The notes beneath the pieces were generated by a model. The model searched no databases. It had not been told where the DNA came from and saw nothing but the letters and a program-made list of their open reading frames with translations. DNA of 56,742 nt from Campylobacterales bacterium (GTDB lineage: Bacteria > Campylobacterota > Campylobacteria > Campylobacterales > Sulfurospirillaceae), in contig JAFGFU010000007.1 in NCBI GenBank assembly GCA_016930915.1, positions 1-56,742 on the forward strand. The letters run 5' to 3'. Shown here in pieces: positions 1 through 56,742 of this stretch. Position 1 is the first letter of the stretch; each line of letters opens with the position of its first letter. Position numbers and translations under genes: made by a program.

Positions 1-9
1 AAAGTGAGT

Positions 10-36
10 CATAGCCAAAGCTATGGCGATTTTTTT
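10..36 (+). terminator. Rho-independent terminator of a gene left of the window
   Basis: A 6-bp stem CATAGC/GCTATG (10-15 with 20-25) with loop CAAA is followed by a run of seven T at 30-36. It fits the 3' end of a plus-strand transcript entering from the left. Confidence 0.6.
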
Positions 37-105
37 AGTTTTCAAAAGTGATGTGCTATGAGCGATACTCTTTTTTCAATGGGTTATACAAGCAGTCTAT
101 TAAGT

Positions 106-160
106 CACAACTAAGTTGCATTTGATTAAGATTCTGCATATTTTATGCAACTTAGTTGCA
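106..160 (+). promoter_or_regulatory. Two Fur-family (Zur-like) operators upstream of znuA
   Basis: Positions 146-160 read TGCAACTTAGTTGCA, a perfect 7-1-7 inverted repeat. Positions 106-120 read CACAACTAAGTTGCA, the same element with two mismatches, exactly 40 bp upstream. The 7-1-7 geometry is typical of Fur-superfamily boxes. Because the genes downstream encode a zinc importer, I infer zinc-dependent repression by a Zur-type protein. The second copy ends just before the ribosome-binding site AAGGAG (161-166), so bound repressor could also block early transcription. Confidence 0.6.
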
Positions 161-171
161 AAGGAGATTTT

Positions 172-1035
172 ATGAAACACATTTTGTTACTTTTTACACT
201 ACTTTTTAGCACCTTTTTGTATGCTAAACCAACGGTTACCGTGAGCATTGTGCCCCAAAAATATTTTGTCGAACAAATCGCTAAAGATTTAGTCAATGTC
301 AATGTTATGGTCAGCCCCGGTTCAAGCCCTCACACCTATGAGCCAAAGCCTTCACAAATGAAAGAGTTAGCCAACTCAGACGCCTACTTTAGCATTGGAG
401 ATGGTTTTGAAAAAGCATGGCTTCCTAAATTTAAAAGCACCCATCCCAAACTGGTTATGGTCGATACCATCCAAGGACTTGAAAAAATTCCTATGGCAGA
501 GCACCACCATGAAGAAAAAGGAGACCATCATGAGCACGACGAACACGGTACCCTTGACCCTCATGTCTGGCTTGATCCTATTTCCGTGAAAATTCAAGCG
601 AAAAATATTTACGATGCATTGGTCAAACTCTATCCTTTACATGTAAAAGCATTGAGGGAGAATTATGAAGCGTTCAATGCCTCTTTGGATGCTTTAGATA
701 GAACCATTCAAACCAAACTTTCCAACGTTCAAAATCGAAAATTCATCATTTTTCACCCCTCTTTTGGCTACTTCGCAAAGCGCTACAATTTAGAACAAAT
801 TGCCATTGAAGTGAGTGGAAAAGAGCCTAAACCTAAAGAGTTAGCAAAAATTATTGAAGAAGCAAAAGAAGAGAACGCTAGGGTTGTTTTTGTATCACCT
901 CAGTTTTCACAAAAAAGTGCACAAACCATTGCAAACCAAATCAATGGCAAAATCTTAACCATCAACCCTCTTGCTTATGAATGGCGTGAGAATATGCTTA
1001 GTGTGGCTGAAATCTTCGCATCAGAACTAAAATGA
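172..1035 (+). CDS. znuA: Zinc ABC transporter substrate-binding protein ZnuA
   Basis: This periplasmic protein binds zinc and delivers it to the ZnuBC membrane complex. The 287-aa product has a signal peptide (MKHILLLFTLLFSTFLYA), the cluster A-I metal-site segment SSPHTYEPKP, the DPHVWLDP segment and the FHPSFGYFAKRYN segment. The His/Asp/Glu-rich loop after about residue 110 (HHHEEKGDHHEHDEHG) is typical of zinc rather than manganese binders. I chose the ATG at 172 because AAGGAG lies 5 nt upstream; the in-frame ATG at 145 would add nine residues and overlaps the operator. One copy of the iterated palindrome (636-647) is read as Leu-His-Val-Lys. znuC follows after 12 nt. Confidence 0.92.
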   Translation: MKHILLLFTLLFSTFLYAKPTVTVSIVPQKYFVEQIAKDLVNVNVMVSPGSSPHTYEPKPSQMKELANSDAYFSIGDGFEKAWLPKFKSTHPKLVMVDTIQGLEKIPMAEHHHEEKGDHHEHDEHGTLDPHVWLDPISVKIQAKNIYDALVKLYPLHVKALRENYEAFNASLDALDRTIQTKLSNVQNRKFIIFHPSFGYFAKRYNLEQIAIEVSGKEPKPKELAKIIEEAKEENARVVFVSPQFSQKSAQTIANQINGKILTINPLAYEWRENMLSVAEIFASELK

Positions 1036-1047
1036 TATAATCGCTTT

Positions 1048-1809
1048 ATGCAAAACGATATCGAAATCAACAACCTTTTTTTTAGCTATGATGGCACATC
1101 TGTACTGGAGGATATTACCCTTCAGTACAACTCTAAAGACTTTTTAGCCATTATTGGACCTAATGGTGGAGGTAAAAGTACACTCTTAAAAATGATGATA
1201 GGGTTACTAAAACCCTTGCATGGAGAAGTGCTTCTTTTTGGGAAAAACCCTTTACATGTAAGCCATGAAATTGCTTATGTGCCGCAAGATACCATTGCCA
1301 ATAAAGACTTTCCTATTAAAGTTTTGGATGTTGTTTTAATGGGTAGACTCTCTAAATCCAAATTTTTCGCACCCTATTCCAAAGAGGATTATGCTATTGC
1401 CTATGAAATGTTAGACAAAGTGGGAATGAAAGGGTTTGAAAACCAAAAGATTAACGCCCTTTCAGGCGGACAGCGTCAACGTGTTTTTATTGCAAGAGCC
1501 TTAGCGTGTGATGCCAAAATTATTTTCCTAGATGAACCTACTGCAAGTATTGATACAGCAGGGCAAATGAATATGTTTCAACTGCTAAAAACCCTTAATA
1601 AAACGGTGGGTATTGTGATTGTGAGTCATGATGTAAACGTCGCACTCAATTATGCTACCAAAGTAGCGCATGTCAATAAAACACTCTATCTTCATGATGT
1701 TTCAAAAGAGGAATCGTTTGCACTAGCACAAAACCCTAAAGAGCATATTTGTCCAATAGAACTTATCTGTGCACGCCGCTGCAATCATCTTCACAAAGAG
1801 CTTTTATGA
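1048..1809 (+). CDS. znuC: Zinc ABC transporter ATPase ZnuC
   Basis: ATP-binding subunit that powers zinc import through ZnuB. The 253-aa sequence shows Walker A (GPNGGGKST), the ABC signature (LSGGQRQR), Walker B (IIFLDEPT) and the H-loop (IVSHD). The C-terminal tail carries three cysteines and two histidines (CPIELICARRCNHLH), which could form a small metal-sensing or structural site; that is inference. The stop overlaps the znuB start as ATGA, indicating translational coupling. A palindrome variant (1251-1262) encodes Leu-His-Val-Ser. Confidence 0.92.
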   Translation: MQNDIEINNLFFSYDGTSVLEDITLQYNSKDFLAIIGPNGGGKSTLLKMMIGLLKPLHGEVLLFGKNPLHVSHEIAYVPQDTIANKDFPIKVLDVVLMGRLSKSKFFAPYSKEDYAIAYEMLDKVGMKGFENQKINALSGGQRQRVFIARALACDAKIIFLDEPTASIDTAGQMNMFQLLKTLNKTVGIVIVSHDVNVALNYATKVAHVNKTLYLHDVSKEESFALAQNPKEHICPIELICARRCNHLHKELL

Positions 1810-2609
1810 TAGATTTATTCGCATTTGATTTTATGCAAAACGCCTTGTTTGCCTCTGTGTTAGTCAGCGTTATTTGTGGTGTTATTGGAACGCTGATTGT
1901 CATTAATCGTATGGTTTTTATTGCAGGTGGTATTGCACATGGCTCGTACGGTGGTATTGGACTTGCCCTTTATTTTGGTATTGCACCCATGCTGGGTGCT
2001 TCTCTTTTTGCACTCTTTCTAGGGCTAGTTATTGCCTATATTACGCATCAAAACAGCACACGTATTGACTCACTTATTGGAGTAATTTGGGCGTTTGGTA
2101 TGGCACTTGGTATTGTTATGACTGATTTAACACCTGGGTATAATGTGGATTTAATGAGTTATCTTTTTGGTGCGATTTTGTCCGTTTCTAACGAAGATAT
2201 TTATGGCATGAGTGGTGTGTTTGTCTTAGTGTTAGCCTTTGCGTTACTTTTTTACAAACAACTTTTGGCCATGAGTTTTGATGCACAATTTGCCAAACTT
2301 CGAGGGGTGAATATCACCCTGCTTTATTTTGGCTTAGTACTCATGACTGCTTTGGGAGTTATTATTGTGATTCGTGCGGTAGGGCTCATTTTAGTCATTG
2401 CCTTACTCACTATTCCCCCTTATATCGCAGAGAAAATGACCAATTCCATGGGAAGCATGATGCTTATCTCTTCTCTTCTTTCTGTTCTTTTCTGTGTGAT
2501 AGGCTTAATTATTTCTTCTTTTTTTAATCTTAGCGCAGGTGCATCTATTATTATGATAGGGAGCATAAGCTTTTTCATTCAATTTCTTTACTCAAAATGG
2601 CGTACCTAA
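1806..2609 (+). CDS. znuB: Zinc ABC transporter permease ZnuB
   Basis: Integral membrane subunit of the ABC-3 family forming the zinc channel. The 267-aa product is hydrophobic throughout, with about eight predicted helices, and contains the family-typical segment MVFIAGGIAHGSYGG near residue 36. The ATG at 1806 overlaps the znuC stop by 4 nt; a longer in-frame reading from 1749 would lie inside znuC and is unlikely. The gene ends 2 nt before the convergent DMT exporter gene. Confidence 0.9.
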   Translation: MIDLFAFDFMQNALFASVLVSVICGVIGTLIVINRMVFIAGGIAHGSYGGIGLALYFGIAPMLGASLFALFLGLVIAYITHQNSTRIDSLIGVIWAFGMALGIVMTDLTPGYNVDLMSYLFGAILSVSNEDIYGMSGVFVLVLAFALLFYKQLLAMSFDAQFAKLRGVNITLLYFGLVLMTALGVIIVIRAVGLILVIALLTIPPYIAEKMTNSMGSMMLISSLLSVLFCVIGLIISSFFNLSAGASIIMIGSISFFIQFLYSKWRT

Positions 2610-2611
2610 AC

Positions 2612-3517
2612 TTAAAGAGAGCGTTGCTTCGTTCGATAACGCTCTAAAAAATAACTACCCAACTCAGCGATTAACATACCGCTTAAAATAAGCATTGCGC
2701 CACCCACTTGAGAAGGTGTTAAAATTTCATTCGCAAACCAATACCCAAATAATCCTGCACTTACAGGCTCCATTGTAAAAATAATGGCTGTTTTAGCCGC
2801 TGTCGTAAAGCGTTGCATCGCTGTTTGCACCCAAAAAGCAAAAATGGTTGCAAATAAAACTGTAATAACAATTGAATTAATAAATAGCGTATCCACATGA
2901 GGAGGTGTTAATGTTCCTTCTAAAATAAAACCTCCTACTAAAGAGCCAACAGCTACTGTTGCAAATTGAATACAAACCAATAAGTAAACATTGTGTTTAG
3001 TAGAATAATATCCCGTAAAGACAATATGCAATGCAAACATAATGGCACAAATAAATGCATACCCTTCCCCTAAGCCAAAACCAATCTCACTATTAAGCGT
3101 TAAAAAATAAAGCCCAATTGCAGCAATAACTGCTCCCAATAAAGAAAAAATAGAAGCTTTATGTTTAAATAGTATATATGCAATAAAAGGAACAACAATC
3201 ACATTAAGTCCTGTGATAAAACCTACTGTTGAAGAGTAGGTATAGGTCAGTGCAAATGTCTGAAAGGCATATCCCATAAACATAAATGCCCCCAAAAGAA
3301 CACCTGCTTTTAAGACCTCTTTATCAAAATAACGCAATTGTTTCCACGAAATCAAAACCATAAAAATGGCTGCTATAAAAAAGCGCCAAAATAAAAAGGT
3401 ATAAACAGGTGTTTCATTAACCGCTGCTTGCACCACAAAAAAAGTACTTCCCCATGCAATTGCTACCAAAAGAAGCAGAAAATCAGCACCCAACTCTTTT
3501 AATTTATAATTTATCAC
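2612..3517 (-). CDS. DMT-superfamily (EamA) transporter
   Basis: Probable inner-membrane exporter of the drug/metabolite transporter superfamily, substrate unknown. The product has ten hydrophobic segments in two EamA repeats; the first starts with ADFLLLLVAIAWGSTFFVVQ, where the WG(S)TF motif is characteristic, and the second contains the conserved segment TMEPVSAGLFGYW. I chose GTG at 3517, which gives 301 aa, the usual family length, with AGGG about 10 nt upstream. A TTG at 3637 would add 40 atypical residues. The gene stands alone, convergent with znuB and divergent from the cytochrome gene. Confidence 0.8.
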   Translation of the reverse strand: MINYKLKELGADFLLLLVAIAWGSTFFVVQAAVNETPVYTFLFWRFFIAAIFMVLISWKQLRYFDKEVLKAGVLLGAFMFMGYAFQTFALTYTYSSTVGFITGLNVIVVPFIAYILFKHKASIFSLLGAVIAAIGLYFLTLNSEIGFGLGEGYAFICAIMFALHIVFTGYYSTKHNVYLLVCIQFATVAVGSLVGGFILEGTLTPPHVDTLFINSIVITVLFATIFAFWVQTAMQRFTTAAKTAIIFTMEPVSAGLFGYWFANEILTPSQVGGAMLILSGMLIAELGSYFLERYRTKQRSL

Positions 3518-3646
3518 GAAATCCAACCCTATTCTTGTAAGATAAAGCACATATTGTAACACAATGAAATAAGAAAATCGAAGAAGTGTTGGATGAAAAT
3601 TTATCCAATTAAAAGATTTTGTCTTACACCTATCCAAAGATGGTGC

Positions 3647-3652
3647 TATAAT
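3647..3652 (+). promoter_or_regulatory. Putative -10 box for the cytochrome c gene
   Basis: TATAAT lies 48 nt upstream of the start at 3695, in AT-rich DNA between divergent genes. Campylobacterota sigma-70 promoters usually have a strong -10 element and no clear -35, which fits. Confidence 0.45.
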
Positions 3653-3694
3653 TATATTTTAGTGACAAATTAATATTATCGGGAGGTTTTAGCG

Positions 3695-4009
3695 ATGACG
3701 CAACGCATTTGGATCTCTTTTGTAATTTCTCTGCTTTTCCACTCTTTTCTCAATGCACAAGAAGATGGTAAAGTACTTTATGCCCAATGTGCAGGTTGCC
3801 ATGGACAAGATGGAAAGAATAAAGCTTTTGGTAGAAGTGGCATTATTGCGGGACAAAGTGTAAAAGATTTAATTGAAAGCCTTAAGTTTTACCGAGAAAG
3901 TGAATTTAAAGCGCATGGAACATCTTTGGTTATGGCAAAACAAACTAAAACGATGCGTGATCAAGATATTAACGCAGTGGCACAGTATATTTCAAAACTA
4001 CCGAAATAA
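3695..4009 (+). CDS. Small periplasmic c-type cytochrome (class I, monoheme)
   Basis: Electron carrier of the c553/class I type. The 104-aa precursor has a signal peptide (about residues 1-21, ending FLNA), one heme-binding motif CAGCH within YAQCAGCHGQDGKN, and a plausible distal ligand Met in SLVMAKQTKTM. The start has a strong ribosome-binding site (GGGAGG, 3681-3686). It is followed after 27 nt by a small secreted protein and probably forms a two-gene transcript. The redox partner is not visible here. Confidence 0.85.
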   Translation: MTQRIWISFVISLLFHSFLNAQEDGKVLYAQCAGCHGQDGKNKAFGRSGIIAGQSVKDLIESLKFYRESEFKAHGTSLVMAKQTKTMRDQDINAVAQYISKLPK

Positions 4010-4036
4010 TATCTTTAAAAAAGGTTGAAAATCCCT

Positions 4037-4357
4037 ATGAACAAATTCATTTATTGCCTGTTCATTTTTACAGCATTTATGACACTTCCTTCCCCTTTAT
4101 CAGCAAGCACAGTTAGAGGCAAAATTTATTATTCTAAAGTTCTTAAACCTATATGTGGATTTGATGGAAATCATATGGGGAAAAAACATACGATGAATGA
4201 ATGGAGGCATTTTTATAACAATAACCAACTTTTACTCGCTATAAAAATACTTTGTCCACAAGCACCCGAAATAAATGATCCGAATGATCTCTTAAATCTT
4301 TATCATTTTTTAAGTTCCTTTGCAAGCGATAGTGGAAATATTCCCTCTTGCAATTAG
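4037..4357 (+). CDS. Small secreted Cys-containing protein, function unknown
   Basis: The 106-aa product has a signal peptide (to about LSA) and no CxxCH heme motif. It shows the pattern CGFDGNHMGKKHT-x-EW-x-FY, then CP, then a C-terminal SDSGNIPSC. I recall this spacing of cysteines and the DSGN-x-PSC ending from small Campylobacterota proteins often found beside cytochromes, but cannot name a function. Three conserved-looking cysteines could form disulfides or bind a metal. The ATG at 4037 is preferred over a TTG at 4025 that would sit directly on the AAGG ribosome-binding site. Confidence 0.65.
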   Translation: MNKFIYCLFIFTAFMTLPSPLSASTVRGKIYYSKVLKPICGFDGNHMGKKHTMNEWRHFYNNNQLLLAIKILCPQAPEINDPNDLLNLYHFLSSFASDSGNIPSCN

Positions 4358-4445
4358 AAAATAGTATGCAAAATCTTTATCTTACTTTTATATACAACTG
4401 CTACAATTATGAGGCCTCCTGAAAAATTTCTTATTTAAAATAGAT

Positions 4446-4481
4446 AAAAGTTCTTGTAAGATACCTTTTGCAAGAACTTTT
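4446..4481 (+). terminator. Possible terminator after the cytochrome gene pair
   Basis: AAAAGTTCTTG (4446-4456) is perfectly complementary to CAAGAACTTTT (4471-4481) across a 14-nt loop. The T-tract is short, so termination strength is uncertain. It lies between the cytochrome pair and the amino-acid transporter operon. Confidence 0.45.
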
Positions 4482-4517
4482 AATCACACTGTAATAACTT
4501 TTGAATGAAAGGTTTGA

Positions 4518-5258
4518 ATGAATCAAACAATTGTACACATGGAAAATGTTGATAAATATTATGGTACGTTTCATGTACTTAAAGGTATCGACTTTTCTGT
4601 TAAAGAGGGTGAAATTGTTGTAATATGCGGTCCAAGTGGCAGTGGAAAATCAACACTTATTCGCTGTATCAATAAACTTGAAGAAATTGATAGTGGTAAT
4701 ATTCGTGTCGATGGCTACGATTTATACAACAAAAAAACAAACATTAATAGCGTTCGAGCAGAAACAGGAATGGTGTTTCAGCACTTCAATCTTTTTCCGC
4801 ATCTCACTATTTTAGAAAATATTACAATTGCCCAACGTAAGGTCAAAAAAAACAGTAAACATGATGCTAACGAACTTGCTTTAAAACTTTTGGAGCGTGT
4901 TGGATTAGTACACAAAGCTGAGGGATATCCTAATGAACTCAGTGGAGGACAAAAGCAACGTGTTGCTATTGCAAGAACCCTTGCAATGCAACCTAAAATT
5001 ATTTTATTTGATGAACCCACTTCCGCACTTGATCCTGAAATGATTGGAGGTGTTTTGGATGTGATGCGAGAATTAGCACATGAAAAGTATACTATTGTCT
5101 GTGTCACACATGAAATGGGCTTTGCTAAAGAGGTAAGCAATCGTATTGTGTTTATGGATGAAGGGAAAATTATTGAAGAGGGAACACCTGAGGATTTCTT
5201 CACCAATCCAAAAACAGAACGTGCTCAAAAATTTTTACAAGAAATCTTAACACATTAA
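4518..5258 (+). CDS. Polar amino-acid ABC transporter ATPase (GlnQ/HisP type)
   Basis: ATP-hydrolysing subunit of a polar amino-acid importer. The 246-aa product has Walker A (GPSGSGKST), the Q-loop within [13 protein letters not shown] typical of the PAAT subfamily, signature LSGGQKQR, Walker [15 protein letters not shown] and H-loop [14 protein letters not shown] at 4507-4512 serves as ribosome-binding site. It is the first of three genes (ATPase, binding protein, permease) on one strand with gaps of 23 and 3 nt. The amino acid carried cannot be read from sequence. Confidence 0.9.
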
Positions 5259-5281
5259 AAATCTTCAAAGGAGAAGTCGTA

Positions 5282-6082
5282 ATGAAAAAAATCTTAGTAG
5301 CATTCCTCGTAATGCTAGGCATTAACGCTATGGCAGATGATATTAATCTCTGGCAAAAATCCACCCTTAACAGTATTGTTCAAAAAGGGGTTTTAACCGT
5401 TGGCTTAGAGCCTGGCTATATGCCTTTTGAAATGAAAGATAAACAGGGCAATATCATTGGTTTTGATGTGGATATCGCAAATGCAATGGCAAAAGCGATG
5501 GGGGTTAAACTTCAACTTGTCCCTACTGCGTGGGATGGCATTATTGCAGGACTTTTAACAGGAAAATATGACATTATTATCTCTGGTATGACCATTACAC
5601 AAGAGAGAAACCTCAAAATCAACTTTGCTGATCCTTACATCAGTGTGGGACAAACGATTCTTTCTCCTAAAAAACATGCGGGTAAAAAATGGAGTGATTT
5701 GGATAAACCTGAATACACTATTGTTACAAAAATTGGAGTAACAGGTGAAATTGCAACACGTAAAATGTTCAAAAAAGCAAAAATTAGAACATTTGAAACA
5801 GAAGCAGATGCCGCACAAGAAGTTCTTAATGGCAATGCAGATGGTTTAGTTTACGATAAACCTTACAATGCTATTTTCTTCGCTGAAAAGGGCAAAGATA
5901 CTTTAGTCCATTTAAGTGATGAACTAACCTATGAGCCTCTAGGCTTTGCTATTCGCAAAGGTGATCCAGATTTTCTTAACTGGCTTAATAACTTCTTGAA
6001 TCAATCAAAAAATGATGGAACGTATAAAAAAATCTATGACAGATGGTTTAATGAAACCTCTTGGCAAAAAAAGGTAATGTAA
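5282..6082 (+). CDS. Polar amino-acid ABC transporter substrate-binding protein
   Basis: Periplasmic receptor of SBP_bac_3 type. The 266-aa precursor has a signal peptide (MKKILVAFLVMLGINAMA) and family landmarks LTVGLEPGYMPFEM, GFDVDIANAMAKAMG and IISGMTITQER, the last holding the loop that binds the amino-acid carboxyl group. AAAGGAG precedes the ATG. It belongs with the ATPase upstream and the permease downstream. Ligand specificity is undetermined. Confidence 0.9.
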   Translation: MKKILVAFLVMLGINAMADDINLWQKSTLNSIVQKGVLTVGLEPGYMPFEMKDKQGNIIGFDVDIANAMAKAMGVKLQLVPTAWDGIIAGLLTGKYDIIISGMTITQERNLKINFADPYISVGQTILSPKKHAGKKWSDLDKPEYTIVTKIGVTGEIATRKMFKKAKIRTFETEADAAQEVLNGNADGLVYDKPYNAIFFAEKGKDTLVHLSDELTYEPLGFAIRKGDPDFLNWLNNFLNQSKNDGTYKKIYDRWFNETSWQKKVM

Positions 6083-6085
6083 ACA

Positions 6086-7051
6086 GTGGCAAAAGAGAAA
6101 CAACACTTTTTACACAATAAAACATTCGGTCACATCGTGGCCGTTTCGTTCTATATTATCTTAGGCTATTTACTTTTTACAGCTGCTTCCAATATGAATT
6201 ATATTTGGAAGTGGAGTGGTGTTCCTAAGTATTTTATGTATGAAAAAACTGACACAATTACTGCTCCACTTGATGGAAAGATACGTATTCAAGGGACAAA
6301 AATTATTATTGATGGTTATGATGACAGCAAAGAAGTCGAGATTGAAAAAGGCTATATCCTTCAAGTTCAAGAAGGAGATAGTATCTATGAAAATGATACC
6401 CTAGCGCATATAACGTCTATGCAAATAGGTCCTTTACTTGAAGGCTTAATTGTGACACTTGAGATTTCAGGAGTTGCAGCCATTCTAGCATTTTCGATAG
6501 GCTCTTTATTGGCATTTATGCGTATTTCAAACTACCAATTCTTAAAAGATATTGCAACCGTTTATATCGCTATTATTCGAGGGACACCTCTTTTGGTGCA
6601 AATTTTTATCTTTTATTTTATCATAGCAACTATTTTTGAACTTGAACGTTTCTTTGCTGGAGCCATCTCTTTAGGTCTTTTCTTTGGAGCATATATCGCA
6701 GAAGTTTTACGTGGCGCTATTCAATCTATCGATAAGGGACAATACGAAGCAGCAAAATCATTGGGAATGAATTACCCACAAACCATGATTTATATTATTA
6801 TGCCTCAAGCACTTAAACGTGCTCTTCCCACACTGGTAGGGGAAATGATTGCCTTAGTCAAAGACTCTTCATTGGTTTCTGTTATTTCTATTACTGACTT
6901 GACAAAAGTCGGACGTGAAATTGTTGCCAATACCTTTTCACCATTTGAAACATGGCTTATTATTGCCGCAGTCTATTTTGCTATTACATTTTTACTAACT
7001 GCCTTAGGTCATAAAATTGAAAATAAAATGAAAAAACAAGGGGGCATGTAA
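6086..7051 (+). CDS. Polar amino-acid ABC transporter permease with barrel-sandwich-like insertion
   Basis: Membrane subunit of the importer (HisM/GlnP family). The 321-aa product starts with a GTG 3 nt after the binding-protein gene; AAGG lies upstream. The permease core occupies about residues 110-318 with GLIVTLEISGVAAILAF, the family motif IIRGTPLLVQIF and the EAA loop EAAKSLGMNYPQ. Unusually, between the first helix (about 16-35) and the core lies a soluble stretch of some 60 residues reading APLDGKI...VQEGDSIYENDTLAHI. That resembles a biotinyl/lipoyl-type barrel-sandwich fold without the modified lysine. It makes the protein about 100 residues longer than typical PAAT permeases. Confidence 0.85.
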   Translation: MAKEKQHFLHNKTFGHIVAVSFYIILGYLLFTAASNMNYIWKWSGVPKYFMYEKTDTITAPLDGKIRIQGTKIIIDGYDDSKEVEIEKGYILQVQEGDSIYENDTLAHITSMQIGPLLEGLIVTLEISGVAAILAFSIGSLLAFMRISNYQFLKDIATVYIAIIRGTPLLVQIFIFYFIIATIFELERFFAGAISLGLFFGAYIAEVLRGAIQSIDKGQYEAAKSLGMNYPQTMIYIIMPQALKRALPTLVGEMIALVKDSSLVSVISITDLTKVGREIVANTFSPFETWLIIAAVYFAITFLLTALGHKIENKMKKQGGM

Positions 7052-7067
7052 TCAAAAGATTAGATGC

Positions 7068-8204
7068 TTAAATACTGTATTCTTGAAGCGCTTCATTAAG
7101 TTCTTCAAGAATCTCTTTTTCTCTTTCTGTAATATAGTTTAAAATCTTCTTACTCATTGAACGATCAGGGAAAATACGCATACAATAGCGATAGGAGTCA
7201 TTGTACTCAATAATATTAATTACTTCACCTTGTACCTCAATTTTCCTATCTGCACTCACCCCATTAAGCTCAAAATCTATCATCACTTTTGCACCAACAA
7301 ATACACCATTATTTTCACCACTTACAACCCCTAAACCATTCATAGAGAGGTCATAAAGCCTTCCGCTCGTTTGAAGATTATTAAACTGGTGTAAATGCAC
7401 CGTTGCAATAATATCTGGATGAACTCGAATGGATTCTCTTTGCAATGCTGGCATATTTAGCAAATAGGTAAAATTGTTGAGCGTCACCGTATTATTGTGA
7501 AAATGGTAAGCAAGTACATCTGCTTTCATATGTTTTGCAAAATAATCATTTTTAACCAAAAAGGCGTGGTTGTCAAGTTTGATAGCAATGGCCTGAAGTG
7601 CATCAACTTGAAACGTTACACTTTCATCTTCTATGCTCACAATACTTGCTTCTGAGCTAATAGGAACCCCTTTATAGAGATTTAAAAAAATAATCTTTTC
7701 ATCTTTATGCTGCATGGTACGAAAAGCTTCGAGAATCGTATTCGTATGAGAAAATAACACATCATTATTCTGAGAAAAATCAATAAAAGAGGAGGAGGAA
7801 AGAGGTCTGTTTTCCTCTTCGCATACCATAATAAAACGCTGAATACATTCACACAAAAGCTCTAAATAAGAGATACCTGAATGCTCTCGGCAAAAAGCAA
7901 TATAATTTTCAATCATATAAAGCATACTGCGACTAAGTAAAAAGCCTATCTTAAGAGCATTGCCGTTCATTGCACTCAAAAGTTCTTCCTTAAGTAGCTT
8001 AATGTTATCATCGCATTCAAACAATGTCTGATAAATTAAATGTGCAAATTTTCTCGCTTCTTCATCATCATCTATTTCAGGGGTGTATCTTTTCCATAAT
8101 GCAGAAAAATAAACGATAAACGCAGACTCAAACTCTTGCAAAAAGAGTTTCGAATGGACCAAAAAATTCTCTTTTTCTTCTTGAGAAATACCTTCTTTTT
8201 CCAT
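7068..8204 (-). CDS. PilZ-domain c-di-GMP-binding protein with uncharacterised N-terminal region
   Basis: Probable cytosolic c-di-GMP effector of 378 aa. The C-terminal 120 residues form a PilZ domain with both binding motifs intact: R-ESI-R (RxxxR) and DLSMNGLG (DxSxxG). The first 250 residues are rich in Glu, Phe and Leu, lack membrane segments or signal peptide, and match no family I recognise; a helical sensory module is plausible. The gene stands alone, convergent with the amino-acid permease (16 nt gap). Target process (motility or adhesion) is inference. Confidence 0.8.
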   Translation of the reverse strand: MEKEGISQEEKENFLVHSKLFLQEFESAFIVYFSALWKRYTPEIDDDEEARKFAHLIYQTLFECDDNIKLLKEELLSAMNGNALKIGFLLSRSMLYMIENYIAFCREHSGISYLELLCECIQRFIMVCEEENRPLSSSSFIDFSQNNDVLFSHTNTILEAFRTMQHKDEKIIFLNLYKGVPISSEASIVSIEDESVTFQVDALQAIAIKLDNHAFLVKNDYFAKHMKADVLAYHFHNNTVTLNNFTYLLNMPALQRESIRVHPDIIATVHLHQFNNLQTSGRLYDLSMNGLGVVSGENNGVFVGAKVMIDFELNGVSADRKIEVQGEVINIIEYNDSYRYCMRIFPDRSMSKKILNYITEREKEILEELNEALQEYSI

Positions 8205-8242
8205 TGTACCATCCCATTGATGACGATTTTAGTTTCATTATA

Positions 8243-9100
8243 TCATGTTTTACACAGGAGATAGGTAATATCTAAAATAACTTCTGTTCCTAAGTTTTTT
8301 TGAGAATTAATCCGCATTTTAATTTTGAATTCGTCACAATACGCCTTCACCAAACTAAGACCTATGCCATATCCTTCTTTGTTTGCATCGACTTGATAAT
8401 AACGATTAAAGACCAAAAAAAGATCTGCCTCACTCATCCCCACACCTAAATCTTTAATACGAAGTTGTGTTCCTTCATGACTAATAGTAATAGGTGCCTT
8501 GTTCATATTATATTTAAGCGCATTATGCAGTAAATTAGAGAGAACTTTCGTCAACCCATGTTTATCAGCAAAAATCTTTACATGTAAACCATGATGAATA
8601 ATCTCAACACCCTCTGCCATCTCTTTTTGTTTTTCAATCACAGATGAGACAACCTCATCCAAATAAAAAATTTCTTTTACATCTGTTTGAATCTCTTTTT
8701 TAATGTAATAATCGACTTCCTTATACAATTCGTAAAGATCATGACTTGCCAATTCTATACGAGATAGACGTTTTAATTTCTTACTATCATGTTCATCAGC
8801 TTGCAGCATCTGAAGGTTAGCGTTAATCACACAAAGCGGAATATTGAGTTCATGAAGGGTATCTTTGAGTAAAATATCTAAAAAATGGTTGGTTTTAAAT
8901 AAAGAAGCTAAGGTATAAGAAACCAAAAGGTATCCTACTAAAAAAGCAGAAACGATCAAGATAAAAAGCGCTACCCACCACTGCTCTATCCATTTCCACA
9001 AGTACAGGCAAAAGAGCGTAAAACAACACAACACTAGAGTAGACATAAGAATAGAACGAACAAAAAAAATCTTATCGCTACTTCTCAAAGCGATATCCAA
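8243..9100 (-). CDS. Sensor histidine kinase
   Basis: Membrane kinase partnered with the response regulator encoded upstream. The 285-aa product has two adjacent helices (about residues 19-62), almost no periplasmic loop, H-box TLHELNIPL, N-box LLHNALKYN, G1 IKDLGVGMS and G2 EGYGIGLSLVKAY. The HELN (not HELR) H-box recurs in the second kinase of this window. The start is uncertain: TTG at 9100 overlaps the regulator gene by 23 nt; the first ATG (9046) falls right at the first helix. A palindrome copy (8577-8588) encodes Leu-His-Val-Lys. Confidence 0.85.
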   Translation of the reverse strand: MDIALRSSDKIFFVRSILMSTLVLCCFTLFCLYLWKWIEQWWVALFILIVSAFLVGYLLVSYTLASLFKTNHFLDILLKDTLHELNIPLCVINANLQMLQADEHDSKKLKRLSRIELASHDLYELYKEVDYYIKKEIQTDVKEIFYLDEVVSSVIEKQKEMAEGVEIIHHGLHVKIFADKHGLTKVLSNLLHNALKYNMNKAPITISHEGTQLRIKDLGVGMSEADLFLVFNRYYQVDANKEGYGIGLSLVKAYCDEFKIKMRINSQKNLGTEVILDITYLLCKT

Positions 9101-9743
9101 TTCCTCGAATATTTAAAATGCTCTCTTTGCCAAAAATTTTTTTAAGATTGTTAATATAAACCCGAATAGAGCCCTCATTGATCTCTTCACTGCTACTCCA
9201 AAGATGATTACAAATCATCTCTTTTGTAACCACATTTCCTCTATCCTTCACTAATAAATAGAGCAGTTCAAAATCTTTTCGATTTAAATCCAACTCTGTT
9301 GTCCCTTGAAAAAGACGTTTGCGCGCAAGATTTAATTTATACTGAGCATCTATGATAAACCAATCATCCACAGCGCCTTTTGTACGGGCTAAAATGGCTT
9401 TAATACGCAAAAGTAATTCACGTAAATCAAATGGCTTTTTAATATAATCATCTCCACCTATCAAAAACCCTTTTCTCACACTTTCTTGATCGTTTAATGA
9501 AGTTATGAAAATAGCAGGTGTTCTATCCCCAGAATGACGTAATGCTTGCAAAAACTCAAAACCATTCATATCAGGCACTTTGACATCAACCAAATATAAA
9601 TCAAAGCTATTTTGATAGCATGCTTCCAAAGCCTCTTTTCCACTTTTAACTAACGTGCATACATACGCATATTCAGATAAAAAATCCTCTAAGGTTTGAA
9701 GTAAAAGCATATTGTCTTCTAAAATGAGAAGTTTATAGGACAC
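9078..9743 (-). CDS. OmpR-family response regulator
   Basis: Transcription regulator with receiver domain (acidic pocket E9/D10, phospho-acceptor D53 in YLVDVKVPD, conserved Lys in IKKPFDL) and a C-terminal winged helix (RKDFELLYLLVKDRGNVVTKE, RVYINNLKKI). I chose GTG at 9743, giving MSYKLLILEDN, because TTAGGAG lies 8 nt upstream; GTG at 9752 would overlap that site. It is closely similar in layout to the regulator at 28001, suggesting paralogous systems. Targets unknown. Confidence 0.88.
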   Translation of the reverse strand: MSYKLLILEDNMLLLQTLEDFLSEYAYVCTLVKSGKEALEACYQNSFDLYLVDVKVPDMNGFEFLQALRHSGDRTPAIFITSLNDQESVRKGFLIGGDDYIKKPFDLRELLLRIKAILARTKGAVDDWFIIDAQYKLNLARKRLFQGTTELDLNRKDFELLYLLVKDRGNVVTKEMICNHLWSSSEEINEGSIRVYINNLKKIFGKESILNIRGIGYRFEK

Positions 9744-9812
9744 GCGAAACACTCCTAATAACGATAGTATAAACTAGCATGACTCTCTTTATCGCTTCTA
9801 AGAACAACACCT

Positions 9813-9824
9813 TTTACATGTAAA
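9813..9824. repeat. Iterated palindrome TTTACATGTAAA
   Basis: A perfect 12-bp palindrome in the 202-bp gap between the divergent response regulator and aldo/keto reductase genes. The rest of this gap is AT-rich, with two TTAATATTAA-like elements around 9895-9915 and a possible -10 TATACT near 9917. Confidence 0.9.
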
Positions 9825-9945
9825 GAATAGCGTTGCAGAACTTAGTATTTAAGCCTTAATGGGGTAAAATCTTCACTTATAAAATGATGACATATTAATA
9901 TTAATTTAATATTAAATATACTGTAAAAAAAAGAGGGGGCTATTG

Positions 9946-10965
9946 ATGAAATACCGTTATATTGGCAAAAGTGGACTCCGTGTGACACCTATCTGTATGG
10001 GCACCATGAGTTTTGGTAGCTGGAGCGATAAAAAAGAGTCGTTTAAAATTTTAGACTCCGCTTACGATAGAGGGATTAATTTTTTCGATACCGCCGAACT
10101 TTACCCCGTGCCTCCACGCAGTGATTACGCAGGACTGACTGAAGAGATTATTGCCGAGTGGCTTGAAACCAAACCTAGAGAGAGCATTATTTTAGCTTCC
10201 AAAATAGCAGGGGCTGCCAATGGTTGGTTTGTACCACCCGTTCGCCATGGCTTAACAGCGATTGATTCCTTTCACATTCAAAAGGCTGTTGAGGGAAGTT
10301 TAAAGCGTTTAAAAACCGATTACATTGACTTGTATCAAGTACATTGGCCTGATACCATTGTTCCGAAAGAGGAGTCTGCTCGTGCGCTGGATGTACTGGT
10401 AAAAAGTGGCAAAGTACGCTACCTTGGAACATCCAATGACACCGCATACGGACTGACCAAATCCAACACCATCGCTCACTATGAGAAACTGGCTCGTTTT
10501 GAATCCATTCAGAACAATTTTTCTCTGCTCAATCCTCGCTTTTTAGATGAGCTTTCCCACGTCTGTAAAACCGAAAAAGTCTCACTTCTGCCCTATTCTC
10601 CTATTGCAGGTGGCGTGCTTAGTGGCAAATACAATCAACCCTTTATTGGCCCAAAAACACGCTTTGGTGAATACATGAACCATGAAGATGCCAGACAACG
10701 TCTTATGTCTCAGCGTTTTGTCAATGAAAAAACGCTTTTGGCAACCTCCAAATACATGGAACTTGCTAAAAAACATGGTATGAGTCCTGTGACCCTTGCA
10801 GTGGCGTGGAGCATGCATTTTGATTTTGTGGCTTCAACTATTATTGGAGCACGCTACGCTACGCAGCTTGAAGAGAGTTTTAAAGCATTGGATATTACCC
10901 TCAGCGCTGAGATACTGCGTGAAATTGAAACCATCCAAAAAGAGATTTTATATCCTATGGGATAA
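9946..10965 (+). CDS. Aldo/keto reductase
   Basis: NAD(P)H-dependent oxidoreductase with a TIM-barrel fold; substrate unknown. The 339-aa product shows N-terminal GKSGLRVTPICMGTMSFG, catalytic Asp and Tyr in FFDTAELY, the lysine strand ILASKI, and the catalytic His in YQVHWPD. The C-terminal cofactor segment is STIIGAR. ATG 9946 is preceded by AGAGGGGG (9932-9939). The gene stands alone and ends at tandem palindromes and a strong terminator. Confidence 0.88.
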   Translation: MKYRYIGKSGLRVTPICMGTMSFGSWSDKKESFKILDSAYDRGINFFDTAELYPVPPRSDYAGLTEEIIAEWLETKPRESIILASKIAGAANGWFVPPVRHGLTAIDSFHIQKAVEGSLKRLKTDYIDLYQVHWPDTIVPKEESARALDVLVKSGKVRYLGTSNDTAYGLTKSNTIAHYEKLARFESIQNNFSLLNPRFLDELSHVCKTEKVSLLPYSPIAGGVLSGKYNQPFIGPKTRFGEYMNHEDARQRLMSQRFVNEKTLLATSKYMELAKKHGMSPVTLAVAWSMHFDFVASTIIGARYATQLEESFKALDITLSAEILREIETIQKEILYPMG

Positions 10966-10968
10966 CTA

Positions 10969-11000
10969 TTTACATGTAAAAAGAAATCTTTACATGTAAA
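10969..11000. repeat. Two tandem iterated palindromes
   Basis: TTTACATGTAAA occurs at 10969-10980 and again at 10989-11000, separated by 8 bp (AAGAAATC). The centre-to-centre distance is 20 bp. They lie immediately after the aldo/keto reductase stop and before its terminator, in the gap to the convergent PII gene. Confidence 0.9.
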
Positions 11001-11009
11001 CCTTTATGT

Positions 11010-11046
11010 GAGATAGAGTGATTTTTAAATCACTCTATCTCTTTTT
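11010..11046 (+). terminator. Rho-independent terminator after aldo/keto reductase
   Basis: A perfect 13-bp stem GAGATAGAGTGAT / ATCACTCTATCTC (11010-11022 with 11029-11041), loop TTTTAA, followed by five T. It directly abuts the stop codon of the convergent PII gene. Confidence 0.85.
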
Positions 11047-11394
<348 letters not shown>

Positions 11395-11433
11395 CTAGAT
11401 TTATCACTTTTATAAGAATCATTTTATCTTAAA

Positions 11434-11952
11434 TTATTTTAAATACGCTTTGAGAATCAACTGTGGTTCAAGCGGTTTATCCCTGCCATCCGTAGAAATA
11501 TTTTCAAGTTTGCGCACGACATCCATCCCTTCAATGACTTCACCAAAAATGGTATGTCTTCCATTTAAGTGAGGGGCAGGAGTGGTGGTAATAAAGAACT
11601 GACTGCGGTTAGTGTTACGTCCTGCATTCGCCATAGCAAGTATGCCTGGTTTATTAAACATAACAAAGGGTTTAAACTCATCTTCAAACGCTCCACCAAA
11701 GAAAGACTCACCCCCTCTTCCCGTTCCCGTTGGGTCACCACCTTGAATCATAAAGTTTTTAATCACACGGTGAAATGAAACACCATTGTAATACCCCTTC
11801 TTAACAAGCCCTTCAAAATTTTCACACGCCTTAGGCGCAATCTCTGGCTTAAGTGCAAATACAATGTTTCCCTGCGTAGTTTCAAACACCACGTCGCTCG
11901 CACACACAGCACTCCATACACCCAATACACATAACGCTAAAACCCTCTTCAT
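11434..11952 (-). CDS. Periplasmic cyclophilin-type peptidyl-prolyl isomerase
   Basis: Proline isomerase assisting folding of exported proteins. The 172-aa product has a signal peptide (MKRVLALCVLGVWSAVCASD) and cyclophilin landmarks FHRVIKNFMIQGGDPTGTG (catalytic Arg in FHR), LAMANAGRNTNRSQFFIT and LNGRHTIFGEV. Its ATG directly follows the stop of the response regulator upstream, so it is the last gene of the binding-protein/kinase/regulator operon. Why a PPIase is coupled to a sensory operon is unclear. Confidence 0.9.
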   Translation of the reverse strand: MKRVLALCVLGVWSAVCASDVVFETTQGNIVFALKPEIAPKACENFEGLVKKGYYNGVSFHRVIKNFMIQGGDPTGTGRGGESFFGGAFEDEFKPFVMFNKPGILAMANAGRNTNRSQFFITTTPAPHLNGRHTIFGEVIEGMDVVRKLENISTDGRDKPLEPQLILKAYLK

Positions 11953-12612
11953 TTACGCATCTCCTACCAGTTTTGTATTGCGAAAGCGATACACTTTATT
12001 TTTTACTTTTTCTAAAATACCTACTTTAATAAGCTGTTGAAACATATGCACGACAGTAGGTTTACTCACACCAATATTATCAATAATATCCTGATAGGAA
12101 CCGTTAAAAATTTTATCTTCATCTAAATGATTAATGATGTATTTCAAAATTTCAATCTTCTTTCCACCAATGAGTGCCGCAAGCCCTTCAATAATAAACG
12201 AACATCCTTGAATCTCCTTCCTCTGTAATCGTGGGAGCATTGCACTATAAATGGCACTGATCAAATCTTTCATATTAATGGGCTTCATAATAAAACCATC
12301 CACCTTTAATGTAATAGCTTCAAGCAAATAATCTGTCTCCGTGAATGCTGTTGTAATAATGGCAGGAATATTTCGATGATACTCTGTTTTAAGTTTTTTA
12401 AGCATCTCGATACCATTCATCTGTGGCATTAAAATATCTGTGACAATAATATCCACATCCTTTTGCAATACTACATTAAGCCCTTCTTCCCCATTACTAG
12501 CCAAATAAACCTCTTTAACAAAATCTTTCAAAATCATATACGTCTGATCTCGAACTGATTTCTCATCTTCTACGTATAGCACCACACAATCTTTTAAACT
12601 ATTAAAATCCAT
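11953..12612 (-). CDS. Response regulator with unusual winged-helix output domain
   Basis: The 219-aa product has an N-terminal receiver (E15/D16, phospho-acceptor D59 in IIVTDILMP, K110 in FIMKP). About residues 150-215 form a helix-turn-helix, SYQDIIDNIGVSKPTVVHMFQQ followed by a wing, VGILEKVKNKVYRFR. This output is not OmpR-, NarL- or NtrC-like; it resembles the winged helices of Crp-type or RepL-type plasmid proteins. It lies directly after the hybrid-type sensor kinase gene and is its obvious partner. DNA targets unknown. Confidence 0.82.
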   Translation of the reverse strand: MDFNSLKDCVVLYVEDEKSVRDQTYMILKDFVKEVYLASNGEEGLNVVLQKDVDIIVTDILMPQMNGIEMLKKLKTEYHRNIPAIITTAFTETDYLLEAITLKVDGFIMKPINMKDLISAIYSAMLPRLQRKEIQGCSFIIEGLAALIGGKKIEILKYIINHLDEDKIFNGSYQDIIDNIGVSKPTVVHMFQQLIKVGILEKVKNKVYRFRNTKLVGDA

Positions 12613-14223
12613 CTATTGCTCCTCTTCTTTTTCCAGTGGCATTAAAAGTGTCATTATCATGCACTTTTCATAGTATTTTCCATTACTAAACGTATATGCG
12701 CCATTTGTTCCGCAGATACTCCCTCTCATCTGTTTTTCAATAATTTGTTTTGACATGTAAAGACCAATTCCTGTTCCTGAAGATTTATGTTTGGTTGTAA
12801 AATAAGGCTCAAACATTCTATCTTGCACCTCTTCATTAATACCACCACCATTGTCAATCACTAGAACAACTGCATTATAAGCCTCTTTTGAAATGACAAC
12901 TTCAATACATCTCTCCTCAACCTGACGCTCCTCAAAAACATCTTTTGCATTGGAAAGTAAATTCATAATCACTTGAGAAAATTCATTAGGATAACCATGA
13001 ACAATTGAATCTTTTTTACATGTAATAAAGATTTTAATTCCCGCTTTCGCATAATAAGCTTTAATCAATTTAACACTGTATGTAACGGTTTCTCTCAGAC
13101 TGAAAGGCTCTTCACTTTGATTGGGTTTAAAAAAATTACGAAAATCATCGATAGTATTAGACATCAATAAACCCAATGCAATACCTTCATTCACCTGCTT
13201 ATCGATAAAATCATCGCTTAATGCGATACCTGCCATTCGTTTCATTTGAAAACTTTGAATGATAAGTACCATCGCATTAAGAGGCTGTCTCCATTGATGG
13301 GCAATATTGCCAATCATCTCTCCCATTGAAGCAAGTCTTGATTGACGAAACATAATCTGATCTTTTTGACGACTTTGTTCCACTTCGTAACGCACTTTTT
13401 CTTCCAAATCACAATTGAGTTGTTGCAGTTCTTTGGTTTTTTCATCAATCCTATGAGCAAGTTTAGTATGTAATAATCGAATATTACGTAAGAGAAGCAT
13501 TGCCAACAATCCTGCAACAATAGTTGTTCCAATGGTCGCTAGGACAATCCACTCAAAGGTATTATCATAGACTGTTTCTGTCTGTAAAAATCCTTCTTTA
13601 GCGTTTTCTAAGTTTTGATTAATCAGCCCTGTTAAATCAATATTAATCGAATAGACACTTGGATAAAGCTCATTTTGTAAAATCTCAATGGCTCTGGAGG
13701 ATTGATTTGACTCAAAATAGCGAAACATTTTCAGCAAAATGCCATCGATAGTATGAATTTTCTGCTCAATTTTAGTAATAAAGCCATTATCTTCTATTAA
13801 AATATAGGCTTGATTTGTTTTTTTCAACAAACCCCACGAATGCGCCAATTTCACTAACCAATCGCTCTCATCAATTTCTAAACTTTTTTTATATTCTTGC
13901 AGTTCAATTTGAATCAACTCTTGCGCTAATGCAATGACCACTTTGCCTTCATTTGCACCGATAAACTCTTTTTCAATATCCCGAATCGTATCAAGTACAT
14001 TCACGGTATAAATATCTTTAAGATTTTCCAAACGAATGGTAGGTAACATCCGTTTGGTGTACAAAATATCAAAATTATTTTTAATACGATTAATACTCAT
14101 ATGTGCAAAACTGCCGATAAAAAACATTCCTGCAAGCATAATAAAAAAAAGAAGCGTTGTTTTTTTCGCAATGGTCATTTCATCAATGCTGTTCATAAAA
14201 TCACGTAAAGGATTATTTTTCAT
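12613..14223 (-). CDS. Sensor histidine kinase with large periplasmic domain
   Basis: A 536-aa membrane kinase: helix at about residues 20-40, a mostly helical periplasmic region of about 190 residues, second helix near 235-255, a coiled coil, then H-box MIGNIAHQWRQPLNAM, N-box NLLSNAKDVF, G1 IDNGGGI and G2 GTGIGLYMSKQI. HQWRQPLN is typical of Campylobacterota kinases. The ATG at 14223 overlaps the end of the binding-protein gene by 11 nt; an earlier ATG at 14259 would overlap further. Palindrome variants lie at 12750-12761 and 13015-13026. It probably senses ligand through the upstream binding protein. Confidence 0.88.
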   Translation of the reverse strand: MKNNPLRDFMNSIDEMTIAKKTTLLFFIMLAGMFFIGSFAHMSINRIKNNFDILYTKRMLPTIRLENLKDIYTVNVLDTIRDIEKEFIGANEGKVVIALAQELIQIELQEYKKSLEIDESDWLVKLAHSWGLLKKTNQAYILIEDNGFITKIEQKIHTIDGILLKMFRYFESNQSSRAIEILQNELYPSVYSINIDLTGLINQNLENAKEGFLQTETVYDNTFEWIVLATIGTTIVAGLLAMLLLRNIRLLHTKLAHRIDEKTKELQQLNCDLEEKVRYEVEQSRQKDQIMFRQSRLASMGEMIGNIAHQWRQPLNAMVLIIQSFQMKRMAGIALSDDFIDKQVNEGIALGLLMSNTIDDFRNFFKPNQSEEPFSLRETVTYSVKLIKAYYAKAGIKIFITCKKDSIVHGYPNEFSQVIMNLLSNAKDVFEERQVEERCIEVVISKEAYNAVVLVIDNGGGINEEVQDRMFEPYFTTKHKSSGTGIGLYMSKQIIEKQMRGSICGTNGAYTFSNGKYYEKCMIMTLLMPLEKEEEQ

Positions 14224-15379
14224 TACTGCTTCCCACAGAATAAAAATCTGCATCAACAAATTCGCTTAAATGAACATTGTGCAAACATTTACACCGCTCA
14301 TCCCTATTTTTGGAGAGCACATTTTCATCTAAGGTTTTTGAGAAAGTTCCCAACGCATCAATAAAATCCTCTTTGGTAAAAGATTTTCCAATGCTTTTAA
14401 ATACTTCACTCACCATACGAGCGGCAAAATACCCCTCCAAAGAGACATGGCTGAGTTCCTCCTTTGGATAGTAAAGATACATCAATTCACGATACTCTTG
14501 GACTTCTTTGACCTCAGATGTCCACGGGGATGGAACAACTTGAGCAAATACAATTCCCACACCATTACCTTTAAGTAATTCAATAAGCGGTTTAGGCTCC
14601 ACAAAAGAAGAGAGCCCAAACTTCACCTCTTTACGAATTTTTTCACTCTTTCTTGCACGTTTAATAAACTCGGCTACGGCATGCGTTGACCCCGCCATTA
14701 AAATAACTTCAGGATTACTCTGCTCAATTTCATAAAGAGCATTCCCCACAGAAAGAGTATTACGTTTGTAACTGCCCTCGCCTATTAAAATAAGATTTTG
14801 TTTGGCCAATGCACTTTTAGCACCATTGAGTGCTGCTATTCCATAGCCATCGTTTTGATAAAAAAGCGCAAAACGCTTGTAATTAAACGTTTTTATATAG
14901 TACTGCACCAACTTTTCAATCTCATCTAAATCACTCGCTCTGGCATTTAAGACAATAGGATTAGGAGGTTTACGTAAAAATTCTGCGCCCGAATATGTCC
15001 CCACCAAAGGAATACGATGCTTAATAGCAATAGGAAAAACAACCTCAGCAGAAGGTGTTCCAATGATACCAAAGAGTGCAAAAATCTTCTCTTTTGTAAT
15101 CAAATCTTTTACATTTTCAATGGCTATTTTTGGCTCATACCGATCATCTTTGGCAATAATTTCAATTTTTCTACCGTGCACCCCACCCTTTTCATTTAAA
15201 TTTTTAAAATAAATTTCTGTTCCAAGTAAAAATTGGTTACCAACACTATTAAGCCCACCACTAAAAGGTCCGCTCATCCCTAAACGAATCACATCACCTT
15301 CAAATTTACTATGAACTATGGCGTAATTGAGTAAAAGTAAAGCAAAAAGGAAAAAAAGGACACTGGCTATGTAACGCAT
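14213..15379 (-). CDS. LIV-type periplasmic binding protein associated with a sensor kinase
   Basis: The 388-aa product has an N-terminal signal or anchor (YIASVLFFLFALLLLNYAIV) and a type I periplasmic-binding (Peripla_BP_6, LivK-like) domain: GDVIRLGMSGPFSGGLNSVG, ARASDLDEIEKLV, AGSTHAVAEFIKRAR. No LIV permease or ATPase genes are nearby; instead the gene overlaps a kinase gene. I infer a ligand-sensing subunit of a three-part sensor rather than a transport protein. Ligand unknown. Confidence 0.82.
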   Translation of the reverse strand: MRYIASVLFFLFALLLLNYAIVHSKFEGDVIRLGMSGPFSGGLNSVGNQFLLGTEIYFKNLNEKGGVHGRKIEIIAKDDRYEPKIAIENVKDLITKEKIFALFGIIGTPSAEVVFPIAIKHRIPLVGTYSGAEFLRKPPNPIVLNARASDLDEIEKLVQYYIKTFNYKRFALFYQNDGYGIAALNGAKSALAKQNLILIGEGSYKRNTLSVGNALYEIEQSNPEVILMAGSTHAVAEFIKRARKSEKIRKEVKFGLSSFVEPKPLIELLKGNGVGIVFAQVVPSPWTSEVKEVQEYRELMYLYYPKEELSHVSLEGYFAARMVSEVFKSIGKSFTKEDFIDALGTFSKTLDENVLSKNRDERCKCLHNVHLSEFVDADFYSVGSSNEK

Positions 15380-15490
15380 CTTTATTCCGCTTTCTTTTGG
15401 AGTTTAAAGTTATAATAGCGATATTTTTTTATAAAATGACTTAATTAGTAAAAAAATATTTACTTAAAATAAAAGAAAGTGAATTAAAAC

Positions 15491-16156
15491 ATGTTTTGTA
15501 AAATTTGTAACACTTTAACAGAGGCTATTGCCGATAATAGTTTAAAAAAAACATACCATTTTTGTCACAACTGCGATGCCATTACTCTTGATTCTTCGGA
15601 TTATCTTCTCCCAGAAAAAGAGCATGCCCTTTATAATAATCACCATAACAGCCTTGAAAATGAAGGGTATGTTGCCATGTTTGAAAATTTTTTAGATTTT
15701 TTCTGGGATGAGCTTACATGTAAAGAAGAATCGCTCGATTTTGGCTCAGGGCCGACCCCTGTTTTGAGCTATTTACTTGAAAAAAGAGGGGTTAAAGTGG
15801 ATTGTTATGATAAATTTTACCAACCTAAAACATGTTATGAAAATAAGCTGTATGATTTCATTACCTCAACTGAAGTTTTTGAGCATTTAGAAAATCCCTT
15901 AGAGACACTCCAACTGCTTAGTTTACATCTAAAGCCTCATGGTATTATTGCCATAATGACCCTTTTTCATAGTAACGATAAAATGCACTTTTTACAATGG
16001 TGGTATCGAAGAGATCCAACACATATTATTTTTTATACGCCTAAAACAATTGAAGTGATGGCAAACAAATGTGGATTAGAAGTGGTTCGAACCGATGAGC
16101 GAAGAATAGCTCTCTTGAGAAAGGTGGCTCAAAAGCCACCCTTTTCTAAGTATTAA
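15491..16156 (+). CDS. Class I SAM methyltransferase with N-terminal zinc ribbon
   Basis: A 221-aa product. Residues 3-30 hold two CxxC pairs (CKIC and CHNC), a likely zinc ribbon. A Methyltransf_23-like domain follows with motif I LDFGSGPTPVLSYL, acidic motif II VDCYDKFY and motif III-like TSTEVFEHLENP. The substrate cannot be inferred; related proteins act on small molecules or sugar moieties. A palindrome variant (15713-15724) is read as Thr-Cys-Lys. The stop codon overlaps that of the convergent gene: TTAA (16153-16156) serves both strands. Confidence 0.8.
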   Translation: MFCKICNTLTEAIADNSLKKTYHFCHNCDAITLDSSDYLLPEKEHALYNNHHNSLENEGYVAMFENFLDFFWDELTCKEESLDFGSGPTPVLSYLLEKRGVKVDCYDKFYQPKTCYENKLYDFITSTEVFEHLENPLETLQLLSLHLKPHGIIAIMTLFHSNDKMHFLQWWYRRDPTHIIFYTPKTIEVMANKCGLEVVRTDERRIALLRKVAQKPPFSKY

Positions 16157-16530
16157 CGGTAATAACGGTCTCTATAATCTCTCTCATCATGACGATGATG
16201 AGGACGATGTGGAGGTCTAGGTGGTGCATAATAATATTTTGGTGAATTATCAATAATGACAACTCTCTCTCTTACATATGGCTCTGTGTACACTACCGTG
16301 GTACGAGGTTGTTCAATATAACGAGGTTGTTCTACATAATGAGTTGTTGTATAACTTCTCTGTGGTGTTCCACCAAAAAGATTCCCCGCACCCTCAAGTA
16401 AAGAAGGTAACATCAGCACAGCACCTGCACCAATTAGTACCCCTTGTTCTTTATCGCCCCAGGCGTGAGCGTTCGTGGCTCCACTAAGTACCAACAGGAT
16501 TGAAACTAAACTAATTTTTACTATTTTCAT
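16153..16530 (-). CDS. Secreted Tyr/Pro/His/Arg-rich protein, function unknown
   Basis: A 125-aa product with a clear signal peptide (VKISLVSILLVLSGATNAHA), a short hydrophobic Gly-rich stretch (GVLIGAGAVLMLPSL) and a low-complexity C-terminal half with repeats YVEQPRYIEQPR and a tail of alternating Pro, His, Arg, Asp and Tyr. AAGGAG precedes the ATG. The composition suggests a surface-binding or metal-binding protein, but no family is recognised. Confidence 0.7.
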   Translation of the reverse strand: MKIVKISLVSILLVLSGATNAHAWGDKEQGVLIGAGAVLMLPSLLEGAGNLFGGTPQRSYTTTHYVEQPRYIEQPRTTVVYTEPYVRERVVIIDNSPKYYYAPPRPPHRPHHRHDERDYRDRYYR

Positions 16531-16579
16531 TGGACACTCCTTAGCATTTCTAGTCGAAATGTTATATCAGAATCGTGAA

Positions 16580-17770
16580 TCATTTGTGAATTTTTTCTAC
16601 CCATTTCCAATAAAATCCAAATAAAATAAAACTACATCCCAAACCACATGTAATCATCCATAAAGCAACACCCCACTCAAACAGTGCACCAATGGCAAAC
16701 GAGACGAAGGTGCTCATACCCATAAAAACCATATCGTTATAGGCAATCACTCTGCCATAAAAAGCTTCATCGGTTTCATACTGTAAAAGCGTGTAGGTGT
16801 AAGACCATAGGGTTGCGGTAAAAAGACCACACAGTAAAATACCTATAAAACTAAAGTAAAAATCAAACTGCAACACACCCCAAAGAACAATGCTCAACCC
16901 CTGCGCTATAAAAATATAAAAAAGTGTCTTTGCATTAATAAATGGGCTTAAAAAGAACTGCCCAAAGACTAAAGAAATGGCACGTGTGGCATTAATAAAT
17001 CCAATGACCAGAGGAATAGAAAGAAGATGTTTATACTCATGATCTGCCAAAAGTGCAATCAATGCATCATACGCACTAAGCCCCACACTCGCATGCAATA
17101 AAATCAGATGGACAATTTTTGGATGATGTTTTAAATAGAGGAACCCCTCCATCATCATTGCTTTTACATGTAAAGCGTGATTAGTTGCCAAAGAAGGAAT
17201 ATTTAGCTTTAACAGTAGTGAAAACCCTACACAATACAAAATCATATCTGCCACAAATGCACTCGTTGTGCCAAAATAATGAATATAAAATCCAGATATT
17301 GCCATGCCAAAGGCATAAGAGACTGCCCAAATAATGGAGTGAATTTCATTGGCAAGTTTTAAATCATTATTGCTTAAAAGCTTTGGTAACAGAGACATTT
17401 CGGTTTGAAAGTAAATGCTTCCTGTGCCCATACGTACAAAAATAAGCCCCAACAAAATCCATAACGCATCCAAAGAGTGAATAAACATCAACCAAAAAAC
17501 AGTGATAATTTCAATCGCAGTTAAAAAGAGCATAAAATGTTTTGTATTGACTTTATCAATAATCGCCCCACTAAAAGGCGCTAAAAGCATGGCGGGTAAA
17601 AAGGTAAACGCCGCAGCCGTACTCAGCGCCCAAATGGGTGCACCTAACTGAATTAAAAGGGTATAAATCGCCATATGACTAAACCACGCACCAAAATAAC
17701 AAATAAGCTGAATGAAACTTAATCTTCTTAACGTTTCATTCTCTCTTAAAAGTGCTATGTAGTGGTTCAT
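16580..17770 (-). CDS. MFS transporter
   Basis: Probable inner-membrane exporter of 396 aa with about twelve hydrophobic segments. The loop between helices 2 and 3 reads APFSGAIIDKVNTKH, the major-facilitator signature region (G-x-x-x-D). Overall it resembles the EntS-like/MFS_3 group. ATG 17770 has GGAG 5 nt upstream; a second ATG at 17782 overlaps that site. A palindrome copy (17163-17174) encodes Leu-His-Val-Lys in a loop. Substrate unknown. Confidence 0.82.
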   Translation of the reverse strand: MNHYIALLRENETLRRLSFIQLICYFGAWFSHMAIYTLLIQLGAPIWALSTAAAFTFLPAMLLAPFSGAIIDKVNTKHFMLFLTAIEIITVFWLMFIHSLDALWILLGLIFVRMGTGSIYFQTEMSLLPKLLSNNDLKLANEIHSIIWAVSYAFGMAISGFYIHYFGTTSAFVADMILYCVGFSLLLKLNIPSLATNHALHVKAMMMEGFLYLKHHPKIVHLILLHASVGLSAYDALIALLADHEYKHLLSIPLVIGFINATRAISLVFGQFFLSPFINAKTLFYIFIAQGLSIVLWGVLQFDFYFSFIGILLCGLFTATLWSYTYTLLQYETDEAFYGRVIAYNDMVFMGMSTFVSFAIGALFEWGVALWMITCGLGCSFILFGFYWKWVEKIHK

Positions 17771-17871
17771 ATTTGCTCCCATGTATTCAAAAAAAGGGAT
17801 TGTACTCTTTTTTTATAAAGGCAAATTCATTTTTGTGTTACAATGAATTATGAATATTATGAGGAGTGACC

Positions 17872-19563
17872 ATGAAAATATCGACCCGTATTCTTATTTC
17901 TCTGATTCTCTCTTTAATTCTTTTGGGTGCTTGTATTATTGGTATTGCCTATAATAATACACAGAGCAATGCCAAAATGTTTATTAAAGAGTATGAAAAA
18001 AGTGCTTTTTCATTTCACGAAAATGAACTCAAAACCATTATGTCAATGATGCAACAAACTGCTCATGCCATTTACAAGGACCAAAAAGCTAAAGGTGTTA
18101 GTGACGAAGAGATCAAAAAAGCGATTTTGTCAAAATTAGATGTCCTTCGATTTTTTAACGATCAAAGTGGGTATATTTTTGTCTATGAATCCAATGGTAT
18201 CAACGTGCTTTTACCGACTAATAAATCGTTGCAAGGAAAAGATTTAAGTGGACTTAAAGACTCCAATGGTGTCTTTTTTGTAAAAGAATTGATTGAAATG
18301 GCAAAAAAAGGAGGAGGCTTAGTACAATACTTTTTTCCAAAAGTAAAAGACGGTCAACCCTTTTTAAAATATGCCTATTCTGTTCCATTTGAGCCGTATA
18401 ATTGGACATTAGGCACAGGAATTTACGTAGACAGCGTTGAAAAAGAGGTTCAAAAACTTCAAGCAGAAATTGATGAGAATGTTGCATTGCAAATCAAATC
18501 GTTTCTTACCATTTCAATTGTGCTTCTTTTACTCAGTTTGGGTGCAACTTTGTACATTATTAACAAAACCATTTCAAAGCCTCTTAATGAGCTCATAGAA
18601 CGTGCGAACAATCTTTCCAGTGGTGATGGTGATTTGACCCGTAAACTTGAAGTGATTGGGCGTGATGAGATTGCACAAGCTAGTGCAAGTATTAACCGTT
18701 TTATTGAAAAAGTGCGCCTGCTCATTAGCGAAGCTAAAAATCTTTCCAATGAAAACTCCTCTATCTCTCATGAACTCTCTTCGACTTCTTTAGAAGTTGG
18801 GCGTGCGGTTGAAACATCCATGCAATTAGTAGGCAATACTACAACTAAAGCCAACACCCTTAAAACAGAGATGGGAGTAGGCATTACAGAAGCTAAAGAG
18901 GGAAAAGAACAATTGCTCAAAGCAAATCAATTTCTCAGCGAAGCTAACAGCGCTATTTTAGAACTCACCCATCAAATTCAAACGAGTGCAGCAACCGAGA
19001 TTGAACTAGCCCATAAAGTCCAGCAGTTAAGCTCCGATGCCTCTCAAGTGAAAGATATTTTGGTAGTCATTGGTGATATTGCTGACCAAACCAATCTTTT
19101 AGCGCTTAATGCTGCCATTGAAGCCGCACGGGCAGGAGAACACGGACGTGGTTTTGCCGTTGTTGCTGATGAGGTGCGAAAACTTGCCGAGCGTACGCAA
19201 AAAAGTCTTCAAGAAATCAATGCCACCATCAATGTCATTGTGCAAGCCATCACCGATAGTTCTGAGCAAATGACCTCTAACTCAAAAAAAGTAGAGTCTT
19301 TGGCAACTACTGCTAGTGGAGTTGAGAGTAAGATTAATAACATGTTTACCGTTATGAATAACGCTACCAACGTCTCCGATAAAACCGCTGAAAACTACCT
19401 CAAAACAGGTGCAGACATTGAGGTAATGATAGGCAATGTATCACAAATCAATGACATCTCCAGCCAAAATGCCAGAAGTGTTGAGGAGATAGCTGGAGCG
19501 GCAGAGCACTTAAGCAAAATGACCGAAATGCTCAACCTCAAACTCTCCGAATTTCGAACCTGA
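17872..19563 (+). CDS. Methyl-accepting chemotaxis protein with single CACHE sensor
   Basis: Transmembrane chemoreceptor of 563 aa. First helix about residues 6-28; periplasmic sCACHE_2-type domain containing [18 protein letters not shown] and [15 protein letters not shown]; second helix about 208-230; HAMP domain from [13 protein letters not shown]; cytoplasmic signalling tip with [20 protein letters not shown] and [20 protein letters not shown]. No C-terminal CheR-tethering pentapeptide. ATG 17872 has GAGGAG 5 nt upstream. Related domains often bind small carboxylates, but the ligand is not known. Confidence 0.92.
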
Positions 19564-19567
19564 TATT

Positions 19568-19579
19568 CTTACATGTAAA
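19568..19579. repeat. Iterated palindrome variant CTTACATGTAAA
   Basis: Contains the perfect TTACATGTAA core, 5 nt after the chemoreceptor stop codon and immediately upstream of a terminator hairpin. Confidence 0.85.
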
Positions 19580-19580
19580 A

Positions 19581-19604
19581 GGGATTTAGCCTTTGCTAAA
19601 TCCC
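19581..19604 (+). terminator. Hairpin after the chemoreceptor gene
   Basis: GGGATTTAGC (19581-19590) pairs perfectly with GCTAAATCCC (19595-19604) over a CTTT loop. The following CTCTCTC is only moderately T-rich, so intrinsic termination is likely but not certain. Confidence 0.55.
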
Positions 19605-19648
19605 CTCTCTCACACAGAAGGCTAAGCTTTATTTTCAACTTTTTTGCT

Positions 19649-19660
19649 TTTACATGTAAG
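19649..19660. repeat. Iterated palindrome variant TTTACATGTAAG
   Basis: Second copy in the 197-bp gap between the chemoreceptor gene and pdxY, 81 bp from the first. Apart from these and the hairpin I see no further element in the gap. Confidence 0.85.
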
Positions 19661-19760
19661 AAGGTGTGAAGTGCATTCTTACTAAAATTTTGGCACGAAA
19701 GACGTAACGTTAAAAGTTAAACCATCCTAAAAATTCTAAAAATTGAAAAAGGTTTTTACA

Positions 19761-20609
19761 ATGAATATTCTCTCCATCCAATCGCATGTTGTTTTTGGTC
19801 ATGTTGGCAATGCGGCGGCGGTTTTTCCGATGCAGCGTTTAGGGGTTGAAGTGTGGCCACTGCATACCGTGCAATTTTCCAACCACACAGGCTATGGTTC
19901 GTGGAAAGGTCGGGTATTTGATGGTTTTTTTGTCGATGAACTGCTAGAGGGTTTAGCGCAACGAGAGATATTGCACACCTGTGATGGTGTGGTTTCGGGC
20001 TATATGGGCTCACCTGATTTGGGGTATGCCATTTTAGGAGCGGTGGAGAAGGTTAAAAAAGAAAATCCCAAAGCGCTTTATTGTTGTGATCCTGTTATTG
20101 GTGATGTGGGACGTGGCATTTTTGTCAGGCAAGGTATTCCTGAATTTATGGCAGAACACGCACTGCAGGTTGCCGATATTATCACGCCTAATCATTTTGA
20201 ACTCGAATACCTCTCTGCTCAAAAGGTACACACCCTTAGTGAACTTAAAATGGCGATTCAAGCCGTTCATGCAAAAGGTCCTCACATTGTATTAGTCACT
20301 TCGGTGCATTTAGATGATACGCCTCATGATGCCTTAGATTTGGTGGTCTCTGAAAAAGGGCAATTTTTCAGAATTCGCACACCCAAACTCAATCTTACCC
20401 TTAGCGGAACAGGTGATACTATTGCTGCACTCTTTTTTGTCCATTATTTACGAACACGCTGTGTGAAAACAGCTCTTAGCAAGGCCACCTCTTCGGTATA
20501 TGGGTTATTGAAAAGGACAGAAGAAGCACAGGCGAAAGAAATTTTGCTCATTGACGCACAAGAAGAAATCACTACGCCATCTTATAGTTTCGAAGCAGAA
20601 GCAGTATAG
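19761..20609 (+). CDS. pdxY: Pyridoxal kinase PdxY
   Basis: Phosphorylates pyridoxal in the vitamin B6 salvage pathway. The 282-aa ribokinase-fold product shows N-terminal [41 protein letters not shown] and the catalytic anion-hole motif [15 protein letters not shown] 19761 is preceded by AAAAAGG (19746-19752); the TTG at 19743 would overlap this. Stand-alone vitamin salvage gene followed by hemJ. Confidence 0.92.
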
Positions 20610-20626
20610 GGTAAGTTTTAGGGTGT

Positions 20627-20632
20627 TATAAT
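20627..20632 (+). promoter_or_regulatory. Putative -10 box upstream of hemJ
   Basis: TATAAT lies 29 nt upstream of the proposed hemJ start in a 51-nt gap after pdxY, so hemJ may have its own promoter. Confidence 0.35.
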
Positions 20633-20660
20633 ACTTGAAAGAATGCAAGAAGGATGGTCT

Positions 20661-21173
20661 TTGGAATACTATAAATGGGTTCTCATTTTTCACATTATGT
20701 CATTTTTATCATGGATGGCGATGCTATTTTACCTCCCACGTCTTTTTGTTTATCACGTTGAGCATGCTGAAAAAAAAGGCTTTGTCGAAATCGTGAAAAT
20801 TCAAGAGTATAAAATGTACAAATACATCGGGCTTCCTGCCTTTTGGGCAACCCTTGCAAGTGGACTTTGTATGATTGTGCTTGATTCGCAATTGCTCTCA
20901 AGTGGTGGATGGATTTACGCTAAATTTGCGGTCTTACTCCCCTTAATACTCTACTCTTTCTCCCTTGAAAAGTATCGCCTAGAGCTTGCTAATGGCACCT
21001 GTACGAAAAGTGGCAAATTCTTTCGTGCTTACAATGAAGTACCTACGGCGTTGTCTATTTTAATTGTAGGATATGTCATTACCAAAAGTTTTTCATGGGC
21101 ATTTACACTCATTACTTTAGGTGTTTTCGCCATGATTATTGATGTTATTTTGGATGGAAAAGAGAAAAAATAA
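20661..21173 (+). CDS. hemJ: Protoporphyrinogen oxidase HemJ
   Basis: Membrane enzyme oxidising protoporphyrinogen IX in heme synthesis. The 170-aa product with four helices begins EYYKWVLIFHIMSFLSWMAM, holding the conserved heme-ligand His and WMAMLFYLPRLFVYH motif, and later has YKYIGLPAFWATLASG and FRAYNEVPT. I favour TTG 20661, with AGAAGGA 6 nt upstream, over the ATG at 20643, because the family starts at this residue. The stop codon lies inside a perfect 32-bp palindrome. Confidence 0.88.
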   Translation: MEYYKWVLIFHIMSFLSWMAMLFYLPRLFVYHVEHAEKKGFVEIVKIQEYKMYKYIGLPAFWATLASGLCMIVLDSQLLSSGGWIYAKFAVLLPLILYSFSLEKYRLELANGTCTKSGKFFRAYNEVPTALSILIVGYVITKSFSWAFTLITLGVFAMIIDVILDGKEKK

Positions 21174-21197
21174 TCTTTACATGTAAAGATTATTTTT
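21166..21197. repeat. Perfect 32-bp palindrome built around the iterated motif, at a convergent gene junction
   Basis: The 12-mer at 21176-21187 is extended symmetrically by AATC/GATT and A/T tracts to 32 bp, centre at 21181/21182. It contains the hemJ stop (21171-21173) and the stop of the small membrane protein gene on the other strand (21177-21179). On both strands it has the form of a hairpin followed by T residues, so a bidirectional terminator is plausible. Confidence 0.85.
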
Positions 21198-21461
21198 AAC
21201 CCGTCCTAAAATAATTTTTACATAAATCAGCGCAGAAAGTAACAAAAAATAGCCTACAAAAGTATACCCCAGCGTTTCCCTTTCTTTAAGCTCTTTTCTA
21301 TAAATAGCATCTTCTTGAGATTTTTCAGACGTTAGGGTCGTTACTATTGGCTGTGTTTGCGTTACAGTAGTACTATGATAATGCTTAGGCAACACCTCTA
21401 AGCCCACATACAAAACGCTCATAAAAAAGAGGATGATGGCAAAAATCTTAAGATTTGGCAT
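21177..21461 (-). CDS. Small two-helix membrane protein in the Rieske/cytochrome b operon
   Basis: A 94-aa product with helices at about 6-23 and 67-85 and a polar loop. No CxxCH motif, so it is not a cytochrome c1. It overlaps the end of the cytochrome b gene by 14 nt and is therefore co-translated; an accessory or anchoring subunit of that complex is likely by position only. Its last residues and stop (Tyr-Met-stop) are encoded by the iterated palindrome. Confidence 0.7.
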   Translation of the reverse strand: MPNLKIFAIILFFMSVLYVGLEVLPKHYHSTTVTQTQPIVTTLTSEKSQEDAIYRKELKERETLGYTFVGYFLLLSALIYVKIILGRVKNNLYM

Positions 21462-22608
21462 GGGCTTCCTTTTGAGATAAAAACGGTAAAAGAATAAAAA
21501 GAGCCATAATCAGGGTTGAAAAAAGAAACCCTAACCACAGAGTAAGCTCTGTCGTAGGCAATTTGCCTAAAATCGTAAGGGCAACCAAAGAGAGTACCAA
21601 CGCCCAAAACCACGCACAAAAATAGGGACGTTGGTGTGCTGGAATACGGCGTGGATTTTTATCCAAAAGTGGCATCAATAACAATCCCATATTTACCACC
21701 ACCAAAGAAGCCATGCCAATATAGGAGCCTTTAATAAAACCTATATCAAAGAAAAAGCTCTTTAAGAGTTGCAACATCCATAAAAAATACCATTCAGGAT
21801 AGATATGAGCAGGCGTATCGGATGGATTGGCGGGGGTAAGATTGAGGGCATCAAAGGCTAAATAATCATGAAAAAAAACACAATAAAAAAAGAACGCTAA
21901 AAAAAGTGTGCACGCTAAAAGCGGTTTTAAAACGGCATTGGAGAAAAATGGTTTTGGCTCTTTTGAGGGTAGGGCATGTTTGCTAAAACGCTCCTCTTTA
22001 CTGATATGTAAGCCTTTACGTGTCCATGAGAGTTTGGTCGTAGCGTACCATTTCATAAAATCAATATGCACTAAAATCATCAATGCAATGGCAAAAGGCA
22101 TCACCACAATATGCAAGGTATAAAACCGAAGCAGGGTAATGCCACTCACACTAAAATCACCTCGCACCCAGAGCACAATGTCCTCACCAGCCCCTGGAAT
22201 ATACTCCAACAAACTCGTAATCACTTGTGCCGCCCAGTAACTCATTTGTCCCATTGGGAGCACATAGCCTGTAAACCCTATGACCATACAACAAAAGTAA
22301 AGTATCATCCCGCTGTACCAGTATTTCATTTTACCGTGTTTGTAAAAGCCAAAATAGAGCATCCCTAGAAGATGAATGTAGAGCAGTAAAAAAAAGAACG
22401 TAGAGCCAAGAGCATGAATTTTACGCCACAACCAGCCATAATTAACTTCTTGCATAATAGTGATATGAACACTCTCAAAGGCTTTATTCGCATCAGGAAT
22501 ATAGTGCATCGCCAAAAAAATACCAGAAACCAAAAGCAGGAGGCATAAAACCACCATGATGGTACCTGTGTAGAGCAAAATGTTAAAGTTACTCAATTTG
22601 AGATTCAT
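21448..22608 (-). CDS. petB: Cytochrome b of a bc1-type quinol oxidoreductase
   Basis: Membrane subunit of a quinol:cytochrome c (or other acceptor) oxidoreductase. The 386-aa full-length protein has two heme-ligand His pairs (KIHALGSTFFFLLLYIHL and YTLHIVVMPFAIALMILVHID), the Qo-site motif PEWYFLWMLQLLKSF, GFTGYVLPMGQMSYWAA and eight hydrophobic segments. It overlaps the Rieske gene by 4 nt (ATGA). Unusually, no cytochrome c1 gene follows; the third gene is a 94-aa heme-less membrane protein. Confidence 0.88.
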   Translation of the reverse strand: MNLKLSNFNILLYTGTIMVVLCLLLLVSGIFLAMHYIPDANKAFESVHITIMQEVNYGWLWRKIHALGSTFFFLLLYIHLLGMLYFGFYKHGKMKYWYSGMILYFCCMVIGFTGYVLPMGQMSYWAAQVITSLLEYIPGAGEDIVLWVRGDFSVSGITLLRFYTLHIVVMPFAIALMILVHIDFMKWYATTKLSWTRKGLHISKEERFSKHALPSKEPKPFFSNAVLKPLLACTLFLAFFFYCVFFHDYLAFDALNLTPANPSDTPAHIYPEWYFLWMLQLLKSFFFDIGFIKGSYIGMASLVVVNMGLLLMPLLDKNPRRIPAHQRPYFCAWFWALVLSLVALTILGKLPTTELTLWLGFLFSTLIMALFILLPFLSQKEAHAKS

Positions 22609-23105
22609 GCGTTGGCTCTCTCTTTCAGCTGCAGATACGCTTCGCCTATTTCCCCAACGATAAGCGTGTTTTCTTGAACTTTAAAAGGAGGAATGACTAA
22701 AGGTTTGCTCACAGGCCCTGAGATGGCAATGCCATTTTGATCAAACTGTCCATTGTGGCAGGGACAAATAAAGCGTTTAAGATCGCTTTCATACTTTGGC
22801 ACACAGCCTAAATGGGTGCAAATGCCTATCATCACGGTATAATAATACTCCCCGATTTTAATATCACGTTTGGCATCTAAGCTCAGAGATTTATCTTTTT
22901 TAAGAATAAAAAGTGGTTTTTTCTGCCACGTAAAAAAAGAGACTTCATTAAGGGGGAGGGTGGTCGTGTCAATAAATGTGGCGGCATCCAAACGAGCTTT
23001 TTTGGGAGGTTCTAAAGAGGTAAACATGGTTTTCACACTAAAGTATACACCGCTTCCCGCCAAAGCGATAAGCGAGTAATTCACAATTCTACGGTTCCTA
23101 TCCAT
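22605..23105 (-). CDS. petA: Rieske [2Fe-2S] protein
   Basis: Iron-sulfur subunit paired with cytochrome b. The 166-aa product has an N-terminal helix after a RNRR sequence (possible Tat-type export), and both cluster-binding boxes, CTHLGC and CPCHNG, followed by the Pro loop GPVSKPL. First gene of the three-gene operon Rieske, cytochrome b, small membrane protein. No strong ribosome-binding site is seen before the ATG at 23105. Confidence 0.88.
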   Translation of the reverse strand: MDRNRRIVNYSLIALAGSGVYFSVKTMFTSLEPPKKARLDAATFIDTTTLPLNEVSFFTWQKKPLFILKKDKSLSLDAKRDIKIGEYYYTVMIGICTHLGCVPKYESDLKRFICPCHNGQFDQNGIAISGPVSKPLVIPPFKVQENTLIVGEIGEAYLQLKERANA

Positions 23106-23248
23106 TCACACATTCCTTTTCCACAACTTCACTGCGCCCATTTTACCAAAAACTTCCCCGTAGTCATATTTTTATATGTAAACACTAAAAATTACGCACA
23201 AAGCGCCCTATACATCGAAAATTATGTGCTACAATCCGAAAAATTATT

Positions 23249-23260
23249 TTTACATGTAAA
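23249..23260. repeat. Iterated palindrome TTTACATGTAAA
   Basis: Full 12-mer in the 162-bp gap between the divergent Rieske and YitT genes; its right half runs into the AAAGG ribosome-binding site of the YitT gene. Confidence 0.9.
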
Positions 23261-23267
23261 GGTTTTC

Positions 23268-24107
23268 GTGAAGGTTTCATCTGAAGTAAAAAATTATGGA
23301 TTTATTGTTTTAGGCTCTTTATTTTTGGCGTATGGTGTGGTTGCACTCTTTATCCCCAATGCCCTTGTCACAGGTGGAACAAGCGGTATGGCACTTCTCA
23401 TGCACTACATTTTTAACTACCCTGTGGGTGTGATGATGATGGCGATTAACGCCCCCTTGCTTCTTTTGGGAACGAAGTTTTTTGGAAAACATTTTACCTT
23501 TCGAAGCATCATCGCCATTGGGTTTACCTCCGTGTGTATTGATGGCATGCGTGCGTGGATGCATATAGTCCCACTCAGCCATGATGTCATTTTAGCTTCC
23601 ATTTTTGGTGGCATTAGCGTGGGCATTGGACTAGGATTTATATTGAGCGGACAAGCATCAGCAGGTGGCTCGACCATTATCGCTAAAATTGTCGCCTCAA
23701 AAACAAGTATCAAAGCCTCAACGGTGATGCTCGTTATTGATATGCTGATTATTATTGCGATTGCGTTTATTTCCAAAAATGTGGATTTAGCACTGTGGAG
23801 TTTGGTGAGCATTTACATCTCTGCAAAAAGCATTGACATTTTCCTCACTCGTGGACCTTCCAAAAAAGTAGTGCACATTGTCTCAACCCAAATAGAGGAA
23901 CTGTGCGAGACCATTGTGCATCATTTAGGACCGTATGGAACCATCGTACAAGGCAGTGGCATTTTTGAACACGAAGAAAAACGCATGATATTTTTAGTAG
24001 TCGAAAACAGCCGTATCCCTAGACTTAAAGAGCTGATTCAAAGCGTGGATGATGAAGCGTTTATGGTGGTAATGGAAGCTTCAGAACTTTTAGGAAGAGG
24101 GCATTAG
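23268..24107 (+). CDS. YitT-family membrane protein (DUF161/DUF2179)
   Basis: A 279-aa membrane protein of unknown function. The N-terminal 200 residues hold five or six helices with family motifs (FIPNALVTGGTSGMALL; GFILSGQASAGGSTIIAKI); the C-terminal 80 residues form a soluble DUF2179 domain (THIVSTQIEEL-like start, GSGIFEHEEKRMIFLVV). GTG 23268 has AAAGG 5 nt upstream; an earlier in-frame GTG at 23226 would translate through the palindrome. Sometimes proposed to be a transporter, without proof. Confidence 0.82.
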   Translation: MKVSSEVKNYGFIVLGSLFLAYGVVALFIPNALVTGGTSGMALLMHYIFNYPVGVMMMAINAPLLLLGTKFFGKHFTFRSIIAIGFTSVCIDGMRAWMHIVPLSHDVILASIFGGISVGIGLGFILSGQASAGGSTIIAKIVASKTSIKASTVMLVIDMLIIIAIAFISKNVDLALWSLVSIYISAKSIDIFLTRGPSKKVVHIVSTQIEELCETIVHHLGPYGTIVQGSGIFEHEEKRMIFLVVENSRIPRLKELIQSVDDEAFMVVMEASELLGRGH

Positions 24108-24121
24108 TAAATGTTTCAACC

Positions 24122-24133
24122 TTTACATGTAAC
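24122..24133. repeat. Iterated palindrome variant TTTACATGTAAC
   Basis: Copy with the intact TTACATGTAA core, 15 nt after the YitT gene and 62 nt upstream of the -10 box of the Mla operon. Confidence 0.85.
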
Positions 24134-24183
24134 GCTTTTTCTTCCACAAAAACCACAAAATTTCGCCCTTACTCGCCTTATGT

Positions 24184-24189
24184 TATAAT
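24184..24189 (+). promoter_or_regulatory. Putative -10 box of the Mla operon
   Basis: TATAAT lies 28 nt upstream of the first Mla gene (24212), in a 104-bp gap after the YitT gene. Confidence 0.5.
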
Positions 24190-24211
24190 AAACAAAAACA
24201 GGGTACAAGCG

Positions 24212-25342
24212 ATGAAAAAACAGCCTCCGCTTCTTGTCTCGCAAAGTTCTGAGGGGTTTAATGTCATGGTGCGTGGCAAGTGGGTCAAAGAGTCGATTCA
24301 ACTGCTTCAAGGCACTTTTACAACACTTACATGTAAACCTCATGCCTCTTATAGGTTTGATTTGAGTGGCATTGAAACATTTGATACCCACGGCATTATG
24401 CTTCTACTGTATCACATCAAAAAACTTGAAAAAGAACAATGCATTGTGCACACCACAGGCGCAAGTGACACATTTAAAACTCTTTTTTCTATCTGCGAAA
24501 CACACTATCCCCACGAAGTACCTCGTCCTAAAAAAGAGAGAATGGTGCTCTCTTTTCTTGAAAATGTCGGCAGAACAATGGTTGAGGGGTATAAAACCCT
24601 TGCTTCTTTTTTCTCATTTACAGGAGAACTTTCACACGCCATCAGCGCTCTTTTTTTCAAACCTGCCAATATCCGTCTTAAAGCCACGCTCTATCACATT
24701 GAACAAAGCGGGGCAGGGGCGATTCCTATTATTTTACTCACCTCGTTTTTGATTGGTGTGGTGATTGCCTATCAAGGTGCGGCACAGCTTGAGAAGTTTG
24801 GTGCCAATATTTTCATTGTTGAGATGATTACCATCTCAGCAGTACGAGAACTAGCCCCCTTGCTTACCGCTATTGTCGTTGCGGGGCGCAGTGCTTCTTC
24901 GTACACGGCACAAATTGGGGTCATGAAACTGACCGATGAGATTGATGCGATGAGCTCTATGGGCTTTTCCCCATGGAATTTTTTAGTGCTTCCTCGTTTG
25001 TTTGCACTGATTATCTCACTGCCTCTTTTAGTCTTTTTTGCTGATGTTGTCTCCATTTTTGGAGGAATGGTCATCGCTTCTACTCGATTAGATGTCAGTT
25101 TTGTGGAGTTTATCGACCGCATTAAGGAAACCGTCGCTCTCAAACACCTCATCATTGGGTTAGTGAAAGCACCTATTTTTGGGTGTATTATCGCTACCAT
25201 TGGCTGTTTTCGTGGTTTTCAAATAACGAGTAACACGGAGAGTGTAGGCAAATACACGACCATCAGTGTGGTCAATGCCATCTTTTGGGTCATTGCCATG
25301 GATGCGATTATCTCCGTCTTTTTAACGGAGCTAAAATTATGA
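24212..25342 (+). CDS. mlaE: MlaE-type lipid ABC permease with fused N-terminal STAS-like domain
   Basis: Membrane subunit of a phospholipid transporter that maintains outer-membrane asymmetry. The 376-aa product has an N-terminal 95-residue STAS-like domain (YRFDLSGIETFDTHGIMLL), equivalent to separate MlaB in enterobacteria, then a MlaE permease (LTSFLIGVVIAYQGAAQLEKFG, VRELAPLLTAIVVAGR, EIDAMSSMGFSPWNFLVLPR). Its stop overlaps the ATPase start as ATGA. A palindrome variant (24326-24337) reads Thr-Cys-Lys within the STAS part. Confidence 0.9.
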   Translation: MKKQPPLLVSQSSEGFNVMVRGKWVKESIQLLQGTFTTLTCKPHASYRFDLSGIETFDTHGIMLLLYHIKKLEKEQCIVHTTGASDTFKTLFSICETHYPHEVPRPKKERMVLSFLENVGRTMVEGYKTLASFFSFTGELSHAISALFFKPANIRLKATLYHIEQSGAGAIPIILLTSFLIGVVIAYQGAAQLEKFGANIFIVEMITISAVRELAPLLTAIVVAGRSASSYTAQIGVMKLTDEIDAMSSMGFSPWNFLVLPRLFALIISLPLLVFFADVVSIFGGMVIASTRLDVSFVEFIDRIKETVALKHLIIGLVKAPIFGCIIATIGCFRGFQITSNTESVGKYTTISVVNAIFWVIAMDAIISVFLTELKL

Positions 25343-26073
25343 AAAATGGCACACTCATTGAAGCCAAAGATGTCATTACCCGTTTTGGCAGACACACCAT
25401 TCACGATGGGGTAAGTTTTAGCATTGCCAAAGGGGAAATTTTTGGGCTTTTAGGCGGTAGTGGCAGTGGCAAAACAACCCTGCTTCGAGAGATGATTTTA
25501 CTTCAAAAAATCAGCGAAGGTTCCATCACTATTTTAGGAACCAATGTTACAACCACTTCTTTTAAAATGGCAGAGTGTTTACGCAGGCAGTGGGGTGTCT
25601 TGTTTCAATTTGGCGCACTCTTCACCTCTTTAACCATTTTGGAAAATGTCAGCATTGCGATGAAAGAGTACACAAACTTGCCCGATTGGCTGATTGAAAA
25701 ATCTGCCCTTATGAAACTCTCTATGGTCGGACTTCCGCCCAAAGTTGCTACTATGTATCCCTCAGAACTCAGTGGCGGAATGAAAAAAAGAGCCGCCCTT
25801 GCACGAGCTTTGGCACTTGATCCAAAACTTCTTTTTTTAGATGAGCCTACCTCTGGGCTTGATCCACAAAGTGCAAGAGCCTTTGATGAACTCATCGTTA
25901 CGTTAAGGGATACGCTAGGTATTACGGTGGTTATGGTCACCCACGATAAAGAGACTATCGCACATGTACTGGATCGTTTTATTATTTTAGGGGACAAAAA
26001 AGTGTTGTTTGAAGGTACAATGGCATCATTGAAAGAGACTCGCAATGAAGCATTGAAAAATTTTTTAAGTTGA
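25339..26073 (+). CDS. mlaF: MlaF-type lipid ABC transporter ATPase
   Basis: ATPase driving the MlaE permease. The 244-aa product has Walker A (GGSGSGKTT), signature LSGGMKKR (the MKKR form is typical of MlaF), Walker B LLFLDEPTSGLDPQ and H-loop VTHDKET. ATG 25339 overlaps the permease stop by 4 nt with GGAG upstream. Followed after 7 nt by the MCE protein. Confidence 0.9.
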   Translation: MKNGTLIEAKDVITRFGRHTIHDGVSFSIAKGEIFGLLGGSGSGKTTLLREMILLQKISEGSITILGTNVTTTSFKMAECLRRQWGVLFQFGALFTSLTILENVSIAMKEYTNLPDWLIEKSALMKLSMVGLPPKVATMYPSELSGGMKKRAALARALALDPKLLFLDEPTSGLDPQSARAFDELIVTLRDTLGITVVMVTHDKETIAHVLDRFIILGDKKVLFEGTMASLKETRNEALKNFLS

Positions 26074-26080
26074 GGCAAAA

Positions 26081-27031
26081 ATGGAAAATCGTTTAAGTTA
26101 CATTTTGGTTGGAGCGTTTGTTTTTGTTTTGCTCATTGGCAGTGTTGTCTCGATTGTCTGGTTGGGGCGCTACTCAGATGAGGGCAGTTTTAAATTTTAC
26201 CAAGTGGCAACCAAAGAGTCTGTCTCAGGGCTGAATGAAAAAGCCCCTGTGAAACTGCACGGTGTGCAAATTGGTGAAGTGCGAGCTATTACCATTAACC
26301 CTAAAAACGCCGAAGAGGTTTTAGTGATTATTCGTGTGCAAGATGATGCGCCTATTAAAGAGAGTACCTATGCCATCATTGAAGCACAGGGCATTACGGG
26401 GCTTAGCTACATTCAGCTTCAAGGGAGCATCAATAACTCAAAAGAGCTTAAAACGGGAAGTGCAAAAGAGGAGTATGGCATTATTTATTCTCGTCCTTCT
26501 ACCTTTTCACGTCTAGATAAAACCATTACTTCCGTAAGCGCTAAAGCAGAGAAGATTTTTGAACGGGCTGAGAGCATTATGAGCGATAAAAACCTCCAAC
26601 ATTTTGAGTCTATTTTAGAAAACAGCGCTAAAATTGCCGAATCGACCAATAAAACTATGGCAAATATTGAAGCGCACAATAAAGAGATTAATCAACTTCT
26701 TAAACAATCGATAGAAGCCGCCAAAGGCATCCAAGAGATGTCACATTCTTTTACATCAGCCATTGATAACACAGGCATTGATACAATGGAAAATGTACGA
26801 GAAGCTGCTAAAAGTGTGAATACGGTTATGCGTGGATTAAATCAAAAATTGGAAAAAGGCTCCTTTGATATTGACCTTTTGGTCAAAGAAAATCTTATCC
26901 CTCTTCAAGGTACCCTTGAAGAGTTGCATTTAGTATTAAGCGAAGCAAAGAGTTTAATTAATAATCTTAAAGACAGCCCGAGTGATATTCTCTTTAAATC
27001 AGAGACCATCCAACCAGCTCCTAATGAATAG
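26081..27031 (+). CDS. mlaD: MlaD-type MCE-domain protein
   Basis: Periplasmic lipid-binding subunit anchored in the inner membrane. The 316-aa protein has a helix at about 8-28, one MCE domain at about 40-120 (VSGLNEKAPVKLHGVQIGEV, EAQGITGLSYIQL) and a long coiled-coil region (about 150-300), longer than E. coli MlaD (183 aa). Long C-terminal helices may span the periplasm as in PqiB/LetB-like proteins, which would explain the missing mlaC. Confidence 0.88.
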   Translation: MENRLSYILVGAFVFVLLIGSVVSIVWLGRYSDEGSFKFYQVATKESVSGLNEKAPVKLHGVQIGEVRAITINPKNAEEVLVIIRVQDDAPIKESTYAIIEAQGITGLSYIQLQGSINNSKELKTGSAKEEYGIIYSRPSTFSRLDKTITSVSAKAEKIFERAESIMSDKNLQHFESILENSAKIAESTNKTMANIEAHNKEINQLLKQSIEAAKGIQEMSHSFTSAIDNTGIDTMENVREAAKSVNTVMRGLNQKLEKGSFDIDLLVKENLIPLQGTLEELHLVLSEAKSLINNLKDSPSDILFKSETIQPAPNE

Positions 27032-27032
27032 A

Positions 27033-27163
27033 CTTCTTGCAAAATGAATTTTTCAAGAAGGAAAAGCACCAAGAGTGTGGGCTTTCTGCCAAAGAAAAAC
27101 CAGTGTTAACGTAGCCTTTAGAGTTTTGCTTTAAAGGCATGTCAAGAGTTTTACAAGAACTCT
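27033..27163 (+). other. Intergenic region with three hairpins inside the Mla operon
   Basis: The 150-bp gap between the MCE and lipoprotein genes holds three inverted repeats: CTTCTTG/CAAGAAG (27033-27060), GCCTTTA/TAAAGGC (27114-27138) and AGAGTT/AACTCT (27145-27163). None has a clear T-tract. They could slow or process the transcript; no small RNA can be called. Confidence 0.35.
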
Positions 27164-27181
27164 AATAATTAAAAAGGATAA

Positions 27182-27781
27182 ATGATGAAAAAAGAACTCT
27201 TAGGACTTTGTGCCCTTTTACTTTTTAGCGGTTGTAGTGTTAAGGAAACAACACTCAAACCCTTCAACTATTCGCTTGATCCCATAATTAAACTAGAGCG
27301 ATTTGAAACACATAACGACGATGTACTCAAAATTGCACGTATTGACACACCTAGCGGACTCAATACCAGAGCTATCTTGTATAAAAAAGGTGGTGCGACT
27401 CAGCCTTACAAATATGGTATATGGAGTGAGACCCCTAGTTTAAAACTCCAACACCTCATCACTGAAGCCTTAGAAGACCAAAATCATTTTGAATCAGTCA
27501 TTTCGGGTACTTCTATGGCAGCAAACAACTTAGTCCTAGAATCCGTTTTACACAACTTTGAAGAAGTTTTCGTTGAAGGTGGAAAATCGTATGTATATAT
27601 TAGTATTCGTGTACATCTTATTGAACTCAAGAGCGGTGAAATCTTAGGCAGTGCTCGCCTCTCTTCTAAAAAAGATGTCACCAATACCAATGGAGCAGCA
27701 GGTGTGGTAGAAGCCTTTAACTTTGCAACAGCAGATGTAGTAAAACAACTAGCCGAATGGGTTAATGAGGTTCGTAAATAA
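27182..27781 (+). CDS. ABC-transporter auxiliary lipoprotein (PqiC-like) of the Mla operon
   Basis: A 199-aa lipoprotein: signal peptide with lipobox LFSGC (Cys about 19). The mature part resembles the ABC_trans_aux family (IARIDTPSGLNTRAILYKKGG, YKYGIWSETPSLKLQHLI, YVYISIRVHLIELKSGEIL), usually found with MCE operons. Two tandem ATGs (27182, 27185) follow AAAAAGGAT; either may be used. Probably outer-membrane-anchored partner in lipid transport. Confidence 0.82.
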   Translation: MMKKELLGLCALLLFSGCSVKETTLKPFNYSLDPIIKLERFETHNDDVLKIARIDTPSGLNTRAILYKKGGATQPYKYGIWSETPSLKLQHLITEALEDQNHFESVISGTSMAANNLVLESVLHNFEEVFVEGGKSYVYISIRVHLIELKSGEILGSARLSSKKDVTNTNGAAGVVEAFNFATADVVKQLAEWVNEVRK

Positions 27782-27783
27782 CC

Positions 27784-28011
27784 ATGAAAAAAGCGCTCTT
27801 CTTCACTCTTTTTTTACTTTCAACACTGTTTGCAAAAACGGATTTTAGTGAAATGAGTACAGAAGAGTTAATTGCATTAATTGGCTATGTTGAAGAGCCA
27901 AAAATGGAGCGTTTTTTGAAAGAACTCACACAACGTTTTGAGCAAATGAACGATGAACAAAAAGCGCTTTATGAAGCAGAAAAACAACGAAGAGAATCGC
28001 GTGAAAACTAA
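27784..28011 (+). CDS. Small secreted DUF1104 protein
   Basis: A 75-aa product with a signal peptide (KKALFFTLFLLSTLFA) and a short mature helical region (FSEMSTEELIALIGYV, then a charged helix), as in DUF1104 proteins of Campylobacterota. It starts 2 nt after the lipoprotein gene and overlaps the response regulator start by 11 nt, so it belongs to the two-component operon. A periplasmic input for the kinase is an attractive guess from position. Confidence 0.75.
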   Translation: MKKALFFTLFLLSTLFAKTDFSEMSTEELIALIGYVEEPKMERFLKELTQRFEQMNDEQKALYEAEKQRRESREN

Positions 28012-28669
28012 ACTACTCCTTTTAGAAGATGACACCAACTTAAGTGAAACAGTGTGCGAGTTTTTAGAGTCTAAAGGGTATAACGTTACCCCTGTTTATG
28101 ATGGGGAAAGAGCAGAAGAGATCCTCTATGAACAGCAATTTGACCTTCTTTTACTCGATGTCAATGTCCCGTATCTAAACGGCTTTGAACTGCTCTGTAA
28201 AATGCGTAAAGAATCACAAAACACCCCTGCGATTTTTCTCACTTCTTTAAACAGTATCGAAGATGTTGAACATGGGTATAAAAGCGGATGTGATGATTAT
28301 ATACGTAAGCCTTTTGCCTTAAAAGAGCTTCTTTTTCGCATTGAAACCCTTTTAAAACGAGAGTTTTTTCACACACAAAGCAACAAAATCATTCTCAATG
28401 AAAACAGTGAATATGACACACAAACGCATCAACTTTTTATCAACAATCACGCTATACAGCTTCAAAACAAAGAAGCAAAACTGCTGAAACTTTTCCTTCA
28501 AAAGAAAAATGAAATTATTAGCCATGAGACACTTATGGCGCACCTTTGGGATTATAACGAACAAGGCAGTGACGATACACTTCGCACCTACATTAAAAAC
28601 CTTCGCAAACTAATAGGGAAAGAACAGATTGTTAGCATTAAAAAACTGGGATATAAATTTACGCTCTAG
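28001..28669 (+). CDS. OmpR-family response regulator
   Basis: A 222-aa DNA-binding regulator: receiver with E9/D10/D11 pocket, phospho-acceptor D53 in LLLDVNVP and conserved Lys in IRKPFALKEL; winged helix with QNKEAKLLKLFLQKKNEIISHE and RTYIKNLRKLIGKE. GTG 28001 gives the family-typical KTKLLLLEDD start and overlaps the DUF1104 gene. It aligns over its whole length with the regulator at 9078. Partner kinase follows directly. Confidence 0.87.
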   Translation: MKTKLLLLEDDTNLSETVCEFLESKGYNVTPVYDGERAEEILYEQQFDLLLLDVNVPYLNGFELLCKMRKESQNTPAIFLTSLNSIEDVEHGYKSGCDDYIRKPFALKELLFRIETLLKREFFHTQSNKIILNENSEYDTQTHQLFINNHAIQLQNKEAKLLKLFLQKKNEIISHETLMAHLWDYNEQGSDDTLRTYIKNLRKLIGKEQIVSIKKLGYKFTL

Positions 28670-29816
28670 CGAGAAAAAAACGCTTTGGTCGTTTTTACTT
28701 CTGTATGCGTTTTTAGCACTGCTTATTTTAGCCTTTGTGGCTTTTTTATATTATGATCTTGAACGTAATTTAATGCTTCAAAATCAAAAAGAGAGTCTTT
28801 CAAACCTCACTAATGAGCAAATTTCACGCCTAAAATCTTTACATGTAAACTTTGAAAAAGAACAAACTTACCCAAGAGATGAGCGCTTTAACTCTGCCAT
28901 TTACGATAGTTCACTCAAACAAATTTTCTCGACTCTGCATGCTAAAAAAGTCAATCTTTATGAAGATATTTATCTTGAAAATGGGAGAATTTACTTTATT
29001 AAAGAGCTAGAGTCTTACTATTTGGGTGCACGCTACATTGTCATTGAAGTTCCAGCTCCAAAGCGATGGGATCGTAAAGTCTACCGCAAACTCCTGCTTT
29101 ATGGTGGACTTATCTTTGGAGTGTTGGTGGTTATTGGTTATTTTTTATTGAACCTTCTTTTGCGTCCCATAAGAGAAACCATTGTACTGTTAGATCGTTT
29201 CATTAAAGACACCACACATGAGCTTAATACTCCCATCAATGCCATTCTCTCCAATATTGAAATGATTGAACTTGAAACACTCGATAGCGCCTTGGCAAAG
29301 AAGATTAAACGCATGAGTATTGCCTCTAAAACTATCTCGAACCTTTATGATGATTTAACCTATTTGGTTCTTTCAAATCATATGGGCTCACACGATGAAA
29401 GCGTTGATCTTAAGACACTCATTGAAGAGCGCATTGAGTATTTTGCACTGCTTTTAGAGTCAAAAAAGATTACGATAAGCACGGATTTACAAGAGAATAT
29501 CACCTTAATCATTGATCGAAAAAAAATGGCTAAATTGATTGATAATATTCTCTCCAATGCCATTAAATACAACACCCTACAAGGCTCTATTTATTTCAGC
29601 CTTAGCCCTGAGGGTATCGTGATTCAAGACAGTGGTAGAGGAATAGAAGAGAATCAAATCCATCAAGTTTTTGAACGCTACACTCGCTTTGATAGAAGTG
29701 TGGGAGGGTTTGGTATTGGGCTTAATATTGTCTGGACGATTGCTAAAGAATACTCTTTACATGTAAAGATTAACTCTCAAGCAAATCAAGGAACATGCGT
29801 GAAAATTTCATGGTAA
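28629..29816 (+). CDS. Sensor histidine kinase
   Basis: Kinase partner of the preceding regulator: helix at about 18-40, periplasmic domain of about 110 residues, helix about 155-175, H-box DTTHELNTPINAIL, N-box NILSNAIKYN, G1 IQDSGRG, G2 GGFGIGLNIVW. Annotated from TTG 28629 (AGGGAAAG upstream), up to 395 aa, but no ATG, GTG or TTG occurs between there and the first helix, so the start is unsettled. Two palindrome copies (28838-28849, 29756-29767) encode Leu-His-Val. It overlaps the next gene by 7 nt. Confidence 0.83.
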   Translation: MLALKNWDINLRSSEKKTLWSFLLLYAFLALLILAFVAFLYYDLERNLMLQNQKESLSNLTNEQISRLKSLHVNFEKEQTYPRDERFNSAIYDSSLKQIFSTLHAKKVNLYEDIYLENGRIYFIKELESYYLGARYIVIEVPAPKRWDRKVYRKLLLYGGLIFGVLVVIGYFLLNLLLRPIRETIVLLDRFIKDTTHELNTPINAILSNIEMIELETLDSALAKKIKRMSIASKTISNLYDDLTYLVLSNHMGSHDESVDLKTLIEERIEYFALLLESKKITISTDLQENITLIIDRKKMAKLIDNILSNAIKYNTLQGSIYFSLSPEGIVIQDSGRGIEENQIHQVFERYTRFDRSVGGFGIGLNIVWTIAKEYSLHVKINSQANQGTCVKISW

Positions 29817-30145
29817 AACATATTCTCTTTTTATTGGTTATTGGCTCCATTTGCTGTGCAAAACAAAATGTATATGAGCAAAACTGTCTTTCTTGCCACA
29901 AAGAATTGGCTGTAAAAATTGACAAATTTTTTTACCGATATCTACTGAAATATAGCAGCGAAGTGGAAGTAAAAAAAGCAATGATAGCCTATCTTAAGAA
30001 TCCTAAAAAAGATACTTCTATCTTGCAAGATGGCCTTATACAACGCTTTGGGATTAAGAAAAGGACAACACTAACAGATGAAAAACTCAAAGAATCAATC
30101 GATATTTACTGGGATACATACACCGTTTTTGGTCGCCTCAAATAG
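29810..30145 (+). CDS. Small c-type cytochrome-like protein
   Basis: A 111-aa precursor with a signal peptide (VKHILFLLVIGSICCA) and one heme motif CLSCH near residue 27; the rest is helical and basic without an obvious distal Met ligand. ATG 29810 overlaps the kinase gene, so expression is tied to the two-component operon. Might supply a redox signal to the kinase; this is inference from gene order. Confidence 0.75.
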   Translation: MVKHILFLLVIGSICCAKQNVYEQNCLSCHKELAVKIDKFFYRYLLKYSSEVEVKKAMIAYLKNPKKDTSILQDGLIQRFGIKKRTTLTDEKLKESIDIYWDTYTVFGRLK

Positions 30146-30146
30146 C

Positions 30147-30158
30147 GTTACATGTAAG
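30147..30158. repeat. Iterated palindrome variant GTTACATGTAAG at a convergent junction
   Basis: The TTACATGTAA core encodes the last two residues and stop (Tyr-Met-stop) of dgkA on the minus strand and begins 3 nt after the cytochrome stop on the plus strand. Confidence 0.85.
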
Positions 30159-30510
30159 CTTTAAGAAGACACAAAAACCACACCGCAACAAACACTACAA
30201 TGCTAAGAAACACCACCGCACTGCCTGCATCTTTAGCGCGTCCTGCCATTTCATGGTATTCGAGTGTTACCAAATCGGTCACGCGCTCAATGGCACTGTT
30301 CATTGCTTCAGCAATGGGCATTCCCATTAAAGCGATAAACATTAACAGTTTATAACTAAGCTCCAAAGGAATGAAAAAAAGAAAAGGAGTTAAAAGAAGC
30401 ACTAAAATGAGCTCCAAACGAAACGATGTCTCATGAGCAATAATATCTCGAAGCCCTTTAAGTGCATAAGTTGTGTTTTTAAAAAAATGGTATTTTGGTT
30501 GGTTTCTCAC
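30148..30510 (-). CDS. dgkA: Diacylglycerol kinase DgkA
   Basis: Small integral membrane kinase recycling diacylglycerol to phosphatidic acid. The 120-aa protein has three helices and the family signature EAMNSAIERVTDLV plus AGRAKDAGSAVVFLS; usual length. Start is GTG 30510 with AAAGG 6 nt upstream. It follows a small membrane protein gene by 9 nt. Confidence 0.92.
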   Translation of the reverse strand: MRNQPKYHFFKNTTYALKGLRDIIAHETSFRLELILVLLLTPFLFFIPLELSYKLLMFIALMGMPIAEAMNSAIERVTDLVTLEYHEMAGRAKDAGSAVVFLSIVVFVAVWFLCLLKAYM

Positions 30511-30519
30511 GGAATGCCT

Positions 30520-30819
30520 TTAGTCTAAACAGATATTTTTTGCCACATACCACTTGACAATTGCCATCGTCGAGTAGTTCATTTCACGTTGTTCAAAAGG
30601 GATAGAAGCAATGCACATTTTAGAGCTAACCACTCCACTTACGAGTGTTAAAAAGAGAAAAAATGCAATGCCCGCCCAAATGTTGTACACATATCCAATC
30701 CACAAACCCACACCCCACGGGCTAAGCGCTAAGAGTCCATAAAAAAAATATTGCGCTACTTTACACCAAAACCCTTTGATTTTTGGGACAACTTCAATGC
30801 GCGGAGGAATGGGTTGCAT
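30520..30819 (-). CDS. Small membrane protein, function unknown
   Basis: A 99-aa product with two helices (about 24-45 and 50-70), Trp-rich (FWCKVAQYFFYGLLALSPWG), and a C-terminal soluble tail with Cys residues. It sits 3 nt after the YajQ gene and 9 nt before dgkA in one operon. I do not recognise the family. Confidence 0.7.
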   Translation of the reverse strand: MQPIPPRIEVVPKIKGFWCKVAQYFFYGLLALSPWGVGLWIGYVYNIWAGIAFFLFLTLVSGVVSSKMCIASIPFEQREMNYSTMAIVKWYVAKNICLD

Positions 30820-30822
30820 GTG

Positions 30823-31320
30823 TTATTTTAAATTGGTAAAGTTCACAGGAAAGTCAAATTCACATCCACGAATCGCAGCAATAGCTTCTTGTAAATCATC
30901 AATGCTTTTGCCCTCAACTCTGACCACATCACCTCGAATAGAAGCTTGAACTTTGAGTTTTAAATCTTTAATCTCTTTGACAATTTTTTTGGCATCATCA
31001 CTGGAAATCGCATCCACAATGCTCACCGTTACCTTCACTTTTGAACCACCTGCTGGCTCACGTTTAAGCTCTTTGAGCGCTTTGCCTGAAATGCCTCGCT
31101 TAATCGCCTCAGAAACTAATGCATCGACCATCGCATCCGCTTTAGAATCAGTGGTAGTCACTAACATAACAGTTTTAGCTTTTTCATTGTGGTCAAACTC
31201 ACACGTCACCCCTTTAAAATCCCAACGATTGGTAATCACTTTTTTAGCTTGCTCGTACGCATCTTTAAACTTTTGTTTATCAATCTCTGCACTAATGTCA
31301 AAACTATGCTCTTTTGCCAT
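30823..31320 (-). CDS. YajQ-family (DUF520) nucleotide-binding protein
   Basis: A 165-aa protein of the YajQ family, some members of which bind c-di-GMP or nucleic acids. Landmarks: N-terminal HSFDISAEID, ITNRWDFKGV and the C-terminal AIRGCEFDFPVNFTNLK. GGAGAG precedes the ATG. Same-strand neighbours suggest one operon with the 2-hydroxyacid dehydrogenase upstream; I recall a similar order in Campylobacter. Confidence 0.9.
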   Translation of the reverse strand: MAKEHSFDISAEIDKQKFKDAYEQAKKVITNRWDFKGVTCEFDHNEKAKTVMLVTTTDSKADAMVDALVSEAIKRGISGKALKELKREPAGGSKVKVTVSIVDAISSDDAKKIVKEIKDLKLKVQASIRGDVVRVEGKSIDDLQEAIAAIRGCEFDFPVNFTNLK

Positions 31321-31329
31321 ACTCTCTCC

Positions 31330-32262
31330 TTATTGTCTTAAAAAATCTTTGATATTTTCACCCACCAAACGGATGAGTTCGCGTCTTGCTTCCACACTTG
31401 CCCACGCAATATGCGGTGTGATAATCAAACGCTCACAATGCTTTACATGTAAAAGCGGATGATTCGCTTCCATAGGCTCTTTTTCTAACACATCAAGTCC
31501 TGCAAAAAGCTCTTTGTTATCCATAACTTCCGCCAAATCACCCTCATGCACAATGCCTCCACGCCCCACGTTAATGAGAATAGCTCCTTTTTTCATCATT
31601 ATCAATTGCTCTTTGCGCACCAAATAGCGTGTTTTCTCATTCAAAGGGGCATGAATGGAGACAATGTCACACGTTCGCATCATCTCATCCAAAGAGAGCT
31701 GTTGGTACGTACCATTATGGTTGGCGCCACTGGTCGAATAATAGAGCACTTCTGCCCCAAAAGCCGTGGCAATTTTAGCCACCTCTTTACCAATATTTCC
31801 TAGCCCAATAATGCCCCAACGTTTCCCTTTAATTTCAGAAAAAGGCTGACCCAGATGAGTAAAAATAGGGCTTTTAACCCACGCACCTGACTTCACATAC
31901 GCATCATAATAGGCAAGTTTACCTAACAAATTAAGCGCTAACATCAGCGTTGTTTGTGCCACGGACGCCGTAGAATACCCCGCAACATTTTTAACCACAA
32001 TCCCTTTGTGCTTTGCATACTCCAAATCAACATTGTTCATGCCCGTAGCAGTAATACAAATGAGTCCTAAATTTGGGCAAGCATCCATCACTGCTTTATC
32101 AATGAGCACTTTATTGGTGAGCACAATTTTGGCATCACCGATGTATTCTACGCGCTCTTCAAGTGAGGTTGTATCAAAGGCTTCAAACACTCCAAATTGC
32201 GAAAAAAGGCTTAAATCCGCATCATCACCCAATGTTTTTGCATCCAAACAAACTATTTTCAT
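31330..32262 (-). CDS. D-isomer-specific 2-hydroxyacid dehydrogenase
   Basis: NAD-dependent enzyme reducing 2-keto acids such as hydroxypyruvate or glyoxylate. The 310-aa product has the Rossmann motif GIIGLGNIGKEVA, the catalytic-region Arg in LINVGRGGIVHEG, Glu in VLEKEPM and catalytic His in ITPHIAWAS. Closest by feel to glycerate dehydrogenases (HprA). A palindrome copy (31442-31453) is read as Leu-His-Val-Lys. Gaps of 9 and 3 nt to neighbours indicate an operon. Confidence 0.88.
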   Translation of the reverse strand: MKIVCLDAKTLGDDADLSLFSQFGVFEAFDTTSLEERVEYIGDAKIVLTNKVLIDKAVMDACPNLGLICITATGMNNVDLEYAKHKGIVVKNVAGYSTASVAQTTLMLALNLLGKLAYYDAYVKSGAWVKSPIFTHLGQPFSEIKGKRWGIIGLGNIGKEVAKIATAFGAEVLYYSTSGANHNGTYQQLSLDEMMRTCDIVSIHAPLNEKTRYLVRKEQLIMMKKGAILINVGRGGIVHEGDLAEVMDNKELFAGLDVLEKEPMEANHPLLHVKHCERLIITPHIAWASVEARRELIRLVGENIKDFLRQ

Positions 32263-32265
32263 CGC

Positions 32266-33447
32266 TTAATCCTTTATGCGGTGTCCCACAAATTTTGAAA
32301 AATTTTCCATAATCAATCCGCCCCGTCTAAACCCTAAGCCACACCCCTCATACGCAAAGAAAACACCCGCTTGGTAGCTTCTTCCCTGTTCATCTTTGGG
32401 CAACTCTGCATAGGCTTGATATATAGGTTTAAAATTACCATATTCGCCCTCAGTTTTTTCGATAACAGACATATCACGCTCATAAATAACCGTGTTAGCC
32501 CCTTCCCTTCCAAACGCTCTTTTTTCAACTTGTTTTTGACCTTTTAAAGGTTCAAACGACGTCTCAAGTAGTAACGGATGATTGGGAAAAAGATCCCATA
32601 AAATTTTCATAAACGCTTTACTTTGAAAAAGAAGCGTATAGGCAGGATTTAAAATAATCGCTTTTTGCTCTTGAACAATCTCATCCAATAAAAGGGCTAA
32701 ATCACCCTCTTCAATCGCAATATTTTCCCACGGAATGAGTTTAAACCAATATTCAAAATTCTCATCGCCCTTAAAAATTCCCTCACTGCCATTAAAACCC
32801 ACCTCATCTACGTAAGCAAAATCGGTGTGAAAACCCGCTTCATTAGCAGCACTTTGAAGCAAACGGGTGGTGTTTTCATCTTCAATATTTCCACGAATGG
32901 AGGAGAATAAAATTTTCCACCCTTCATAATACTGTGAGAAATCTTCGGTATCACCCTCTAAAACAACCAGACGTTTAAAGTTCTCTTTAAGCGCTTCAAA
33001 AACGGTATTGAACTGTTTGGCTTCATCCATGCCATTGGCTTTTAGCATCGCCCATTGGATAATAGCTGTCTCATAGAGTGAGGTTGGCGTATCGGCATTA
33101 AATTCGATAAGCTTGATGGGCTTTCCATCGACACCTCCCGCAAAATCAAAACGACCGTAGAGATGCCAATGCACGTCATTTTCCCATGAGTTTTTAATTA
33201 ATTCAACCAAATTAAAAGGGATATTGAGCTCATGGAATAAATCATTATCAATAACGTATTGTCCTGCCTCTGCAAACATGTCGTATAACGTGTTAGCTGC
33301 TTCATAATAGGCTTCTACTTCATCATTGCTCACCAATACCAATTCATCGGCTACATACGATGTTTCATCACTATCGGTATGCCAATAAAATCCAATCGAT
33401 TCTAAAAATGCTTTACTTAATGGTTTAATTTTTTCTATGTGTAACAT
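32266..33447 (-). CDS. Glutathionylspermidine synthase-like ATP-grasp protein (YgiC/YjfC family)
   Basis: A 393-aa ligase-like protein homologous to the synthetase half of glutathionylspermidine synthase. Motifs include GRFDFAGG, IKLIEFNADTPTSLYETA (substrate/ATP site) and C-terminal VFFAYEGCGLGFRRGG. GGAGGA precedes the ATG. As in enterobacterial ygiBC, it is adjacent to a small lipoprotein. The true substrate of this family is not known; an N-terminal amidase is absent. Confidence 0.88.
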   Translation of the reverse strand: MLHIEKIKPLSKAFLESIGFYWHTDSDETSYVADELVLVSNDEVEAYYEAANTLYDMFAEAGQYVIDNDLFHELNIPFNLVELIKNSWENDVHWHLYGRFDFAGGVDGKPIKLIEFNADTPTSLYETAIIQWAMLKANGMDEAKQFNTVFEALKENFKRLVVLEGDTEDFSQYYEGWKILFSSIRGNIEDENTTRLLQSAANEAGFHTDFAYVDEVGFNGSEGIFKGDENFEYWFKLIPWENIAIEEGDLALLLDEIVQEQKAIILNPAYTLLFQSKAFMKILWDLFPNHPLLLETSFEPLKGQKQVEKRAFGREGANTVIYERDMSVIEKTEGEYGNFKPIYQAYAELPKDEQGRSYQAGVFFAYEGCGLGFRRGGLIMENFSKFVGHRIKD

Positions 33448-33449
33448 AT

Positions 33450-34073
33450 TTATCCTCCAAAACTGCTAGGTGCTTTTGATGCTGAACTGGTTGATGAGGT
33501 GGATGTCCCTGATTTTGAGCCAAAAAATCCACTGCTTTTACTCGCACTACTGGTTCCAGAAGTAGACATAGGTTTATTAAAACTTGTAGTACTACGAGAA
33601 TAAGCTTGAGGTGATTTATAGGTTGTTGCACGTTGATTTTGATAATTTTGGTTATTAAAAAGCTTATTACCAATCCAACTACCAATCATTGCGCCTGCAA
33701 TACTAGAGAGTAAAACACCACCCAATCCCATCTGCCCTGAGCTTAACTGTGGATTTGTTAAAGCTGAAGTATTATTATCAATTTTAGCAGCTTCTTCTTT
33801 GACTAAAGTATCTATTTCAGTTTGAGATAAAATACGCTCACTTCCATCAGGTTGTCGCACAATAACACGGGTGGTAGAACTAGGATATTCTTCAGCAATT
33901 TTATATTCACCTGGTGATATTTCATCGACAATAACCAGCGCACCTTGCGTTTTTGCAGCTTCGGCTAAAGCATTTTTATCTTCTTTTTGCTCACACCCTT
34001 GCATAGAAGCAATGACCATCACGCCAATGCCTCCAGCAATCATATAATCTGAAATTTTTCGAATGTACTTCAT
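33450..34073 (-). CDS. UPF0323-family lipoprotein
   Basis: A 207-aa lipoprotein: signal segment with lipobox ASMQGC (Cys about 27), a globular part (VIVDEISPGEYKIAEEYP, TRVIVRQPDGSERIL), a Gly-rich hydrophobic stretch (GLGGVLLSSIAGAMIGSWIG) and a Ser/Thr/Gly low-complexity tail. It directly precedes the ATP-grasp gene by 2 nt. The pairing with a glutathionylspermidine-synthase-like enzyme hints that the enzyme acts on this protein or on envelope material; this is inference. Confidence 0.83.
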   Translation of the reverse strand: MKYIRKISDYMIAGGIGVMVIASMQGCEQKEDKNALAEAAKTQGALVIVDEISPGEYKIAEEYPSSTTRVIVRQPDGSERILSQTEIDTLVKEEAAKIDNNTSALTNPQLSSGQMGLGGVLLSSIAGAMIGSWIGNKLFNNQNYQNQRATTYKSPQAYSRSTTSFNKPMSTSGTSSASKSSGFFGSKSGTSTSSTSSASKAPSSFGG

Positions 34074-34078
34074 TATTA

Positions 34079-34792
34079 TTATTCTCCTAATATCTCTTTG
34101 AGTTTTTTACCTTTTTTAATAAATAACTTTCCATTTTTATCCATAACACTATCAAGATGTCCTACTTTTTTACCTACTTTATCACTAATATCGTGTTTCT
34201 CTTTTTTTGAAAATCCCTTTTCTTTTAAATAGCTTCTCAAATCTCTCCAGTCGCTGTAAGCATCAACCGTGAAATCTATTTCCCTGTGTTCTTCTTCGTC
34301 TAGTACATCCGCCTCTTCATACGCATGTATCGATGGTGTCACTACGTGCGACATTGGCGTTAAATGCTCTTCATTATGCGAGGATGCTGGCTCAATATTC
34401 GTATGGGTGATTTGTCGATTTGCTAAAGAAAGAATGGCTTTTAATTGCTCATCTCGCTCTTTATAAATCATCTCGATTTTTTCTTTAGACTCAATAAGCA
34501 TACGCTCTTTATCAGCAATAAGACGCTCTTTATCAGCTTCTAATTTTGCATTCTTTTGCTTCATCTCATCAAGTTGCACTTTTAATAATTCCACATAAGC
34601 ACTATTCTCAATGCTCATATCAGTTCGGCGTGTTGGGGTACTCTCTTTTAGATTACTCTTTGTTAGCATAATGTATTTCACACCATTTTCAACAACACTC
34701 TGCAACGAGCCTCTTCGCAAACGGTTGTAAATAGCCTCTTTACTAACACCTAAAAGCTTCGCCGCCTCAAGAACAGTAAGTTTTTTATCCAT
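34079..34792 (-). CDS. HTH (excisionase/MerR-like) protein with long coiled coil
   Basis: A 237-aa protein. Residues 5-45 form a helix-turn-helix of the HTH_17/excisionase type (LTVLEAAKLLGVSKEAIYNR LRRG). Residues about 68-122 are a coiled coil (KNAKLEADKERLIADKER). The C-terminal 55 residues are a separate basic, conserved-looking domain (WRDLRSYLKEKGFSKKEKHD). First gene of the UPF0323/ATP-grasp operon. DNA-organising or regulatory role is possible; no precise family recognised. Confidence 0.72.
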   Translation of the reverse strand: MDKKLTVLEAAKLLGVSKEAIYNRLRRGSLQSVVENGVKYIMLTKSNLKESTPTRRTDMSIENSAYVELLKVQLDEMKQKNAKLEADKERLIADKERMLIESKEKIEMIYKERDEQLKAILSLANRQITHTNIEPASSHNEEHLTPMSHVVTPSIHAYEEADVLDEEEHREIDFTVDAYSDWRDLRSYLKEKGFSKKEKHDISDKVGKKVGHLDSVMDKNGKLFIKKGKKLKEILGE

Positions 34793-34884
34793 TGTATGAC
34801 CTTTATGCTAACACAAAGAAATATATTTGTTCTTAATGTTATCATAGCTTTGATTAGTTTATTTTTAGGGAAGTCTTAAATAAG

Positions 34885-34922
34885 GAAAAAAAGAAGTAAG
34901 CCAAGAAGCTAACTTCTTGGCT
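34885..34922 (-). terminator. Rho-independent terminator of rpsU
   Basis: On the minus strand a perfect 10-bp stem AGCCAAGAAG/CTTCTTGGCT (plus-strand 34899-34908 with 34913-34922), 4-nt loop, then a T-rich tract. It lies just after rpsU; the remaining gap up to 34793 is AT-rich promoter-like DNA for the HTH gene. Confidence 0.8.
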
Positions 34923-34929
34923 GTGTGTG

Positions 34930-35142
34930 TTAGAGTCTTGACTCGTAACGGCGAAGCATATAAAGTTTTTTCAACTGTTTTTTGCGAGCGCTAATTTTAT
35001 CTTTTTTGCGTTTTTCGGTTGCTGTTTCATAGAAACGTCTTGCACGCACTTCAGTGACAACTAGGTTACGGTCAACTTGTTTTTTAAACTTTCTATACGC
35101 TTCGTCAAACGATTCGTTAGGATGTAATTTAATTCCTGGCAT
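34930..35142 (-). CDS. rpsU: 30S ribosomal protein bS21
   Basis: Small-subunit ribosomal protein involved in translation initiation. The 70-aa sequence [20 protein letters not shown], then the basic helix with RRFYE and [14 protein letters not shown], is the usual length. A strong AAAGGTGG ribosome-binding site precedes the ATG. Monocistronic, with its own terminator. Confidence 0.95.
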
Positions 35143-35193
35143 ACTCTATCCACCACCTTTCTGATGAATTTAGGGGGAGATTATACCTAAGTA

Positions 35194-35240
35194 CTTTTAC
35201 ATGTAAGCTTAAGAGATATCATTATCCTTACATGTAAAAG
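35194..35240. repeat. Inverted pair of iterated palindromes
   Basis: CTTTTACATGTAAG (35194-35207) and its exact reverse complement CTTACATGTAAAAG (35227-35240) are separated by 19 bp, in the 199-bp gap between rpsU and the resolvase-like gene. Centres are 31 bp apart. A -10-like TATTAT (35243-35248) follows the second copy by 2 bp. Confidence 0.88.
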
Positions 35241-35280
35241 GGTATTATCCTATTTTTCTGACGATAAAAATCTTTTTTAT

Positions 35281-35310
35281 ATTGACTTCATACGTCAATC
35301 TTTGTATACT
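35281..35310 (+). promoter_or_regulatory. Inverted repeat and -10 box upstream of the resolvase-like gene
   Basis: ATTGAC (35281-35286) and GTCAAT (35294-35299) form a 6-7-6 inverted repeat, followed by TATACT (35305-35310) as a possible -10. The start codon is 32 nt further. The left half ends with TTGAC, which could double as a -35. An operator for autoregulation by the downstream HTH protein is a guess. Confidence 0.4.
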
Positions 35311-35341
35311 TTCAATAAAATGACAAAAAGGTGACAATTTT

Positions 35342-36010
35342 ATGTATATTGCGCTTTTAAAAAATCAAAATCTACTGACTCCCATCACAGCACAACAGAA
35401 GCAGATTTTAAAATATACCCATCATCATGAGATCAATCTTGATTCAACAGAAATTGAAAATTCCGATTTTAATTCAACGTTAGAAGAAAGAAAAGAGTTT
35501 CGAGGCTTTTTACGTTCTTTAAATGAAAATGATCATTTAATTATTTTTGATCTATATACACTTTCCAAAAATACTGATGAGCTTATTAAAATTTTTGAAT
35601 GTTTGCTAAAACGTTCTATTACTGTACATATTGCAGACATTAATACATACATCCATTCACAAAGTGAACCTGTATCACTACTTGAACTTTTCTTAAAACA
35701 TCAAGAATCTCAAGAAAATGAAAATAAAGAGAAGAAAAATGGACGACCAAAAGGTCGTATTTCAAAATCAAAGTTTGATGTTCATCGTTCTTTAATTATT
35801 GAACTTCTCGAAAAAAAACAACCTATTACCAAAATTGCAGAAACTTTACATGTAAGTCGTACTTCATTGAAAGATTATGTTAACTCTCGTGGATTAAAGG
35901 AGCTTGTTAAAACTAAAGTCGCGATTTTGAAATCAACCGATGATAAGTCTTTTATCCCTAAACACGCACACCAAAAAGAGTGCTCTCTTAGCCACATACT
36001 CTCTGATTAA
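35342..36010 (+). CDS. Resolvase/invertase-like HTH protein, probably catalytically inactive
   Basis: A 222-aa protein. The first 115 residues resemble the serine-recombinase catalytic fold (LIIFDLYTLSKNTDELIKIFECL corresponds to the D/E helix region), but the N-terminal catalytic Ser motif (RVSxxxQ) is replaced by KNQNLLTPITAQQKQ. A Hin-like GRPKGR linker and an HTH follow (QPITKIAETLHVSRTSLKDYV). I infer a DNA-binding regulator rather than an active recombinase. A palindrome variant (35845-35856) encodes Leu-His-Val-Ser in the recognition-helix region. It precedes ccoG by 10 nt. Confidence 0.75.
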   Translation: MYIALLKNQNLLTPITAQQKQILKYTHHHEINLDSTEIENSDFNSTLEERKEFRGFLRSLNENDHLIIFDLYTLSKNTDELIKIFECLLKRSITVHIADINTYIHSQSEPVSLLELFLKHQESQENENKEKKNGRPKGRISKSKFDVHRSLIIELLEKKQPITKIAETLHVSRTSLKDYVNSRGLKELVKTKVAILKSTDDKSFIPKHAHQKECSLSHILSD

Positions 36011-36020
36011 AGGAATTCTC

Positions 36021-37379
36021 ATGAGTCAATCCCTTGCTTCTACATTTTACAGACAAAAGCGTTATATCGTCTTTGGGCTTATTTCGCTTATTGCGCTTAC
36101 TTTGCCTTTCATTACAGTGAATGGTCATCATTTGTTCTTACTGAGTTTTGATAAAAAGCAGTTGCATCTTTTGTTTACAACATTTGATATGCAAGAACTT
36201 TATCTTATGCCATTTGTCTTAATGCTTTTTTTTCTGACAATCTTTTTTGTCACGACACTAGGCGGACGTGTTTGGTGTGGATGGTCCTGTCCCCAAACTA
36301 TTTTTAGAGTTATTTTTCGTGATTTTATTCAAACAAAACTATTAGGTATTCGTAGAAGTATCCAAAATAAACAGCAAGAACCTAAAGAAAATTCTCTTTT
36401 AAAACGTATCCTTGCCATTTTAATTTGGGCTATTCTAGCATTCATTGCCGCTTCGAATTTCTTATGGTATTTTATTCCTCCAGAAGACTTTTTTGCTTAC
36501 TTACAAGACCCTCTTGAACACAGTGTTATGTATGGTTTTCTTATTGGAATTACATCCTTTTTAATTTACGATGTTGTAGCTCTTAAAGAGAATTTTTGTG
36601 TCTATATTTGTCCATATTCACGCATCCAATCTGCCTTGTTCGATGAACATACCATCCAAACCATTTATAATGAAAAACGTGGCGGACAAATTTATAATAC
36701 TCAAGGCATAAAACTAAGCAATAAACCGCCTTTGGAGAGTGATGATTGTACAGGATGCGAAGCTTGTGTAAGAGTTTGTCCTACACATATTGACATACGA
36801 AAAGGAATGCAATTAGAATGTATTAACTGTCTTGAATGCGCAGATGCATGTACTTCCGTCATGTCAAAAATAGGAAAACCTTCCTTAATTACGTGGACAA
36901 GTTCTATGGAAATTGAAAAGAATAAAAAAACAAATTACTTCCGTTTTAGAACCATTGCCTATATGGTTGCATTAAGTTTAGTTCTAGTTGGATTGTTTGT
37001 CATGGGAAGTCAAAAAGAGTATATGTTACTTAATATCAATCGCACTAGCCAACTTTATAAAATGTCTTCAGATCACAAAATAGTTGAAAATGTTTATACA
37101 TTTTTATTCCAAAATACAGATTCAAAAGATCATTCCTACTATTTTGAACTCTCAAATTCAGAGCTTAAAATTGAAAAACCAACTGAACCATTCATGCTGA
37201 AAGCGGGGCAAAAAGTCAACAAGATTGTCATTTTATCCTCATCTGCGAATAAACTGAGTCATGAGACAAAGAATTTACCAGTAGTAATTAAAGCGTTTGC
37301 AGTAGATGAAAAAGAGAAAATTTGGGTAGAAAGAAAAACGATTTTTATCTATCCAAAGAAGAGTGAAATAAAACCTTAG
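36021..37379 (+). CDS. ccoG: Cytochrome cbb3 oxidase accessory protein CcoG
   Basis: Membrane-bound iron-sulfur protein that reduces copper during cbb3 oxidase assembly. The 452-aa product has about five helices, GGRVWCGWSCPQTIF, two ferredoxin-type cluster motifs (CTGCEACVRVCP and CINCLECADAC) and a C-terminal FixG Ig-like domain. ATG 36021 has AAAGGA upstream; a longer in-frame reading inside the preceding gene is unlikely. ccoNOP is not in the window. Confidence 0.92.
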   Translation: MSQSLASTFYRQKRYIVFGLISLIALTLPFITVNGHHLFLLSFDKKQLHLLFTTFDMQELYLMPFVLMLFFLTIFFVTTLGGRVWCGWSCPQTIFRVIFRDFIQTKLLGIRRSIQNKQQEPKENSLLKRILAILIWAILAFIAASNFLWYFIPPEDFFAYLQDPLEHSVMYGFLIGITSFLIYDVVALKENFCVYICPYSRIQSALFDEHTIQTIYNEKRGGQIYNTQGIKLSNKPPLESDDCTGCEACVRVCPTHIDIRKGMQLECINCLECADACTSVMSKIGKPSLITWTSSMEIEKNKKTNYFRFRTIAYMVALSLVLVGLFVMGSQKEYMLLNINRTSQLYKMSSDHKIVENVYTFLFQNTDSKDHSYYFELSNSELKIEKPTEPFMLKAGQKVNKIVILSSSANKLSHETKNLPVVIKAFAVDEKEKIWVERKTIFIYPKKSEIKP

Positions 37380-37388
37380 AGAAGAGTA

Positions 37389-37415
37389 GGGTGATGGTTA
37401 ATCTAACCATCACCC
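37389..37415. terminator. Hairpin between convergent ccoG and rplT
   Basis: A perfect 12-bp stem GGGTGATGGTTA / TAACCATCACCC with loop ATC lies in the 49-nt gap. Neither side has a long T-tract, though the minus-strand side is pyrimidine-rich. It probably ends both transcripts. Confidence 0.6.
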
Positions 37416-37428
37416 CAATATATTAAAA

Positions 37429-37782
37429 TTACAGTGCCGCTTTTGCTTGTTTTACAACAACTGCAAAGGCTTCAGGGTCATTCATCGCCATATCTGCAAG
37501 AATCTTTCTATCTAAATCAATATTGGCTTTATTCAGAGCATTAATGAAACGTGAGTAACTAATATCATTTAGTCTGCATGCTGCATTGATACGTGTAATC
37601 CAAAGTCTTCTAAAATCTCTTTTCTTTTGTCTTCGATCACGAAATGCATAAACTAAACTTCTCTCTAATTGCTCTTTCGCTTTTCTAAAGTGTTTTCTTC
37701 TTCCACTAAAGAAGCCTCTTGCCATCTTTAAAATTTTCTTGTGACGTCTTCTTCTGACGATACCTGTTTTTACTCTTGCCAT
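37429..37782 (-). CDS. rplT: 50S ribosomal protein bL20
   Basis: Large-subunit assembly protein of 117 aa, full length, starting [15 protein letters not shown] and containing [12 protein letters not shown] and the conserved [20 protein letters not shown] precedes the ATG. Last gene of the thrS-infC-rpmI-rplT operon; in other bacteria bL20 represses its own operon by binding the leader RNA. Confidence 0.96.
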
Positions 37783-37897
37783 GGTGTCTCCTTGACCAAA
37801 TAAATCAATGTCGGTGTCCCACTAGGGAACTTGCCCTCATAAGCGAGGGGAACATTACATGTAGGGTGAATGACTCTTGTCAAAAACTCTTTTTAAA
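37783..37897 (-). other. Structured 115-nt spacer between rpmI and rplT
   Basis: Unusually long for this operon. On the minus strand it contains a CCCTC/GAGGG hairpin and a TCCC/GGGA pair shortly before the rplT ribosome-binding site, plus a partial palindrome ATTACATGTAGG (37854-37865). It may be an RNA control site or a terminator-free processing region. Confidence 0.35.
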
Positions 37898-38092
37898 TTA
37901 CGCTTTACAAAGCATTAATTTAACGGACTTCTCATCGCGTGCATCAACTACTTTAGATTCTTTCAACCCACGCATTCTTTTCGTTGGTTTTTTAGTAAGA
38001 ATATGACTTCTAAAGGCTGCGCCTCTTTTAATCTTATTCTTTGCGCATCTAAAACGCTTGGCTGCACCGCGTACCGTTTTCATTTTCGGCAT
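37898..38092 (-). CDS. rpmI: 50S ribosomal protein bL35
   Basis: A 64-aa basic ribosomal protein, [14 protein letters not shown] at the start and [16 protein letters not shown] in the middle, full length. AAGGAG upstream. It sits between infC and rplT as in most bacteria. Confidence 0.95.
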
Positions 38093-38131
38093 GCTTACTC
38101 CTTATATTTATTCTAAAATCTATTGGAAAAT

Positions 38132-38186
38132 ATCCCCTCTAGCGTTAGAAAACGGCTATAATAGCTCAATCTTCCTTAGAGGGGAT
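38132..38186 (-). promoter_or_regulatory. Long-range inverted repeat in the rpmI leader
   Basis: ATCCCCTCTA (38132-38141) and TAGAGGGGAT (38177-38186) are perfectly complementary over a 35-nt loop, in the 124-nt gap between infC and rpmI. The position matches where bL20 leader elements occur in other bacteria. Within the loop, minus-strand CTATTATAG could be a -10 box of an internal promoter. Confidence 0.4.
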
Positions 38187-38216
38187 TAAAATGAAGAAAA
38201 TGCAAATTTTCTAGGC

Positions 38217-38732
38217 TTACTTTTTAGGAGTGACCAGCATATTAATGTATCGACCTTCTAGCTTTGGAGTTTTTTCTCGTTCAGCGATATCTTCAAGCAT
38301 TGGCCATAAACTTTCCAATACTTGTTCACCCGCCTCAGGATTGGCCATTTCTCGACCACGCAAAAAGACTCTAAATCGAACATGTTTTCCTTCTTCAAGG
38401 AATTCTCGAGCATGTTTTATTTTATAGTTGATATCATTAGCTGCAATTTTTACAGAAAGTTTAATCTCTTTAATTTCGATAATTTTCTGATTTTTGCGTG
38501 CTTCTTTGAGCTTTTTTTCTTGCTGGTATTTAAACTTACCATAGTTCATAATCTTACAAACAGGAGGTTTTGCATCAGGTGCAATGAGCACCAAATCCAA
38601 ACCAAGCTCATCCGCTTTTGCAAGAGCCTCATTTCTGGTGATAATACCATACTGTGTACCATCATCACCAACACATCTTACTTCAGCAGCCCTAATCTCT
38701 TCGTTTAGTATGACTTCTTTGTCTTTACTCAA
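38217..38732 (-). CDS. infC: Translation initiation factor IF-3
   Basis: Binds the 30S subunit and checks initiation fidelity. The 171-aa product has the IF3-N region ([23 protein letters not shown]), a linker of lysines ([20 protein letters not shown]) and IF3-C ([20 protein letters not shown]). The start is TTG, overlapping the thrS stop as TTGA. A non-AUG start is a recurrent feature of infC and allows feedback control by IF-3 itself. Confidence 0.94.
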
Positions 38733-40546
38733 AAGTGTACCTCACTCAGTTTCTCCTTCATAGTTGATATTAATGCTTCTTGTGTCAAATTATACTGTGT
38801 TCTTTCTCTTCTGTCACGTACTGCAACACTCTGGCTTTCAACTTCTGCATCTCCAATAACTAAAATCATTGGAACACGCATAGTTTCGGCATTACGAATA
38901 CGTTTGTTTAAACTCTCATTTTTAGAAGAAATTTCAACATCAATGCCTTCTTCCATTAATCTATTTGCTAAAACTTTAGCATAGGCCAAATGTGCATCTG
39001 AAATTGGCACTATCACCGCTTGCGTTGGAGCAATAAAAAATGGAAACTCGCCAGAAGTATGTTCAATTAAAATACCAATAAAACGCTCAAATGATCCTAA
39101 GATAGCACGATGCAACATTACAGGACGGGCATGTTCATTGTTCGCATCTACATAAGATATATCAAAACGCTCCGGCAAGTTAAAATCAACTTGAATAGTA
39201 CCACATTGCCATTTACGTTTTAGCGCATCCGTAATTTTAATGTCAATTTTTGGACCATAAAATGCTCCACCACCTTCATCAATACCATACTTAATGCCAT
39301 TTTCATCCAACGCATTTTTAAGACCCTGCGTTGCAACTTCCCAATAACGCTCATCCCCAATTGATTTTTCAGGACGAGTTGAGATTTCCATTTCATAATG
39401 AAATCCAAATGTCTTCATGATAGAATCGACAAAACTTAAAATTTCTAAAACGTTTTCTTTAATTTGATCAGGTGTACAGAAAATATGCGCATCGTCTTGT
39501 GTAAATTCACGTACCCTAAAAAGCCCATGTAATACACCACTTTTTTCATGACGGTGAACAACTCCATACTCAAAAAATTTAAGTGGTAAATCACGGTAAC
39601 TTCGAACTTCGCTTTGAAACACTTTAATGTGTCCTAAACAATTCATAGGTTTAATGCCATACTCAGCCTCATCAATCACGGTAAAATACATGTTTTCACC
39701 ATAATTTTGATAATGACCACTGACTTTCCATGCATCTGATTTTAAAATCTCAGGTCCACGTACAGGCTGATATCCTCGCTTGCGATGTGCAGAAAATAAT
39801 AATTTTTCTAATTTTGAACGTAAGCGTCCGCCATTTGGTAACCAAATAGGAAGTCCTGCACCTACTTCATCATCAAACGTAAAAAGCTTGAGCTCATTAC
39901 CAATTTTTCGATGATCTCTCTTCTTCGCCTCTTCAATCATTGTGACATAATCTTTAAGACTCTCTTTATCTGAAAACGCTATACCGTAAATGCGTGTAAG
40001 CATTTCGCGTTTTTCATCACCGCCTAAATAGGCTCCTGCTACTTTAATCAATTTAAAAAATCGAAGATACTTGGTATTAGGCACGTGTGGTCCACGACAC
40101 AAATCTTCAAAATCACCTTGTTTATAAATAGATACTTCACCATCTGGAATTCGCAACATAACTTCTTGTTTCAAATCGTCATTTGCAAAGTGTTTGATGG
40201 CTTCTGCTTTGGTTGTATAAATTTTTTCAATAGGAAGTTTTGCATTGGCAAGTTCTGCCATTTTCTTCTCAATCTCTTTTAAATCAGCATCACCAATTTT
40301 CTCACTGACACGAAAGTCATAGTAAAAACCATCTTCAATCACAGGTCCAACAAAAAATTGCGCATCTTTATAAAGTGCTTTAATAGCTTGAGCCATTAAA
40401 TGTGCACACGAATGGCGAATCACTTCAAGCGCATCTTTTGAATTGTCAAATAAGATTTTGTCTTCGTAAGTCTTAGAGGAGGCAAGTGCAGTTTGTGTAT
40501 CGATGAGAAAAGCGCCATCTTTATAGGCGATAACATCATTCATCAT
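38729..40546 (-). CDS. thrS: Threonyl-tRNA synthetase
   Basis: Charges tRNA-Thr and edits mischarged serine. The 605-aa protein lacks the N-terminal TGS domain, as I recall for Campylobacterota; editing domain with [10 protein letters not shown] (HxxxH) and [11 protein letters not shown]; catalytic core with [30 protein letters not shown] and motif 3 [13 protein letters not shown]-terminal anticodon-binding domain. Of tandem ATGs at 40546 and 40543 either may be used (AAAGGA upstream). The same frame stays open through the tRNA gene upstream, but that part is not thrS. Confidence 0.94.
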
Positions 40547-40596
40547 AATAAGTCCTTTACTTGTATGAACTCCCAAACCAACGGGAGAACAAAAAA

Positions 40597-40672
40597 TGGT
40601 GGCCACGAGAGGATTCGAACCTCCGACCACTACCATGTCAAGGTAGTGCTCTACCAACTGAGCTACGCGACC
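40597..40672 (-). tRNA. tRNA-Val (GAC)
   Basis: A 76-nt minus-strand cloverleaf. The acceptor stem GGTCGCG pairs with CGTGGCC (with two G-U pairs), D-arm TAGCTCAGTTGGTAGAGC, anticodon stem CTACC/GGTAG around TTGACAT (anticodon GAC), T-arm GAGGTTCGAATCCTC, discriminator A and an encoded CCA. It lies 50 nt upstream of thrS on the same strand and may be cotranscribed. A 13-bp palindrome ATCACATTGTGAT (40673-40685) abuts its 5' end; the rest of the gap to 40851 shows nothing I can name. Confidence 0.95.
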
Positions 40673-40851
40673 ATCACATTGTGATTTTCTATTCAGTTTC
40701 TTTACTCCAAAGATACCTAAAATAGAGCGATATGCTACTGAATCAATGCTTAAAAGCTCTTTAGCCACACTGTATTTTATATTCATCCTGAATTCATATT
40801 CATTTTTTAAAATATCTTTTTTAAACAATATATGTCATCCAAAGGTTTTAT

Positions 40852-42756
40852 ATGCAGCTTATTAAAGAGCTTTTTAAAATATTTTTACTTTTTTTATTCC
40901 TTTTATTTGTAGGGCGTTTTTTTCTCTATTGTCTCTATTTTGATAGACTTAATGACATCTCTTTTTCGCACTCCTTACTTACCTTTTTGTATGGTGCTCG
41001 TATGGACATCATGGTTATTTGTATTCTTCTTGTTCTTCCTACTCTTTTTTTAACACTTTCGCCTACCCTTTTAGACAAAAAAATTACAAATGGCCTTAAA
41101 CTATATTTTCTTATTTCGCTTTGTATAATTATTTTCATTGAAAATGCAACAGTTCCTTTTTTTGCACAATATGACGTAAGACCGAATTATCTTTTTGTTC
41201 AATACCTTGACGCACCAAAAGAAATTGCTTCTCTTCTGTGGAAAGATTATGCTTCAGAGCTTCTTCTCTCTTTTTTTATGATGACTATGTTTGCATTTTG
41301 GTTTTTGAAATCACGCTTTATTGCTCTGGAAAATGCTTTTTTAACACCATATTTACATCGAGTGTTTCTTTTAGTCCCTATTTTGCTGCTCCTTTTTTTA
41401 GGTATTCGCTCATCATTTGGTCACCGTCCTGCCAATATTTCTGATGCGCTGTACAGTACCAATAGAGTCATTAATGAAATCACCAAAAATTCTCTTTACA
41501 GTATTGGTTATGCTATTTACAGTAATCAAAAGAATAGTTCTGACATGGTGAAAGAGTATGGGAAAATCTCTCTTAATGAAGCCTATGCATTCACTTCCAA
41601 CCTCCTTCGTATTCCTCTTCAAGATACCATGCGACCTTTCTATCGAACTGTTCCAACCCATTTTAAGTCCGATAAACCTAAAAATTTAGTGATTTTCATA
41701 CAAGAAAGCATGGGAGCACAGTTTGTACGTTTTAGTGGAGGAGAGTCCCATCTAACGCCCAATATGAACCGCCTTGGTGATGAGGCGATTGCCTTTACAA
41801 ATCTTTATGCCAATGGAACACGAAGTATCCGAGGACTCAGTGCCCTTAGTGCTGGCTTCTTGCCTATTGCTGGAGAGGGTATTCTCAAACGTACAAAATC
41901 ACAAAATGATTTTTTTACCATAGCTTCTTTGTTAAAACCTTATGGGTATAAATCAAGCTTTATTTACGGGGGAGAAGCACGTTTTGATAATATGAAAAGC
42001 TGGTATCTTGGAAACGGATTTGATGAGGTTATTGAAGAGAAAGATTTTGAAAATCCTTCATTTCGAAGCACGTGGGGTGTGAGTGATGAGGATTTAGTGA
42101 TAAAAGCGAATGAAAAATTTAAAACACATGCACAAAATAATGAAAAATTTGTCTCTGTCATGTTTAGCCAGTCCAATCATGCACCTTTTGAACTACCTGA
42201 GGGTAAAATTGATTTTGAGCCAAATGAGCCTAAACAAAGTGAACGCAATGCTATTAAATACGCTGATTATGCCATTGGGAAGTTTTTTGAACTTGCCAAA
42301 AAAGAGGCATACTATAACGATACCGTCTTTGTTGTCGTAGCAGACCATAATGTTAGGGTGTACGGTGATGATGTCGTTCCTGTCAAAACATTTCAAATTC
42401 CAGCCATTATTGTTGTAAAAGACATTACACCTTTAAAGTATGATGTTCTCTCAAGCCAACCTGATGTCTTAGCTACTGCCCTAGATTTGGTAGGATTAGA
42501 ACTTAGCTACCCCATTTTAGGTCACAGCATCTTTAGTACAAACAAACCCGAAATAACATTAATGAATTTCAATGATGTCTACGCACTAAGAGAAAAGGAT
42601 GAGATTGCGGTTATTGGTGCTGGAATGAAACCTCAAACATTTCAGTATCAAAACTTTAAACTCATTCCTAAAGCATCTAACATACAATTAGAGCAAAAAG
42701 CATTAGGTGTTATTCACGTTTTAAATGATTTATACGAGAAAAAACTCTACCGTTGA
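40852..42756 (+). CDS. LTA-synthase-family sulfatase (phosphoglycerol/phosphoethanolamine transferase-like)
   Basis: A 634-aa membrane enzyme: five N-terminal helices (about 1-190) and a periplasmic sulfatase/alkaline-phosphatase-fold domain. Metal and catalytic elements visible: NLVIFIQESMGAQF (metal Glu), LYANGTRSIRGLSAL (catalytic Thr), FSQSNHAPFELP (His) and VVVADHNVRVYG (Asp-His). AAAGG lies upstream. Family members transfer phosphoglycerol or phosphoethanolamine to envelope glycans or lipids; the acceptor here is unknown. Confidence 0.87.
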   Translation: MQLIKELFKIFLLFLFLLFVGRFFLYCLYFDRLNDISFSHSLLTFLYGARMDIMVICILLVLPTLFLTLSPTLLDKKITNGLKLYFLISLCIIIFIENATVPFFAQYDVRPNYLFVQYLDAPKEIASLLWKDYASELLLSFFMMTMFAFWFLKSRFIALENAFLTPYLHRVFLLVPILLLLFLGIRSSFGHRPANISDALYSTNRVINEITKNSLYSIGYAIYSNQKNSSDMVKEYGKISLNEAYAFTSNLLRIPLQDTMRPFYRTVPTHFKSDKPKNLVIFIQESMGAQFVRFSGGESHLTPNMNRLGDEAIAFTNLYANGTRSIRGLSALSAGFLPIAGEGILKRTKSQNDFFTIASLLKPYGYKSSFIYGGEARFDNMKSWYLGNGFDEVIEEKDFENPSFRSTWGVSDEDLVIKANEKFKTHAQNNEKFVSVMFSQSNHAPFELPEGKIDFEPNEPKQSERNAIKYADYAIGKFFELAKKEAYYNDTVFVVVADHNVRVYGDDVVPVKTFQIPAIIVVKDITPLKYDVLSSQPDVLATALDLVGLELSYPILGHSIFSTNKPEITLMNFNDVYALREKDEIAVIGAGMKPQTFQYQNFKLIPKASNIQLEQKALGVIHVLNDLYEKKLYR

Positions 42757-42795
42757 AAATAAAAAAAGTGTGCCAGAGATTATTTAGCACACTTT
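42757..42795 (-). terminator. Rho-independent terminator of lspA
   Basis: AAAGTGTGC (42765-42773) and GCACACTTT (42787-42795) form a 9-bp stem with a 13-nt loop holding the lspA stop. On the minus strand a run of T follows. The 23-nt convergent gap leaves room for little else. Confidence 0.75.
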
Positions 42796-43229
42796 GGTTC
42801 TCTCCATGAGCGCCACAAGATTATGACAACACCTAGGTCAATCATCACATCGGCAAAATTAAAGACCGCAAATTCAAAACCATAATGCCAAAAAAAATAA
42901 TCAACTACGCCTCCATGCAAAAAGCGGTCATAAATATTACTAAACGCTGCGCCAGCAATTATTCCAATGGGCAACGTATATTTATGAAGTAATTCCCGCT
43001 CAAATAAAAGGTATACACCAAGACCACTGACCAGAAAAAGCTGAATGTACTTTAAATACTCATCTAAAAACGAAAGCATTGAAAAAGCAACACCTTTGTT
43101 GTAGGTCAAAATGAGAGAGAAATACTCGCCTCTCCAGCGAAACCCTTCTAAAAAAATAGTTTTAATAAACTGATCGACTATAAAAATGGTACAAAGTGAT
43201 ACAAGAAGCGTCAATACTGTTCTATTCAT
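42780..43229 (-). CDS. lspA: Lipoprotein signal peptidase (signal peptidase II)
   Basis: Aspartic membrane protease cleaving prolipoproteins. The 149-aa protein has four helices and the catalytic boxes [16 protein letters not shown] (Asp) and [12 protein letters not shown] (Asp), plus [10 protein letters not shown]. Its ATG overlaps the glmM stop by 8 nt. Lipoproteins encoded in this window (27182, 33450) are among its expected substrates. Confidence 0.95.
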
Positions 43230-44562
43230 TCAAAGCACTTTTGAAAAACTTGACACACTTTTCCATAGCAGATTCAAGTACCTTTTCATCTTGCCCTTCC
43301 AGTAAAATGCGCAACAAATTTTCTGTACCAGAATAGCGAATTAAAACTCTTATTTTTTGACTCTCAAGTTCTGAAACCAACGAAGCATAATCTTTTAGCT
43401 CGGAGAGAGGAATTTTGTTATCGACTTTAATGTTTTGTTGAAGTTGAGGATAGAGTTCAAAAGGATTTAATAATTGACTCACCTTTTTCTTTTCTGTGAG
43501 TATACAGTGCATCACAGCAAGCGCTGCGACTAACGCATCACCTGTCTTAGCAAAATCAGAGAGAATAATATGCCCACTTTGTTCACCACCAAAGTTGATT
43601 TTTTCCTTATATAAAGACTCTAAAACGTTTTTGTCCCCGACATCACAACGGTAAGTTTTAATGCCTGTTTTTGCCAAATAATCTTCTAACGCTTGATTGC
43701 TCATAACAGTAACACAAACACCTTTGTTAGCCAATCTGCTTTGACTCTGTAAGAACGTTGCTATTTTGCCCAATAACTTATCTCCGTGGATAGGATTACC
43801 ATTTTCATCAACGACCACTAGCCTATCGGCATCACCATCAAAGGCAAACCCTACATCTGCTCGCAAACGACGTACTTCTTCGCCCAACTCTTCAGGATGC
43901 AGAGCACCACAATTAAGATTGATATTACTACCATTAGGTTCATTGTTGATAATAATTACATCCGCACCCAATTCGCTAAAAATGGTAGGAGCGACTTTAT
44001 ACGCTGCACCATTTGCCGTATCTAAAACAATACGAACGCCTTTGAGTGTTAAAGACTTTGGAAAAGAGTTTTTAATCTGAACAATATATCGACCAATGAC
44101 ATCATCCACTCTTTTAGAACGACCAATATCAAATTCCATTTTTTGATTTTTTTCAATTAAATCATCATCAAAATAGATTTTTTCAATCTCTGCTTCCTCT
44201 TTTTCTCCCAATTTATTGCCAAAGCTATCAAAAAATTTAATGCCATTGTCAAAATAAGGATTATGCGACGCACTAATCATAATACCTGCATCACAACGCA
44301 TATCTTCCGTTAAAAATGCAATCGCAGGGGTTGGCATAGGACCTATTTGCCTGACATCGTAGCCAACCGCTGTCAGCCCTGAGACAATCGCATTTTCAAT
44401 CATATAACCACTACGTCTCGTATCTTTTCCCACTAAAATTTTATTGGTAATAGAATTTTTACGAAAATAAATCCCCGCTGCCATAGCCAAACGCATGGCC
44501 ATAAATGCGTTGAGTTTTTTACCCGCTTTTCCACGTACACCATCGGTTCCAAAAAGTTTCAT
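43222..44562 (-). CDS. glmM: Phosphoglucosamine mutase
   Basis: Converts glucosamine-6-P to glucosamine-1-P for peptidoglycan and LPS. The 446-aa protein starts [14 protein letters not shown] and has the phospho-serine loop [17 protein letters not shown], metal loop FDGDADR, sugar-binding GGEQSGH and phosphate-binding [16 protein letters not shown] precedes ATG 44562; a longer reading would translate the palindrome at 44579. Co-translated with lspA. Confidence 0.95.
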
Positions 44563-44578
44563 TTCGTTTCCTGTTCTC

Positions 44579-44590
44579 TTTACATGTAAA
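44579..44590. repeat. Iterated palindrome TTTACATGTAAA
   Basis: Full 12-mer 17 bp upstream of glmM, in the 120-bp gap between divergent glmM and the DUF6394 gene. A second full copy lies 49 bp away. Confidence 0.9.
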
Positions 44591-44627
44591 GATAATTTGA
44601 ACAAATTGTAACAAAACTTTTTTAATC

Positions 44628-44648
44628 TTTACATGTAAAAGGTATAAT
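44628..44648 (+). repeat. Iterated palindrome abutting a -10 box
   Basis: TTTACATGTAAA (44628-44639) is followed after 3 bp by TATAAT (44643-44648), the likely -10 of the DUF6394/K+ channel operon starting at 44683. The palindrome therefore occupies the spacer region of the promoter. Confidence 0.8.
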
Positions 44649-44682
44649 ACCTTATTAGCATCTTAAACTAACGGGGAAAACA

Positions 44683-45060
44683 ATGAATTTAGACAAGGTT
44701 ATTTCTGGATTTTTTATTATTTTAGCCATGACGCTTAATTTTGGTTTTTTTTACGGCGACTTAACCGATTTAGCGGTGCACAGTAAGTATGAACTTTTAG
44801 CTGCTGTTGTTGTTAATATTATTGCGACAACACTTAAAATTGGAGATAAAACGCAATTAGGCTCCGTCTTACTCGCTAGTAGCTTTGTAGCAGACATTCA
44901 ACTGATTGCAGCCGCATCAATTTGGACCATTGCTAGTTATGCTTACACTATTGACAAAGAGATTACGTCCGTGATTATTAGTCTTAGTGGTGGTGCTTTG
45001 CTTGCAAATATTACGAGTGTATTACTCTACATTGGAGATACACTGAAATCAAAACGATAA
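44683..45060 (+). CDS. DUF6394 membrane protein
   Basis: A 125-aa protein with four helices, of a family I associate with Campylobacterota (VNIIATTLKIGDKTQLGSVL, VADIQLIAAASIW). Function unknown. GGGGA precedes the ATG. It lies 9 nt before a K+ channel gene and likely works with it; the pairing is context only. Confidence 0.78.
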   Translation: MNLDKVISGFFIILAMTLNFGFFYGDLTDLAVHSKYELLAAVVVNIIATTLKIGDKTQLGSVLLASSFVADIQLIAAASIWTIASYAYTIDKEITSVIISLSGGALLANITSVLLYIGDTLKSKR

Positions 45061-45069
45061 AGAGTCCTC

Positions 45070-46788
45070 GTGAAAAATAGCTCCTTATGGCTTATCTTAC
45101 AAAAAATGCGTGCTCCCTTTTTGGTTATTATTCTTACATACACTATCTCAATTATTGGTCTTTTAATTATTGATGGGGCAGACAATGAAGGTAATCCCTA
45201 TCGACTCACTATTTTTGATGCTTTTTATTTTATAAGCTATACCGCAACAACCATAGGATTTGGCGAAACACCTTTTACATTTACGTATCCTCAACGTATG
45301 TGGGTTTCTATTTCTATCTTTATAACGGTAACTGGGTGGTTTTATAGTCTAGGTTCCTTAGTCGCTTTACTCCAAGACAAACTCTTCTTAGAAGAATTTT
45401 CTCGTGCAAAATTTAGACGCAATATTACGTATCTCAAAGAGCGGTATATTATTATTTTAGGCTATAACTCTATTACCAGTGAAATTATTAAAAAAGCAAA
45501 TGAATCTGGTTTACGTTCGGTTGTCATTGAAAGAGACGAAGAGAAACGGAACCATCTTTTATTAGAAAATTTTACACCCCCTGTGTATTGCTTAAATGCA
45601 GATGCACACAATCCAGAAGCATTGGAAATGGCTGGAATAAAATCTGCTTATTGTAAAGCTATCGTAAGTCTTTTTGAAAATGATGCACTGAATCTTCGTA
45701 TTGCACTCACATCTAAAGTACTTAATCCTAATATTACCATGGCCATTAAATCAACGACCAAAAACCAAACCGAAAATCTAATGGATATTGGTGTTCAAAT
45801 TATTGAAAATCCTTTTGAAATTATTGCTGAGCATATTCATATGGCAATCAATACACCACAAACTCTTAAAGTCGTCCGATGGATTTATGGTCTTTGCAAT
45901 CTCTATGATCCTCCACTTAATCTTCCTCGTGGCAAATATATTGTTTGTGGATATGGACGTATGGGGAAGAGTATTTATGAAGTACTGAAACAGAATCATT
46001 TTGAAATCGCTTTTGCTGAAATTGATCCAAAACAAAAAGAGCATTTTACCTTTCAAGAACAACCCAAAATACTCATTGGTGATGGTGACGATAAAGAGAT
46101 GCTCAAAGCGCTAGATATTGATACGTGTGTTGCTATTATCGCTGGAACCAATGATGATACAACTAACCTTTCTATTTTAGCGACAGCCAAAAAGCTCAAT
46201 CCAAAACTTATCACCATTGCGCGAGAAAATGAACTTGAAGATTTTTCTATTTTTGAAAGCTCAAACATAGATACTATTTTCATTCCCGCCAAAGTACTTA
46301 TCAATAAAACGATTAATGCGATTTTAAATCCAGCACTTGATCTTTTTATTAAGAATATTCATTTACTTGATGAATCTACTATGAGCACACTCACAAAAAA
46401 ACTGTTAGAAATTGATCTTCACCCACAACTTTTTACGCTAAAAATTGATGCTTCGCAAGCTTATATTTTAAATGAGAGATGTTCGACATTAACTTTACCC
46501 CTCTCTCTTTTAAGAACCTCTTTGAAAAATAGAAATTTCACGAACAATCTTATACCTCTCATGCGCATTCGCCGTAAAGAAATTATGCTCCTTCCTGATT
46601 GGCAAAATAATTTGCAACAAAATGATATTTATTTATTTGCTGGGGATGACAACGCTCATGATCATGTAGAGTACATCGCTAATAATATTTATGAATTTCA
46701 TTATGCTCTTTATGGTGAAGAAAAAAGTTTTTTAAATCGTTGGAAAAAGAAAATAATGCTTTCCTCACTAAAAGCCACTGATGTATAA
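45070..46788 (+). CDS. Potassium channel with two RCK/TrkA-N domains
   Basis: A 572-aa channel subunit: helix about 15-35, pore loop and selectivity filter TATTIGFGE, helix about 78-98, then two regulatory NAD/ATP-binding domains beginning YIIILGYNSITSEII and YIVCGYGRMGKSIYEVL. The start is GTG 45070 with AAAGAG upstream. The filter reads TIGFG rather than TVGYG, a known conservative variant. Probably governs K+ flux under osmotic or pH stress. Confidence 0.87.
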   Translation: MKNSSLWLILQKMRAPFLVIILTYTISIIGLLIIDGADNEGNPYRLTIFDAFYFISYTATTIGFGETPFTFTYPQRMWVSISIFITVTGWFYSLGSLVALLQDKLFLEEFSRAKFRRNITYLKERYIIILGYNSITSEIIKKANESGLRSVVIERDEEKRNHLLLENFTPPVYCLNADAHNPEALEMAGIKSAYCKAIVSLFENDALNLRIALTSKVLNPNITMAIKSTTKNQTENLMDIGVQIIENPFEIIAEHIHMAINTPQTLKVVRWIYGLCNLYDPPLNLPRGKYIVCGYGRMGKSIYEVLKQNHFEIAFAEIDPKQKEHFTFQEQPKILIGDGDDKEMLKALDIDTCVAIIAGTNDDTTNLSILATAKKLNPKLITIARENELEDFSIFESSNIDTIFIPAKVLINKTINAILNPALDLFIKNIHLLDESTMSTLTKKLLEIDLHPQLFTLKIDASQAYILNERCSTLTLPLSLLRTSLKNRNFTNNLIPLMRIRRKEIMLLPDWQNNLQQNDIYLFAGDDNAHDHVEYIANNIYEFHYALYGEEKSFLNRWKKKIMLSSLKATDV

Positions 46789-46845
46789 ATACCTATTTTA
46801 TTTTAAAATGCCCTTAAAATAAGTTAGATTTAATATTAATTTTTA

Positions 46846-46851
46846 TATAAT
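46846..46851 (+). promoter_or_regulatory. Putative -10 box of rpsT
   Basis: TATAAT lies 40 nt upstream of the rpsT start, in a 97-bp AT-rich gap after the K+ channel gene. Confidence 0.5.
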
Positions 46852-46885
46852 CTACGCCTAAATTTAAACAATGAAAGGCTTATCT

Positions 46886-47161
46886 ATGGCAAACCATAAG
46901 TCAGCAGAAAAGCGTATTAGACAAACTAAAAAACGCACAGAAAGAAATAGATTTTATAAAACTAGAATCAAAAATCTTACAAAAGCTGTAAAAGAAGCTG
47001 TTGAAGCAGGTGATCAAGCAGCGGCTGCTCTTGCGTTAAAAAATGTCAATAAAAGTTTCCACTCTTACTCAAGCAAAGGTATTTTACCTAAAAATACTGC
47101 AGCACGCCGTGTAAGTAGATTGGCACAACTTGTTAATACACTAGGTACTGTTGCTGCATAA
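46886..47161 (+). CDS. rpsT: 30S ribosomal protein bS20
   Basis: A 91-aa basic ribosomal protein: [20 protein letters not shown] at the start and [20 protein letters not shown] at the end. ATG 46886 is 7 nt after AAAGG; an ATG at 46871 lies upstream of that site and is not used. A hairpin and T-run overlap its stop. Confidence 0.95.
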
Positions 47162-47187
47162 TTTGCGGCAACATTCTTCCTTTTTTT
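47150..47187 (+). terminator. Terminator or attenuator between rpsT and prfA
   Basis: GTTGCTGCA (47150-47158) pairs with TGCGGCAAC (47164-47172) with one G-U, loop TAATT holding the rpsT stop, and a run of seven T at 47181-47187. prfA starts 12 nt later, so partial readthrough probably sets the rpsT/prfA ratio. Confidence 0.65.
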
Positions 47188-47198
47188 AATCTCCTCTT

Positions 47199-48266
47199 AT
47201 GTTAAAAGAAAAATTACTCCCATTTTTAGATCGTTATAATGAATTAACGACACTTCTTAGTGACCCTAATGTTGCTAACGATATTAAAAAAATGACAGCC
47301 CTTTCTAAAGAGCATTCAAATTTAGAAGCCATTAAAGAAAAGACGCTTGAGTATCTTTCAACATTGGATCAAATTGAAGAAAACAGACTTCTTTTAGACG
47401 ATGAAGAGTTAGGTGAACTTGCAAAAGAAGAACTTAAAACACTTGAATTGCAAAAAGAAACACTTGAAGAAGAGATAAAACTACTTCTCTTACCAACAGA
47501 CCCCAACGATGATCGCAATATATTTTTAGAAATTCGTGCAGGCACAGGTGGTGATGAAGCAGCTATTTTTGTAGCGGATCTTTTTAAATCCTATTTACGT
47601 TATGCAGAAAACCGTGGATGGAAAGTTGAAGTTGTTTCTTTGAGTGAAGGTGTTTTAAATGGGTACAAAGAGGTTATTGCTTTAATTAAAGGGCAAGGAG
47701 CTTTTTCACGTCTTAAGTACGAAGGTGGTGTTCACCGTGTACAACGTGTTCCTTTAACTGAATCTCAAGGAAGAGTACATACCTCAGCCGTTACGGTTGC
47801 TGTTATGCCAGAAGTCGATGATGTTGAAATTGACATTGCAGAAAAAGATTTAAAAATTGATGTAATGCGCTCTTCTGGAAACGGTGGACAATCGGTCAAT
47901 ACCACCGATAGTGCTGTACGTATTACCCACTTACCTTCAGGCATTGTTGTTGTGAATCAAGATGGAAAATCACAGCATAAGAATAAAGATGCCGCAATGA
48001 AAATTCTCAAAGCAAAACTCTACGATATGCAAATGCAAGAACGTAATGCTAAAGAGAGTGAAGCACGAAAACAACAAGTGGGCTCAGGAGATCGAAGTGC
48101 ACGTATTCGTACCTACAATTACCCACAAAACCGTATCACCGATCACCGAGTAGGATTAACCCTTTACCGTTTGGATGCGATTATGGAAGGTGGACTTTAC
48201 GATGAACTTATTGATCCTATTATTGCACATTACCAAGCAGAATTAATGAAAGAAGCAAACTTCTAA
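47199..48266 (+). CDS. prfA: Peptide chain release factor 1
   Basis: Terminates translation at UAA and UAG. The 355-aa protein has the catalytic GGQ loop ([17 protein letters not shown]) and the stop-recognition PxT motif as PLT ([16 protein letters not shown]), which marks RF1 rather than RF2. No strong ribosome-binding site is seen. It ends 1 nt before the convergent Bax-like gene. Confidence 0.95.
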
Positions 48267-48267
48267 T

Positions 48268-48987
48268 TTACACATCATAAAGAAGAAGATTGTTTTGAAT
48301 AATCATCTCTTTAAGCATTTTAATATACTCTTCTTTTCGTTCAGAATAATTAATCATTGTTGAAGCAGCTTCCATGCCTCCAAATTTTTTCTCGCTCTCT
48401 CGTGCTTTAAACCGCTTTTCTCTAAAAGCGCTGTAAGCCTCATTTGTATTAAGATTAAGCATATACGAATTGACTGATTTTTGAAGTGTCCCAAAAATAC
48501 GAATCATATGTGTTTTACCAACGGCTCTGCTTTGTGGCATTAATCCAACACCTGAGTAAGTCCAGTGACCAAAAAGGTTGTTAGCTTCTTTTGCAAACCT
48601 ACTTTTTCCCCATCCACTCTCAAGTGCGGCTTGGGCAAGGGCTAAAGAGGTAGGAATCACATCTATGCGTTTGTAATACTCGTCTCTATCAAATAAATTT
48701 TCAACACCGTATTTATTTCTCAGCGAAATCAAATACCCCACATTTTTATAATTTAGTCCACGAAATGCATCAGGCATCGCTTTGGCAAAAAAGTCTCGTA
48801 TAAACTCTCGATCTTTACGAATATCATCATTGCCTTTATCGACCAAACTTTTCATTTGGCGAATAAACTCTTCTTTTTGTTGCGAGGAATCTTCTATTTG
48901 ATAATATTCAGCAGAGAATCCCCCTGCATATAAGTGAGCTGAAAAGAATACGTAAGAGGCAATAAGAAGTTTAGACACTAACCTCAC
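48268..48987 (-). CDS. Bax-like glucosaminidase-domain protein
   Basis: Probable periplasmic peptidoglycan hydrolase. The 239-aa product has a signal peptide (KLLIASYVFFSAHLYA) and a glucosaminidase (PF01832-type) domain: PTSLALAQAALESGWGKSRF with the catalytic Glu, then ANNLFGHWT and MLNLNTNEAYSAFREKR. The start is uncertain: GTG 48987 or GTG 48978 (the latter with GTGAGG close by); both follow dapF within a few nt. Confidence 0.82.
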   Translation of the reverse strand: MRLVSKLLIASYVFFSAHLYAGGFSAEYYQIEDSSQQKEEFIRQMKSLVDKGNDDIRKDREFIRDFFAKAMPDAFRGLNYKNVGYLISLRNKYGVENLFDRDEYYKRIDVIPTSLALAQAALESGWGKSRFAKEANNLFGHWTYSGVGLMPQSRAVGKTHMIRIFGTLQKSVNSYMLNLNTNEAYSAFREKRFKARESEKKFGGMEAASTMINYSERKEEYIKMLKEMIIQNNLLLYDV

Positions 48988-48991
48988 GAGG

Positions 48992-49735
48992 TTAACGTTC
49001 CCATACCGTTTCAAAGACCTTTTGCACGTTCCCTTTAAAGAAAAGTGTTTGATCTTCAATACGCATAAAAAGCTCTTCACCACTGGTTGGATAGACTTTG
49101 GCACTTTGCCCCACACGTTTTTGACGATACGCGCTGTAAAAACATGCTGCCATACCTGTGCCGCAGGCTAAGGTTTCATCCTCAACACCCCGTTCATACG
49201 TTCTTACATGTAAAGCATTTTCTTCGAGCATGGCGTAATTGACATTTGCATTGTATTTGTAACGCATTTGACGTGCAATCATTTTATCAAACAAAGCAAC
49301 ATCCTCCACAAAGGTGACCAAATGAGGCACACCTGTATCACAAAAATGCCAGGTTAAGCCATTTTCTTCAAAGGATTCACTTAGCACTTTAGGCGTGGTT
49401 AATTCTGTCTCCACAACACTTCCTATGACTTCGGATTGAATGACGCCTGCTCCTGTTAAAAAACGCATCTTTTTTGGCGCTAATCCTTGCGAATAGGCGT
49501 AATGCGCACAGGCTCTTGTGCCATTTCCACACATGGAAGCCTCTGAACCATCACTGTTGTAAAATTGCCATTTAAAATCGTATTCACCCTGTGGAAGCAA
49601 GACAATGAGACCATCTGCACCCACACCTTTTTGCCTGTGGCATAACTCTTGAGCGAGTTTGCTTCTATCTAACTCACAAAAAGTGTGAAAAATGACAAAG
49701 TCGTTTCCACTGGCATTATATTTTGCAATTTGCAT
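48992..49735 (-). CDS. dapF: Diaminopimelate epimerase
   Basis: Interconverts LL- and meso-diaminopimelate for lysine and peptidoglycan. The 247-aa protein has both catalytic cysteines (SMCGNGTRACAH and LACGTGMAAC) and N-terminal KYNASGNDFVIF. ATG 49735 follows GGGGAAG and overlaps coaE by 20 nt. A palindrome variant (49203-49214) encodes Leu-His-Val-Arg. Confidence 0.95.
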   Translation of the reverse strand: MQIAKYNASGNDFVIFHTFCELDRSKLAQELCHRQKGVGADGLIVLLPQGEYDFKWQFYNSDGSEASMCGNGTRACAHYAYSQGLAPKKMRFLTGAGVIQSEVIGSVVETELTTPKVLSESFEENGLTWHFCDTGVPHLVTFVEDVALFDKMIARQMRYKYNANVNYAMLEENALHVRTYERGVEDETLACGTGMAACFYSAYRQKRVGQSAKVYPTSGEELFMRIEDQTLFFKGNVQKVFETVWER

Positions 49736-50321
49736 ATCTTCCCCGTACATAGTATATAAATTTTTCAATCTCGCTCTGTAAAAATGCTCTGTCAAACGAG
49801 TTATTAATGAGAAAATCGGCTAAGATTTTCTTCTCTTCAATGCTAATTTGTGCATCGATACGTTTTTGAGCCTCTTCTTTAGTAAAATTTTCCCTCTGCA
49901 TTAAACGCTTGCGTTGTACTTCAACGGGCGCATACACCACCACCACCAATTTACAATCATACCCCTCGCTCTCATAATAGAGCGGAATGTCTATGATGTA
50001 GGGCTTTCCTTTTTGCTCAAGTACTTCAGAGCGCTTTAAAATCTCTTCACGAATGAGAGGGCGCATCAAGGCATTTAGCTTCTCTCGCTCGTTTTTATCG
50101 TTAAAAATAATCGCACCCAATGCTTTTCTATCGATAGTTTCATCAACAATTACACCCTCACCAAAAAGTGCTCTTACCTCGTTTACATGTAAAGGTAAAA
50201 TCTCTTTTGCAATGGTGTCAGCATCAATGAGTTCAAACCCACGTTCTTGCAACATTTTTGAAACCGTACTTTTCCCTGTTCCGATGCTACCAGTAAGGAC
50301 GATTGCGTGTTCATACGCCAT
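49716..50321 (-). CDS. coaE: Dephospho-CoA kinase
   Basis: Last step of coenzyme A synthesis. The 201-aa P-loop kinase has Walker A LTGSIGTGKST, LIDADTIAKE and IDIPLYYES with the lid RLMQRENFTKEEAQKRI. A TTG three codons earlier (50330) has better-spaced AAGG, so the start could be there. A palindrome copy (50182-50193) encodes Leu-His-Val-Asn. First gene of coaE-dapF-Bax. Confidence 0.93.
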   Translation of the reverse strand: MAYEHAIVLTGSIGTGKSTVSKMLQERGFELIDADTIAKEILPLHVNEVRALFGEGVIVDETIDRKALGAIIFNDKNEREKLNALMRPLIREEILKRSEVLEQKGKPYIIDIPLYYESEGYDCKLVVVVYAPVEVQRKRLMQRENFTKEEAQKRIDAQISIEEKKILADFLINNSFDRAFLQSEIEKFIYYVRGRYANCKI

Positions 50322-50355
50322 AATAATCAAACTGCCTTGCGTTGTATTTTATAAC

Positions 50356-50381
50356 GATTTTAACATACTTTTGTTAAAATC
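50356..50381. promoter_or_regulatory. 9-bp inverted repeat between coaE and purM
   Basis: GATTTTAAC (50356-50364) and GTTAAAATC (50373-50381) form a perfect inverted repeat with an 8-bp spacer in the 91-bp divergent gap. The symmetry and position suggest an operator for purM or coaE; no regulator is known to me for this sequence. Confidence 0.45.
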
Positions 50382-50412
50382 TATTAAACAATCACCCACT
50401 AAAGGCTTATGC

Positions 50413-51408
50413 ATGAGTACAGTCAGCTACAAAGACGCTGGTGTCGATATAGACGCAGGAAACCAATTTGTCGAAAATATTAAACCCCTTGTAAAATCTA
50501 CCTTTGATAAAAATGTCATTGGAGGCATTGGTTCATTTGCAGGTGCGTATGAGCTACCAGAGGGGTATAAAAAACCTGTCATTTTAGGCGCAACCGATGG
50601 TGTTGGCACAAAACTTAAACTGGCGATTGATTCAGGTATTTACGATACCGTTGGTATTGATTTGGTGGCAATGTGCGCCAATGATTTAATCTGTAATTTT
50701 GGAACACCTCTTTTCTTTTTAGATTATTACGCCATGAGCAAACTTGAGATTGACGCATCGGTGAATATTGTCAAGGGAATTGCACAGGGGTGTATTCAAG
50801 CAGAATGCTCACTTATTGGTGGCGAAACCGCTGAAATGCCAGGAATGTACCACGGAAAAGATTTTGACCTTGCAGGATTTGCGGTGGGTATTGCAGAGAA
50901 AGATGAAATGAATCGTCTTCCCCACGTCAAAGCAGGCGATGTTCTCATAGCACTTCCAAGCTCAGGCGTTCACTCCAATGGTTTTTCACTGGTACGTAAA
51001 ATCTTTTTTGATAAATTAGGCTACACCTTTGAAACCGAATTTAACGGAAAACCCCTCATTGAAACCCTTTTAACACCCACACGTATCTATGTGAAGCTGT
51101 TTAAAGCACTTAAAGAAAACATTAACGCTTTAGCACACATCACAGGTGGCGGTATTGTCGAAAACTTGCCTCGTGTGTTGCCTGAGGGCTTACAAGCACG
51201 TGTCTACAAATCCAAAATCAAGACCCTTCCAATTTTTGATTTTATGAGCCAATACGTTGAAGAGAGTGAAATGCACCGTACCTTCAACATGGGCGTGGGT
51301 ATGATTTTAGTGGTCAGTCCTGAAAATGTGGACGCAATCTTAAAAAATAGCGATGGCTATATCATCGGAGAACTTGCAGAGGGTGAGCGCAGCGCCATTA
51401 TGCTCTAA
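50413..51408 (+). CDS. purM: Phosphoribosylformylglycinamidine cyclo-ligase (AIR synthetase)
   Basis: Fifth step of purine synthesis. The 331-aa protein has SYKDAGVDIDAGNQFVE, GGIGSFAGAYELP, GATDGVGTKLKLA, GGETAEMPGMY and ITGGGIVENLPRVLP. ATG 50413 follows AAAGG by 7 nt. Its stop shares one base with the next start (TAATG), coupling it to the YdcF-like gene. Confidence 0.95.
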   Translation: MSTVSYKDAGVDIDAGNQFVENIKPLVKSTFDKNVIGGIGSFAGAYELPEGYKKPVILGATDGVGTKLKLAIDSGIYDTVGIDLVAMCANDLICNFGTPLFFLDYYAMSKLEIDASVNIVKGIAQGCIQAECSLIGGETAEMPGMYHGKDFDLAGFAVGIAEKDEMNRLPHVKAGDVLIALPSSGVHSNGFSLVRKIFFDKLGYTFETEFNGKPLIETLLTPTRIYVKLFKALKENINALAHITGGGIVENLPRVLPEGLQARVYKSKIKTLPIFDFMSQYVEESEMHRTFNMGVGMILVVSPENVDAILKNSDGYIIGELAEGERSAIML

Positions 51409-52193
51409 TGAGTGCGGTCTATATTCTCTCAAAACTTTTTACATATCTGGTGTTACCACCAGGTATGTTTATTCTTCTCTTCTTTTTTGCTACTTTTTAT
51501 ACTAGAAAATTTCGTCTTTTTTTCCTTGCCAATGCCATTATTTTTTATCTTTTAAGCAATGCTTACGTGGCGGACTGGCTCCTGAAACCGCTTGAAGAGC
51601 CTTACAACCAACCTTTACATGTCAGTGCCGTGGATGCGGTTATTGTTTTAGGAGGAGGGCACACGTACGGAGTTGCTAACTTGCCACTCAGCAGTGATGC
51701 CTACAAACGTATGATGTGGGGGTTAATGGTTGCTAAATCACACAAACTACCCTTGCTCTTCAGCGGTGGAGGTCTCTACAAAGAGTACCTAGAGAGCGAT
51801 GCCTTTTTAGATAGCCTCAAAGAGCTCAAAAGCTATCTTGACATTGCAACACCTAATTCTAAGAGTTTAGCCACCAAAGAATTCTCTTTACATGTAGAAG
51901 ATAAAAGCCTCGATACATACCAAAATGCGCAGTTTAGCAAAATGGCTTTTGAGAAAGCAGGTATCACTAATCCAACGATTTACCTCGTAACATCAGCCTA
52001 TCATATGAAACGCTCCATCATGCTCTATGAGCATTTTGGCTTTAACGTCATTCCTGCTGCGACGAACTTTAAAATCAATCATCGTGCTAAAGATGGCTGG
52101 GACTATCTACCAAGTGTGCAGGCTTTGCATAAAAGTTACATTGCTTTGCATGAATATGCAGGACTTTTGAGTCTAAAATTGCGGGGGATTTAA
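51408..52193 (+). CDS. YdcF/ElyC-like (DUF218) membrane protein
   Basis: A 261-aa envelope protein with two N-terminal helices and a DUF218 domain (VDAVIVLGGGHTYG, PLLFSGGGLYKE, YLVTSAYHMKRSIMLYEHFG). ElyC is implicated in peptidoglycan and carrier-lipid metabolism in E. coli; the same role here is inference. Partial palindromes at 51614 and 51897 encode Leu-His-Val. Ends at a 22-bp palindrome. Confidence 0.82.
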   Translation: MSAVYILSKLFTYLVLPPGMFILLFFFATFYTRKFRLFFLANAIIFYLLSNAYVADWLLKPLEEPYNQPLHVSAVDAVIVLGGGHTYGVANLPLSSDAYKRMMWGLMVAKSHKLPLLFSGGGLYKEYLESDAFLDSLKELKSYLDIATPNSKSLATKEFSLHVEDKSLDTYQNAQFSKMAFEKAGITNPTIYLVTSAYHMKRSIMLYEHFGFNVIPAATNFKINHRAKDGWDYLPSVQALHKSYIALHEYAGLLSLKLRGI

Positions 52194-52212
52194 TCTTTAC
52201 ATGTAAAGATTA
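52191..52212. repeat. 22-bp perfect palindrome at a convergent junction
   Basis: The iterated 12-mer (52196-52207) is extended symmetrically by TAATC/GATTA. The plus-strand stop (52191-52193) and minus-strand stop (52210-52212) form its two ends. Core and first extension are identical to the palindrome at 21166-21197. Confidence 0.88.
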
Positions 52213-52488
52213 TTGACGTTTGTCGTTGGTAATTTTATAGATAAAACTAAAGACCTCCGCTACGGCTTTATAGAGCATGGGCGGAATCTCTTTGTTGATT
52301 TCAATCTTGGAGAGAAGCTCAACCAAATCAGCATCTTTTTTAATAAAAATATCGTGTTCTTGAGCTAATTTAATAATATTATTGGCAACTTCACCCTTGC
52401 CTGAGGCGACCACTTTGGGTGCCCCTTGTTTTTCCCTATCGTATTTAAGCGCAACAGCTTTTTGTGTTTTGGATGTTTGTGTACTCAT
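52210..52488 (-). CDS. FlhB C-terminal-domain-like protein
   Basis: A 92-aa soluble protein resembling the cytoplasmic C-terminal domain of FlhB/EscU (VALKYDREKQGAPKVVASGKG, KLAQEHDIFIKKDADLVELL, EIPPMLYKAVAEVFSFIY), without the autocleavage NPTH motif or helices. Similar stand-alone proteins (YlqH, FlhX) can support flagellar export switching. Start overlaps the end of the FliK-like gene by 4 nt. Confidence 0.85.
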   Translation of the reverse strand: MSTQTSKTQKAVALKYDREKQGAPKVVASGKGEVANNIIKLAQEHDIFIKKDADLVELLSKIEINKEIPPMLYKAVAEVFSFIYKITNDKRQ

Positions 52489-54215
52489 ATGGTTATATTA
52501 ATCCCAAATTGAAGTTCTTCACCTTTAAAATAATCCTTTTTAACCCGTTCAACATCTTTGTATTCTAACATCTTCACATTTCCTGTGATGAGTCCTACTT
52601 CATTAAAAGCTCGTTTGAGTAAGCTTAAATGCTGTGTTAGCTTACCATTTAACTCTTTTTTTTGTGTTGCAATCGTCATATCAATATACTTTTCATTGGA
52701 AAGGATGAGCATCATATTGAGTTTACCATACGCTTCCAAATCCAAATCTAATTGGCAATGAAACTGCTCATCGCTACTTTTCTTCATCATCATAGACCCA
52801 CCTTTTAAGCCATTCCAGCTGAAAGGAATGTACAAATGCGTGGAACTACTCACATAGGAGACGAGTTGATGGTACTCAATTTGGGTTAAAAGCCGATTGG
52901 TAATCTCCAAAGCCTCTTTATTTTGCCCTGAAAGAGAAAGTGTATGATTAAGCTTGGTAAGAACCCCTTTCATATCACTCAAAAGCTCGACATCACTAGG
53001 GTCTAAAGCTAATTTTTGCGCCATGGCTTTGCCTACAAATAACTCAGGTTTAATTAACGCATGAATCTCTTTTTCCAGCACTTTTGCTTTATCTAAAAAA
53101 TTAGCATGTTTGATGGTTGCAGGTTCCATAAGCTCTATCTGTGCCTTTAAACGATTCACCACCATTTGAAGCGCTTCCTCAACCGTTTGGGGAAGTTGGG
53201 ATGCTGATGGCATAAGAGAAGAAGGAGTTACAAGCGTTTGTGGCACGCCTTCTTTTCCATCTAAAGTAATTGGAGAGGCCACCTCTTTCGTAAGCGTTAA
53301 TGGATCAAGTGCACCCTTTAAAAGACTCTCTTTGGCTAAGAGTTGATCCACCTGAGGCTGAAGCTCTTTAAGATTTAAAGCGGGTAAGTGCTCCTTAACA
53401 AGCTCTAAGAGCACTTTAACTTGAGTTGTAAAATTGTGTTCTACTTCCATGGAAGAGGGATAATTTTGAACTTTTGAGCCAATTAAATCCATCTGCTTTA
53501 GCGCATAGTCAAGCTTTTGAACATTCGTATACACCTCTTTAAAACTACTTGATGTAACAAGTGCTTGCTCTTGTTTAATATTTTGCCTAAAAAGCTCTAG
53601 GAGCTGTTTTAAGCCCTCCTGCGACTCTTTTGTAGAGAGTGATGGAGTTTGGCTAAGCTGCTCCAAAAGGAGTGCTATATCGCGCGGTATGCTAACATTT
53701 GCTTGTGTTGTCTCTTTTAAAAGAGTTTGAATGTTTATCGTCAACTCTTTCAAAAGGGCTTCTACCCCTTTTTGGGTTGCTTCTTGCGCTAATTTCGATT
53801 CAAAAAAAATACCTGAATGATTGACCTGTTGCGCTAGAACTTTCCCGTCAATCGTTTGAATGTTTTTAGCAAATAACTCCAAAAGAGCTAAAGGTTTCGT
53901 AGTCATTGCATCAGGCTTAATCAAAGAAGGAAGCGTTTTAATATCTTCTGCAAAATTACCCATATTTTTGAAAAGTTGATGATTTTGCAGTATCTCAAAA
54001 ATAGCACTTTTTGACTTTGCTTCACTTACTGCTGCGCCAAGTAACGTTCCAATAACTTCTTGTGCATTGTTAGGAATACTTTTTTGTGGAGACGTTAAAA
54101 AAGGAAGTTCTTTCGTATGCTCTTGAATGATTTTGGTCGCATTTTCCTTTGCATTTGCTTTAGGATCAAGTGTTTGAAGTTGATTTGCAAGCAAAGAAGC
54201 CGTGCTGATTTCCAT
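52485..54215 (-). CDS. FliK-like protein paired with FlhB-C homologue
   Basis: A 576-aa soluble protein, mostly Lys/Gln/Leu/Glu-rich helical sequence, with a C-terminal region of about 100 residues resembling the FliK hook-length-control domain (LDLEAYGKLNMMLIL, LNGKLTQHLSLLKRAFNEVG). The combination with an FlhB-C-like gene matches the Bacillus ylqG-ylqH pair. I infer a flagellar export accessory role; it is not certain to be the true hook-length ruler. Confidence 0.7.
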   Translation of the reverse strand: MEISTASLLANQLQTLDPKANAKENATKIIQEHTKELPFLTSPQKSIPNNAQEVIGTLLGAAVSEAKSKSAIFEILQNHQLFKNMGNFAEDIKTLPSLIKPDAMTTKPLALLELFAKNIQTIDGKVLAQQVNHSGIFFESKLAQEATQKGVEALLKELTINIQTLLKETTQANVSIPRDIALLLEQLSQTPSLSTKESQEGLKQLLELFRQNIKQEQALVTSSSFKEVYTNVQKLDYALKQMDLIGSKVQNYPSSMEVEHNFTTQVKVLLELVKEHLPALNLKELQPQVDQLLAKESLLKGALDPLTLTKEVASPITLDGKEGVPQTLVTPSSLMPSASQLPQTVEEALQMVVNRLKAQIELMEPATIKHANFLDKAKVLEKEIHALIKPELFVGKAMAQKLALDPSDVELLSDMKGVLTKLNHTLSLSGQNKEALEITNRLLTQIEYHQLVSYVSSSTHLYIPFSWNGLKGGSMMMKKSSDEQFHCQLDLDLEAYGKLNMMLILSNEKYIDMTIATQKKELNGKLTQHLSLLKRAFNEVGLITGNVKMLEYKDVERVKKDYFKGEELQFGINITI

Positions 54216-54248
54216 TATCTAACCTTTAACAAACAAAATTGTATAGAC

Positions 54249-55457
54249 TCATGCTTTTGAAGTACTGTTATCTTTTGTTTTAATTTTAAGCAACCACTCC
54301 GCCATAGTCTTTTCAAATCCTATCGGCAAATTATCATAAAAATGAAGAGGTTTTTCCAAATAATCTTGTTCAACCCAACCACCAAAATCATGAGGATAGA
54401 GGTAACCTTTAGGGGAGGGGCTTTTAAGATACTCAGGTACAGGCAGTGCTTTTTCATTTTTGACGTACGCTAACGCTTGATTAATCGCGTTATAAGCGCT
54501 GTTAGATTTTGGACTACATGCAAGGTAAATAAGGCATTGTGAGAGGATAATGCGTGCTTCGGGATAACCGATTTTACTCACAGACGCAAGTGTACTTGAG
54601 GCAAGATTGAGTGCGTTAGGATTTGCGTTTCCAATATCTTCACTCGCCAAAACAACCAACCGTCTAGCAATAAAATCAGGACTCTCTCCTCCATCAATCA
54701 AACGAGCCAGATAGTAAAGTGCGGCATCTACATCAGAGCCTCTCACACTTTTGATCATCGCACTAATGAGATTATAATGAGTATTGTCCGAACTCACCCC
54801 ATCTTTTAGCGCACTTGGGCGCAGGGCTTTAAGCGTTTGCATACTTACATGTAAATCCACTTTGAGCGCAAATTCAAGAAGATTGAGAAGAGAACGGCTA
54901 TCACCTGCACTCGAACTGATGAGATACGTACGGGCATCTTCGTCAATGTGAAACTCAATTTTCTCGTGCACTCGCTCTAAAATGGCTTCCATATCTTTCA
55001 TTTCCAAAGGATAAAACTCAAAGAGCATCATGCGTGAACGGATACCAGAACTCAGTACAAAATAGGGATTTTCAGTCGATGCTCCAATAACAATCGCCTC
55101 ATGATTTTCCATAGGTAGCAAAAGCACTTCTTGTTGTGTTTTAGAGAGCCTATGAATCTCATCAATAAAAATAAGTGGTTTTTGAAGAGCACCTCGGTGC
55201 TGAGAGAGAATCTTACGAATCTCTTCCACCTTAATACTGGTGGCATCTAATTCATAAAATGGGAGTTCCAATGCATGAGCTACGATACGGGCAAGTGTTG
55301 TTTTACCAACACCTGCGGGTCCAAAGAAAAGTGCGTGGCTCATAGAACCCGATTTTAAAAGTTTACGAAATGGGCTATTTTCACCACTCAGATGCTTTTG
55401 TCCGGAAAGCTCTTCGATCACTTTGGGGCGGAAAAAGAGAGCAAAGTTATTGATCAT
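54249..55457 (-). CDS. rarA: Replication-associated recombination protein RarA (MgsA)
   Basis: AAA+ ATPase acting at stalled replication forks. The 402-aa protein has Walker A FFGPAGVGKTTLA, Walker B PLIFIDEIHRLSKTQQ, sensor 1 IVIGASTENPYF, and C-terminal MgsA-type regions DIGNANPNALNLA and HDFGGWVEQDYL. It overlaps the pseudouridine synthase gene by 11 nt. A palindrome variant (54844-54855) encodes Leu-His-Val-Ser. Confidence 0.93.
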   Translation of the reverse strand: MINNFALFFRPKVIEELSGQKHLSGENSPFRKLLKSGSMSHALFFGPAGVGKTTLARIVAHALELPFYELDATSIKVEEIRKILSQHRGALQKPLIFIDEIHRLSKTQQEVLLLPMENHEAIVIGASTENPYFVLSSGIRSRMMLFEFYPLEMKDMEAILERVHEKIEFHIDEDARTYLISSSAGDSRSLLNLLEFALKVDLHVSMQTLKALRPSALKDGVSSDNTHYNLISAMIKSVRGSDVDAALYYLARLIDGGESPDFIARRLVVLASEDIGNANPNALNLASSTLASVSKIGYPEARIILSQCLIYLACSPKSNSAYNAINQALAYVKNEKALPVPEYLKSPSPKGYLYPHDFGGWVEQDYLEKPLHFYDNLPIGFEKTMAEWLLKIKTKDNSTSKA

Positions 55458-56232
55458 TGCCTTGTTCTTTCTTCACATACTCAAGATAATCACGCAAAGC
55501 AGTATATTCGCTTGCACTAAAAAAACGGTGTTTGCCAGGTTTGAGCATTCCCAAATCAATTTTGCCATAACTCACACGTTTTAAATCCACAACATCAACA
55601 TCAAAATAACCGAAAAAGCGTCTGAGTTCTCTATTTTTTCCTTCATTAATCGTTACTTTAATCGTTGAAAAAGTAGGGGAGTTTTTAATAATACGATAAT
55701 TGACAAATGGTGCAAAATCCATTGCATGAATTTCACTTTTTGCATGTCCGCCTCTACGGGCATCTTCTAAAGAAAGTCCTTCTTGCATTGCTTTTTCCAT
55801 AGCAGGACTTACTAAACCATTAATTTTCACATAGTAAACCCTCTCCAAATCTCCATGCATCAAAGCCGATACCACAGATGGAGAATCACACAGCAGTAGC
55901 AATCCTTCACTAGCAAAGTCTAATCGTCCCACACTTAAGTAATGCGCAAAATTTGAAGGAAGCGTATCGTAAATTGTTTTACGACCACGGTCATCTTTTT
56001 TACTCACTAACTCACCTTTTTGTTTGTGATAGACAATAACCGAATAGCCATGCTTCTCAAACAAAGCCTTGCCATTTAATTCAATTTTATTTTTAAAACT
56101 CACTTGTGTAGAAAGGTCTTCCACTACCTTCCCATCAACTTTTACATGACCTGCTTTAATGAGTTCATCCGCCTCACGCCTTGAATAGTGCGTATTATGC
56201 GAAATCATTTTATTTAATCTGGTTAATTCCAT
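55447..56232 (-). CDS. rluB: rRNA pseudouridine synthase (RluB/RsuA family)
   Basis: Isomerises uridine in rRNA. The 261-aa protein has an S4 RNA-binding domain (HNTHYSRREADELIKAGHVKV region) and the catalytic motif VGRLDFASEGLLLL with the Asp nucleophile, then INEGKNRELRRFF. Its ATG follows the upstream stop directly (TAGATG). RluB rather than RsuA is favoured by length, but the exact target uridine is not determined. Confidence 0.88.
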   Translation of the reverse strand: MELTRLNKMISHNTHYSRREADELIKAGHVKVDGKVVEDLSTQVSFKNKIELNGKALFEKHGYSVIVYHKQKGELVSKKDDRGRKTIYDTLPSNFAHYLSVGRLDFASEGLLLLCDSPSVVSALMHGDLERVYYVKINGLVSPAMEKAMQEGLSLEDARRGGHAKSEIHAMDFAPFVNYRIIKNSPTFSTIKVTINEGKNRELRRFFGYFDVDVVDLKRVSYGKIDLGMLKPGKHRFFSASEYTALRDYLEYVKKEQGNDQ

Positions 56233-56742
56233 CTATTTTATTCCTGCTTCCACTAAATGGTGGATATGTAATACACCTTTAAGCATACCTACTTTATCGG
56301 TAATGGCTAAAAGTTGTATTTTATATTTTTCAATAAACGCTAAAGCATCACTGGCTAAAAGCGTCTCGTCCTCTAATCTTTTTGGATTTTTGCTTGCATA
56401 CGCATAGGCGTTGGCATCCATACTAAAATCATCACGCATTAAAGCTCTACGTAAATCGCCATCACTCAAGACTGCTAACAAAACGTTATTTTCATCCGTA
56501 ATGAGTACATTGCCCAAACGTCCTTCACTCATTTTAAGAATAGCATCTTTAAGTTTTGTCTCTTTTTGGACAATAGGCAAATTTTCTTTTAACATCAAAT
56601 CTTGCACCTTTACAAAAAGGCGTTTACCCAAACTTCCTCCAGGATGAAACGAAGCAAAATCCTCTTTTTGAAAATTTTTCTTTTTCATTAAACACACAGC
56701 TAACGCATCACCAAGCGCCAATGTTAGTGTGGTCGAACAGGT
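56233..56742 (-). CDS. kdsD: Arabinose-5-phosphate isomerase (KdsD/KpsF), C-terminal part only
   Basis: Truncated by the window edge: the frame is open to 56742, giving the last 169 residues. Visible are the end of the SIS domain (STTLTLALGDALAVCLM, FHPGGSLGKRL) and two CBS domains (VLITDENNVLLAVLSDGDLRRAL). The enzyme makes arabinose-5-P for KDO and LPS synthesis. Its stop directly abuts the rluB start. Confidence 0.9.
   Translation of the reverse strand, partial: TCSTTLTLALGDALAVCLMKKKNFQKEDFASFHPGGSLGKRLFVKVQDLMLKENLPIVQKETKLKDAILKMSEGRLGNVLITDENNVLLAVLSDGDLRRALMRDDFSMDANAYAYASKNPKRLEDETLLASDALAFIEKYKIQLLAITDKVGMLKGVLHIHHLVEAGIK

Follow-up and report, generated by a model that had tools for sequence, protein, structure and literature searches.

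The DNA uptake sequences (DUS) of the Neisseriaceae are 10–12 bp long, occur about once per 1–2 kb, have genus-level dialects, and are associated with terminators and gene ends (PMC3630211), and the over-representation of uptake sequences fades over several mismatches (PMC1939737). HIP1 (GCGATCGC) of cyanobacteria, which like the alternate HIPs is a palindrome, is very frequent and mostly genic, has alternate forms and losses by lineage, and varies most at its outermost base (PMC4390886). In Campylobacter jejuni, DNA uptake relies on a methylation mark (CtsM) carried by a short motif (PMC8468864). The ParB and Noc proteins have palindromic sites of their own (parS and NBS), and bidirectional intrinsic terminators combine an A-tract, a stem and a U-tract on both strands.

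The locus described here, a perfect 32-bp palindrome (AAAAATAATCTTTACATGTAAAGATTATTTTT) in a window of 56,742 nucleotides (the whole stretch of Campylobacterales DNA that was analyzed), resembles each of these in part. It is an elaborated version of a mark that recurs throughout the genome, the 10-bp palindrome TTACATGTAA. This mark shares with DUS and with the uptake signal sequences (USS) of the Pasteurellaceae its density, 10–12 bp length, genus dialects, and association with terminators and gene ends. However, DUS and USS are oriented sites that form inverted pairs whereas TTACATGTAA is a palindromic single site, their multi-step mismatch gradient is absent, and the host belongs to a different phylum, where an uptake role is putative. 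Like HIP1, TTACATGTAA is a frequent genic palindrome with variants, lineage losses and a variable outer base, but it is 10–12 bp long and AT-rich, with a strict core, an enrichment at convergent gene ends, and no methyltransferase found to track it. C. jejuni is in the same phylum and has a similar cts-type operon and ComEC, although the D12 methyltransferase discussed below does not track TTACATGTAA. The ParB/Noc palindromes are similar in length (12–16 bp) and in their TTT...AAA outer arms, but differ in the central six bases, and TTACATGTAA has more than 1000 copies and no ParB paralogue that tracks it. The 32-bp copy has the tracts and stem of a bidirectional terminator on both strands, but with a single G-C pair and a conserved DNA motif at its centre.

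The 32-bp palindrome and its genome-wide core

The coordinates of the palindromes, their flanking genes and all core copies in the window are listed in Table 1. The initial annotation placed the 32-bp palindrome between hemJ and a small membrane gene, and a 22-bp palindrome (TAATCTTTACATGTAAAGATTA) between two other convergent genes; both are present as described and far above chance, with about 1e-5 perfect 32-bp palindromes expected among 28 core copies at the base composition of the window. All 22 bp of the shorter palindrome are the same in the related genome G013. The reported short form at the end of dgkA is also there, the palindrome at this site being the 10-bp core alone, and the opposing plus-strand ORF ends at 30145. 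Two minus-strand genes do end with Tyr-Met-stop read from the motif, as had been noted. The repeated unit had been taken to be a 12-mer; the actual unit is the 10-mer TTACATGTAA, although the 12-mer TTTACATGTAAA is its preferred form, with 681 copies in the source genome.

Table 1. Palindromes, core copies and adjacent genes in the window
Feature	Coordinates	Strand	Remarks
32-bp perfect palindrome AAAAATAATCTTTACATGTAAAGATTATTTTT	21166..21197	n/a	extended copy with A-tract, stem and U-tract on each strand
Core TTACATGTAA of 32-bp copy	21177..21186		contains stop of minus-strand ORF
hemJ (UPF0093)	20643..21173	+	stop codon within left arm of 32-bp palindrome
94-aa membrane ORF	21177..21461	-	ends ...LYM*; stop in core; without Pfam match
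22-bp perfect palindrome TAATCTTTACATGTAAAGATTA	52191..52212		convergent junction
Core TTACATGTAA of 22-bp palindrome	52197..52206
DUF218 gene	51408..52193	+	converging
FlhB C-terminal-like gene	52210..52488	-	converging
Core copy TTACATGTAA	30148..30157		ends dgkA with Tyr-Met-stop
dgkA	30148..30510	-
Core copy TTACATGTAA	637..646
Core copy TTACATGTAA	1252..1261
Core copy TTACATGTAA	8578..8587
Core copy TTACATGTAA	9814..9823
Core copy TTACATGTAA	10970..10979		convergent junction
Core copy TTACATGTAA	10990..10999		convergent junction
Core copy TTACATGTAA	13016..13025
Core copy TTACATGTAA	15714..15723
Core copy TTACATGTAA	17164..17173
Core copy TTACATGTAA	19569..19578
Core copy TTACATGTAA	19650..19659
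Core copy TTACATGTAA	23250..23259
Core copy TTACATGTAA	24123..24132
Core copy TTACATGTAA	24327..24336
Core copy TTACATGTAA	28839..28848
Core copy TTACATGTAA	29757..29766		within 16-bp palindrome 29754-29769
Core copy TTACATGTAA	31443..31452
Core copy TTACATGTAA	35197..35206
Core copy TTACATGTAA	35228..35237
Core copy TTACATGTAA	35846..35855
Core copy TTACATGTAA	44580..44589		within 16-bp palindrome 44577-44592
Core copy TTACATGTAA	44629..44638
Core copy TTACATGTAA	49204..49213
Core copy TTACATGTAA	50183..50192
Core copy TTACATGTAA	54845..54854

The window contains 28 copies of TTACATGTAA where 0.15 are expected, and the three sites first noticed are 3 of these 28. The source genome (2.23 Mb), assigned to Sulfurospirillum from the nearest named records, has 1127 copies, about one per 2 kb, compared to six for the reversed-sequence control, and in a 429-kb sample of it there are 214 copies with 0.65 expected, a 330-fold over-representation; within this sample ACATGT is not over-represented outside the TTACATGTAA context. 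Most Sulfurospirillum members have about 900–1500 copies, with lower numbers in five relatives (G008, 49; G010, 168; G020, 238; G021, 411; G009, 412), and genomes of other families of the order have 0–6. No report of the motif in bacteria of the Sulfurospirillum family was found in the open-licence literature.

A symmetric variant, CTACATGTAG, is present in 117–225 copies in several members of the sister genera g4 and g5 (225 in G060 of g5) and in 1–7 copies in Sulfurospirillum. Several members of g4 have 117–220 copies of CTACATGTAG and, where both were counted, 15–23 of TTACATGTAA, and the two forms occur together in G025 of g3 (122 and 265 copies, respectively). Because the change of dialect is symmetric, it fits a dimeric reader. 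A tree of ten proteins encoded at a single locus groups G008 with G020 as sisters inside the motif-rich clade, a placement with weak support (0.55–0.72), and the losses of the motif in G026 and G035 are separate from theirs. No replacement motif was found in G008. In the motif-less G026 (stretches L139, L226, L244 and L245), palindromes of the form TCATGA/ATCATGAT are about 2- to 3-fold over-represented.

The window has several other features of note. A perfect 15-bp inverted repeat with a 2-nt loop (11010-11041) lies at the same convergent junction as the motif copies at 10970 and 10990, a perfect 14-bp inverted repeat, CAACTAAGTTGCAT, with its arms 23 nt apart is at 108-158, and a minus-strand tRNA gene at 40600-40672 is the sole Rfam match. 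The 94-aa ORF is 3' of Rieske-like and cytochrome b-like genes (21177-23105), named from their translated sequences, and occupies a position in which one might look for a cytochrome c subunit, although it has neither a Pfam match nor a CxxCH motif. S. diekertiae has two hemJ-like genes (L030, L039), and the motif is also found shortly 3' of the stop codon of the second.

Conservation and decay of the sites

When the source genome is aligned with G013 (82% DNA identity), 34 of the 37 sites match exactly, whereas the identical fraction of background 10-mers is 0.21 in coding and 0.29 in noncoding sequence, and with G015 the count is 18 of 20; these comparisons draw on approximately 45–90 kb of aligned sequence per genome pair. 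Third codon positions within the motif are unchanged in 66 of 66 and 39 of 39 cases, compared to 0.63 elsewhere, and the bases flanking the copies vary freely. With silent positions fixed and flanks free, the constraint is on the DNA letters themselves and goes beyond the encoded residues or an RNA fold. The 10 bp are thus held fixed as DNA inside and outside of genes in the motif-rich lineages, and elsewhere have decayed by point mutation. In G008 just one of the 32 sites aligned with G023 is retained, 27 of 57 silent positions inside the former sites are unchanged, and unlike in the rich genomes there is a surplus of relics with one and two mismatches, as expected from decay. One-off variants are rare in the rich genomes and mostly alter the outermost base (CTACATGTAA, 47 copies with 0.7 expected); variants with one change in the core are few, and those with two mismatches do not stand out from control palindromes, with observed/expected ratios at 0, 1 and 2 mismatches of 162, 1.64 and 0.61.

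These data leave almost no room for the suggestion of the initial annotation that the element had been inserted at 3' ends. A MITE- or REP-like mobile repeat spread to gene ends would account for a dispersed distribution and high copy number, but the unit is just 10–12 bp with unrelated flanks, copies occupy orthologous positions in distant species, where they are either conserved or changed by point substitution, gain and loss likewise being by substitution, and insertion polymorphism was not found.

Gene ends and putative transcription termination

Gene contexts were assigned with a simple codon-usage caller (92.5% coding), the statistics for the source genome coming from a 19% sample. A survey of convergent gene ends in this sample and in G013 bears out the association with such ends claimed at the outset, with both motif copies and long arms concentrated there: 16 of 46 convergent junctions in the source sample (1.1 expected) and 22 of 57 in G013 (2.2 expected) have a copy, that is 35–39% compared to 2–4% expected, or 14-fold and 10-fold enrichment, respectively. 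For tandem and divergent junctions the enrichment is lower, 2.4- to 3-fold. Sites lie no more than 40 bp from the stop codon in 158 of 1142 genes and from the start codon in 64, and ten genes terminate as Tyr-Met-stop within the motif; since the motif itself contains TAA in one frame of each strand, it can provide stop codons, which may explain part of the bias toward gene ends. Around the G013 chromosome the copies are even, at 5–15 per 20 kb with no trend in relation to GC skew, and they are spaced almost at random, apart from more close pairs than expected (24 spacings below 50 bp, 11 expected).

At the hemJ junction the predicted hairpin has a folding energy of −16.8 kcal/mol on one strand and −15.7 kcal/mol on the other, and in both cases there is an A-tract 5' and a U-tract 3' of the stem; the stem, having one G-C pair, is not G+C-rich, and a standard consensus terminator scan gave no match to it. 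The core at this junction is kept in G013, G015, G022 and G023 and is missing in G008, and G013 and S. diekertiae combine an intact core with outer arms whose symmetry is partly or largely lost. In G015 the palindrome is AAAAAGTAGTCTTTACATGTAAAGACTACTTT, with two arm pairs altered, each on both sides and thus compensating, which at a single locus is modest evidence for a terminator. Half-arms of at least 10 are present in 10 of 58 convergent copies, compared to 4 of the 344 copies that are not at a junction (Fisher p 1e-6), and one of these four is 16 nt from a stop codon.

The initial annotation proposed that the element is a compact bidirectional terminator. The convergent enrichment, the location of long arms at gene ends and the compensating changes in G015 all speak for termination, but as the dedicated, primary function of the element it is improbable. 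About 64% of the sampled copies are intragenic or away from junctions and have short arms, which makes termination unlikely as the main job, and the conservation of silent sites in intragenic copies largely refutes it. Most junction copies also have short arms, the 12-bp form can pair only as a 4-bp A-U stem, and at the orthologous positions in G008 nearly all copies are gone. A putative terminator as a secondary use of the mark at convergent gene ends is plausible and has moderate support from the sequence comparisons. At such ends the palindrome would provide a hairpin nucleus and a source of stop codons, and at a few junctions, including hemJ, the flanks may have evolved into A-tract/stem/U-tract bidirectional terminators. 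The 32-bp extension thus looks like a local, evolvable candidate terminator built on a pre-existing mark.

Candidate readers of the mark

TTACATGTAA looks like a family-specific DNA mark that is read by a putative, probably dimeric protein. We give a probability of roughly 0.5 to the general reading that it is a palindromic Campylobacterota mark with genus dialects and lineage losses, kept base-perfect at more than 1000 sites through a dedicated dimeric reader. As to its role, we tentatively favor self-DNA uptake, at somewhat short of even odds. A symmetric, presumably dimeric protein would read TTACATGTAA as double-stranded DNA, with the site most likely serving as a self-recognition sequence for natural-transformation machinery of the Cts/ComEC type, and sites would be maintained through preferential uptake and recombination of the fragments in which the site is intact.

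An over-represented motif of 9–12 bp at about 0.5–1 per kb, genus-level dialects (CTACATGTAG in g4 and g5, mixed in g3) and the presence of competence machinery (ComEC and a secretin/GspE/GspF operon) are all as expected of an uptake sequence. Of 41 genomes, 40 encode ComEC and the one that lacks it is an 86% complete assembly, and the operon with GspE, GspF, a secretin and neighbors is conserved and resembles the Campylobacter cts cluster; we take it to be cts-like from its gene order and general knowledge of Campylobacter. Density, the bias to gene 3' ends and the terminator association match DUS and so count for uptake, as does the excess of close pairs. Palindromy, the missing mismatch gradient (over-representation stops at one mismatch and does not extend across several) and the retention of the machinery in motif-poor G008 count against it. 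Loss of competence genes is not the cause of motif loss in G008, in which ComEC and the operon are intact. We know of no palindromic uptake sequence, and the open-licence literature searched has no account of competence in Sulfurospirillum.

Two other kinds of reader have to be weighed against uptake. A family-specific nucleoid or segregation dimer binding about 1100 palindromes, each under weak effective selection, would explain the uniform distribution around the G013 chromosome, the all-or-none 10-mer with few core one-off variants, the symmetric dialect change expected for a dimeric reader, and the independent losses on the tree. Such a chromosome-organizing site is only slightly less likely than uptake. 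Against it, no candidate protein was found, ParB is present in essentially one copy whether a genome is rich or poor in the motif, and the strong 3'-end bias is not an obvious prediction. A ParB/Noc-like paralogue was rejected as the reader, there being one ParB_N protein in nearly every genome and none that tracks the motif. A partial comparison of gene content between rich samples and 570 kb of G008 yielded no convincing reader. Separately, in more than 30 hemJ loci of other Campylobacterota families (L038-L101) a parS-like palindrome, GTTTCACGTGAAAC, lies at a nearly constant distance of about 2.4 kb upstream of hemJ, a conserved chromosomal parS position.

The remaining candidate, still less likely, is a HIP1-like process in which an orphan DNA methyltransferase together with methylation-directed repair creates and maintains the palindrome. 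TTACATGTAA is grossly over-represented genome-wide, genes included, being palindromic and mostly in genes with alternate forms and sporadic losses, and its one-offs are biased toward the outermost base, as described for HIP1 (Elhai 2015, PMC4390886). Most motif-rich Sulfurospirillum members have a solitary D12 adenine methyltransferase gene in a conserved neighborhood (L218 4431-5402 and relatives). This syntenic gene was not found in G008, which has only unrelated D12 genes, in the poor G020 and G009, or in G017, and D12 presence is associated with motif count in a rank test that ignores kinship (p 0.006). Although suggestive within the genus, D12 as the driver is contradicted by its absence from four motif-bearing genomes (G017, 934 copies; G027, 567; G060; G063) and its presence in the motif-less G026. 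N6_N4 methyltransferases show no association, neither PF02086 nor PF01555 methyltransferases track the motif, and methyltransferase sites are usually shorter than 10 bp.

If the dedicated-reader interpretation is correct, there are two possibilities: TTACATGTAA is a palindromic uptake sequence, the first such sequence beyond the two classical families, or it represents a class of chromosome-wide protein site that is new. More than 1000 fixed copies, silent positions included, suggest that a single protein leaves its imprint on the sequence of an entire genome. Sulfurospirillum provides a natural experiment, with rich species, a decayed close relative (G008) and sister genera with a symmetric dialect, such that the drivers of highly iterated palindromes and uptake sequences become directly testable in a new phylum, and the hemJ locus illustrates the possible recruitment of a DNA mark to stop transcription in both directions.
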